Source: Pseudomonadales bacterium
GTDB taxonomy: Bacteria; Pseudomonadota; Gammaproteobacteria; Pseudomonadales; Azotimanducaceae
Assembly (NCBI GenBank): GCA_028281005.1
Contig: JANQKS010000089.1
Coordinates: 1-38,587, forward strand
Reading direction: 5' to 3'
Length of the DNA: 38,587 nt
Shown here: piece by piece, positions 1 to 38,587 of the stretch
Numbering within the stretch: position 1 is the stretch's first letter
Layout of the letters: each line of letters opens with the position of its first letter
The notes under the pieces: model-generated
The model's database searches: none
What the model was told of the DNA's origin: nothing
The model's input: only the letters and a program-made list of their open reading frames with translations
Position numbers and translations under genes: made by a program

Positions 1-264
1 CCAGAGTTGCAGGAAAAACTGCAGGTTATCGCCCTACGCGCCCACCAAGTGTTGGGCTTAAGCGACTTATCCCGCGCCGACTTTATAGTGACCGACAGCG
101 ACGACATAACGTTGCTTGAAGTCAACACCTTACCGGGCATGACACCTACCAGCTTGTACCCAGAAGGCGCCGCGGCGATCGGTTATGCCTTTGCTGATCT
201 CATGCAGCACTTGGTACAACGTGCGGCGCAGCGAGGGCCGCGCCTACCCATTGCCGAAGCCTAG
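1..264 (+). CDS. ddl: D-alanine--D-alanine ligase, C-terminal end (partial)
   Basis: This is the 3' end of an ATP-grasp ligase gene that enters from the left edge, so no start is visible and the reading frame is open from base 1. The enzyme joins two D-alanines in the cytoplasm for peptidoglycan precursor synthesis. The visible 88 residues carry the family's C-terminal signature: SRADF, then LLEVNTLPGMT, where the Glu and Asn are metal/ATP ligands in Ddl enzymes, then a SLYPEGAAAIG segment and the final helix. The end is complete. The gene runs convergently into amt with four bases between stops. Its neighbour is not the mur/fts cluster, so this may be a second or stand-alone Ddl; that is inference. 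Confidence 0.88.
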   Translation, partial: PELQEKLQVIALRAHQVLGLSDLSRADFIVTDSDDITLLEVNTLPGMTPTSLYPEGAAAIGYAFADLMQHLVQRAAQRGPRLPIAEA

Positions 265-268
265 AGGT

Positions 269-1549
269 CTAGAGGTCGTAACCTCGCTCGTTGTGCGCTA
301 CCAGGTCGAGACCTTCCAGTTCTTCTTCATCTTCCACCCGGTTCCCTATCAAGGCGCCGGTCACCTTCAGAATCACAAACGTCACAACAGCCGTGTAGAC
401 AATACCTGCCAGCACCCCCACGGCTTGTACTCCGAGCTGACTGGAAATGCTGATGTCCTCCTGACCGCCGAAGAGGCCCAAGGCATTGCTGGCGAACACA
501 CCCGTCAACAACGTGCCAAGAATGCCGCCCACACCGTGGACTGGGAACACGTCCAGGGAATCATCGATACGCAGGGAACGTTTGATATAGTTGGTCGCCA
601 CAAAGCAGACAAATCCCGCCGCCAAACCGATGATCAGCGCCCCACCCGGACCCACAAAACCCGAGGCCGGCGTAATCGTACCAAGACCGGCCACCATCCC
701 GGTTACCGCGCCTAGTGCAGACGGTTTGCCGTAACGTACCCACTCGGCGCACATCCAGGTGAAGGCACCGGCCGCCGCGGAGATATGGGTAGCGAGCATG
801 GCCATGGCGGCGTCACCATTGGCGGCCAAGGCGCTGCCGCCGTTGAAACCAAACCACCCCACCCACAACATGCCAGCGCCCATAATGGTCAACGTCATGT
901 TATGCGGGGGCATGGCTTGCTCTGGAAAACCACGTCGATTGCCGAGCACAATGGCTGCTACCAATGCCGCCACACCGGCGGTGATGTGCACAACGATACC
1001 GCCGGCAAAATCCATCACACCGAGATCGCTGAGCCAACCTCCGCCCCACACCCAGTGGCAGATGGGTACGTACACCAGCAGGAGCCACGCAACACTGAAG
1101 ATCAACATGGCGGAAAAGCGCATACGTTCCGCAAAACCACCCACAATCAAAGCCGGGGTGATAATGGCAAAAGTCATTTGGAACAGCGCAAAAGCGCTTT
1201 CCGGGATACTGCCGGACACCGTGTCTTCGGCGATACCGCCAAGCATAAAGTTGCTCAACCCGCCAATATAGGCATTGAGACCACCGCCATCGCTGAAGGC
1301 CAGCGAATAGCCGGCTATGAGCCAAACAATCGACACCACGCAGGTTAAGGTGAAGCACTGCATCAGGATGCTCAGTACGTTCTTGGAGCGCACCAAGCCG
1401 CCGTAAAACAAAGACAAACCCGGAATAGTCATGAACAGGACCAGGGCGGTGGATGTCAATATCCACGCGGTATCTGCTCCGTCTAACCCTTCGGCAAACA
1501 CAGGCAGGCTAATGAACAGCCCCACAACAGCGGCAATTAATCTAAACAC
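269..1549 (-). CDS. amt: Ammonium transporter, Amt/MEP/Rh family
   Basis: Inner-membrane ammonium channel of 426 residues, the usual size for bacterial AmtB. An N-terminal hydrophobic segment ending near PVFAEG looks like the cleaved signal peptide typical of AmtB. About eleven membrane segments follow. The twin pore histidines are visible near residue 188 (GGIVVHITAG) and residue 338 (FPVHGVGG). The start is GTG at 1549-1547, preceded at good spacing by GGGGAG. Most proteobacterial amt genes follow glnK, which encodes the PII regulator; no glnK lies on either side here. I looked for a sigma-54 promoter upstream on the minus strand and saw no convincing one. Confidence 0.95.
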   Translation of the reverse strand: MFRLIAAVVGLFISLPVFAEGLDGADTAWILTSTALVLFMTIPGLSLFYGGLVRSKNVLSILMQCFTLTCVVSIVWLIAGYSLAFSDGGGLNAYIGGLSNFMLGGIAEDTVSGSIPESAFALFQMTFAIITPALIVGGFAERMRFSAMLIFSVAWLLLVYVPICHWVWGGGWLSDLGVMDFAGGIVVHITAGVAALVAAIVLGNRRGFPEQAMPPHNMTLTIMGAGMLWVGWFGFNGGSALAANGDAAMAMLATHISAAAGAFTWMCAEWVRYGKPSALGAVTGMVAGLGTITPASGFVGPGGALIIGLAAGFVCFVATNYIKRSLRIDDSLDVFPVHGVGGILGTLLTGVFASNALGLFGGQEDISISSQLGVQAVGVLAGIVYTAVVTFVILKVTGALIGNRVEDEEELEGLDLVAHNERGYDL

Positions 1550-1801
1550 TCAAGATCTCCCCAACAAGTCAACGCATACTCTCGCGGTAAATTATTGATG
1601 ATGCTCTGAGAAAATGCCACATTTTCGTGCGTTGGCGCAGAAAGTTCTGTCCAATCCAGTGCCTCCGCAAATGCGCCCCAACGATACGCACCTTTTTGGG
1701 GCATAGATGCTTTTAAACGGGTATTTTAGTAACAAAATAACCAGCTGGATCTAATTTCCACGACGGCTACAATACCGCGTCGCGCATTTAATAGGCTGGG
1801 T

Positions 1802-2773
1802 ATGAATACCACCTCCACCGAATCGAACTTTGAGTCGATCCGCCAGGCCAGTCATTGGCTGGAAAATAGAATCATCGGCCAACATCAGCTCATACAACGC
1901 CTGATGATGGCTTTGTTGTGCGGCGGCCATCTCCTGGTAGAAGGTGCCCCCGGCCTGGCAAAAACCCGCGCCATCAAAGAACTGGCACGGGTCGTAGAGG
2001 GTGACTTTCACCGCATCCAGTTCACCCCCGATTTGTTACCCAGCGATATCACCGGTACAGAGATTTTTCGCCCCGAAGACGGGTCCTTTAAGTTTCAAGA
2101 AGGCCCCATCTTTCATAACTTGATACTCGCCGATGAGATCAACAGAGCACCGGCCAAGGTTCAATCGGCACTGCTCGAAGCCATGGCCGAACACCAAGTT
2201 AGTGTGGGCCGCGATACCCTGCCACTGGCGGACCTATTTCTGGTCATGGCCACGCAAAACCCCATCGAGCAGGAAGGCACCTATCCTCTACCTGAAGCAC
2301 AACTCGACCGCTTTTTGATGCATGTGGTGGTGGCGTACCCCGACGCGGAAGCGGAACGGAAAATTCTGGAACTGGTACGCGATGAAACTGCTGCCAACGA
2401 CACCGATACACCGCCCCCGGAAGTGTCACAACAGAACATCTTCGCCGCGCGCAAAGCCCTATTGGGTTTACACATGACAGAGTCGGTGGAACGCTACATC
2501 GTCGCGCTGGTCATGGCCACCCGCCAACCTGACATCGAACAGGCGAGGTGGATTGAGTTTGGCGCCAGCCCCCGCGCCACCATTGCCTTAGACATCTGCG
2601 CCCGCGCTTTGGCATGGTTACAGGGGCGCGACTATGTCACCCCGGAAGATGTTCAGGCGGTGGCCCACGATGTATTGCGTCATCGCCTCATCCTCACCTT
2701 CGAAGCCGATGCTCAAGGCATTACGCCTGACCAGGTCATCGACGGCTTGCTGGAACACGTGCCTGTACCCTAA
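1802..2773 (+). CDS. MoxR-family AAA+ ATPase
   Basis: AAA+ ATPase of 323 residues, standard for the MoxR family, which is thought to act as a chaperone with von Willebrand A (VWA) domain partner proteins. The Walker A motif GAPGLAKT is near residues 48-55, Walker B is in LILADEIN, and the sensor-type motif MATQNP is present. The C-terminal lid domain contains SPRATIAL. It is the first gene of a six-gene co-oriented run with DUF58 and VWA proteins, the classic MoxR/Bat arrangement. The ATG at 1802 has only a weak ribosome-binding site. The promoter must lie in the 252-base gap shared with the divergent amt gene. Confidence 0.95.
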   Translation: MNTTSTESNFESIRQASHWLENRIIGQHQLIQRLMMALLCGGHLLVEGAPGLAKTRAIKELARVVEGDFHRIQFTPDLLPSDITGTEIFRPEDGSFKFQEGPIFHNLILADEINRAPAKVQSALLEAMAEHQVSVGRDTLPLADLFLVMATQNPIEQEGTYPLPEAQLDRFLMHVVVAYPDAEAERKILELVRDETAANDTDTPPPEVSQQNIFAARKALLGLHMTESVERYIVALVMATRQPDIEQARWIEFGASPRATIALDICARALAWLQGRDYVTPEDVQAVAHDVLRHRLILTFEADAQGITPDQVIDGLLEHVPVP

Positions 2774-2791
2774 CCTCAAGATCCATCCACG

Positions 2792-3712
2792 ATGAATGCA
2801 GCCGGTGACAGCAGCGTACTAACGGGCGCTTATGTAGGATTAGATCAACTGCTGGCCTTGCGCCACAAGCCGCTGTCACATCCTCCGGCAACTTCCTCCA
2901 AAGTGGTAGGTAACCGCGCTGGTCTGAAGTTGTCGAAAATTAAAGGCCGTGGCGTGGATTTTTCCGAGGTGCGCGCCTACCAACCAGGGGATGACATTCG
3001 CTCCATCGATTGGCGCGTCACGGCGCGTAAAAACAAGCCTCATACCAAGGTGTTTCGCGAAGAGCGTGAACGACCCACGTTAATTGTTGTCGATCAGACC
3101 CAGAACATGTTTTTTGGCTCACGCATACGCTTAAAGTCCGTGGCGGCCGCAGATATCGCCGCGCGAATTGCCTGGCAAAATTTGGCGGCCGGAGACCGCG
3201 TGGGCGGTATTATCATCGGCAACCAAGAGCAGACCGTCCATCGGCCTTATCGCACCACTAAATCGGTAGCGCGCTTCCTCAATGATGTGGCCAATTTCAA
3301 TCAACGGTTAGACCGCACCCAACACGACCCAGCCAACAGTATTAACGAGGGGATGTTGCGCATCCGCCGCCTCACCCACACCAACTATCGGATATTTATC
3401 CTCAGCGACTTCAGCGGTGATTTGCAGACCTGGCAAGAGCACTTGCACCAGTTGGCGCGGCATAATCAGGTCGTGGCGGTGCATATACACGACCCATTGG
3501 AAGAGCAACTACCCCCTGCCGATCACTACACCGTCACTGACGGCGCCGATCGCCTGCAGTTGTACACCGGCGATCGCGGTCTACGGGAACGCTACCAGGC
3601 CCGTTTTGCCTCACGCACGCAGCAGCTTATGGGACTTTGCGCCCACGAAGCGATGCGCTACATCGGCATTCAAACCAGCGACCAACACCTCGATCAGCTG
3701 GCCTGGGTGTAA
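2792..3712 (+). CDS. DUF58 domain protein of the Bat/MoxR operon
   Basis: A 306-residue DUF58 protein, a VWA-like fold family almost always encoded beside MoxR. The DUF58 hallmark is clear: EVRAYQPGDDIRSIDWRVTA around residues 67-86, followed by an FREERERP segment and a VWA-like core with LIVVDQT. No membrane segment is evident, so it is probably cytoplasmic or peripheral. It starts 18 bases after the MoxR stop, and its stop TAA overlaps the next ATG by one base (TAATG), implying translational coupling. The molecular role of the family is not settled; partnership with MoxR is the usual inference. Confidence 0.93.
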   Translation: MNAAGDSSVLTGAYVGLDQLLALRHKPLSHPPATSSKVVGNRAGLKLSKIKGRGVDFSEVRAYQPGDDIRSIDWRVTARKNKPHTKVFREERERPTLIVVDQTQNMFFGSRIRLKSVAAADIAARIAWQNLAAGDRVGGIIIGNQEQTVHRPYRTTKSVARFLNDVANFNQRLDRTQHDPANSINEGMLRIRRLTHTNYRIFILSDFSGDLQTWQEHLHQLARHNQVVAVHIHDPLEEQLPPADHYTVTDGADRLQLYTGDRGLRERYQARFASRTQQLMGLCAHEAMRYIGIQTSDQHLDQLAWV

Positions 3713-4230
3713 TGGAAAGCGATCCCTTACAACAGCTACGCGACGTACACCTGCCGCCCGACCCCACCTGGTGGCCACCCGCGATCGGCTGGTGGGTCGT
3801 GGCGTTGTTGGTCGTTGCGGCAGTTGTATGGCTCATCGTCAAGGCCGTGCGGGCTTATCAGCGACGCGCGCCGCTAAGACAGGCCAGCACCCTTCTGCAT
3901 GAACTGCTGGCGGCGCATCAACATGGTGAACTCAGTGCCATCGAGTTTCTGCATCAGGGTAATGAGTTGCTCAAGCGGGTGTTGGTCAGGGCCTACGGTT
4001 ACCAAGAGTATGCACCTATGGCCGGACAAACGTGGCTGCGCGCGTTAGATGACATCAGCGGTACGGATCATTTCAGCAACGGCCACGGCAAAGTGTTGGG
4101 AGAGGCGCGCTTCAGCGCCCAGCCGGAGGTGGACGTGCCGGCGTTGTTTCAAGAGCTTAAGTTGTTGCTGTCGAAGGTGCCCGTATCTCCGCCCCATCCG
4201 GGACTTCCCATACAAAAGGTGCGTTCATGA
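3712..4230 (+). CDS. DUF4381 membrane protein of the Bat operon
   Basis: A 172-residue protein of the DUF4381 type usually found between the DUF58 and batA genes. The N-terminus (MESDPLQQLRDVHLPPDP) is the family's short leader. One transmembrane helix at about residues 26-45 follows, then a basic anchor and a helical cytoplasmic domain. I chose ATG at 3712 because it overlaps the upstream stop by one base and gives the expected family N-terminus. A longer frame open from 3637 only reads into DUF58. The stop overlaps the batA start as ATGA (4227-4230), so it is almost certainly co-translated. Function unknown; probably a membrane partner of the VWA proteins. Confidence 0.9.
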   Translation: MESDPLQQLRDVHLPPDPTWWPPAIGWWVVALLVVAAVVWLIVKAVRAYQRRAPLRQASTLLHELLAAHQHGELSAIEFLHQGNELLKRVLVRAYGYQEYAPMAGQTWLRALDDISGTDHFSNGHGKVLGEARFSAQPEVDVPALFQELKLLLSKVPVSPPHPGLPIQKVRS

Positions 4231-5225
4231 TTGAGTGGTTGTGGCCGTGGGTGGCAGCGCTGGTGCCATTGCCGTTAGTTGTGCGCTACATCATCCGCAC
4301 CCGGGAACGCGCCCAGGCGGCGCTCACAGTTCCTACCCTGCAGAGCTTCAGCGAAGTCAGCAACGCACCGGCTGCCGCCGAGCAATCCCGGCGTTGGCGC
4401 CTGCTGTGGTTATGGCTGATGTGGTTGCTGCTGTTGATTGCTGCGGCACGCCCACAGTGGACGGGAGAACCGGTTACTCTGCCCACCAGTGGACGCGATT
4501 TGATGCTGGCCGTAGACATTTCCGGCAGCATGGCCACCGAAGACATGGAGGTAAACGGTGAGTACGTCGACCGTTTGCGGGTGGTCAAGCGGGTGGTGGG
4601 TGACTTTGTCGAAGCGCGCAAAGGTGACCGCGTCGGGCTGGTGCTGTTCGGTACCAATGCCTATCTGCAAGCCCCGCTGACCTTCGACCTCACCAGCGTG
4701 CACCGTTTGTTAATTGAAGCACCCGTGGGGATTGCGGGTGGCAAAACCGCCATTGGTGACGCCATCGGCCTTGCGGTTAAGCGGCTGCGCATGCGTCCGC
4801 AGGAAGACAAAATCCTGATATTGCTCACCGACGGCGCCAACAACGTCGGTGAAGTGGCACCCCAGAAAGCGGCGGAACTTGCCGCTTTTGACGGCATCAA
4901 AATCTACACCATTGGGGTTGGCGCGGAAGAAATGCGTATGCCTGGCTTGCTCGGATTCGGCCGCCGCACCACCAACCCGTCTGCAGATCTGGACGAAGAC
5001 ACCTTGCAGGCGGTGGCCGGCACCACCGGCGGGCGCTATTTCCGGGCCAAAGACACGCAAGGCTTAACCGAGATTTACGACATCATCGACGCATTGGAAC
5101 CCATAGACCAGGATCCGGAGACCTACCGACCCATCCAAGCGCTGTACTACTGGCCCATGAGCGGCGCGTTATTGTTGTTTGCACTGTTTCTTGCCGTTGA
5201 TTTGCGAGGCCGCCGCGGTGCTTGA
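4227..5225 (+). CDS. batA: BatA-like VWA domain membrane protein
   Basis: A 332-residue VWA protein anchored by hydrophobic segments near residues 5-22 and 58-74, plus a C-terminal helix at about 308-325. The VWA domain carries an intact metal-ion-dependent adhesion site: D97-x-S99-x-S101 in AVDISGSMATED, the downstream Thr, and the LLTDGANN loop. The topology is that of BatA (Bacteroides aerotolerance) proteins, with the VWA domain flanked by membrane segments. It overlaps the DUF4381 gene by 4 bases and the batB-batC gene by 8. BatA proteins are linked genetically to stress or oxygen tolerance in some bacteria; the role here is inferred. Confidence 0.93.
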   Translation: MIEWLWPWVAALVPLPLVVRYIIRTRERAQAALTVPTLQSFSEVSNAPAAAEQSRRWRLLWLWLMWLLLLIAAARPQWTGEPVTLPTSGRDLMLAVDISGSMATEDMEVNGEYVDRLRVVKRVVGDFVEARKGDRVGLVLFGTNAYLQAPLTFDLTSVHRLLIEAPVGIAGGKTAIGDAIGLAVKRLRMRPQEDKILILLTDGANNVGEVAPQKAAELAAFDGIKIYTIGVGAEEMRMPGLLGFGRRTTNPSADLDEDTLQAVAGTTGGRYFRAKDTQGLTEIYDIIDALEPIDQDPETYRPIQALYYWPMSGALLLFALFLAVDLRGRRGA

Positions 5226-6978
5226 AGCGGCAGGTGACTTCCATCTGCTGCGGCCGCTGTGGCTGCTGGCGTTTATTCCTATAGCCGCATTGGCCTGGTA
5301 TTGGGTCAAACGTACGCAGACGGGTTCCGGATGGGAAAGTGCAATTGACGACAATCTCCTCAATGTATTGCTGGACGCCGGCCCTAAGGGCAGTAATCGG
5401 TGGTTACGGGGGTTGCTATTGTGTGCCATGGCCATTGGGGCGCTAGGGTTGTCCGGGCCCACTTGGGAAAAACTGCCGCAAAACGTCGAGCAGAAGAACG
5501 ATGCTTTGATCATCTTGTTGGATTTGTCGCTGTCTATGCTGGCCGAAGACGTCAAACCTTCGCGCATGGAACGCGCGCGACAGAAAATTACTGACGTTCT
5601 GCGGTTGCGAGAAGAAGGCCAAACCGCGCTGATCGCTTATGCGGGTGACGCCCACGCCGTTGTCCCACTCACCGATGACACCGCCACCATCACCAACCTG
5701 TTAGTGGCCTTGAGCCCAGAGATGATGCCCGTTTTTGGCAGCAATCCCGACGATGCGCTGACGCTGGCCCACGAGCTGTTTGAAAACAGCTTCATCCAGC
5801 AGGGTCGCATCTTAATGGTCACCGACGGCATCGATAACATCAATTCCGTTAGCCGTCACCGCAGCCGCGCCTACCCTATAAGCGTCATTGGCATCGGCAC
5901 AGCGGATGGCGCCCCGATCCCGCTGGATCGCGTCCGCCAACCCGGCCGCTTCTTGCTGACCCAGGAAGGGAACCGCATTATTGCCATCTTGGATGAAGAA
6001 CGCTTAGCGGACGTTGCGGAAATGACATTTGGTCGCTATGCCAGAGCTCAAATCGGCGATGCGGACATACTGCACGCCTTATCCTCCCCGTTACCGGGCG
6101 ACGACGACACCATCGAGGTGGAGCGCGAGTTTGATACCTGGTTCGATCAGGGGCATTGGGCCGCTCTGCTGTTGTTGCCGTTGCTGTTGCTCAGTTTTCG
6201 CAAAGGTGTGTTTGTCGGCATGCTGGTGGCGGTCACGCTCCCCAGCCCCAGCGTTCACGCCAACCCAATCGCAGAGGCGTGGGATAGTTTGTGGCTCCGC
6301 AGCGACCAGCGCGGGCATCAAGCCCTGCGTTACGGCGAGCCGGAAAAAGCTGCCACCCTGTTTGAAAACAACTCCCAATGGCAATCTGTTGCGCAATACC
6401 GTAGCGGTGATTATGCCGGCTCATTGATGGGTTTTCGCACCGACCCAGGTGTTACCGGCCGCTACAACGAAGGCAACAGCCTTGCCCGTCTGGGCGAATA
6501 CGCAAGCGCCATAGCGCTCTACGACCAAGTACTGGCCGTCCAACCGGATCATGAAGACGCGCTGTTTAACAAAGCGCTGGTGGAACGCCTGCTGGAAGAG
6601 CAGCAACAAGCTCAGCAGGAACAAAACCAAGACCAGCAGAGCCAAGGCAACAATCAAGACAGCGACAGCGAACAAAGTAACCAACAGCAACAACAAGACC
6701 AATCCGACCAACAGCAAGAGTCAGACAACTCCGAACAGCGCGATCAGGAACAATCCGACAACGAACAACAGCAAGAACAGCAGGGTCAAGAACAGCAAAT
6801 GGCGCAAGCGCAGCAAGACGAAGCCAGCCGTGATGAGCGTCAGGACGCCTTAGAACAATGGTTACGTCGGGTGCCGGATGATCCCGGCGGCTTGTTGCGG
6901 CGTAAATTCTCTCATGAAACCAAACAACGCCTGCGCCGCGGTGAACGACCCGCGCGCCAAGGGGACAAAATTTGGTAA
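5218..6978 (+). CDS. BatB-BatC fusion: VWA domain plus TPR and Gln-rich tail
   Basis: A 586-residue protein combining two Bat components. Residues 1-80 hold two membrane segments. Residues 95-290 form a VWA domain with the D102-x-S104-x-S106 metal site (LLDLSLSMLAED) and LMVTDGIDN. Another membrane segment lies at about 314-340. Residues 360-460 contain tetratricopeptide-like helices (YNEGNSLARLGEYASAIALY), which is BatC-like. Residues 461-533 are an extreme Gln/Asn/Asp/Ser-rich low-complexity tail, then a basic end. I chose GTG at 5218, which overlaps the batA stop by 8 bases. A TTG at 5179 is possible but adds a non-homologous 13-residue leader. BatB and BatC are separate genes in Bacteroides-type operons. 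Confidence 0.9.
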   Translation: MLEAAGDFHLLRPLWLLAFIPIAALAWYWVKRTQTGSGWESAIDDNLLNVLLDAGPKGSNRWLRGLLLCAMAIGALGLSGPTWEKLPQNVEQKNDALIILLDLSLSMLAEDVKPSRMERARQKITDVLRLREEGQTALIAYAGDAHAVVPLTDDTATITNLLVALSPEMMPVFGSNPDDALTLAHELFENSFIQQGRILMVTDGIDNINSVSRHRSRAYPISVIGIGTADGAPIPLDRVRQPGRFLLTQEGNRIIAILDEERLADVAEMTFGRYARAQIGDADILHALSSPLPGDDDTIEVEREFDTWFDQGHWAALLLLPLLLLSFRKGVFVGMLVAVTLPSPSVHANPIAEAWDSLWLRSDQRGHQALRYGEPEKAATLFENNSQWQSVAQYRSGDYAGSLMGFRTDPGVTGRYNEGNSLARLGEYASAIALYDQVLAVQPDHEDALFNKALVERLLEEQQQAQQEQNQDQQSQGNNQDSDSEQSNQQQQQDQSDQQQESDNSEQRDQEQSDNEQQQEQQGQEQQMAQAQQDEASRDERQDALEQWLRRVPDDPGGLLRRKFSHETKQRLRRGERPARQGDKIW

Positions 6979-8732
6979 GCCGTACTTACAACGGTTGGCT
7001 CCGGGACCGCCGCTGGCTCGCCTTTAGTCTCTTTAGTCTACTGTTAGCCTGTGCGCAACTGTGGGCGGCACCGGCGTGGGCGGCGGTATCCGCGCAGCTA
7101 TCGGCGCAGAACATCGACGAGTTAGAAACAGTCCGTTTGACCATCAAAATAACGGAAACCCGCCAAAGCCAAACCCTGGATTTAAGCGAATTGGAACAGG
7201 ACTTCCACGTCCTCAATACCAATACCATCAGTCAGTCGCGCTTCTTAAACGGCCGCGGCCACAGTTGGGTGGACTACCAGATTACTCTGCAACCCAAGCG
7301 CACCGGCACCATCACCATCCCCAGCATCGAGGTCAGCGGTGAACGGACACCGACCCTGGAGTTGCGCGTTCGCCCGTTGTCCACCCAAACGCGACAGCTG
7401 ATCGATGAACTGGTGTTTTTTGAGAACGAAGTATCAAACACGTCCGTGTACGTGCAAAGTCAGCTGATCCTGACGCGGCGCCTGTTCTATTCACAAGGCG
7501 TACAACTGTACTCCGACCTGCCCGGTGCGCCGGAAATTCAAGACGCGGTGGTGCTGACGTTGGGAGAAACCCGCTCCGGCAGTACGGAACGCGACGGCCG
7601 CGCCTACGGTGTAGTAGAGCAACAATACGCTGTCTTCCCGGAACGCAGCGGTTCTTTCACGATTCCCAGCATCAACATTACCGCCAGTGTGCGTTTGGTC
7701 GAAGGTGACCGGGTGTCGCGTAAAGGCGTTCGTGTCGGCACGGAAGATGTCACCATCGACGTGCTGCCGGTGCCCGCTGCATACCCCGCGGACAAACCCT
7801 GGCTACCAGCGGAAAAAGTGACTTTGTTCGACGTCGTCAATCCGGAGCTGTCCACCTACCAAGTGGGAGATACGTTGTCGCACGAGCTGTTGATCCACGT
7901 AGAAGGCAATATCGGCACCATTGCGCCACCGCTGGGGTTAAATGCCAGCGACGACTATTTCCGCGTCTATCCGCAGGCGCCGGAGATCCAAGACGACACC
8001 GCCGGCGGCACGGTTAAAGGCTCCCGCCTGCAAACCCATTCTTTAGTGCCGTTGAACCCGGGTAACCTGGCATTACCTGCGACAGAACTGGTGTGGTGGG
8101 ATACCGTCAACCAACAGGTGCGCGTGAGCAGCACGCGCCCCCGAACCCTTCGCGTAGAAGGTGAAGCGGTCCAGCCCGCCGCCACGGACCCGCAGCAACA
8201 GCCAGCCAGCCAAACCGGCAATGCCGAGACCATGGGGTCCGATGGTGAGTTTGATGTACGCAGCAGCCTGCCCTACGTCCTCGGCGTGGCGGCCTTTGTC
8301 CTGCTGGTGGCCTTGGCTTGGGGTTTGCGGCTGTGGCTACCCAACATAGAAGCCATCGCGGCCCGCCGCTCACGGAGGGCTGTTCACAGTCAGCATGGTG
8401 GTGTTGGCGCGCCGGCTAAACGTGCGGCGCATAAAGCGCTCACCGACGCCTTCACCGCAAAAGACAACAAACGGATCCATCAGCACCTAAGCGCCTATCT
8501 AAGCCTCTGCTACAACATGCCGGCACACCAGGCGCTGCAGAAATTCCGTCAGCAATCCCAAGATGTAGATGCTGCCGTTAGCGCATTACACGCTAATGTG
8601 TATGGACAGGGTAGCGAACTGACGCAGCCAGAGCGTGCCTGTTTAGAACAAGCGGTACGAAAACAAGTAAATCCACGCCCAACACGTAAAGTGGCCGCAG
8701 CGCTGCCGGAGCTATACCCGCAAACCTCTTAA
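6972..8732 (+). CDS. batD: BatD-like oxygen-tolerance protein
   Basis: A 586-residue BatD family protein. A basic N-terminus and hydrophobic stretch (about residues 13-38, ending in PAWAAVS) look like a Sec signal peptide. Several beta-rich Ig-like repeats follow. A single transmembrane helix near residues 433-450 precedes a cytoplasmic helical tail. The start is TTG at 6972, overlapping the upstream stop by 7 bases, with AAGGGG seven to eight bases ahead; no ATG lies nearby. It ends the Bat operon and faces pepN across 22 bases, with no clear terminator. Probably an exported scaffold for the VWA proteins. Confidence 0.9.
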   Translation: MVSRTYNGWLRDRRWLAFSLFSLLLACAQLWAAPAWAAVSAQLSAQNIDELETVRLTIKITETRQSQTLDLSELEQDFHVLNTNTISQSRFLNGRGHSWVDYQITLQPKRTGTITIPSIEVSGERTPTLELRVRPLSTQTRQLIDELVFFENEVSNTSVYVQSQLILTRRLFYSQGVQLYSDLPGAPEIQDAVVLTLGETRSGSTERDGRAYGVVEQQYAVFPERSGSFTIPSINITASVRLVEGDRVSRKGVRVGTEDVTIDVLPVPAAYPADKPWLPAEKVTLFDVVNPELSTYQVGDTLSHELLIHVEGNIGTIAPPLGLNASDDYFRVYPQAPEIQDDTAGGTVKGSRLQTHSLVPLNPGNLALPATELVWWDTVNQQVRVSSTRPRTLRVEGEAVQPAATDPQQQPASQTGNAETMGSDGEFDVRSSLPYVLGVAAFVLLVALAWGLRLWLPNIEAIAARRSRRAVHSQHGGVGAPAKRAAHKALTDAFTAKDNKRIHQHLSAYLSLCYNMPAHQALQKFRQQSQDVDAAVSALHANVYGQGSELTQPERACLEQAVRKQVNPRPTRKVAAALPELYPQTS

Positions 8733-8754
8733 CACCGCCGTAATTCCCAGCGTT

Positions 8755-11412
8755 TTAGTCACCGAGACTTTTGGTGACAATTTCGTAAAGGTCTTTAGAA
8801 ATGTCCTCGGCGCCGGCCAGCTGCTGCAGTTGCTCGCGCATCAAAGTCTGGCGCTTCTCATCATAACGTTGCCAGCGCGTTAAGGGTGTCGTGAGCCGCG
8901 CCGCCAGCTGTGGATTTAATGCATCAAGACGCGCTACCGCATTAGCAAGGAAGGCATACCCGCTGCCATCGATGGCGTGGAAACGGCGATGGTTGTACAT
9001 GCCAAAGGCACTATACAATGCGCGCGCGCGATTGGGGTTTTTGAATTCAAACAGGTCGTGCTGCTCTAACCCCGCTAAAGCTTGCACATCGTAGATCGGG
9101 CTTTGTGCCTGCACGCTGAACCACATGTCCATCACCAGGGCCTGACGGCGCCATTGGCTGTAGAAATCTTCCAGCACGCGGTTGCGCAGGTTTGTGTCTA
9201 CGTCCGCATGGCGGCACACCACGTTTAGGGCTGCACGCCGGTCAGTGAGGTTGTCCGCGTTCTTGTAATGTTGCTCCACAAATTCCGCCAACACCTGCCC
9301 TGACATACTGCGCGCCGCGTAGGTGAACGCCAAATTCGACAGCGCCCGGTTCGACATACCGGCGGCATCCGGCTGGTAACGACTGTTGCTGCGGAAGGTC
9401 TCATACAAATCGATCCACAGCTGCAGGTGTGTAGTGCTGATGTCATCAAGCAACGCATCCCTGCTGTCCAACAAAGTATCCAGCTGGAAGCTCGGCAGCT
9501 GCTCAAATAAGTAGTTCTCTTCCGGGACTGTGAGCATGGTCGCCGCCAATAGCTTCCGCTCCGCGTCATCTCCCAGCACCAGTGCCTGCCGACCTATTTC
9601 ACCCAGCAAGCGCAAGAGCAAATCGCGGTGATTGTCTTCGTTTTCAGCAAAGTGGCCCGTCCACAAAGTCTGCAGGGCGTCCCATTGCACAAAGCCATCC
9701 ACATCATGCTGGGCGAGGAAGGCAAGCTCAGTTGCGCCGCGAGGATAATCTACCTTGACCGGCGCGGAGAATCCGCGGAGGAAACTCACCACCGGTTTTT
9801 CTTCGAGAAAGCTGACTTTCAAGGTGGTTTCAGCCTCGCGCAATGCCATTAACAGCGTGTGCCCGCCGTCTCGGGTTTCATATTGCGCGGTGGTGTCGAT
9901 CACCAGATCGTATAAGGAGATGCCATCGCCATCTTCGTCCAACAACCCTAACTCAAGCGGGATGTGCATCGGCGCTTTGTCCGACTGTTTCGGGGTGGGC
10001 GGACACTGTTGTTTGATGACCAAGGTTAATTCACCGTCCGCAAACTGCTCAGCCACGGTTAACACCGGTGTACCGGCTTGTTCGTACCAGAGCTTAAACT
10101 GCGTCAAATCTTGCCCACTCACCTCCGCCATCACCGCAGCAAAGTCGTCGGTGGTTGCAGCTGCGCCGTCGTGTCGCTCAAAGTACAAATCTGTGCCGGC
10201 GCGAAATTTCTCTTCACCCAGCAGAGTGTGATACATGCGCACCACTTCGGCGCCTTTCTCGTAAATGGTGGTGGTATAAAAATTTGAAATTTCGATGTAG
10301 GACTGGGGGCGTACGGGGTGGGCTAACGGCCCGGCATCTTCGGCAAACTGTACCGAGCGCAGAAACGTCACGTCCTCAATCCGTTTAACCGCGCGGGAGT
10401 TCATGTCGGAAGAGAACTCGGCATCGCGAAATACCGTAAACCCCTCCTTTAAACTTAACTGAAACCAGTCCCGACAGGTCACGCGGTTGCCGGACCAATT
10501 GTGGAAGTACTCGTGCGCCACTACCGCTTCCACACGTTGATACGCCGCATCCGTAGCGGTATCCGGGGAAGCCAACACACATGACGTGTTGAAGATATTA
10601 AGACCTTTGTTTTCCATGGCCCCCATGTTGAAATCTTCCACCGCCACAATCATGTAAATGTCCAAATCGTACTCGCGGCCAAAACGTTGTTCGTCCCACG
10701 CCATAGAGCGTTTGAGAACATCCATGGCATAACGGCACTGTTCGATGTTGTGCGGTTCCGAATAAATTCTAAGTACCACCTCACGCTCGCGCATGGTGAC
10801 AAAAGTATCTTCAATCACCTCCAAGTCCCCCGCAACCAATGCAAACAGGTAGCTGGGTTTAGGGAACGGATCGTGCCAGGTGACACTGCGGCGGAAGCCG
10901 CCCACATCGGCTTCTTCTACCTTGTTACCATTGGACAGCAACACCGGATGGCGCGCGGCGTCGGCGACAATGGTGGTGGTAAATTGCGCCAGCACGTCGG
11001 GGCGGTCCTGGTAGTAGGTGATTTTGCGAAAACCCTCGGCCTCACATTGGGTGCAATACATGCTGCTAGAGCGGTATAACCCTTCCAGCGCCGTGTTCTT
11101 TTCGGGATAGATCCGCGTCTCGATGGTGATTTCGTGGTTTTCGGCAAGACCGTGAATGGTGAGCGATTCGTCCTCGAGGGTGTATTCGTTGCCGGACAGT
11201 TCCCGGCCGTCAACCCGCACGCTTAACAGTTCCAAGTCTTGGCCGTCCAAGTGCAGGCTTTGAGCATCCGCCTGTGCACGAACCACCTGCATGGTATTGG
11301 TGACCTTGGTTTCCCCATCAAAGATATCAAATACCAGATGGGTTGCCGTCGTGGTGTAACCAGGTGCTTGGTAGTCGCTGAGGCGGACTTCCCGCGGTTG
11401 ACCCTCTTTCAT
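8755..11412 (-). CDS. pepN: Aminopeptidase N (M1 family)
   Basis: An 885-residue zinc metallopeptidase, close to the roughly 870 of E. coli PepN, which removes N-terminal amino acids from peptides in the cytoplasm. The exopeptidase signature GAMEN is at about residues 264-268. The zinc motif HEYFH is at 300-304, with the third ligand Glu near 323 (LKEGFTVF). The long helical C-terminal domain is intact. The start is ATG at 11412-11410. The leader upstream carries three tandem 12-base repeats (11429-11464). The gene lies convergent to batD and co-directional with, and downstream of, the DUF2797 gene, 87 bases apart. Confidence 0.97.
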   Translation of the reverse strand: MKEGQPREVRLSDYQAPGYTTTATHLVFDIFDGETKVTNTMQVVRAQADAQSLHLDGQDLELLSVRVDGRELSGNEYTLEDESLTIHGLAENHEITIETRIYPEKNTALEGLYRSSSMYCTQCEAEGFRKITYYQDRPDVLAQFTTTIVADAARHPVLLSNGNKVEEADVGGFRRSVTWHDPFPKPSYLFALVAGDLEVIEDTFVTMREREVVLRIYSEPHNIEQCRYAMDVLKRSMAWDEQRFGREYDLDIYMIVAVEDFNMGAMENKGLNIFNTSCVLASPDTATDAAYQRVEAVVAHEYFHNWSGNRVTCRDWFQLSLKEGFTVFRDAEFSSDMNSRAVKRIEDVTFLRSVQFAEDAGPLAHPVRPQSYIEISNFYTTTIYEKGAEVVRMYHTLLGEEKFRAGTDLYFERHDGAAATTDDFAAVMAEVSGQDLTQFKLWYEQAGTPVLTVAEQFADGELTLVIKQQCPPTPKQSDKAPMHIPLELGLLDEDGDGISLYDLVIDTTAQYETRDGGHTLLMALREAETTLKVSFLEEKPVVSFLRGFSAPVKVDYPRGATELAFLAQHDVDGFVQWDALQTLWTGHFAENEDNHRDLLLRLLGEIGRQALVLGDDAERKLLAATMLTVPEENYLFEQLPSFQLDTLLDSRDALLDDISTTHLQLWIDLYETFRSNSRYQPDAAGMSNRALSNLAFTYAARSMSGQVLAEFVEQHYKNADNLTDRRAALNVVCRHADVDTNLRNRVLEDFYSQWRRQALVMDMWFSVQAQSPIYDVQALAGLEQHDLFEFKNPNRARALYSAFGMYNHRRFHAIDGSGYAFLANAVARLDALNPQLAARLTTPLTRWQRYDEKRQTLMREQLQQLAGAEDISKDLYEIVTKSLGD

Positions 11413-11428
11413 ACGGTGGCGCTCTCTC

Positions 11429-11464
11429 TTTCTACTTTCGTTTCTACTTTTGTTTCTACTTGCG
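11429..11464. repeat. Three tandem 12-bp repeats in the pepN leader
   Basis: Three head-to-tail copies of TTTCTACTTTCG-like units: 11429-11440 TTTCTACTTTCG, 11441-11452 TTTCTACTTTTG, 11453-11464 TTTCTACTTGCG. They sit 17-52 bases upstream of the pepN start, inside the presumed leader or promoter. On the transcribed strand they read as purine-rich AAGTAGAAA units. This could be slippage-prone DNA or repeated binding sites; nothing decides between them. Confidence 0.8.
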
Positions 11465-11499
11465 TGTGCTGTCGTTTGTTCTGGTATTGGCGTGTCGTT

Positions 11500-12288
11500 C
11501 TAATCAAACAGTGACAACTGATCCGAATGACCGGCGCTCAGTTCTGCCAGCTGCTGTGAATCCAACGCAGGCGCAAATTCTATGCTGAGCTGCATGCCTC
11601 GGTAAGCCCCCAAATTGAGCGCACCGCGGCTGAACAACAAATACTGCCCAATGATACCGACCAAGTTGTCAGTATAGGTGGGTTGTTCCAGCGTTAGTGG
11701 TACCTGTTGAGGCGGACTGTACCCGAGCAGCGGATATTCGATGTTGACCAAACCGCTGATGTATTCGCCCACGCTATGCCCCCATTGCATCGCCGGCGCG
11801 GTCTTATCCTGGTACAACTGCTGTGCCAAAGCGACTAAATCAGCCTCCACCCCGCGGCCACTGACCAAACGCCGCCAATCGGTACGATCGTTCATGGTGC
11901 GTTTGAAATGCGCTTCCACCAGACCCGCCGCGTGCCGTGTCGCGACTTGGCCAATGACCAACGCTTGTGTTGCACCTTGATCAAGCCAGCGGCGTAACAC
12001 CCGGTCTGCCCGAGTGATGCCAATTTTGGGACCGCTGGTGTTAGACAAATACACCACATGCGGCTGCATGCAGAACGCCTCTCCCCACTCCGGCTCGCGG
12101 CAGGTACCCGCAGCAAAATGACAACGCTCCGGACTCATGACACACAGGTCGCAGCGCGCCAGGGCAGAAAAACAGTCATAACAATGACCGCCGCCGAACA
12201 GTTTGCGCGCCGTTTTACCGCAGTGGATACAGTGATAGGGTGCGTGCAATTCCAACGTCACAGCCTGCCCCAGACGATCGTTTAACAC
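11500..12288 (-). CDS. DUF2797 family Cys-rich protein (true N-terminus probably further upstream)
   Basis: A DUF2797 protein with paired cysteines that look like zinc ligands (HCIHCGK, CYDCF, CDLC), followed by the strongly conserved GTCREPEWGE and VVYLSNTSGPKIGITR segments. The latter resembles a GIY-YIG-like core in this poorly characterised family. From the GTG at 12288-12286 it is 262 residues. The frame stays open upstream to the stop at 12443-12441, and the translation there (GIGQLQPQFD...RYELQVGD) resembles the N-terminal 40-50 residues I remember for family members. No ATG/GTG/TTG exists in that extension; the only plausible codons are ATC (12387-12385), ATT or CTG. So the start is unresolved. 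Confidence 0.85.
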   Translation of the reverse strand: MLNDRLGQAVTLELHAPYHCIHCGKTARKLFGGGHCYDCFSALARCDLCVMSPERCHFAAGTCREPEWGEAFCMQPHVVYLSNTSGPKIGITRADRVLRRWLDQGATQALVIGQVATRHAAGLVEAHFKRTMNDRTDWRRLVSGRGVEADLVALAQQLYQDKTAPAMQWGHSVGEYISGLVNIEYPLLGYSPPQQVPLTLEQPTYTDNLVGIIGQYLLFSRGALNLGAYRGMQLSIEFAPALDSQQLAELSAGHSDQLSLFD

Positions 12289-12443
12289 CTCTACCGTGTC
12301 GCCGACCTGGAGTTCATAACGCGGCTGTAGCGGCGACTGTTGAGGGTCGAACTGCGGCTGCAGCTGGCCAATACCGTTGTGTAAGATGGTGTAAACTCTA
12401 GCGTCTAAGACATTAACTAGACGGTAATCAGACGGGTTATCTC

Positions 12444-13445
12444 ATGCAAGCGGTCGACAAAGAAGTTATCAGTCAGCTACTGAAATGGTTACAAGCCGGC
12501 GAGACATGTTGGCTAGCCACCGTCGTGGGCACGTGGGGCTCATCGCCGCGCCCGATCGGGTCTTTGTTGGCCTGTAACCAGGCAGGTCAGATTGTTGGCT
12601 CCCTGTCGGGCGGTTGTGTAGAGGACGATCTGCTGGAGAAACTCACCACCGGTCAGCTCGCCGCAGAGCATGCGCAGTTTTTCCAATACGGCATCACCGC
12701 GGAAGAAACCGAAAAGTTTGGTCTACCCTGCGGCGGCAGCCTCTACATCGTGGTGGAACCACAAACACCCAGCGCTGAGACCGTGGCGCAGTTTAGCCGC
12801 CTTGATCAAGCGCTGACGGAGCGTCACTGCATCACGCGAACAGTCAATCTCGACACGCAAACCACCACCATTGAGGACGTGGATCAACATGCACCGCTGC
12901 GTTGGGATGAATCCCAGCAAGTGCTGCAACATACCTACGGCCCGCGTTTTCAATTGTTCATCATCGGCGCCGGCATGGTCGGGAAATACCTCGCGGAAAT
13001 GGCGCTAATGTTGGACTATGAGGTCACCGTGTGTGACCCCAGAGAAGGTTTATTAGCGGATTTCGGCGTAGAAGGCGTACAGCGTATTGTCGACATGCCG
13101 GATGATGCGGTGCGGGCACTCGCTCGCGATCAAGCCACCGCCATCGTGGCGCTAACCCACGACCCGCGCATCGACGACATGGGCTTAATGGAGGCACTGA
13201 CCACCGACGCCTTTTACATCGGCGCCATGGGGTCAAGCCGGACCTCGGCGAGCCGCCGCGAACGTCTCCTGGCGTTAGAGGTGAGCGAAGCCGACCTCGC
13301 TAAACTACATGCTCCCATCGGGCTTGCCATCGGCAGCAAAACACCGCCTGAAATAGCCATTGCCATCATTGCCGAGATCACCGCTGTGCGTAAACAACGC
13401 CTGCCTGAAGCAGTAGCTGAAGTCACCGCGGTCAGTGCCGGATAA
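12444..13445 (+). CDS. XdhC/CoxI-family molybdoenzyme maturation factor
   Basis: A 333-residue XdhC-family protein. The N-terminal XdhC_CoxI domain shows TWGSSPRPIGS (residues 30-40) and SLSGGCVEDDLL (53-64). The C-terminal domain has a Rossmann loop IIGAGMVGKYLAE at about 173-185, then EVTVCDPRE and GAMGSSRTSASRRERL. XdhC binds molybdenum cofactor and promotes its sulfuration and insertion into xanthine-dehydrogenase-type enzymes. Its stop overlaps the next gene, a MocA-like cytidylyltransferase, by 11 bases, a common pairing. No xanthine dehydrogenase or CO-dehydrogenase structural gene is in the window, so the client enzyme lies elsewhere. Confidence 0.92.
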   Translation: MQAVDKEVISQLLKWLQAGETCWLATVVGTWGSSPRPIGSLLACNQAGQIVGSLSGGCVEDDLLEKLTTGQLAAEHAQFFQYGITAEETEKFGLPCGGSLYIVVEPQTPSAETVAQFSRLDQALTERHCITRTVNLDTQTTTIEDVDQHAPLRWDESQQVLQHTYGPRFQLFIIGAGMVGKYLAEMALMLDYEVTVCDPREGLLADFGVEGVQRIVDMPDDAVRALARDQATAIVALTHDPRIDDMGLMEALTTDAFYIGAMGSSRTSASRRERLLALEVSEADLAKLHAPIGLAIGSKTPPEIAIAIIAEITAVRKQRLPEAVAEVTAVSAG

Positions 13446-14055
13446 CGCCACTGCTACCGGCGCGGTACTGCTCGGCGCCGGATTTTCCCGCCGCTTCGGC
13501 GCCGACAAACGTCTACAACCGCTATCTGGTGGACGCGGGGTCACTGTTGCGGAACAAACCTGCGCCACCTACAGCAGCGTCTTTCCCCATCTGCGGGTGG
13601 TGATTCGACCCGAAGATCACATCTTACGGAGCAAGCTCCAACAGTTTGCCCCCGACATGTTCATTGTGACTTGTGCCGATGCCCACTTGGGTATGGGACA
13701 CTCGTTAGCCGCCGGAATGCAGGGTATAAGCTGGCAGTGGGCGTTTGTGGGCCTGTTAGACATGCCCTTTATCCGCGCCGCTACCTTGCAGGCATTAATC
13801 GATTGCGCAGCACACCAGCAGCACCCTGCCATCTTGAGGCCGCGGCACACTCAAACGGGTAAAGACGGTATTCCGTTTGGCCACCCAATCGGCTGGCACA
13901 ACATCTACTTTGCCGAACTCCGAGCGTGCCACGGTGATGCTGGCGCCCGCGAGGTTTTGCAGCGCCACACCGAGGAAGTCATAGAGGTAGCCGTCGAAGA
14001 TGCGGGTGTGCTGCAGGACATCGACACCCCGGCCGACCTACACAGGCAGGTCTAA
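13435..14055 (+). CDS. MocA-like molybdenum cofactor nucleotidyltransferase
   Basis: A 206-residue GT-A-fold nucleotidyltransferase. The signature GAGFSRRFGADKR lies at residues 14-26, and a metal-site region VGLLDMPFI follows. The best match is MocA-type CTP:molybdopterin cytidylyltransferase, which makes the dinucleotide cofactor used by xanthine-dehydrogenase-family enzymes; MobA-type GTP use cannot be excluded by eye. The start is GTG at 13435, inside the end of the XdhC gene, implying coupled translation. Downstream it converges on nadK with 14 bases between stops and no visible hairpin. Confidence 0.88.
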   Translation: MPDNATATGAVLLGAGFSRRFGADKRLQPLSGGRGVTVAEQTCATYSSVFPHLRVVIRPEDHILRSKLQQFAPDMFIVTCADAHLGMGHSLAAGMQGISWQWAFVGLLDMPFIRAATLQALIDCAAHQQHPAILRPRHTQTGKDGIPFGHPIGWHNIYFAELRACHGDAGAREVLQRHTEEVIEVAVEDAGVLQDIDTPADLHRQV

Positions 14056-14069
14056 TTCGCACCTGGATT

Positions 14070-14993
14070 TTATTCCTCTGTTGCTTGCCCACCCAGGCGC
14101 GACGCCCAATCCAACTTAGACCGACAGCTTTCGTAAAAACTGTGTCCGATCGGATACAACAGGCGCAGCGGCGCGTGATACTTACGAATGGTGACCACAT
14201 CACCCAAAGCCAACTCCACGTTGATTTGAGAATCAAAACTGGCCTGAGGCGTGCTGTCCGTTAAGCGCGTGACCTTAATGCTGAGGGTGCTATCGCCGGG
14301 GACCACCAAAGGCCTTGAAGTCAGGGTATGAGGAAACATAGGCACCACGGCCACCGCATCTAACGCCGGGTGCATAATCGGTCCACCGGCAGACAGCGCA
14401 TAGGCGGTTGAACCCGTTGGGCTGGCCACAATGACCCCATCGCTGCGTTGGTCGTAGACAAACTGGCCATTGACCGACAGCTCAAATTCCATCATACGCG
14501 CCATATTGCCGGCGTGGATCACCACGTCATTTAACGCCGTACACTGCTCGATACAATGCCCGTCACGCATGACCTGGCCGCTCAGCAAGAAGTGGTCTTC
14601 GATTTTGTATTCGCCGCTGAGGATACCCTGTAACTGCTGCGCCAATTGGTCCGGCGCCACCGCCGCCAGGAATCCCAAACCGCCGCGGTTAACACCCACC
14701 ACCGGCACCCCATGCGGGGCAATGTCTCTAGCCACGCCTAACATACTGCCGTCACCGCCAACCACAACGATCAGTTGGCTGTCGCCAAGCTGTTCCCGCG
14801 GCAATACGCGGCGCTCCAAGCCTGGGGACGACGCATCGCCCACAAAAGCCGCGGTCATGTCTTCAAGCACCACGGCGACTCCAAACTTGGCCAACACACG
14901 TTCTACCGCAAGCACGGTGTCAACGATCGCCGGAGTTTGTCGCCGCGCGACCACTGCTATTGTTTGAAAGATGGTCTGAAAGACGGTTTGCAT
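14070..14993 (-). CDS. nadK: NAD kinase
   Basis: A 307-residue ATP-NAD kinase, slightly longer than the roughly 290 of E. coli NadK, that makes NADP from NAD in the cytoplasm. The catalytic GGDG motif is at residues 79-82 (VVVGGDGSML). VNRGGLGFLA and the substrate loop SPTGSTAYALSAGGP are intact. The N-terminus repeats QTVFQTIFQTI, reflecting a short DNA duplication, so the exact start is a little uncertain; ATG at 14993 gives the family length. It is divergent from cysE, and the space between them contains the palindrome array. Confidence 0.96.
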   Translation of the reverse strand: MQTVFQTIFQTIAVVARRQTPAIVDTVLAVERVLAKFGVAVVLEDMTAAFVGDASSPGLERRVLPREQLGDSQLIVVVGGDGSMLGVARDIAPHGVPVVGVNRGGLGFLAAVAPDQLAQQLQGILSGEYKIEDHFLLSGQVMRDGHCIEQCTALNDVVIHAGNMARMMEFELSVNGQFVYDQRSDGVIVASPTGSTAYALSAGGPIMHPALDAVAVVPMFPHTLTSRPLVVPGDSTLSIKVTRLTDSTPQASFDSQINVELALGDVVTIRKYHAPLRLLYPIGHSFYESCRSKLDWASRLGGQATEE

Positions 14994-15024
14994 ACCTGCA
15001 CCCTACCCTAGCCGGTTTCTGTCC

Positions 15025-15155
15025 AGAAATTGTCATCCATGACAAATTCTTCCCACGGGTTGCTACGCAACCCTCTCAAAAACCTACGGTTTTTGGCTCG
15101 CGCTATCCATGCGCTCGAAGTCGATGTCCAAAATACAATATTTTGGACATCGACT
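15025..15155. repeat. Array of five consecutive palindromes upstream of cysE
   Basis: Between the nadK and cysE starts lie back-to-back inverted repeats. (1) 15025-15050: AGAA-x-TTGTCAT, CC, ATGACAA-x-TTCT. (2) 15057-15073: GGGTTGC, TAC, GCAACCC. (3) 15078-15094: AAAAACC, TAC, GGTTTTT. (4) 15100-15114: GCGC, seven bases, GCGC. (5) 15119-15155: a perfect 17-base arm (AGTCGATGTCCAAAATA), spacer CAA, and its complement. None is followed by a T-run, so these are not classic intrinsic terminators. The most likely reading is an interspersed palindromic intergenic element; a structured cysE leader is the alternative. The palindromes are directly visible; the interpretation is inference. Confidence 0.85.
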
Positions 15156-15286
15156 AGCCGGGCAGTTTGGCTCAAATGTGTGCGTTATTGTCGGTTGCAA
15201 TATCACAACGGACAGCTACCCTTCGCGACATGGATAGTTCACGCTTTGATCAAGTCATCGCAGCTGCCGATAGACCTCAGCTAAGA

Positions 15287-16069
15287 ATGGTTCATGGTCC
15301 AGGGGATTTGTGGCCCCTAATGCGGGAAGAGGCCAGCCAAAAAGCCGCCGAGGAACCTATTCTCGGTAGCTATTTTCACGCCACCATTCTTAACCATGCG
15401 ACCTTTGGAGATGCGCTGAGTTTTCGACTGGCCAGCAAACTCGACAACCCCATGCTGCCAACCATGCTAATCCGCGATGTCATCGGAGAAGCCATGGAGC
15501 ATGACGACAGCTTGCTGTCCGCAGCGGAAATAGATGTGCTGGCCACCTTCACCCGCGACCCGGCTTGTGATGATCTCACCACCCCATTTCTGTTCTACAA
15601 AGGCTTTCACGCCCTGCAAGCTCACCGTATCGCCCACTGGTTGTGGTCACAGGGCCGTAAGACTTTGGCGCAGTTTTTTCAGAACCAGATTTCCGTCACC
15701 TTGGGGGTCGACATTCATCCAGCCGCACGTGTGGGTTCCGGCATCATGTTTGACCATGCCACCGGCATTGTTATAGGCGAAACCGCTGTGGTGGAAGACG
15801 ACGTCTCCATCTTGCATTCGGTGACCCTAGGTGGCACCGGTAAAACCAGCGGCGACCGCCACCCGAAGATCCGGCGCGGGGTTTTGCTCTCGGCGGGCTG
15901 TAAGGTCATTGGTAACATCGAAGTCGGCAGCAACGCTAAAGTTGGCGCTGGCAGCGTGGTGCTGGAAGACGTCCCCCCCAACGTTACGGTTGCTGGCGTA
16001 CCTGCCAAAGTGGTTGGTGAGTTACATGACCAAGTCCCGGCGCATGAGATGGACCAAAGCATCGACTGA
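15287..16069 (+). CDS. cysE: Serine O-acetyltransferase
   Basis: A 260-residue serine acetyltransferase, which forms O-acetylserine from serine and acetyl-CoA, the first dedicated step of cysteine synthesis. The N-terminal helical domain includes GDALSFRLASKLDNP and FLFYKGFHALQAHRIAHWLW. The left-handed beta-helix follows with hexapeptide repeats, DIHPAARVGSGIMFDHATGIVIGE and the catalytic His in SVTLGGTGK. I chose ATG at 15287, which starts almost exactly where E. coli CysE does. In-frame starts at 15167 and 15230 would run into or near the palindromes. It overlaps the following small gene by one base (TGATG). Confidence 0.95.
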   Translation: MVHGPGDLWPLMREEASQKAAEEPILGSYFHATILNHATFGDALSFRLASKLDNPMLPTMLIRDVIGEAMEHDDSLLSAAEIDVLATFTRDPACDDLTTPFLFYKGFHALQAHRIAHWLWSQGRKTLAQFFQNQISVTLGVDIHPAARVGSGIMFDHATGIVIGETAVVEDDVSILHSVTLGGTGKTSGDRHPKIRRGVLLSAGCKVIGNIEVGSNAKVGAGSVVLEDVPPNVTVAGVPAKVVGELHDQVPAHEMDQSID

Positions 16070-16290
16070 TGACTGAAACAAGTGAAACCGCAGCCCCGAA
16101 GTGTCCGAGCTGCTCAATTGTTGGGGTGGAGTACATTGTTAGCACGCCGAGCCGGGAGCGCTCCAAAGCCAAGCAGCCGTGGTTTTACATCATTCACTGC
16201 AGTGCATGCGGCCATGTGTACAACACCTTGTCGAAGCACACCTTCACCCAGGCGGTAACGCCTAACTTTGTGCTGCCGAAACCCAGCTAA
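16069..16290 (+). CDS. Small zinc-ribbon-like protein
   Basis: A 73-residue protein I cannot assign to a named family. It has two Cys pairs spaced for a zinc ribbon: CPSC at residues 12-15 and CSACGHVY at about 44-51. Between them lies a short basic, aromatic linker (SKAKQPWFYIIHC). There is no membrane segment. Its ATG overlaps the cysE stop by one base, so the two are probably co-translated. A role near cysteine synthesis or metal handling would be guesswork. Clear overlap and the Cys pattern make it a real gene. Confidence 0.72.
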   Translation: MTETSETAAPKCPSCSIVGVEYIVSTPSRERSKAKQPWFYIIHCSACGHVYNTLSKHTFTQAVTPNFVLPKPS

Positions 16291-16316
16291 CAAACGCCCG
16301 CACTGGCGATCAACTC

Positions 16317-16955
16317 TCAGCTCTCCAGTTTCGCCTTCACCCGTTGGATAATCTGGGTCATGGTGTCCGCACTTTGCGCGCCGGGTAGCAGAAAACTCTC
16401 CGCTAAATAATACCCCGGCACCCCGCTGACCCCTACGTCAGGGGCGCGTGCGAGTTGGGCCTGCACTTCGTCGAGACCCGCCTCGCTTGTCAAATAAGCT
16501 TGCGCTGTCTGCGCTTCAATACCCGTGTCTGCCGCGATAGCGACCAAGGTGTCCGGATCTCCAACGTCACGCCCATCACAAAAGTAGGCTTGAAACAGCG
16601 CCTCCGCCAGCTCATGTTGGCAGCCGTGTGCAAAACCCAACTCCAGCAAACGATGAGCCAGCAGTGTATTGGGGGTACGTTCGATCAAATCGTAGCGCAG
16701 CTCTATCCCCTCCGCGGCCGCCTCTTCGGCAATACGCGCCGGCATCCCGGCGCGGTCCGCGTTGGGGCCATAGCGCCGCTCAAGATATTCACGGCGATCT
16801 ACCCCTTCGAGAGGAATCTGCGGATACAACTGATACGGGCGCCAACGTAAGAAAACCCCTTCTCCAAGTTCTGTAGACAACACCTGATCGAGACGACGTT
16901 TACCGATGAAACACCAAGGGCAGATGACGTCGGAAAAAATTTCTATGGAGAGCAT
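16317..16955 (-). CDS. DsbA-family oxidoreductase, FrnE-like
   Basis: A 212-residue thioredoxin-fold protein with the active-site motif CPWC (residues 12-15 from the chosen start) right after the first strand, then FIGKRRLD. The cis-Pro loop is SGVPGYYL near the C-terminus, and the inserted helical domain between is typical of DsbA-like FrnE/2-hydroxychromene-2-carboxylate isomerase proteins. There is no signal peptide, so it is cytoplasmic. I prefer ATG at 16955, which begins MLSIEIFSDVICPWC; a GTG three codons upstream at 16964 is also possible. FrnE-type proteins act as disulfide oxidoreductases; the substrate is unknown. Confidence 0.92.
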   Translation of the reverse strand: MLSIEIFSDVICPWCFIGKRRLDQVLSTELGEGVFLRWRPYQLYPQIPLEGVDRREYLERRYGPNADRAGMPARIAEEAAAEGIELRYDLIERTPNTLLAHRLLELGFAHGCQHELAEALFQAYFCDGRDVGDPDTLVAIAADTGIEAQTAQAYLTSEAGLDEVQAQLARAPDVGVSGVPGYYLAESFLLPGAQSADTMTQIIQRVKAKLES

Positions 16956-17059
16956 GACGGGCACCGCAATACCACAAATAGAGGCGGTACTCTAACGTGC
17001 GCACAACTAGGAAAACAGCCCGGCCTTAAGGTGGCGCCAAGTAGCACCAAGTGATCTTA

Positions 17060-17950
17060 TCAGAGGTCCCCACGCAACAGTTGTTGCAGTCGGCGGCTGC
17101 GACCCTGCTCTTGACGCAGCGCCACCTTGAGATCATGGATTTCATCGCGGTAGGCGTTCAGCTGTTCACGAAATTGAGATTTGACTTCGTCCAACTGTTC
17201 GCTATGCAAGCGAATCATATCCTGCATCGTCAGCTTACCCTGGGCGCCAAAGACGTCATCCAGGCGTTGTGCAAAAGCCTGATTCAGGGCCAAATCTAAA
17301 GCGCCATTGTGGCTGTGGCTAGAGTGCCCGAGACTAGCGTGGCCGCGGCTAGAGTGGACGGGGCTAGAGCCACCATTGCTGTTGGCGCTCTTGATGCCAT
17401 TGGCAGGTGCACCGTTGCCACCTAATCCCGCAATTTCCCCGGCATTGCTGGGGTCGTTATCAAACAATTCCACCGGCTCTTCAGGGGGCGGAAAAAACTC
17501 GTCGTCCCGACAAGCGGTGGAGGACAAAAGTTTAAGGCGGTTGCGGTAGATGCGACTTTGCAGCGTCTCCATGGCATCAGCCGCCCTCGGCTCCCACAGA
17601 TTAACCGCATGCCAGGGCACCGGACACTGGGAGCGGGAGGCTTTACGAATGGGGCCCTGGCCGAGGTCTTGGGATAAACCTGCATGCTGCACCAAGTAAC
17701 GCAACGGCAGGTTAAAGTCGGCATCCAGCACACCTTCTTCGTCCACCGCAAACTGGAAAAAGGCCACAGCGCGCAGGCTCAAACCATCGCCGACCACACA
17801 ATAGGCCGCCTTGGTGACCGTCGCCGCCAACTTCTCAAGCTTACCTTCACCCTCAAGGTGTTTTTTGAAAACAGAGAAATGCTGCTCGCCGCAGATGCTT
17901 TCCTCTGCGTCGTAAAACATAACCACTTCCTGGTGTCCGGATACGGACAT
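17060..17950 (-). CDS. Unrecognised protein with C-terminal coiled coil
   Basis: A 296-residue protein I do not recognise confidently. Residues 1-150 look like a folded alpha/beta domain (MFYDAEESICGEQHF, YCVVGDGLSLRAVAFF) with a basic, Cys-containing end. Residues 165-215 are a low-complexity Gly/Ser/His/Asn linker including a GHASLGHSSHSHN stretch. Residues 220-296 are highly charged helix, probably a coiled coil (HSEQLDEVKSQFREQLNAY), ending basic. There is no signal or membrane segment. ATG at 17950 is preceded by AGGAG nine bases ahead, which supports the start. It follows a 63-codon gene on the same strand. Function unknown. Confidence 0.8.
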   Translation of the reverse strand: MSVSGHQEVVMFYDAEESICGEQHFSVFKKHLEGEGKLEKLAATVTKAAYCVVGDGLSLRAVAFFQFAVDEEGVLDADFNLPLRYLVQHAGLSQDLGQGPIRKASRSQCPVPWHAVNLWEPRAADAMETLQSRIYRNRLKLLSSTACRDDEFFPPPEEPVELFDNDPSNAGEIAGLGGNGAPANGIKSANSNGGSSPVHSSRGHASLGHSSHSHNGALDLALNQAFAQRLDDVFGAQGKLTMQDMIRLHSEQLDEVKSQFREQLNAYRDEIHDLKVALRQEQGRSRRLQQLLRGDL

Positions 17951-18049
17951 GCGGCAGATCTCCTGCTATTGCCGGGCTTGCCAGCAGTTTACCGGGCCCG
18001 AGCGGTGCTGGAGATGACCCAGGTCACATCCTACGTATGACTTACATCA

Positions 18050-18241
18050 CTATGCGATGTCGGGTTCTTCCCGTTGTAAATGAGCTTCGATGTCCGCATA
18101 ACGGAACGCCGCACGGCCCGGCCCAGCCGCTTCTACAGCAGGCTCGGCATAGACCATGGTATCGCCTTGAATGTTGCGTACATCCACGATGGCATAGTCG
18201 ATGTTCTCGAGACTGAAGCGTTGACCTAGTAGCTGTTGCAT
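18050..18241 (-). CDS. Small unrecognised acidic protein
   Basis: A 63-residue acidic protein without recognisable family: LGQRFSLENIDYAIVDVRNIQGDTMVYAEP in two pieces of probable strand, then a short helix. There is no signal peptide, Cys or membrane segment. The start is well supported: ATG at 18241 has AAGGA eight bases upstream. It precedes the 296-residue coiled-coil gene by about 100 bases on the same strand, and the two could be co-transcribed. The 315-base region upstream must contain its promoter. Shortness keeps confidence moderate. Confidence 0.65.
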   Translation of the reverse strand: MQQLLGQRFSLENIDYAIVDVRNIQGDTMVYAEPAVEAAGPGRAAFRYADIEAHLQREEPDIA

Positions 18242-18556
18242 AAAGTGTGTCCTTCTATGGCCTTCTTTATGGCGAAGTTTGGATGTTGACCTGTCTAGTA
18301 AACGTTAGCGTTACAGATGAATGTTGCAGATTAACTAAGCCGCTTCGAAAAGCGGGTAATGGCTTGTAAACGGTTTTTTGGCCTAATTCGCTATACTGAT
18401 TGGCGAAAAGAGCCAATAGCGTCGTTTTTTTGCCCAAACATCCATATTGACTTTTTGATTATTATTATAAAAATCAAAGAATTAGGTGGCTTTTAGAGAC
18501 TGGCCTCGAATTTGCAAACTTCCCTCTAACCAAACTCAATATAGGCTCAAACAGCG
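18242..18556. other. Intergenic region with several hairpins and AT-rich tract
   Basis: A 315-base divergent gap between the 63-codon gene and the DUF454 gene. I see no ORF in it. It contains a bulged hairpin near 18298-18314 (arms around ACG/CGT with TTAG loop), a perfect CCGCTT-CGAA-AAGCGG stem at 18340-18355, and a larger stem at 18389-18421 followed by seven Ts. An AT-rich stretch at 18447-18485 includes an inverted TTTGATT...AATCAAA pair (18454-18460, 18472-18478). Both flanking genes must draw promoters from here. No -35/-10 pair with good spacing stood out. A small RNA is possible but unsupported. Confidence 0.6.
18389..18431 (+). terminator. Possible intrinsic terminator or attenuator hairpin
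   Basis: The stem pairs CGCT (18389-18392) with AGCG (18418-18421) and ATTGGC (18399-18404) with GCCAAT (18412-18417). There is a six-base bulge and a GAAAAGA loop, and TTTTTTT follows at 18425-18431 after a three-base gap. This geometry resembles a rho-independent terminator on the plus strand, but no plus-strand gene ends just upstream. If real, it ends an unannotated transcript or attenuates the DUF454 leader. Low confidence. Confidence 0.35.
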
Positions 18557-18835
18557 ATGAAAACCATCTTTATTGTCCTCCTCGGCAGCGCCAGTTTTGT
18601 GTTGGGGGTGTTTGGTCTGATGCTGCCTTTTTTGCCGGGTTTTTTGTTTTTGCTCGTCGCCGCAGCTTGTTTTGCCAGCCTTTCGCCGCGTGTGCGCCGC
18701 AGCCTCGATCAACACCCCCGTCTACGGCGTTTTTTCCGTCGTATGGACGCCGGCGCACAGTTGGATGCGTTCAGCCGCATCAGGCTCACCTTCTGGGCTG
18801 CGCTAGAGACCGTACTGCCAAGTCGCACTAAGTGA
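18557..18835 (+). CDS. DUF454 (YbaN-like) small membrane protein
   Basis: A 92-residue inner-membrane protein of the YbaN/DUF454 family. The hallmark N-terminus is visible: a hydrophobic helix with GSASFVLGVFGLMLPFLPG, then FLFLLVAAACFA and the SPRVRRSLDQHPRLRRF cytoplasmic segment. It is shorter than the typical family length of about 120 and lacks the usual last helix. Compare the full-length paralogue at 27668. Function of the family is unknown. The next gene's GTG overlaps the stop (GTGA), so translation is probably coupled. Confidence 0.8.
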   Translation: MKTIFIVLLGSASFVLGVFGLMLPFLPGFLFLLVAAACFASLSPRVRRSLDQHPRLRRFFRRMDAGAQLDAFSRIRLTFWAALETVLPSRTK

Positions 18836-19782
18836 CCGCAGCCGAACCTAGTCATATAGCGGTGGTCGGCGCGCTCGCCTACGACCAAATCTGCACCACC
18901 GAAAGCAGCCTGCTCGATAACCGTACTGCGCTTCTGAATTGCAAACTCTCCGATATCACCCACGCGTTTGGCGGCTGCGGCGGCAACATCGCCTACAACT
19001 GCGCGCAACTCAAACAACCCACCACCCTGGTGAGCTGCACCGGCTTGGTCGACGACGCGGACTACCTCGCCCACTTAGCGGCACTTGGAATTGATACTCG
19101 GTTCTGCTTGCGCACACCTGGCCGCTCAAATGCGCGAGCCGTGATTATGACCGACCCCGAGGGCCATCAATTCACCGGTTTCTATCCCGGTCCGGTCCCG
19201 GATGTAGAACAGTGGCGAGCGCATTTAGAGACGATCAGTTTCGCCCAAGCCGCAATCTTCATACAAGCACCTTACCCGCCGCCTTTGATGGCGTGTACGC
19301 TTCAACATGCCAGCCAATTGGCGCACCCACCGCTGATCCTATTTGTGCCGGGGCAATACACCGATCAACTCAGCGCCGACCAAATGGCCACCATGGTGAC
19401 CATGGCCGATTGGGTCATTGGCAACGACTATGAGATCAAGTGCCTACAAAACCACCACTCGCTCAACAATCAATTGGTGATCCGTACTCACGGGGCTCAG
19501 CCAATCCGCCTAAGTTTTGCTGATGGCACAGAGATCTCCATCGACGTACCGGCCTCGGCTTCCAGTGTGGACCCCACAGGTTGTGGCGACGCATTGGTCG
19601 CGGGACTTTGTCAGCATTTGGTAACTCAAGGCCTAGAGGTCGAGGTGCTTAAAAACCTAAAACACGCCCCACACCCAAACCAACTTGAGGCGCTTAAAGA
19701 CGCAGTGCTGGCCGGATGCCACATGGCCGCTGCTTGTCTCGTGCAGCACGGTAGTCAACAACACACATCTGCACTACCCTAG
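18832..19782 (+). CDS. PfkB-family sugar/nucleoside kinase
   Basis: A 316-residue ribokinase-like (PfkB) kinase. The family's N-terminal glycine motif is FGGCGGNIAYN (residues 46-56), and the anion-hole/catalytic motif is DPTGCGDALVAG (247-258) with catalytic Asp253. The FGGCGGNIAYN form and overall layout resemble adenosine-kinase-like members, but substrate cannot be assigned by eye. It starts at GTG 18832 overlapping the DUF454 stop, and a PLP-dependent desulfhydrase-like gene follows 15 bases on. The three genes look like one operon. Confidence 0.88.
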   Translation: MTAAEPSHIAVVGALAYDQICTTESSLLDNRTALLNCKLSDITHAFGGCGGNIAYNCAQLKQPTTLVSCTGLVDDADYLAHLAALGIDTRFCLRTPGRSNARAVIMTDPEGHQFTGFYPGPVPDVEQWRAHLETISFAQAAIFIQAPYPPPLMACTLQHASQLAHPPLILFVPGQYTDQLSADQMATMVTMADWVIGNDYEIKCLQNHHSLNNQLVIRTHGAQPIRLSFADGTEISIDVPASASSVDPTGCGDALVAGLCQHLVTQGLEVEVLKNLKHAPHPNQLEALKDAVLAGCHMAAACLVQHGSQQHTSALP

Positions 19783-19797
19783 CCCCTTTTACGCGTG

Positions 19798-20817
19798 ATG
19801 AGCGTTTTGCAAACACACCCCTGGCACCAACAGGAACAGTTCTCCCTTGGGTTCTGGCCTACGCCGCTTGAGCCTCTGCTCAACCTAAGCAAAGAACTGG
19901 GCGGCCCCACCATATGGGTGAAACGCGACGATTGCACCGGCTTGGCAGTGGGCGGCAATAAAACCCGGAAGCTTGAATACTTGCTGGGCGAGGCACTCAG
20001 CGAAGGCGCGGATACCGTGGTGACCTTCGGCGCGGTACAGTCCAACCACGCGCGCCAAACCGCAGCCGCCTGCGCCAAGGCGGGTTTGACTTGCCATCAG
20101 ATACTCAGCCGTACCGTGGCCAGCAACAACCCCGGGTATGAAAGCAACGGCAACGTGCTACTGGGACAACTTCTGGGCGCCCATCAGCATCTCGTTGATA
20201 CAGAACAGACAAAAACGTTTACGCGCGAACTGCTAGCGCGCTTAGAAGGTACCGGCCAAAACCCTTACATCATCCCCGCGGGCGGCTCCAACGAATTAGG
20301 CGCCTTGGGTTATGCACGTTGTGCCGAAGAACTTGTGCAGCAAGCGCTACAGGCAGGTATAGAGCTAACTTATGTGGTGCACGCTTCTTCTTCAGCAGGC
20401 ACCCAAGCGGGCTTGTTATATGGCTTAGCGCATTTGGAGAGCGCAGCCGAAGTGTTGGGCATCAACGTTTACCATGCAGATCCGGCAATCCTGCAGCAGC
20501 GCATCAACGAGTTGTTAGAGCGCATGAGTTCACGCTTTGGCGCCGCCAAAACGGGAGCCGTCCAAGTGAATAATGCTTACTACGGCAACGGCTACGGCCA
20601 GCCCACCGAAGAGTGTTTGTCCGCCCTACGTATGGCAGCGTCGCTGGAAGGGTTGCTGTTCGACCCAGTGTACTCAGGAAAAGCCTTGGCCGGTCTGATA
20701 GATCAGATCAATTTAGGCAATCTGAAGGATCATGAGCATGTGGTACTTATACATACCGGCGGTTCACCCGCGTTGTATGTGTATGACCAGGTATTTAGCC
20801 AGGGAGCTTCTGAATAA
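19798..20817 (+). CDS. D-cysteine desulfhydrase / ACC deaminase-family PLP enzyme
   Basis: A 339-residue fold-type II PLP enzyme. The N-terminus shows WVKRDDCTGLAVGGNKTRKLEYL, with the PLP-binding Lys (about residue 55) in GGNKTRK. VTFGAVQSNHARQTAA then gives the conserved Ser-Asn-His element, and a C-terminal HTGGSPALYVY loop contacts the phosphate region. This is the pattern of D-cysteine desulfhydrase (DcyD, giving pyruvate, ammonia and sulfide) and ACC deaminase. DcyD is the more likely label, but the two are hard to separate by eye. ATG at 19798 is preferred; GTG at 19795 is adjacent. Confidence 0.88.
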   Translation: MSVLQTHPWHQQEQFSLGFWPTPLEPLLNLSKELGGPTIWVKRDDCTGLAVGGNKTRKLEYLLGEALSEGADTVVTFGAVQSNHARQTAAACAKAGLTCHQILSRTVASNNPGYESNGNVLLGQLLGAHQHLVDTEQTKTFTRELLARLEGTGQNPYIIPAGGSNELGALGYARCAEELVQQALQAGIELTYVVHASSSAGTQAGLLYGLAHLESAAEVLGINVYHADPAILQQRINELLERMSSRFGAAKTGAVQVNNAYYGNGYGQPTEECLSALRMAASLEGLLFDPVYSGKALAGLIDQINLGNLKDHEHVVLIHTGGSPALYVYDQVFSQGASE

Positions 20818-20877
20818 GTCTCAAAAGCTCAGAGGCACCCTAGAACTTTACAAGCGCCCTGAGGCTGACAAGCAAGC

Positions 20878-21681
20878 CTACACAAAACGGCTGACCAAAC
20901 TACCCAACCCACCAAAATCCACCTGGATGATGTCACCGGGCGCCACTGCCACCGGCCGCGTAAAAGAGCCGGACAAAATCACCTCACCCGCCGCTAGGTG
21001 TATACCGTGTTCGGCAAAGCGGCGCGCCAGCCACAAAATGCCATTAGCCGGGTGATTTAACACCGCCGCCGACACCCCCGATTCTTCGATGACACCGTTT
21101 TTGTACAACAAAGCGGACACCCAACGCAGGTCCAGCGCATGAGGTTTAACCGGTCGACCGCCTAAAACGACGCCGGCGTTGGCAGCATTGTCACTCACAG
21201 TATCAAGGACCCCTCTGGCCACGCCGGTGTCTGGGTCGACTCTGTGGGTGCGTGCGGCTATCAATTCTATTGCCGGTACCACGTAGTCCGTGGCGTTCAG
21301 CACGTCTGTGATGGTCAACTGCTCGCCACGCAAATCTGACGCCAGCACAAAGGCCAACTCCACCTCTACCCGCGGGTCGGTAAAGCGGGCGGTATCAATA
21401 TCGGCGCCATCGTCGAACAACATATCATCCAGCAGTGTGCCAAAGTCCGGCTCGTCAATTTGCATGGCTTGCTGCATGGCGCGCGAGGTCAACCCAATTT
21501 TGCGCCCCAGCACCTTCGCGCCACGCGCAATTTTCATGTCGACCCATGCTTGTTGTATGGCGTAAGCGTCGTCCAGATTCATATCCGGATAGGTTAATGA
21601 CACGGATTTAATCTGTTGGCGCTGCTGTTCTGCCGCATCCAAGGACGCCGCGGCGGCTTGTATTTGCTCTTTTGTTAGCAC
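20878..21681 (-). CDS. 2-oxo-hept-4-ene-1,7-dioate hydratase-like (HpaH family)
   Basis: A 267-residue hydratase of the HpaH/MhpD family, matching the 267 residues of E. coli HpaH. These enzymes hydrate 2-oxo-4-enoates in aromatic catabolism. Features include GRKIGLTSRAMQQAMQI, DPRVEVELAFVL with its acidic metal ligands, and NHPANGILWLARRFAEHG. The start is GTG at 21681, overlapping the upstream Nudix stop by 7 bases with GAAGGAG upstream. The frame is open further (to 21750), but that part reads the Nudix gene out of frame. No other meta-cleavage pathway genes are in the window. Confidence 0.9.
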   Translation of the reverse strand: MLTKEQIQAAAASLDAAEQQRQQIKSVSLTYPDMNLDDAYAIQQAWVDMKIARGAKVLGRKIGLTSRAMQQAMQIDEPDFGTLLDDMLFDDGADIDTARFTDPRVEVELAFVLASDLRGEQLTITDVLNATDYVVPAIELIAARTHRVDPDTGVARGVLDTVSDNAANAGVVLGGRPVKPHALDLRWVSALLYKNGVIEESGVSAAVLNHPANGILWLARRFAEHGIHLAAGEVILSGSFTRPVAVAPGDIIQVDFGGLGSLVSRFV

Positions 21682-22187
21682 AGTGGTGAAAACTCCTTCA
21701 TGTCGGCCACAAACCAGGGCGTAAACTCCTGCGGCGCGTCTTGCAGCCACAGCGCAAGCGCATCGCGTTCAACGTAGCGTACCTGCGCAACTTCCGTCGG
21801 ATCTATCACTATGGCGCCCTCATAAATGCAGCGATAAGCCTGTTGTATTTCCCGGTCCGCATGCTGCTCGGACTCGATCTCCACCCAGCGCTCCCCGCCC
21901 AGCGGCTCCAATTGATCAATATCGGTGATGCCTAGCTCTTCGCGCAGCCCGCGCAGGGCAGCGGCATAAAAGCTCTCCCCCGGTTGCAAGTGTTCACCCA
22001 CACTGTAGTCCCACAAGTTGGCGTATAGATCTTTAGCGGCTGCGCGCTGCTGCAACAACAAGCGGTCTTGTCCATCAAATACAAACACCTGCGCTGATTT
22101 GTGCCACCAACCGTGGCGGTGTACTTCTTGCCGCGGCCGCAGCCCTATAGGTCGGCCGCAGCGGTCAAAAACCGCAAACAGTTCCAA
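21675..22187 (-). CDS. Nudix hydrolase
   Basis: A 170-residue Nudix protein. After a GWWHKSAQVFVFD strand, the Nudix box appears as GEHLQPGESFYAAALRGLRE followed by ELGI; the second glycine of the usual GG is Glu, while the catalytic REELGI part is intact. The layout resembles YfcD/isopentenyl-diphosphate-isomerase-like Nudix proteins, which cleave nucleoside diphosphate-linked substrates. The only start is TTG at 22187, since a stop lies two codons upstream. It is divergent from the molybdopterin oxidoreductase with only 30 bases between starts. Substrate unknown. Confidence 0.87.
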   Translation of the reverse strand: MELFAVFDRCGRPIGLRPRQEVHRHGWWHKSAQVFVFDGQDRLLLQQRAAAKDLYANLWDYSVGEHLQPGESFYAAALRGLREELGITDIDQLEPLGGERWVEIESEQHADREIQQAYRCIYEGAIVIDPTEVAQVRYVERDALALWLQDAPQEFTPWFVADMKEFSPLC

Positions 22188-22217
22188 TCCAATCCCTACC
22201 TGTCTATGCTACCAACT

Positions 22218-24326
22218 ATGAAAAGCGTACCCACTTATTGCAGAATCTGCGAACCCCAATGTGCCATGATCGCCAGCGTCGAAGACGAACAAGTTGTGCG
22301 TCTGCTGCCGGACAAAAACCACCCCGTACACAAAGGTTTTGCGTGTCACAAAGGCCTCAATTTTGTTGAGTTGCACCGCGACCCGGATCGCATCAATTTC
22401 CCTCAGGCGCGCAGCAACGCCAAGCAAGCCGCTGTGGGTGAGTTCGAACAGCTGGATTGGGACACCGCCGCGCAAGCAATATCAAAACGCCTTGCCGACC
22501 TAGCGGAAAAATACGGCAGCGATGCGCTTGGTATGTATGTCGGCAATCCGTCAGCCTTCAACAGCACTGGACGAGAAGCCGCGCGGCGCTTCGCCCGCGC
22601 GGTGGGTGTGAAATACTCGTTTGGATCCGGCACCCAAGATTGCTCCAACAAATTTGCTGCCTCCGAAGCCATGTTCGGGACCGCAAACTTGCATCCCATT
22701 CCGGATTTTAAGCACACCAACTATTTCTTAAGTATTGGCTCCAATCCAAAAATCTCTCACGTCAGCTTTGTGCACATGACCAACCCCATGGCCACGCTAC
22801 GAGACATTGTCGCGCGCGGCGGTACGGTGACCCATATCAACCCGCGTAAAATTGAATCCGCCACGCCGCATACCGGTGAGGTTGTGCAGATTAAACCCGA
22901 CACCGACGTGTACTTTCTGGCGGCGTTAATCCATGAAATCAAAACCCAGAATCTAGTTGACGAGGCCTGGTTAGAGAGCCGTGCCAGCAACGCGGATGCG
23001 TTATGGCAGTTTGTTGCCGACTACGCACCGGCCGACGTTGCCGACGTGGTTGGCATAGACGCTGAAACAATGCGCAACCTCGCGCGGGATTTCGCCAACG
23101 CCGACGGCGCCAGCGTCCACATGAGCACCGGTGCCAACATGGGGCGCCAAGGCACCCTAGCCTACTGGCTGGTACAGATGTTAAGTCTGATCACCGGCAA
23201 TTTAGGCCGCAAAGGCGGCAACATCTATTCACCCGGCTATTTTCCCGCGGCTACCGTTGGCAAACCCAAAACCGACAATCCCTTTTTTGAATCGCCGTTT
23301 GGTGAAATGCGCCGCATCACGGGCTCCCTGCCCGGTAACCTGTTGGCGGAACACATCGAAGCCGGTCTGGTGAAAGGCCTCATCTGTATGTCAGGCAACC
23401 CGATCCTGTCCATGGCGGGTGAAAGGCGTTTGCGGGAAGCCTTTAAAAAGCTCGAATTGTTAGTGGTGGTGGACATCTATCCCAGCGCCACTGCAAACCT
23501 CGCCGACTATCTGCTGCCCGCTACAGACTGGTTGGAACGCGCCGATGTCAATTCGGTTTCGCTGGGTTTCCAACCGGAACCCTATGTGCAGTACACCGAA
23601 GCCGTGGTGCCACCGGCGTTTGAGCGCAAACCTGAATGGTGGATCTTCGCACGCTTGCTACAGGCGCTGGGTTTACCTTCAGAATTGGATCAAGCACAAG
23701 CCGATCCGATGGCAAAAATAGACCGCCAGCTCAACAACAGCGACCTATCTCTGGCGCAATTGCAGGCGCAGCCCAGCCACACCATCACGTTGCCAGAACC
23801 GCAGCCAGAGTTGCTATTCGACGTTGCGGTGCAGCACGAAGGGGCCAAAGTGGACTGTTTCCCGTCGCTGATCGCCCGCGGTGCACCTGCCTGCAGCCGC
23901 ATTTTCGCAGAGCTAAAGGCAGAGTCCGCGGACACGCTGAAGCTCATCACGTTGCGCACCAACTACATGGTCAACAGCTGGATGCACAACCTACCGGCGC
24001 TGAAGCGAGACGTGGCGTTGGACAATCCCTTGCATATGCATCCCGAAGACGTTGCCCGACTCGGCCTGGCAGACGGCACCGAAGTCAGCGTCGCCTCAGA
24101 CCACGGCAGCATCATCGCCACGGTAAAAGCGGATGAAGACCTACGTCAGGGGGTGGTTGCCATGACCCACGGCTGGGGGCATGCCAACAATCCGCGTTTA
24201 AGCCTGGCGCACAATCACCCGGGCACTAACGTCAATGCTTTGTTGCCAACCGGTGCCGGCAGTTACGACCCACTGTCGAACATGAGCTTCATGACCGGTA
24301 TACCGGTCAGCATCAGAGCGGCCTAA
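22218..24326 (+). CDS. Molybdopterin-dependent oxidoreductase (DMSO reductase superfamily)
   Basis: A 702-residue catalytic subunit. The N-terminal [4Fe-4S] motif is C8-x2-C11-x3-C15-x27-C43, in YCRICEPQC and FACHKG. Molybdopterin domains follow, with INPRKIESA, MSTGANMGRQGTL, GNLGRKGGN and a C-terminal molydop-binding domain (TLRTNYMVNSWMHNL, MTHGWGHANNPRLS). Cys142 in QDCSNKF sits roughly where a molybdenum-ligating residue can occur; that is inference. There is no Tat signal, so it is cytoplasmic. Formate-dehydrogenase- or nitrate-reductase-like activity is possible. ATG at 22218 is preferred; 22206 is also in frame. No electron-transfer subunits flank it. Confidence 0.9.
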   Translation: MKSVPTYCRICEPQCAMIASVEDEQVVRLLPDKNHPVHKGFACHKGLNFVELHRDPDRINFPQARSNAKQAAVGEFEQLDWDTAAQAISKRLADLAEKYGSDALGMYVGNPSAFNSTGREAARRFARAVGVKYSFGSGTQDCSNKFAASEAMFGTANLHPIPDFKHTNYFLSIGSNPKISHVSFVHMTNPMATLRDIVARGGTVTHINPRKIESATPHTGEVVQIKPDTDVYFLAALIHEIKTQNLVDEAWLESRASNADALWQFVADYAPADVADVVGIDAETMRNLARDFANADGASVHMSTGANMGRQGTLAYWLVQMLSLITGNLGRKGGNIYSPGYFPAATVGKPKTDNPFFESPFGEMRRITGSLPGNLLAEHIEAGLVKGLICMSGNPILSMAGERRLREAFKKLELLVVVDIYPSATANLADYLLPATDWLERADVNSVSLGFQPEPYVQYTEAVVPPAFERKPEWWIFARLLQALGLPSELDQAQADPMAKIDRQLNNSDLSLAQLQAQPSHTITLPEPQPELLFDVAVQHEGAKVDCFPSLIARGAPACSRIFAELKAESADTLKLITLRTNYMVNSWMHNLPALKRDVALDNPLHMHPEDVARLGLADGTEVSVASDHGSIIATVKADEDLRQGVVAMTHGWGHANNPRLSLAHNHPGTNVNALLPTGAGSYDPLSNMSFMTGIPVSIRAA

Positions 24327-24362
24327 ACCCGACCAGTTTAGTTTTCGCTGAGCTGCAGTGCG

Positions 24363-25766
24363 TTAGTGAGCAGCAAGCGCCGTGGCCAACCCGGAGTATT
24401 TGGGTTGGTCGATGGCCACTTGATTAACCACGCTGCTACGCAGGTGGGCTTGCAAACCGGGCATATCCAAGGCAATACCGCCGTCACGCAAGCCATGTAC
24501 AAGCTTCCAGCGCAGTTCATCCAAGCTGCCGCTTCCCAACAACGCTTGCAATCGATCGTGTTCCAACTGCCGAGCCTCGGCCCCCACCGCAAGATCGCGC
24601 AGCACTATATCCAGGGAGTTACCAGCGACCCTGGCCAAAAAATTGGTACGGCCAGCGGTTTGCGCCATGACGTCGCCGTGTAAAAAATCCCGCACGCTGA
24701 CGAGTAGCTCATCCACGCGCGGCATGTCGGAAGCGGATGAGGCCGCGGCTTCGACCAGGCTCACTTCCCCTGGAATCAGCAAATTTACGCAGTCGACTTG
24801 GCATTCGGATGAGCGCCGACCAATGGCCGGTCGCTCCACGGTTTTGTCCGGTCCGGTCCGATAATGTTCCGCCATGCCGAGGCATCCAACCGCCCACCAA
24901 AACGACCCAAACACTTCCCAGAATTTGACCCGTTCCGGATCAACCGTTTCACCGCTCACGCTTTCGTAACCGGCAAACAGATCGGCATAGTGTCCAAAGC
25001 CGCCAACCGGCAGATCAGTGCGGCCAAAGCGCCAGGAGTTGGTACAAATCCAACCCAGGTCGCGCATCGGGTCTCCTATATGCGCCACCTCCCAGTCCAA
25101 TACCGCCACAATTCCCTCGGCTGAAAACATGATGTTGCCGTTGCGAAAGTCATTGTGCACGAGCGCAGGCGCAAATCCATCAGGCAGGTGCTCTTGCAGC
25201 CAGCGTCCAGTGAAGTCGATCATCGGCTGGGGTGTATCGAACATTCGATACCGCTCCCAGGTCTGCTCCAAGTAGGCACCTGGGCTGATGACGTCCAACT
25301 TTTGATCCAAGCCGGTAGTGGCTAAATCGATGCTGTGTATGCGCGCCAGCGCCTCACCACAGAGATAAGCGAGTTTCGGGCGGATCTCTTCTAGATCCGG
25401 CGAACGCACCACACGCGCACCCAGCGCGATGCCGTCCAACCACTCCATGAGGAAACCATCCCCGAGGTCGTCGGTGTCGTCGAGCACGTGGAAAACTTCC
25501 GGCTCCGGCACACCCACTTCCCGTGCGCTGCGCATCAACAATGCTTCCACATCCAAGCCTGGATGCCCCGGCGTCGGTTCAACCTTCATTCCACCGGGCG
25601 CTCTGCGCATGGCCAGGGTACGTTCGACCCCGCCGCCATCGGCAATCTCTAAACGGTAGGTCTCCTGGCTGGCGCCGCCGGACAAGCGTTCTGCTTTAAC
25701 CAGCCGGGTGTCACCGCCAAACGCGCGCACCAGGGTGCGGCTTAGTTTTTCTTCAAACTCGCTCAT
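24363..25766 (-). CDS. APH-family phosphotransferase with C-terminal DUF6285 domain
   Basis: A 467-residue two-part protein. Residues 1-330 form an aminoglycoside-phosphotransferase/choline-kinase-like fold: RLSGGASQETYRL nucleotide loop, catalytic LVHNDFRNGNIMF (H204, D206) and AVLDWEVAHIGDP (D224). Residues about 350-467 match the helical extension called DUF6285, seen fused to such kinases beside acyl-CoA dehydrogenase genes. This resembles the kinase half of ACAD10/11, which phosphorylates 4-hydroxyacyl-CoAs; that assignment is inference from family and context. It lies 35 bases downstream of an acyl-CoA dehydrogenase gene on the same strand. Confidence 0.88.
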   Translation of the reverse strand: MSEFEEKLSRTLVRAFGGDTRLVKAERLSGGASQETYRLEIADGGGVERTLAMRRAPGGMKVEPTPGHPGLDVEALLMRSAREVGVPEPEVFHVLDDTDDLGDGFLMEWLDGIALGARVVRSPDLEEIRPKLAYLCGEALARIHSIDLATTGLDQKLDVISPGAYLEQTWERYRMFDTPQPMIDFTGRWLQEHLPDGFAPALVHNDFRNGNIMFSAEGIVAVLDWEVAHIGDPMRDLGWICTNSWRFGRTDLPVGGFGHYADLFAGYESVSGETVDPERVKFWEVFGSFWWAVGCLGMAEHYRTGPDKTVERPAIGRRSSECQVDCVNLLIPGEVSLVEAAASSASDMPRVDELLVSVRDFLHGDVMAQTAGRTNFLARVAGNSLDIVLRDLAVGAEARQLEHDRLQALLGSGSLDELRWKLVHGLRDGGIALDMPGLQAHLRSSVVNQVAIDQPKYSGLATALAAH

Positions 25767-25801
25767 CTCTGACTTCGCTCTACTGTGCTGCGACTTGGAT
25801 T

Positions 25802-27073
25802 CTAGTTTTCTCGTACACCTTTGGGTGCACGCTGCTTCATGTAACCAAACATGTAACCCGCAACACGCCGCATTTGTATTTCTTCCGCCCCTTCGGTGAT
25901 GCGGTAGCGGCGATGATGGCGGTAGATGTGCTCAAACGGCTTGTGGCGTGAGTAACCCAAACCACCGTGCACCTGCATGGCACGGTCTGCGGCCTCGCAG
26001 CACAAGCGGTTGGACCAGTAGTTGCACATGGAAACTTTATCGGACACCGAAAAAGCGCCGTCTTTGTCCATCTGCCAAGCGGTTTTGTGGATCAGCGCGC
26101 GTAGCATTTCACATTGAGTCTGTAACTCCACCAGCGGAAATTGGATACCTTGGTTGGTGGACAACGCCTTACCAAACGGTTTGCGCTCTTGGGCGTATTT
26201 CACAGCCTCGTTGACACAGAATTGTGCCGCCCCCAAAGACGAGGCTGCCTGCCGGATACGGTTTTCGTTGAAAAAGTGCTGCACTATTTGCAAGCCGCGC
26301 CCTTCGCCGCCAAAAATTGCGCTGTGCGGCACCCGTACGTCTTTGAAGGACACGGTGCCGTGGTCGGTCGGCATATTAAAAGTCCACAAAAACTCCTCGA
26401 TTTTTAAGCCCTCGGAATCCATGGGCGTAAGAAAGGCAGTGATACCGTCACCGTCTCCGGGGTTGCCGCTGGTGCGCGCCATGACCATGTCGTATTTGGC
26501 TTTGTGGATGCCGGTATTCCAAGTTTTAGCGCCGTTGATGACCCATTCATCCCCTTCACGATAGGCATTGGTCTCCATGTGGGTGGCATCGGAACCGTGC
26601 TCAGGCTCGGTAATGCCGAAGGCAAAACCACGCCGGCCTTCAGCCAGGTCATCGATCCACTCCGCTTTTTGCTCCTCGGTGCCATATTCAATCATGAGCA
26701 GCAAACCAACGTTGTTGCCGACGATGGAGTGTTCGTTTTGTAAGTCGTTGTGTAAGCCCAGGCCTTTGGTCGCCAAATGCTCACGGATGATGGCCATACC
26801 CAAGTTGGTGCCGTCTTGGCCACCGTACTCCTTGGGCTGCGCGTAACGATAATGGCCAGCGGCATCGGCGCGGCGTTTGGCCTCCATCAGCAGCTGCTCC
26901 CATTCTTCGTTGGGCAGGCCGCCGCGCTCCCAATCCGTGCGCGCGTCTTCGCGCCGATGGTCAAAGAAGCGGTTGTTATCGTTCTCCATTTGCAGCGGCA
27001 TGATTTCTTTTTCAATAAAATCATCCAACTCTTGCAGGTAGGTTTGTAAGTCTGCTGGTATATCGAAATCCAT
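25802..27073 (-). CDS. Acyl-CoA dehydrogenase (ACAD10/11-type neighbourhood)
   Basis: A 423-residue flavin-dependent acyl-CoA dehydrogenase, which introduces an alpha-beta double bond into acyl-CoA. The substrate/FAD signature is GITEPEHGSDATHM, and the C-terminal motif AMQVHGGLGYSRHKPFEH contacts FAD. The end shows YRITEGAEEIQMRR, where the catalytic Glu region normally sits. The N-terminal insertion (NNRFFDHRREDARTDWERGG) is typical of the subfamily paired with APH kinases. ATG at 27073 has GGGAGG upstream at ideal spacing. Transcribed ahead of the APH/DUF6285 gene, probably as an operon. Chain-length preference cannot be read. Confidence 0.93.
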   Translation of the reverse strand: MDFDIPADLQTYLQELDDFIEKEIMPLQMENDNNRFFDHRREDARTDWERGGLPNEEWEQLLMEAKRRADAAGHYRYAQPKEYGGQDGTNLGMAIIREHLATKGLGLHNDLQNEHSIVGNNVGLLLMIEYGTEEQKAEWIDDLAEGRRGFAFGITEPEHGSDATHMETNAYREGDEWVINGAKTWNTGIHKAKYDMVMARTSGNPGDGDGITAFLTPMDSEGLKIEEFLWTFNMPTDHGTVSFKDVRVPHSAIFGGEGRGLQIVQHFFNENRIRQAASSLGAAQFCVNEAVKYAQERKPFGKALSTNQGIQFPLVELQTQCEMLRALIHKTAWQMDKDGAFSVSDKVSMCNYWSNRLCCEAADRAMQVHGGLGYSRHKPFEHIYRHHRRYRITEGAEEIQMRRVAGYMFGYMKQRAPKGVREN

Positions 27074-27139
27074 CGATCCTCCCTTTTTAGGTCATTACTG
27101 GTTAAGTCATTACTGAATTGTTGTTTTTGAAACTACCGT

Positions 27140-27604
27140 TTAGTCCACACTAAGCCGTTCCTGTATCTCCGGCGCTAAGGGCAACTCCACGTCTGTGTCC
27201 AGATTACCCTTACCCGGCACATAATTCACTTCCAGTCGTGTCCCGCACGGATCTTCGAACAAAACTGAATAGTAGCCTGGGGCCCAATCATCTTCCTGGG
27301 GCGGATGCACCAGGGTGCCACCCATGGGTTCAATAAGCGCGGCCAGTAAGTCGATTGAATCGCGATTACGGGCGCGAAAACACAGGTGATGTAAACCCGG
27401 ATGATACTGATCGAAGGCAGCATCTCGATGGCCTTGGCGTATGCCGACTCCGGTGCGCGCACCAACGCAATAATAGAGCTTTTCGGTATCCACCAAACAC
27501 TGCATGCCGAACGCGCCGAGCAGCTTTTCGTAGAACGGTTTGGCCAACGGGATATCCGCCACGGTGATGTAGATGTGGGCGATGCCATTTATATCGATGC
27601 TCAT
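27140..27604 (-). CDS. VOC (glyoxalase/dioxygenase-fold) family protein
   Basis: A 154-residue vicinal-oxygen-chelate protein. It has two beta-alpha-beta modules: GIAHIYITVADIPLAKPFYEK at the start, with the first metal His, then HPGLHHLCFRARN and a C-terminal LFEDPCGTRLEVNYVPGKG, with the terminal Glu ligand. Enzymes of this fold include glyoxalase I, methylmalonyl-CoA epimerase and ring-cleavage dioxygenases; the residues do not decide which. It lies 66 bases upstream of the acyl-CoA dehydrogenase on the same strand and divergent from the second DUF454 gene. Confidence 0.9.
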   Translation of the reverse strand: MSIDINGIAHIYITVADIPLAKPFYEKLLGAFGMQCLVDTEKLYYCVGARTGVGIRQGHRDAAFDQYHPGLHHLCFRARNRDSIDLLAALIEPMGGTLVHPPQEDDWAPGYYSVLFEDPCGTRLEVNYVPGKGNLDTDVELPLAPEIQERLSVD

Positions 27605-27667
27605 GCCGGTTTTCAGCTATCCTGGGTGCTTGCGTAGGCTTGAGATCATAGCGGAACGGCAGCGCAG

Positions 27668-28033
27668 ATGAGATATCTTTGGATCGCCTTGGGCTGGACC
27701 TGCGTCGGCTTGGGTATTGCCGGTGCGTTTCTGCCGTTGCTGCCAACCACGCCGTTTCTGCTGCTGGCGGCGTTTGCGTTCAGCCGGGGCTCGGAGCAAC
27801 TACACGATTGGTTACTCGAACACCCGCACTTCGGCCCGCCGATTCATCACTGGCGCACCCACGGCGCCATTTCAACTCGCGTAAAAGTCATCGCCACCGT
27901 GAGCCTGGTGGTGGTGTTTGCCATCAGCATCATCACGCAGATGCCAGGTTGGCTGTTGATGACACAAGCGGTGGTGCTGAGCTGTGTGGCTTTGTTTTTG
28001 TGGACACGCAAAGCTCCGCCAGACGCGCCATAA
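27668..28033 (+). CDS. DUF454 (YbaN) inner-membrane protein, full length
   Basis: A 121-residue YbaN-family protein with three membrane segments. The N-terminus GWTCVGLGIAGAFLPLLPTT, then PFLLLAAFAFSRGS, WLLEHPHFGPPIHHWR and the final hydrophobic pair are all classic for the family. Length is normal. This is the second DUF454 gene in the window; the first (18557) is shorter. Function unknown. It lies alone on the plus strand, convergent to the CPBP protease gene with 30 bases between stops and no clear terminator. Confidence 0.9.
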   Translation: MRYLWIALGWTCVGLGIAGAFLPLLPTTPFLLLAAFAFSRGSEQLHDWLLEHPHFGPPIHHWRTHGAISTRVKVIATVSLVVVFAISIITQMPGWLLMTQAVVLSCVALFLWTRKAPPDAP

Positions 28034-28063
28034 GCTTACCCACGCGCGATGAAAGGTACGTCT

Positions 28064-28957
28064 TCACAGCGCTGCGCCTGAACTTTGGGACCGCAGTTGG
28101 CGATGCAAAGCCAGCACGACAAAAATGAACAATAGCCAAACCGACACCAAGTGACCGACAAAATTGTCATAGCTGCCGACTAACACCTCGTAGGGGTTAA
28201 CAATGTCCCGCACGGTAATCTCTTTAAACATGCGTATCCCAAACACCCAAGCGGCATGCAGACCGATACACCACCACAAACCGATGTACTCCCGCATCCA
28301 ACAAAACAACACACCGAGCAGAAACAAGGCAACAAAGGAATCCCAATCCCCAGCTGCATCGAGCATTTGTTGAAACGCTGCAAATACCTGAGTAAAGCCG
28401 GAGTACCAATAGATGTTGGCGTCCGCAGCCAATGGCTCCGCATCTAAAAAATGTACTGCGGCGTATACCGTGCCTACCACCGTCGAGGCGGCAACAAAGC
28501 TTGAGGAGCGGCGCAACGCGCTGAACATCAAACCGCGAAACAAGATCTCTTCAAACAAACCGACCAACAACGAACTCGCCAAAGCACCGGCTGCAAATCC
28601 CAGAAAGACGCCACCTAGGTATTCGACGCGATCATCTAACACCCGAAACCCGGTCACCATGAAGACCAAAACTAACGGCAACAGGATCAACAATCCCAAC
28701 GGGTAGGCGTACACCACGGCTTGCCATTGCACCGGGCGCAAGCCCATGTCGTACAGGCTCAGACGAGCAGCGCGGCACAGCGGAATCAAGCCAAGCGCGA
28801 CAAACAGGAGGACGCTGCGCGAGAGAATTTTGTCGTAGCCAAAATCTAGATGCTGATACAAACCCCAAGCCAACAGCGAAGCCGCGGCCACCGCCAACAG
28901 TAAATACAGCCCAGTGACCAAGATGCCATGCCGGTAGCCTAGGGCAGATGGACTCAA
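28064..28957 (-). CDS. CPBP-family intramembrane glutamic protease
   Basis: A 297-residue polytopic membrane protein of the CPBP (CAAX protease/Abi) family. Motif 1, EEILFRG, has Glu136, Glu137 and Arg141, the catalytic Glu-Glu pair. The His motif is in VYAAVHFLDAEP (about residue 169). About eight membrane helices are evident. The start is best placed at TTG 28957, which overlaps the upstream SDR stop as TTGA and has GGAGG nine bases ahead. A GTG at 28978 would extend it seven residues. Family members process prenylated or peptide substrates; no partner is visible. Confidence 0.88.
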   Translation of the reverse strand: MSPSALGYRHGILVTGLYLLLAVAAASLLAWGLYQHLDFGYDKILSRSVLLFVALGLIPLCRAARLSLYDMGLRPVQWQAVVYAYPLGLLILLPLVLVFMVTGFRVLDDRVEYLGGVFLGFAAGALASSLLVGLFEEILFRGLMFSALRRSSSFVAASTVVGTVYAAVHFLDAEPLAADANIYWYSGFTQVFAAFQQMLDAAGDWDSFVALFLLGVLFCWMREYIGLWWCIGLHAAWVFGIRMFKEITVRDIVNPYEVLVGSYDNFVGHLVSVWLLFIFVVLALHRQLRSQSSGAAL

Positions 28958-29787
28958 CCGCGTAAACCTCCGGCGCACAGTAGCAATTGGCCGCTGATGT
29001 AGTCCGATTCAGGGATACAAAATAGAAAAATGGCGCCGGCCGCATCTTGCGGCGTGCCTACGCGTCGCAGTGGCACCGTCTGCACCATGGCCTCCACCTG
29101 GGGCTGGGCCAGACCTACTTTGAAGTCACGGCCACCTACTTCTATGGTGGGAGGCTGATCTTCGTAAGTTTGGGTTAAGCGGGTATCGATGTGGCCAAAC
29201 GCCACACAGTTGACCGTAACGTTCAGACGCCCCCACTCTTTTGCCAAGGTGCGGGTCATACCCACCACAGCTGCTTTACCCGCAGAATACGCAATCTGGG
29301 TGGCGGCTCCTTCGGTGCCGGACACCGATGAGATGTTGACAATCTTGCGACAACGCGCAGCCCCGTCTGCCTCCTCTTTGGCGACTTGCTGTTTCAACCA
29401 AGGGTAATACGCACGCAATATGCGAAATGGCGCCGTCGCATGCATATCCAGCATGGCTTGCCATTGCTCGTCAGAATGGTTGTGCATGGCCGAATTCCAT
29501 ACATAACCGGCATTGTTAACGATGATATCCAGGCTACCCATGGTGCCGATGCAGTGATCAATGAGCTGTTCCGCCGCCTCGTGCGCGGTGATGTCCGCTG
29601 CATAGGCAAACGCGGAACCGCCGGCGGCATTAATTGCGCTCGCCACCGCCGTGCAGGCCTCGTCATCACGGTCATTCACCATTACCACCGCGCCTGCTGC
29701 TGCCAGCTTATGACAAGTGGCCGCACCAATCCCACGGCCGCCGCCAGTCACCAAGGCTGTTCGCTGTGCTAAAGGTAGTTCACTCAT
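28954..29787 (-). CDS. Short-chain dehydrogenase/reductase (SDR)
   Basis: A 277-residue classical SDR. The NAD(P) motif is TGGGRGIG near residues 14-21, NNAG is present, a catalytic Ser lies in INISSVSG and the catalytic YSAGK follows. The tail ends with ISGQLLLCAGG, a typical SDR C-terminus. ATG at 29787 is the right start: it overlaps the stop of the upstream membrane-protein gene by 8 bases. Upstream in-frame codons to 29868 read that gene instead. Substrate unknown; a 3-hydroxyacyl or hydroxy-carbonyl role fits the acyl-CoA neighbourhood but is inference. Confidence 0.92.
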   Translation of the reverse strand: MSELPLAQRTALVTGGGRGIGAATCHKLAAAGAVVMVNDRDDEACTAVASAINAAGGSAFAYAADITAHEAAEQLIDHCIGTMGSLDIIVNNAGYVWNSAMHNHSDEQWQAMLDMHATAPFRILRAYYPWLKQQVAKEEADGAARCRKIVNISSVSGTEGAATQIAYSAGKAAVVGMTRTLAKEWGRLNVTVNCVAFGHIDTRLTQTYEDQPPTIEVGGRDFKVGLAQPQVEAMVQTVPLRRVGTPQDAAGAIFLFCIPESDYISGQLLLCAGGLRG

Positions 29788-30235
29788 CGCGGACACCTCC
29801 CGCCGAGGCCACAGCACTGGTGCTAAAGGCATCCCGGGCGCACCACAGCGCCACCATGGGTAGGGCAAAAATTACACCCGCGATAAGCCCCGCGAGCCAA
29901 CCCCCGCCGCGTGGATCGATGACGTTGAACACTGCCATGGCAATCACCACTTGCGCGGCATACACCGCCGCCCACGGCCACATCCACGAACGCATGCGCC
30001 AGAAACCATAAGCCCCCGCCCCATATATTAACCAGTGTAGAGGGGCGGTCGCCTTGGCCCACCAGCCGGTCAAGGTAAATCCGAACCAAACCTCCTCATC
30101 TTGTGCAACCGGCTTCCAGAACAGATCAAATGGCATGTAGATAAACGTCATATACACACAAAAGTAGAAAATGAGGTTCATCCACCACGGGCGCCGCGCC
30201 CAGTCTTCACGCACCTGATTTAGTAGGTTGTTCAT
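29780..30235 (-). CDS. Unrecognised four-helix membrane protein
   Basis: A 151-residue Trp-rich membrane protein with about four hydrophobic helices: near residues 18-36, 60-78, 85-105 and 113-133. A conserved-looking WWMNLIFYFCVYMTFIYMP segment opens it. I do not recognise a family. ATG at 30235 has AGGAG six bases ahead, and a second AGGAGAAC copy 11 bases further upstream. It overlaps the SDR gene by 8 bases, and the set membrane protein, SDR, CPBP protease reads as a three-gene operon with overlapping ends. Confidence 0.78.
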   Translation of the reverse strand: MNNLLNQVREDWARRPWWMNLIFYFCVYMTFIYMPFDLFWKPVAQDEEVWFGFTLTGWWAKATAPLHWLIYGAGAYGFWRMRSWMWPWAAVYAAQVVIAMAVFNVIDPRGGGWLAGLIAGVIFALPMVALWCARDAFSTSAVASAGGVRDE

Positions 30236-30238
30236 TGG

Positions 30239-30258
30239 TTCTCCTAGTGTTCTCCTAA
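30239..30258 (-). promoter_or_regulatory. Duplicated Shine-Dalgarno sequence
   Basis: On the minus strand two identical TAGGAGAAC copies (30239-30247 and 30250-30258) sit 11 bases apart just before the ATG at 30235. The nearer one has normal ribosome-binding spacing. The second may be a simple duplication or a standby site. Confidence 0.6.
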
Positions 30259-30286
30259 CCCGCCTACGTTCCCATGTTTGTTTTGG

Positions 30287-31264
30287 TTAAGCGCGCACCA
30301 GGTCGGGCATGCTGTCGCCTGCTAAAAAAGCCTCCACGTTGGCCAACGCCCGCATGCCCATGGCTTCGCGGGTCTCCGTCGTACCGCTACCCATGTGCGG
30401 CAACAGCACAACCTGCTCCAGCTCCATCAAGCCAGGGCTTAAGTGCGGTTCGTCTTCAAACACATCAAGACCTGCGCCGGCAATAACACCAGTCTGTAAC
30501 GCGGCCACCAGGGCCGCTTCATCCACCACATCCCCGCGCGCGGTGTTGATCAGATGGGCATTGGGCTGCATGAGCGCTAAACGTTCTGCGTTCAACAGGT
30601 GGTGTGTTTGTGGTGTCGACGGGCAATGTAGGCTGACAAAGTCGGCACGCTGTAACAACTCTTCCAACGAGACAAACTCTGTCTGCAATTCGGCGGCAAC
30701 GGCATCATCCACCGCTTGTCGATTGAAGTACAGAATGCGCATACCCAAACCTTGATGCGCCATGCGGGCAAACGCGGTACCGATACGGCCCATACCAATG
30801 AGACCCAGAGTTTTGCCGGTCACCTGGGTAGACAACATGTGGGTCGGACGCCAGCCGTGCCATTGCCCAGCACGCAAGTGGCGCTCGCCTTCACCCGTGC
30901 GCCGCGCGCTCATCATCAGCAGGGTGAATGCAATTTCAGCGGTGGCATCGGTGAGCACGCCAGGCGTATTGGTCACAGCGATGCCTTTGGCCGCAGCCGC
31001 AGCTAGGTCTATGTGGTTAAACCCCACACCGAAATTTGCCAACAGTTTAGCGCGAAGGTCGCTGCCGCTAAACAGCTCCGCCGGCATGGCATCGGTGACC
31101 GTGGGGCACACCACATCCGCCTCGTGCAACGCGTTTGCCAGCTGATCAGCGGTCATTGGGGTGTCCTCTTGATTGAGCACCACCTCCCCTAACTGCGCCA
31201 TGCGTTGCTCCACCGCCTGTGGCCACCGCCGGGTCAAGACTATCTTTGCTCGGCCTTCAATCAT
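30287..31264 (-). CDS. D-2-hydroxyacid dehydrogenase (glyoxylate/hydroxypyruvate reductase-like)
   Basis: A 325-residue NAD(P)-dependent D-2-hydroxyacid dehydrogenase. LLANFGVGFNHIDL belongs to the substrate domain, GKTLGLIGMGRIGTAFARMA is the Rossmann motif, and NTARGDVVDEAALVAAL carries the catalytic Arg. DVFEDEP provides the catalytic Glu, and LLPHMGSGTTETREAM the catalytic His. ATG at 31264 gives the family length; the open frame to 31408 reads back over the divergent neighbour. The Met in PHMGS resembles glyoxylate/hydroxypyruvate reductases, but substrate is not certain. It is divergent from an acyl-CoA dehydrogenase gene with 39 bases between starts. Confidence 0.92.
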   Translation of the reverse strand: MIEGRAKIVLTRRWPQAVEQRMAQLGEVVLNQEDTPMTADQLANALHEADVVCPTVTDAMPAELFSGSDLRAKLLANFGVGFNHIDLAAAAAKGIAVTNTPGVLTDATAEIAFTLLMMSARRTGEGERHLRAGQWHGWRPTHMLSTQVTGKTLGLIGMGRIGTAFARMAHQGLGMRILYFNRQAVDDAVAAELQTEFVSLEELLQRADFVSLHCPSTPQTHHLLNAERLALMQPNAHLINTARGDVVDEAALVAALQTGVIAGAGLDVFEDEPHLSPGLMELEQVVLLPHMGSGTTETREAMGMRALANVEAFLAGDSMPDLVRA

Positions 31265-31303
31265 AGAATGCGTTCCAAATTTATACCGCTGCGACCTCAC
31301 ATT

Positions 31304-32446
31304 ATGCATTTCGAGCTCACCGAAGAACAAAGCGCAATCCAGGAGATGGCGCGTAAATTCACCGCGGATGAGATCACCCCCTTTGCGGCCCACTGGGATG
31401 AAGAGCACGTATTCCCGCGCGAGACGCTAAACAAGGCCGCGCAATTGGGATTTGGCTCGATTTATGTTGCCGAAGAACATGGCGGCATTGGCCTTTCGCG
31501 GGTTGAAGCGGCACTGATCATGGAATCCATGGCCTACGGCTGCCCCAGTACTTCGGCATTTATCTCAATCCACAACATGGCCACCTGGATGATTGATTCT
31601 TTCGGCAGCGATGCGCTGCGAGAGAAATACGTGTCGCAACTGGTCACCATGGAAAACATCGCCAGCTACTGCCTGACTGAACCCGGCGCCGGTTCGGACG
31701 CCGCTTCGCTTAAAACAAAGGCCGAAAAGGACGGCGATCACTATGTGCTGAATGGCGGCAAAGCCTTCATTTCCGGTGGTGGTGTTAACGAGCTATACGT
31801 CGTTATGGCGCGCACCGACCAAGGCTCCAAGGCCGGTGGGATCTCTTGTTTTGTCGTGGAGAAAGACACACCGGGCCTCTCGTTCGGCAGTCAGGAACGC
31901 AAACTGGGCTGGCATTCGCAACCCACCGCGGCGGTGTTGTTTGATGATTGCCGCGTCCCCGCGAGCAATATGGTCGGCTCTCCAGGGGATGGTTTTAAAA
32001 TTGCCATGAAAGGATTAGACGGCGGACGCATCAACATCGGCGCCTGTTCTCTAGGCGGCGCGCAGCGTTGTTTGGACGATGCCATCAGCTACGTCAAAGA
32101 GCGCCGCCAGTTTGGCCAACGTATCGCTGACTTTCAGAACACTCAGTTCATGCTGGCGGACATGAAAACCCAATTGGAAGCGGCACGCGCATTGCTTTAC
32201 ATCGCCGCCGACAAAGTCTCCCGAGAAGCCATCGACAAAACCCAATGGGCCGCGATGGCAAAACTATTAACCACCGAAACTGGTTCTAAGGTGGTCAATG
32301 ATGCCTTGCAGCTACACGGTGGCTACGGCTTTTTGATGGATTTCCCCATGGAGCGGTTTTTACGCGACCTACGCGTGCACGAGATTCTGGAAGGCACCAG
32401 TCAAATCATGCGGTTTGTGATCGGCCGCGAGCTGGTCAACGAATAA
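31304..32446 (+). CDS. Acyl-CoA dehydrogenase, isobutyryl-CoA dehydrogenase-like
   Basis: A 380-residue acyl-CoA dehydrogenase of standard short-chain length. The N-terminus (HFELTEEQSAIQEMARKF, then AHWDEEHVFPRETLNKAAQLG) and SIHNMATWMIDSFG closely recall isobutyryl-CoA dehydrogenase (ACAD8-type), used in valine breakdown. FAD/substrate signatures LTEPGAGSDAASL and LQLHGGYGFLMDFPMERF are present, and HEILEGTSQIMRFVIGR holds the catalytic Glu. ATG at 31304 gives the family N-terminus. Its stop is one base from the convergent SDR stop. No other valine-pathway enzymes are adjacent, so the substrate call is moderate. Confidence 0.93.
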   Translation: MHFELTEEQSAIQEMARKFTADEITPFAAHWDEEHVFPRETLNKAAQLGFGSIYVAEEHGGIGLSRVEAALIMESMAYGCPSTSAFISIHNMATWMIDSFGSDALREKYVSQLVTMENIASYCLTEPGAGSDAASLKTKAEKDGDHYVLNGGKAFISGGGVNELYVVMARTDQGSKAGGISCFVVEKDTPGLSFGSQERKLGWHSQPTAAVLFDDCRVPASNMVGSPGDGFKIAMKGLDGGRINIGACSLGGAQRCLDDAISYVKERRQFGQRIADFQNTQFMLADMKTQLEAARALLYIAADKVSREAIDKTQWAAMAKLLTTETGSKVVNDALQLHGGYGFLMDFPMERFLRDLRVHEILEGTSQIMRFVIGRELVNE

Positions 32447-32447
32447 C

Positions 32448-33119
32448 TCACACCAGGCCTTCCACAGGTACTAAGGCGCCGTGCACCGCCTGCGCGGCGT
32501 CGGAAGCAAGAAAACACACAACCGTAGCGAGGTCCTGTGGATTGACCCAGGTGGAAAAGTCCGCGTCCGGCATGTCCGAACGATTGCGCGGCGTATCAAG
32601 TAAGCTCGGCAAAACCGCATTGACGTTGATGCCCTGCTGCCGCACTTCAGCACTCAACGCCTCGGTTAGGCGCATCACAGTGGACTTAGCGGCGGTGTAT
32701 GCGCCCATGTGACCCTGCCCTTGCAGCGCCCCCAAGGCGCCGACGTTGACGATACTGCCACTGCCTTGAGCCAATAGTATCGGCACTGCGGCGCTCAACA
32801 CTCGGCGTAGTGTGGTGACGTTGATGTTAAACATCGCGTCCCACATGGCATCTTCGGTCTCATACACGCTGGGCCCCATGTCGAATCCACCGGCAATGTT
32901 GGCCAGCGTATGAAATTCGCCAATCTCGGCGAAACAGCTTTGCACCGCATCTTGGTCGGTGAGATCCACGGTGAGCGTACGCCCAAGCTCACTGGTGAAA
33001 TCGGGCACAACGTCTAAAAGCACAACGTTCGCGCCGTGGTCTTTTGCTACCGCCGCCACCGCCTGGCCCAGCACACCTGCACCCCCGGTCACCACCATCG
33101 TCTTGCCGTCTAGTCGCAT
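32448..33119 (-). CDS. Short-chain dehydrogenase/reductase (SDR)
   Basis: A 223-residue SDR. The cofactor motif TGGAGVLG is near residues 11-18, LANIAGGFD corresponds to the NNAG region, VNVGALGALQGQG replaces the usual Ser strand (the catalytic Ser appears as Gly/Ala in this stretch), and YTAAK gives the catalytic Tyr and Lys. It is somewhat short, with the final loop VHGALVPVEGLV complete. If the catalytic Ser is really absent, activity could be altered; I cannot align it here. Stops one base from the convergent acyl-CoA dehydrogenase stop. Substrate unknown. Confidence 0.88.
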   Translation of the reverse strand: MRLDGKTMVVTGGAGVLGQAVAAVAKDHGANVVLLDVVPDFTSELGRTLTVDLTDQDAVQSCFAEIGEFHTLANIAGGFDMGPSVYETEDAMWDAMFNINVTTLRRVLSAAVPILLAQGSGSIVNVGALGALQGQGHMGAYTAAKSTVMRLTEALSAEVRQQGINVNAVLPSLLDTPRNRSDMPDADFSTWVNPQDLATVVCFLASDAAQAVHGALVPVEGLV

Positions 33120-33188
33120 ATCGTTTATCCAATTCGAAAGCGCACCAGACTAACTGATTTCGCCGAGAAGCGGCACACTGGCCACTTG

Positions 33189-33449
33189 TTAAGCGATGTT
33201 GGCCAATTCTCGATCCAGTTCATAACGTTGGTCGGTGACAATGGCTTCAAGGGTTGCGACCCTACCCTGGAGAGTCACCAGCGTGGCTTGAAGTTTTACC
33301 AACTCAGCGGCCGATTGTTCGGTGTTCTGCTCACGCCGATGTTTGGCCGTTTCTATACGGTAGGTGTAGATAAGACGCAGCGCCAGCGCAACAAGGAAAG
33401 GTAACGCCACAGCCAGGGTCACGGCGGCGAGTTCAAGTACGTTTTGCAT
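33189..33449 (-). CDS. PspB-like small membrane protein with coiled coil
   Basis: An 86-residue protein: one N-terminal membrane helix (about residues 6-27), a basic anchor, then a charged helix ending TLEAIVTDQRYELDREL. That helix pattern, especially LEAIVTD, resembles phage-shock PspB proteins and relatives, inner-membrane partners of PspC. No pspA or pspC lies nearby, so the label is structural only. ATG at 33449 is preceded by GGAG at eight bases. The open frame to 33524 has no other support. Confidence 0.72.
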   Translation of the reverse strand: MQNVLELAAVTLAVALPFLVALALRLIYTYRIETAKHRREQNTEQSAAELVKLQATLVTLQGRVATLEAIVTDQRYELDRELANIA

Positions 33450-33571
33450 GACAATTTCTCCGTTGCAGGCAATAGCCAACTCATAGAAATTGTCGGCTGT
33501 CGCGCTCAAAAAGTTCCAATGCACGAGAACAGAGGCAGTGAGTTGTTGCCCACGAAATCAGAGCGCTGGGG

Positions 33572-33919
33572 TTATGCCAGTTTGCCGCCAGCGTCGTCCT
33601 CCAAATGTAAATCCACCAAGGGTGTGGCTTCAAAGGCTGCCTCGGTCAGAGCGGTCATCGTCTCTAAGTGAAAGTGATCAATGTCGTGTGTGGATGTTTC
33701 AAAGGCACTCCATATCGCCGCAATTGATTCAGCACGCATGTACCACAAGAGGTATTTCGACCCCTCTAACTCCAGTTCGAACCAAGATTCAATTTGCACG
33801 CCCTCATCACGCAAAGTGAGAAGCGCTTCGTCCATTCGCTGGGTAATGGTAGTGGTCCACTGCTGTACCAGTTCAGCAGCTTCCGGCTTCACTTTAATCA
33901 GTCCTGCGGCAATTTGCAT
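33572..33919 (-). CDS. DUF6176-like small protein
   Basis: A 115-residue cytoplasmic protein. The pattern IKVKPEAAELVQQW, LRDEGVQIESWFELELEG and YLLWYMRAESI, then STHDIDHFHLETM, is what I recall for DUF6176 family proteins, which look like small ferredoxin-like (ABM-type) folds. No catalytic residues are evident. ATG at 33919 is close behind the nitroreductase stop (13 bases), so the two are likely co-transcribed. Function unknown; family name from memory, moderate certainty. Confidence 0.75.
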   Translation of the reverse strand: MQIAAGLIKVKPEAAELVQQWTTTITQRMDEALLTLRDEGVQIESWFELELEGSKYLLWYMRAESIAAIWSAFETSTHDIDHFHLETMTALTEAAFEATPLVDLHLEDDAGGKLA

Positions 33920-33932
33920 AAGGCCTCCCGGC

Positions 33933-34613
33933 TTACCACTGATCGACGTGCATTACTGTGCTCACCGGCGGGCGATAGGCCGGTTTAAAGTTGGTGCCCA
34001 AGGTGTACGCAATCGGAATCAAAGCCACTTGGGTATATTCCGCGTAAGGGATACCTAAAAGCTCCGCTACCTCCCGCTCGTGCATCAGGTGCAAAGTGGT
34101 CCACGCAGTGCCTAATCCCCGCGCTCGGGCAGCGATCATAAAACTCCATGCCGCCGGGATAATGGATCCATAGGTTGCCGCCTGGGCAAAATTACCGCCA
34201 CCGGCAATTTCCGGCGCATCGATACGGCCCGCCACACATGGAATCAGCAGCACCGGCGCTTTTGCCATGTTGGCAGCAAGGAATTCGGCGGACGAGGTTG
34301 AACGTGCTTGGCTTGCAACCAGAGATTGGTCACCACTGTCTCGGTGCAGATGATGGATTGCCACCGGCATGGTTTTGTAGATTTCCCACACCTGGGCGTA
34401 CAACTGGGCGATACGGTCTTTTTTCGCTTGCTCGGTGACAAACATAAACTGCCAGCCTTGGGCGTTGGAGCCGGTGGGTGCTTGCACGGCAATCTCCATA
34501 CACTCTTCCAGAATGCTCATGGGTACGGGTTTGTCAAAATCTAGGCGCTTGCGTACCGCGCGGGTGGTGGTCAGGAGTTCATCGTTGCTTAGCTCTAACT
34601 GTGGGTGGCTCAT
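33933..34613 (-). CDS. Nitroreductase family protein
   Basis: A 226-residue FMN-dependent nitroreductase-family enzyme. The FMN-binding N-terminus TTRAVRKRLDFDKPVP has the family's R-R/S-V-R element. AVQAPTGSNAQGWQFMFV contacts the flavin, SIIPAAWSFMIAARARGLGTAWTT is the core helix and strand, and LLGIPYAEYTQVALIPIAYTLG ends the fold. It reduces nitro compounds or quinones with NAD(P)H in family members; physiological substrate unknown. It starts 191 bases from the divergent cysD start, and that gap holds any shared control. Confidence 0.92.
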   Translation of the reverse strand: MSHPQLELSNDELLTTTRAVRKRLDFDKPVPMSILEECMEIAVQAPTGSNAQGWQFMFVTEQAKKDRIAQLYAQVWEIYKTMPVAIHHLHRDSGDQSLVASQARSTSSAEFLAANMAKAPVLLIPCVAGRIDAPEIAGGGNFAQAATYGSIIPAAWSFMIAARARGLGTAWTTLHLMHEREVAELLGIPYAEYTQVALIPIAYTLGTNFKPAYRPPVSTVMHVDQW

Positions 34614-34804
34614 GGGATCCTCGTAAGCTGTGTGAAAGTCGCAGACTATAGTTTAAATGATTCTTGTGCGTCGCATGGGTGGTTTGGCGTGCTGCACACG
34701 CCATTGACCCATCGGCTATACCTGCGCGTCGAATCATAAAAAGCGACTTTCCCGTAGCCATGCCGGCGCTAGAGTGCACTCTTGGAATTGCCGCAGGTAT
34801 CAAC

Positions 34805-35725
34805 ATGCATACTCTGACCCACTTGGAACGACTCGAAGCTGAGGCCATCCACATCATGCGCGAAGTGGCGGCAAACTTTGACAACCCGTGTATGTTCTAT
34901 TCCATCGGTAAAGATTCCACCGCCATGCTGCATCTGGCCCGCAAAGCCTTCTGGCCGGCAACCATCCCCTTTACCTTGCTGCACATCGATACCACCTGGG
35001 AGTTTTCCGAAATGGCTGTGTTCCGGAATCGCCTGGCGGCAAAGCACAGCCTTGATCTACGCGTCCACATCAACAAAGAAGCGCTAGCGGCGGGCATACA
35101 CCCCATCGAGTCGGGATCTGTGGCTTATAACGATCACATGAAAACCTTTGCGCTGAAACAGGCGCTGGACCAGTACGGCTTCGACGCAGCCTTAGGCGGA
35201 GCACGCCGGGATGAAGAGAAATCCCGCGCCAAAGAGCGGGTATTTTCGGTCCGTTCTGCCACCCACCAGTGGGATCCGAAGCAGCAGCGGCCGGAATTGT
35301 GGCGCCTTTACAATACGCATCTCACCGACGGACAAACGGTACGTGTCTTTCCACTGTCGAACTGGACCGAACTCGACATTTGGCTGTACATCCAAATCGA
35401 AAACATCGACATAGTGCCCTTGTATTTCGCCGCACCTCGACTTAGCTGGGTTGATGATGCCAGCGGCCAAATATTGGCCTTGGATGATGAGCGGATGCTG
35501 CCTTATCTGTCTGATAGCGAGCAACACTCCTTAGCAGAGCGCTGGATTCGCTTTCGTACCCTGGGGTGTTATCCACAGACCGGCGCTGTCGAAAGCCGCG
35601 CTACCACGGTAAGCTCCATCGTCATGGAGTTGATCGCGTCGCGCACCAGTGAACGCCAAGGACGACTACTGGATACCGATCAGGCCGCATCCATGGAGCG
35701 CAAGAAACGCGAAGGGTACTTTTAA
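34805..35725 (+). CDS. cysD: Sulfate adenylyltransferase small subunit CysD (no adjacent cysN)
   Basis: A 306-residue CysD, normal full length. It makes adenosine 5'-phosphosulfate from ATP and sulfate with the GTPase CysN. The PP-loop is [15 protein letters not shown] (SxGKDS type). [16 protein letters not shown] and [20 protein letters not shown] follow, and the end [10 protein letters not shown] is the family's conserved terminus. ATG at 34805 matches the family start. CysN or CysNC nearly always follows CysD directly; here the next gene is a PhyH-like dioxygenase. Four degenerate repeats begin inside the stop codon region. With cysE elsewhere in the window, sulfur assimilation is a theme, but not an operon. 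Confidence 0.93.
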
Positions 35726-35765
35726 GAGATACTTTTAAAAGATTTCTTAAAAGATACTTCTAAAC
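35715..35765. repeat. Degenerate tandem repeats spanning the cysD stop
   Basis: Four 12-13 base units run through the cysD stop codon: GGTACTTTTAAGA (35715-35727), GATACTTTTAAAA (35728-35740), GATTTCTTAAAA (35741-35752), GATACTTCTAAAC (35753-35765). The first unit contains the last Tyr-Phe-stop codons, so the repeats look like tandem copies of the gene's end. Confidence 0.75.
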
Positions 35766-35824
35766 CGATAGCCTGCTGGGGAAGTTGTTCAGCAACGCTC
35801 AAACATTAAAGGGGAAACAGTTTG

Positions 35825-36751
35825 ATGCGCACCACTCAACCCATGGCAAACGCCACTGGACACCTAAATATCGTAACCCCGGACCTCGATATGGCTGCGA
35901 TGCACGCGCTGCTGCTGGAGCACGGCTATCTCATCATTGAAGAACTTGCCGTCGATCTCGCGAGCCGTGCCTGGCAAGACCTCAAACCGCATATTGATGT
36001 TGCACCTTTTGGCCACGACGAATTCCTCGGCGCACGCACCAAACGCCTCGGTGGTATACTGCAAAAGTCGGAGGCCGCCCAGGAATTGGTGACCCATCGC
36101 GTGGTGTTGAGTCTGTTAGAACGCGAGTTGCTGAAGTACGCCACCAACTACCAACTGAACTTCACCGGTGTCATGCACTTAGAACCAGGGGCTTTGGCCC
36201 AGCCGTTGCACCGCGATGGCGATTTGTATCCGCTGTCCCACCTCGGTATCACAACGCTTATGCCTACTATGTGGGCTCTGTCAGAATTTGATGCCGCCAA
36301 TGGCGGGACCCAAGTGGTACCCGGCAGCCATCTGTGGCCTGACGATCGTGACGCCGAACCACACGAAGTGATCAACGCAGAAATGCCACCTGGCTCGGTG
36401 CTCATTTACTTAGGCGGCACCATCCACGGCGGCGGCGAAAACGCCAGCCAACGCGCGCGCACAGGCATGGCGATGCAATACAGCCTGGGCTGGCTGCGGC
36501 AGGAAGAAAACCAATATCTCGCGCACCCGCCAGAGGTTGCGCAGGCGTTCCCCGAGCCGCTGCGCCGTTTGATCGGTTATGACTACGGCGGCAGCTACCT
36601 GGGATTTGTAAACGGTGATGACCCACATCGTCTGTTTGAGCCTGGGTATAGCGGCCCCGCTATGCGGTCTCGGCCGGAAATAGATGCTGCCAAAGAGAAG
36701 TTACCGCGCTTCGCGCTGACGCAGCTTCCGGTCAAGGGCAAGGTGTTTTAG
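35825..36751 (+). CDS. Phytanoyl-CoA dioxygenase (PhyH) family protein
   Basis: A 308-residue Fe(II)/2-oxoglutarate-dependent oxygenase of the PhyH family. The iron-binding HxD pair is in QPLHRDGDLYPL, the partner His in GGTIHGGGENAS, with an Arg following (SQRARTGMAMQYS) for 2-oxoglutarate. GGTQVVPGSHLWPDDR is the typical loop. ATG at 35825 (or TTG at 35822) has AAAGGGGA upstream. It follows cysD by about 100 bases. PhyH-like enzymes hydroxylate many small molecules; the substrate is unknown. Tight convergence (four bases) on the LysE remnant follows. Confidence 0.92.
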   Translation: MRTTQPMANATGHLNIVTPDLDMAAMHALLLEHGYLIIEELAVDLASRAWQDLKPHIDVAPFGHDEFLGARTKRLGGILQKSEAAQELVTHRVVLSLLERELLKYATNYQLNFTGVMHLEPGALAQPLHRDGDLYPLSHLGITTLMPTMWALSEFDAANGGTQVVPGSHLWPDDRDAEPHEVINAEMPPGSVLIYLGGTIHGGGENASQRARTGMAMQYSLGWLRQEENQYLAHPPEVAQAFPEPLRRLIGYDYGGSYLGFVNGDDPHRLFEPGYSGPAMRSRPEIDAAKEKLPRFALTQLPVKGKVF

Positions 36752-36755
36752 ACCT

Positions 36756-37019
36756 TTAGGCAAACTCCCGCCGTAAGCTGATCACGCCTAAGAGCAACAA
36801 CAGCGCAGCCATCAAGGTATTCACCACATGGTCATACCGCTGCAGATACGCCAACACGGGGCCGGTGGAAATGAGTACAGCAATGATGAGGTACCAGGCC
36901 GTGTCGATAAGCCATGCAGCAACTCTGAGGGTCACCATGGTCTGCATACCTAACTCTTCTGTCACCACTGCCGCAAACACAGCCAGAAAAAACACCGCCC
37001 TGTTTTGCTGCCATCGTGG
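36756..37019 (-). pseudogene. LysE/RhtB-family exporter, C-terminal remnant
   Basis: About 87 codons match the last third of a LysE-family amino-acid exporter: NRAVFFLAVFAAVVTEELGMQ corresponds to the family's NPKAxLFFLA segment, split here for brevity, followed by AAWLIDTAWYLIIAVLIS and a final helix with LLLLLGVISL. The N-terminal two thirds are missing. An in-frame TAG at 37022-37020, which is the stop of the upstream DM13 gene, sits immediately before the homologous part. A GTG at 36995 could start a 79-residue fragment, but it would lack the pore half. Best read as a truncated pseudogene left by deletion. Confidence 0.75.
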
Positions 37020-37499
37020 CTATTGATACGCAGCGGCAGTGATAAACTGACCAAAGGTCTCGCACCAAACGATAGCGGCGCTATAGTCGCGCGGGTCGAT
37101 GGTATCCGGCACGCTGAGCATAAAGTTCTCAAACGTGCGCACATGCCCTACCTGTACCATACTTGCCTTCAACGCGGCAAAGTCGGCTTCTGTTTCGACA
37201 AACTTCGGCGACAGATAGAGCCGATAATCCGGCCCCGGGGCCAGGTTTCCTTCAAACGCGACAGCATCATCTGAGATGTAGAGTGCCCCCTCTCCCCAAT
37301 GCAAGGCATCGCTGTCCGTCAAATCGCGCCGGAAAGTGCCCGTAAACTGTGCAGCACTGGCTGTGGCGCGCACAACCTCCGTTGCCGGGCTCGCAGGCGC
37401 CGTGAGGATGGGTAAGGCGTAGATACCGAGAGCAAAACCGATGGCGATGGCGCCTAAGTGCGTGGCGGCGAAAATGGCCACCTTAGCGGGTTTAGTCAT
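37020..37499 (-). CDS. DM13-domain protein with N-terminal membrane anchor
   Basis: A 159-residue protein. A hydrophobic helix at about residues 8-32 is an uncleaved signal anchor or signal peptide. The rest is a DM13 domain: FTGTFRRDLTDSDALHWGEG, ALYISDDAVAFEGNLAPGP, DYRLYLSPKFV, and a final SAAIVWCETFGQFITAA with the domain's conserved Cys. DM13 domains are proposed to be redox or electron-transfer modules at the cell surface. ATG at 37499 is preferred because the open frame to 37610 has no membrane logic. Its stop touches the LysE remnant. Confidence 0.85.
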   Translation of the reverse strand: MTKPAKVAIFAATHLGAIAIGFALGIYALPILTAPASPATEVVRATASAAQFTGTFRRDLTDSDALHWGEGALYISDDAVAFEGNLAPGPDYRLYLSPKFVETEADFAALKASMVQVGHVRTFENFMLSVPDTIDPRDYSAAIVWCETFGQFITAAAYQ

Positions 37500-37616
37500 T
37501 GCTTGAGATGCTCCCCTTGAGACGGCCGCGATAGGCCAGATACACCTTCGACCGTGTGTTTCGACTTTCAGTTCAACCGAATCGCAGCAACCCTGCATTC
37601 CAATTGCCAAAATCCC

Positions 37617-38120
37617 CTAGTGCTGCACGATCAGATACACATGGGGTTCGGGGTATTGGTCATACTCCAAGTGCCGGCACACGCACCCCGCCGCTTCAAC
37701 TAATTGCAGTACGGCAGAGATCCCTAAGGCGCTGTAGTACATCTGTGGCCCCATGGCTGCGTCTGTTTTATCTCCGGCTTGGTCGAGCCCACCCATACTA
37801 AAAATGCACACGCCGCTCGGCTCCAAACACCCCAACAACTTGTGCAGTACGGCGGCGTGTTCAGACAAGGGTACGTGCCAAATACTGTCCCAAGCGGTGA
37901 CAAAGTGATAAGACCGCGGCGGCGCCCAGCGACAGATGTCCGCGTGGTGAAAGGTGACATGCGGATGGCGCTTGGCTGCGAGCTCAAGCATACGCGCCGA
38001 CAGGTCTAGCCCTTCCGCCGTGAATCCATGTTGTTGCAACAAGTCGATGAACCGGCCGCTACTGCCGCACCCTACATCTAACGCGTAACGCTGCGTGTCG
38101 TTGGCCTCACAAAACGCCAA
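37617..38120 (-). CDS. Class I SAM-dependent methyltransferase (true start probably about 38225)
   Basis: SAM-dependent methyltransferase. Motif I is LDVGCGSSGRFIDLL, motif II region GLDLSARMLELA, then HHADICRW and FVTAWDSIWHVPL; the end PEPHVYLIVQH is intact. From TTG at 38120 it is 167 residues. The frame stays open to a TAG at 38237-38235, and that extension (DPKDIAAGYDQLADHW, then RNNGIPQHQRAL) looks like the family's normal N-terminus. There is no ATG, GTG or TTG there; two ATC codons (38225-38220) sit where the initiator Met should be. Substrate unknown. Confidence 0.85.
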   Translation of the reverse strand: MAFCEANDTQRYALDVGCGSSGRFIDLLQQHGFTAEGLDLSARMLELAAKRHPHVTFHHADICRWAPPRSYHFVTAWDSIWHVPLSEHAAVLHKLLGCLEPSGVCIFSMGGLDQAGDKTDAAMGPQMYYSALGISAVLQLVEAAGCVCRHLEYDQYPEPHVYLIVQH

Positions 38121-38256
38121 CGCGCGTTGGTGCTGCGGGATGCCGTTGTTGCGATCAAATGCAGCACTCGCCCAGTGGTCAGCCAGTTGGTCGTAACCGG
38201 CGGCAATGTCTTTGGGGTCGATGATTTGGTCCCGCTACGGTTTTACGCAGTGTATC

Positions 38257-38303
38257 GGTAACTCTGGTAAGCGAACACTTGCGGAGCAAAAAAGGTTACT
38301 CTG
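38257..38303. repeat. Two spaced direct repeats upstream of the CMD gene
   Basis: GGTAACTCTG (38257-38266) and GGTTACTCTG (38294-38303) match at nine of ten positions, 37 bases apart, in the region before the gene at 38337. They could be operator half-sites for that gene, but no regulator is assigned. Confidence 0.4.
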
Positions 38304-38336
38304 AACGCTCGACAGCTATGCAATTGAGACATAAAA

Positions 38337-38587
38337 ATGGCACGCATCCACCTAAAGCAAGATCACGAGCTGGAACCGCATGTGTTGGAAACAGTGAAAG
38401 CCATGGAAGCGGCCGGCGGCGACTCTTCAACCAGTCGCGGTCTGGCCAACAGCCAAGCGCTGTTTGACAGCTACTTTCAGTTTTATTTACCGGCGCGCGC
38501 GGGTCGCTCCGTGCCGGAGGAACTCATTGAACTGGTCAGGCTGAAGATTGCACGGCATAACAATTGTTTCACGTGACTCAATGCGCG
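38337..38587 (+). CDS. Carboxymuconolactone decarboxylase/AhpD-like protein, candidate selenoprotein (partial)
   Basis: The gene runs off the right edge. From ATG at 38337 the protein reads MARIHLKQDHELEP, a helical GLANSQALFDSYFQFYLPAR segment, then VPEELIELVRLKIARHNNCF, the layout of CMD/AhpD-like proteins before their redox C-x-x-C. Codons at 38565-38576 are TGT TTC ACG TGA, so TGA falls exactly at the second Cys, followed in frame by CTC AAT GCG CG (Leu-Asn-Ala-Arg), with the Arg expected after the motif. I read this as Cys-Phe-Thr-Sec. CMD-domain proteins are among known bacterial selenoprotein families. If TGA is a true stop, the product is a 79-residue non-functional stub. The SECIS hairpin would lie beyond the window. 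Confidence 0.78.
38574..38576 (+). other. In-frame TGA, candidate selenocysteine codon
   Basis: The codon replaces the second Cys of a C-x-x-C redox motif, and conserved sequence continues after it. Only 11 bases downstream are visible, too few to test for a bacterial SECIS stem-loop. Confidence 0.65.

Follow-up and report, generated by a model that had tools for sequence, protein, structure and literature searches.

The question raised by this locus is whether an open reading frame that meets a TGA codon at the very edge of a contig is the start of a selenoprotein gene and, if so, which reaction its product would carry out. The window, that is, the whole stretch of DNA analyzed (38,587 nucleotides), is contig C88 in full and belongs to a Pseudomonadales genome of 5.1 Mb in 135 contigs. 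The frame begins at position 38337 on the forward strand and has 79 codons before its TGA (38574-38576), after which only 11 bases of the window remain. A first-pass annotation of the window proposed a CxxU selenoprotein of the CMD/AhpD-like family at this position; because the window is the entire contig, the sequence past its end was invisible to that reader.

Gene structure across the contig junction

The last 99 bases of the window (38489-38587, forward strand) match one end of contig C15 (82351-82449, minus strand) base for base in reverse complement, and this 99-mer is present in only two places in the whole assembly, the ends of C88 and C15. We read it as an overlap left by a de Bruijn assembly graph; some contigs of related bins are named with k99, which would fit this reading. 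Reading continues through the join to a TAG codon, which gives a frame of 182 codons with TGA as codon 80. The 5' part of the gene (38337-38587, forward strand) contains codons 1-83 plus two bases, and the remainder lies on the minus strand of C15 (82350-82053). The join rests on the 99-base overlap plus the frame and the homology across it.

The TGA takes the place of the second Cys in a motif of CxxC type, C77-F-T-U80, whose first residue is encoded by TGT at 38565-38567 (forward strand); it is the comparison of homologs described below that leads to codon 80 being read as selenocysteine (Sec). The first-pass annotation had placed the TGA at the "resolving-Cys" position of the motif. It does occupy the place of the second Cys, a residue that may be either the resolving or the attacking one. 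The residues L-N-A, given there as following the codon, can be read up to the end of the window.

Conservation of the in-frame TGA

We searched 146 genomes, the genome of the window included, for relatives of the gene. A match at E <= 1e-15 was found in 39 of them, and in 32 the best match was at least 51% identical (51-85% outside the own genome). These 32 matches were defined as close homologs; the stop-free matches are 30-38% identical, and no match falls between the two ranges. All 32 close homologs contain an in-frame TGA, and it is codon 80 in each of the 29 that were read base by base (all except those of G069 and G027 and the window's own gene). The conserved sequence expected after the TGA was found both as the frame that runs to TAG on C15 and as protein sequence kept in the close homologs. 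The own genome also encodes a paralog, a stop-free match that carries C-R-S-C.

In a named collection of loci, 156 stretches encode a relative, and the best 80 of these were kept. Codon 80 is TGA in 75 of the best 80, a Cys codon in four (L117, L122, L126 and L134, so that the Cys expected at the TGA column does occur) and an Arg codon in one; this collection shares genomes with the 146-genome set, as contigs of equal length show, and the two counts are not independent. The loci with TGA come from several phyla: they include Pseudomonadales metagenome-assembled genomes (MAGs) and 'Candidatus Litorirhabdus singularis' IMCC14734, as well as MAGs labelled Desulfobacterales, Rokuibacteriota, Deltaproteobacteria and Chloroflexi. 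By their titles, 79 of the best 80 loci come from MAGs, the single carrier of another kind being IMCC14734. Two loci (L108 and L132) are on MAG contigs titled Klebsiella pneumoniae, a label that looks wrong; the relatives of the gene come from MAGs of other groups. A search of plasmids gave 25 records, all below 60% identity, and the one that was read (Novosphingobium PP1Y) has Cys. The phylogenetic tree requires at least four changes between Sec and Cys; its branches are long and we do not rely on it.

A hairpin downstream of the UGA codon

The first-pass annotation had called for a SECIS-like hairpin after the TGA, and one was found, with pairs that covary. It starts 13-14 bases past the TGA, within the coding sequence. 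With the U of UGA as base 1, the stem joins bases 17-23 to bases 27-33 and leaves a three-base loop at 24-26. In the window gene the first 14 bases of the UGA and SECIS region are at 38574-38587 (forward strand), while hairpin bases 18-32 are on contig C15 at 82347-82333 (minus strand); this gene forms six of the seven pairs, the outermost being a U-U mismatch. The 75 loci and the window gene give 76 Sec genes, which were reduced to 67 distinct sequences by dropping nine with identical 36-base stretches or with N. These 67 form a mean of 6.85 of the seven fixed-register pairs (57 form all seven and 10 form six), against 4.58 in synonymous-codon shuffles, of which an average of 4% reach the real value, and 2.53 when that register is applied to 11,239 other codon positions. 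The four Cys homologs and the paralog in the own genome form one to four of the seven pairs. Every one of the 67 sequences has G as the first base of the loop. This agrees with excerpts of the 2005 paper (PMC1088965), which describe the bacterial SECIS as a hairpin just after the UGA with a small loop and a conserved loop guanosine.

Covariation was measured on 28 representatives. Of their cells, 97.4% are paired, against 75.3% in shuffles and 34-58% in slid controls, and 49 cells are changed on both sides (shuffles, 15.5; slid registers, 1-7). The register was read off the same sequences that it was tested on, and the slid controls therefore lean towards that register. None of 500 shuffles reaches either 97.4% paired cells or 49 double-changed cells, and all seven pairs are changed on both sides somewhere among the representatives. 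Two of the five covariation measures, the number of pairs changed and the number of pair types, show no excess: 101 and 340 of the 500 shuffles, respectively, attain the real counts. The folding energy after the TGA, computed for 71 distinct stretches from the 76 genes before the fixed-register and covariation tests were made, is weakly below that of synonymous shuffles (mean z -0.59, with 28% below -1 and 77% below 0). From its sequence pattern, the hairpin is a predicted bacterial SECIS element kept by compensatory changes.

Selenocysteine machinery of the host

A host that decodes UGA as Sec, which the first-pass annotation took to be implied, is borne out by the gene content: selA, selB, selC and selD are all found over the cut-off on contig C47. 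The first three (selC being the tRNA-Sec gene) are within 5 kb of each other, and selD is about 8 kb further. ARAGORN identifies the tRNA-SeC with anticodon tca. The selD match (C47, 122409-123317, minus strand, locus L022) is part of a 731-codon frame whose N-terminal portion is oxidoreductase-like and whose SelD portion carries C-G-G-C instead of Sec. On the basis of excerpts of PMC2398784, we take this frame to resemble the published Ndh-SelD fusion. The product of these genes, SelA, SelB, tRNA-Sec and SelD, would decode UGA codon 80 as Sec, and the sequence and covariation of the intragenic hairpin suggest that it would direct this decoding.

A selB match (E <= 1e-60) was found in 30 of the 32 carriers of a close homolog and in 47 of the 114 other genomes searched (Fisher p 4e-8, a value that ignores shared descent). 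For the window's own family, defined here as G000-G090 (thus without G091 and G092), the counts are 30 of 32 and 41 of 59 (p 0.008, again ignoring shared descent). The two exceptional carriers are G057, in which selA and selB give partial, sub-cut-off matches, and G009, an assembly of 520 contigs in which selA has no match and selB none over the cut-off. As for other selenoprotein candidates, neither an Rdx/SelW match nor a formate dehydrogenase over the cut-off was found in the own genome; one match with stops (L137) has them ahead of a long open frame. The window itself contains a molybdopterin-oxidoreductase-like segment at 22221-22970, with a weak match (36 bits) to a formate dehydrogenase alpha model, which lies in an open frame of 742 codons.

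Fold, active site and likely reaction

For L056, a close relative of 179 residues, an AlphaFold model built on a 46-sequence alignment has a pLDDT of 87.8 and a pTM of 0.82 and is helical throughout. Its best solved matches are 2prr, 6k40, 2oyo, 3c1l and 2ijc, with TM scores of 0.65-0.74 by query length. All are AhpD-like, peroxidase-related proteins, and profile searches agree. The modelled fold is AhpD-like, with the CxxU motif included. The family assignment of the first-pass annotation holds in this respect; its CMD half is loose, as the protein scores 12.9 bits against the Pfam CMD model PF02627, below the gathering score of 23.

Four residues, E65, C77, U/C80 and R84, are invariant in the 46 sequences (alignment A2). 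According to excerpts of PMC3141380, AhpD was proposed to use a five-residue proton relay, Glu-Cys-His-Cys-His, in which Tyr replaces the first His in Pseudomonas PA0269, a protein that reduces H2O2 weakly. The present protein keeps the CxxC/U pair and, 12 residues ahead of its first Cys, the Glu; the His at +4 and the His or Tyr before the second Cys are absent, so that two of the five relay positions, Thr79 and Arg84, differ. The residue at +4 is Arg in 46/46 aligned sequences and 75/75 Sec loci, and the residue before Sec is Thr in 74 of the 75 and Ile in one. Since the Cys homologs also carry the Arg, it is not tied to Sec. PA0269 and the AhpD-like structures (2ijc, 2o4d, 2prr and 6k40) match the protein in sequence and fold and share the spacing of the Glu and the first Cys; as far as the excerpts go, where they have the second Cys, Tyr or His, and the relay His, the present protein has Sec, Thr and Arg.

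We consider that the protein is most likely a selenium-dependent peroxidase or thiol(-disulfide) oxidoreductase. Taken alone, the assignment of the reaction to a peroxide or a disulfide is reasonably probable. The 182-residue, all-helical product would work by closing and opening a selenenylsulfide between C77 and U80. Sec80, a stronger and more ionized nucleophile than Cys, would attack the peroxide or disulfide-type substrate, Cys77 would then form the Se-S bond with it, and a thiol system of the cell would re-reduce that bond.

Another possibility, which we regard as rather improbable, is that the protein is a real selenoprotein with a different reduction on the AhpD fold as its main reaction, such as reductive dehalogenation as carried out by the debrominase Bmp8. 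Bmp8 does appear at ranks 26, 31 and 32 of the structural matches and also among the profile matches, and the relay His is replaced by Arg throughout the alignment; however, other AhpD-like proteins match better than Bmp8, the Arg is equally present in the Cys homologs, and no shared gene context points to dehalogenation, the neighbors being largely unannotated. It is likewise improbable that the sequences form a distinct clade of AhpD-fold selenoenzymes in which the altered relay, Arg for His, goes with the use of Sec for a different reduction. By analogy, the substrates could then be marine halogenated aromatics, treated in the manner of Bmp8 or the deiodinases, or a catabolic by-product. 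A search of the literature returned nothing on the Bmp8 debrominase or on the reductive dehalogenation of tetrabromopyrrole with deiodinase.

Gene neighborhood

No partner gene is common to the best 80 named loci, and the largest cluster of neighbors is found in 12 of them. In eight loci (L065, L067, L068, L070, L072, L074, L083 and L086) the gene is preceded on its own strand, at a distance of 5-101 bases, by what we take to be a dienelactone hydrolase-like gene, and in the six Chloroflexota loci (L124, L125 and L127-L130) the gene 76-95 bases upstream is presumably hydantoinase-like. The genes that flank the selenoprotein gene here, a methyltransferase on the window side and a ferredoxin-like gene on the C15 side, were not found in the best 80 of the 156 loci, so gene order gives no confirmation of the join between C88 and C15. 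Pfam scans of the window further identified a gene with a DM13 electron-transfer domain (37020-37610, minus strand) and a gene with a PhyH phytanoyl-CoA dioxygenase domain (35822-36751, forward strand).

Alternative readings of the TGA codon

The two readings in which the codon is not Sec have next to no chance of being correct. In one, the TGA would have arisen through faulty sequencing or assembly, or through a nonsense mutation that turned a Cys gene into a pseudogene or truncated its protein. The codon is only 11 bases from the contig end, where assemblies branch, and one of the named copies, L133 (2743-3063), is clearly damaged: it lacks the first 31 and about 41 internal residues and has CGA (Arg) in place of the TGA. 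This copy still retains six of the seven hairpin pairs, so we read it as a decaying gene, as if the loss were recent. In the family as a whole, the conservation of the codon in the 32 close homologs and in 75 named loci of several phyla (partly the same genomes), together with the frame and protein kept downstream, rules out an error or a pseudogene. The other reading is that UGA is translated as a different amino acid, through suppression or a change of the code such as UGA=Trp. The frame is open however the TGA is read, and the damaged L133 has Arg; the four homologs with Cys in this column, the covarying hairpin, and the sel genes with a tRNA-Sec of anticodon tca lead us to reject it. The gene is almost certainly a real selenoprotein gene in which TGA codon 80 is read as Sec.

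Relation to known selenoproteins

The family models give the protein sub-cut-off scores. Besides PF02627, it matches zf-C2H2_2 with 15.3 bits (cut-off 26.9), slightly above its CMD score. The best NCBIfam match is NF053654, 'YciW-related (seleno)protein', with 61 bits, far under the cut-off of 310, and the alignment spans residues 53-153 only; TIGR01926 gives 25.3 bits against a curated cut-off of 81.8. All 46 members of alignment A2 match NF053654 at E <= 0.001. The best E-values among these 46 (of the 80) are 1.4e-21 for NF053654 and 3.4e-14 for TIGR01926, and the first member scores 63.1 and 27 bits, respectively. From the E-values we infer that none of the 46 reaches either cut-off.

The type of protein is not new, as the first-pass annotation noted: available excerpts of the literature show CxxU selenoproteins of this kind in print since 2005. 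In that year, 27 AhpD-like and four CMD sequences were reported (PMC1088965, in excerpt). Excerpts of a 2008 count give 299 selenoproteins of AhpD-like 1 and 70 of AhpD-like 2 (PMC2398784), and the portions seen of reviews from 2022 (PMC9312934) and 2026 (PMC13188914) list both AhpD-like and CMD selenoproteins. The AhpD-like CxxU group (COG2128/TIGR01926; Sargasso Sea, and 'AhpD-like 1' of the GOS data) shares with the present protein the motif and the AhpD-like character and, according to excerpts of PMC1088965, PMC2398784 and PMC13188914, a bacterial SECIS directly after the UGA; it differs in TIGR01926, the cut-off of which the present protein misses. The CMD domain-containing selenoprotein (PF02627; PMC1088965, in excerpt) likewise has CxxU in common and differs in PF02627, where the present protein is below the cut-off.

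The present protein and the PF02627 CMD selenoprotein presumably belong to the same superfamily. The protein is of the CxxU AhpD-like/CMD selenoprotein type already reported. Its clade may be part of the sequences counted as AhpD-like in the 2005 and 2008 papers. Judged by its scores, the clade may be without a name in the curated models, and since the window protein is below their cut-offs, it may be missed in routine annotation. We found no report in the literature on selenoproteins and selenocysteine in metagenome-assembled genomes of Pseudomonadales.

With this finding, a group known almost entirely from MAGs gains a well-supported selenoprotein, and a conserved enzyme comes to light that ordinary gene calling would end at residue 79. 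The selenoprotein reading can be tested with the help of the covarying SECIS alignment and of IMCC14734, the one carrier that is not a MAG.
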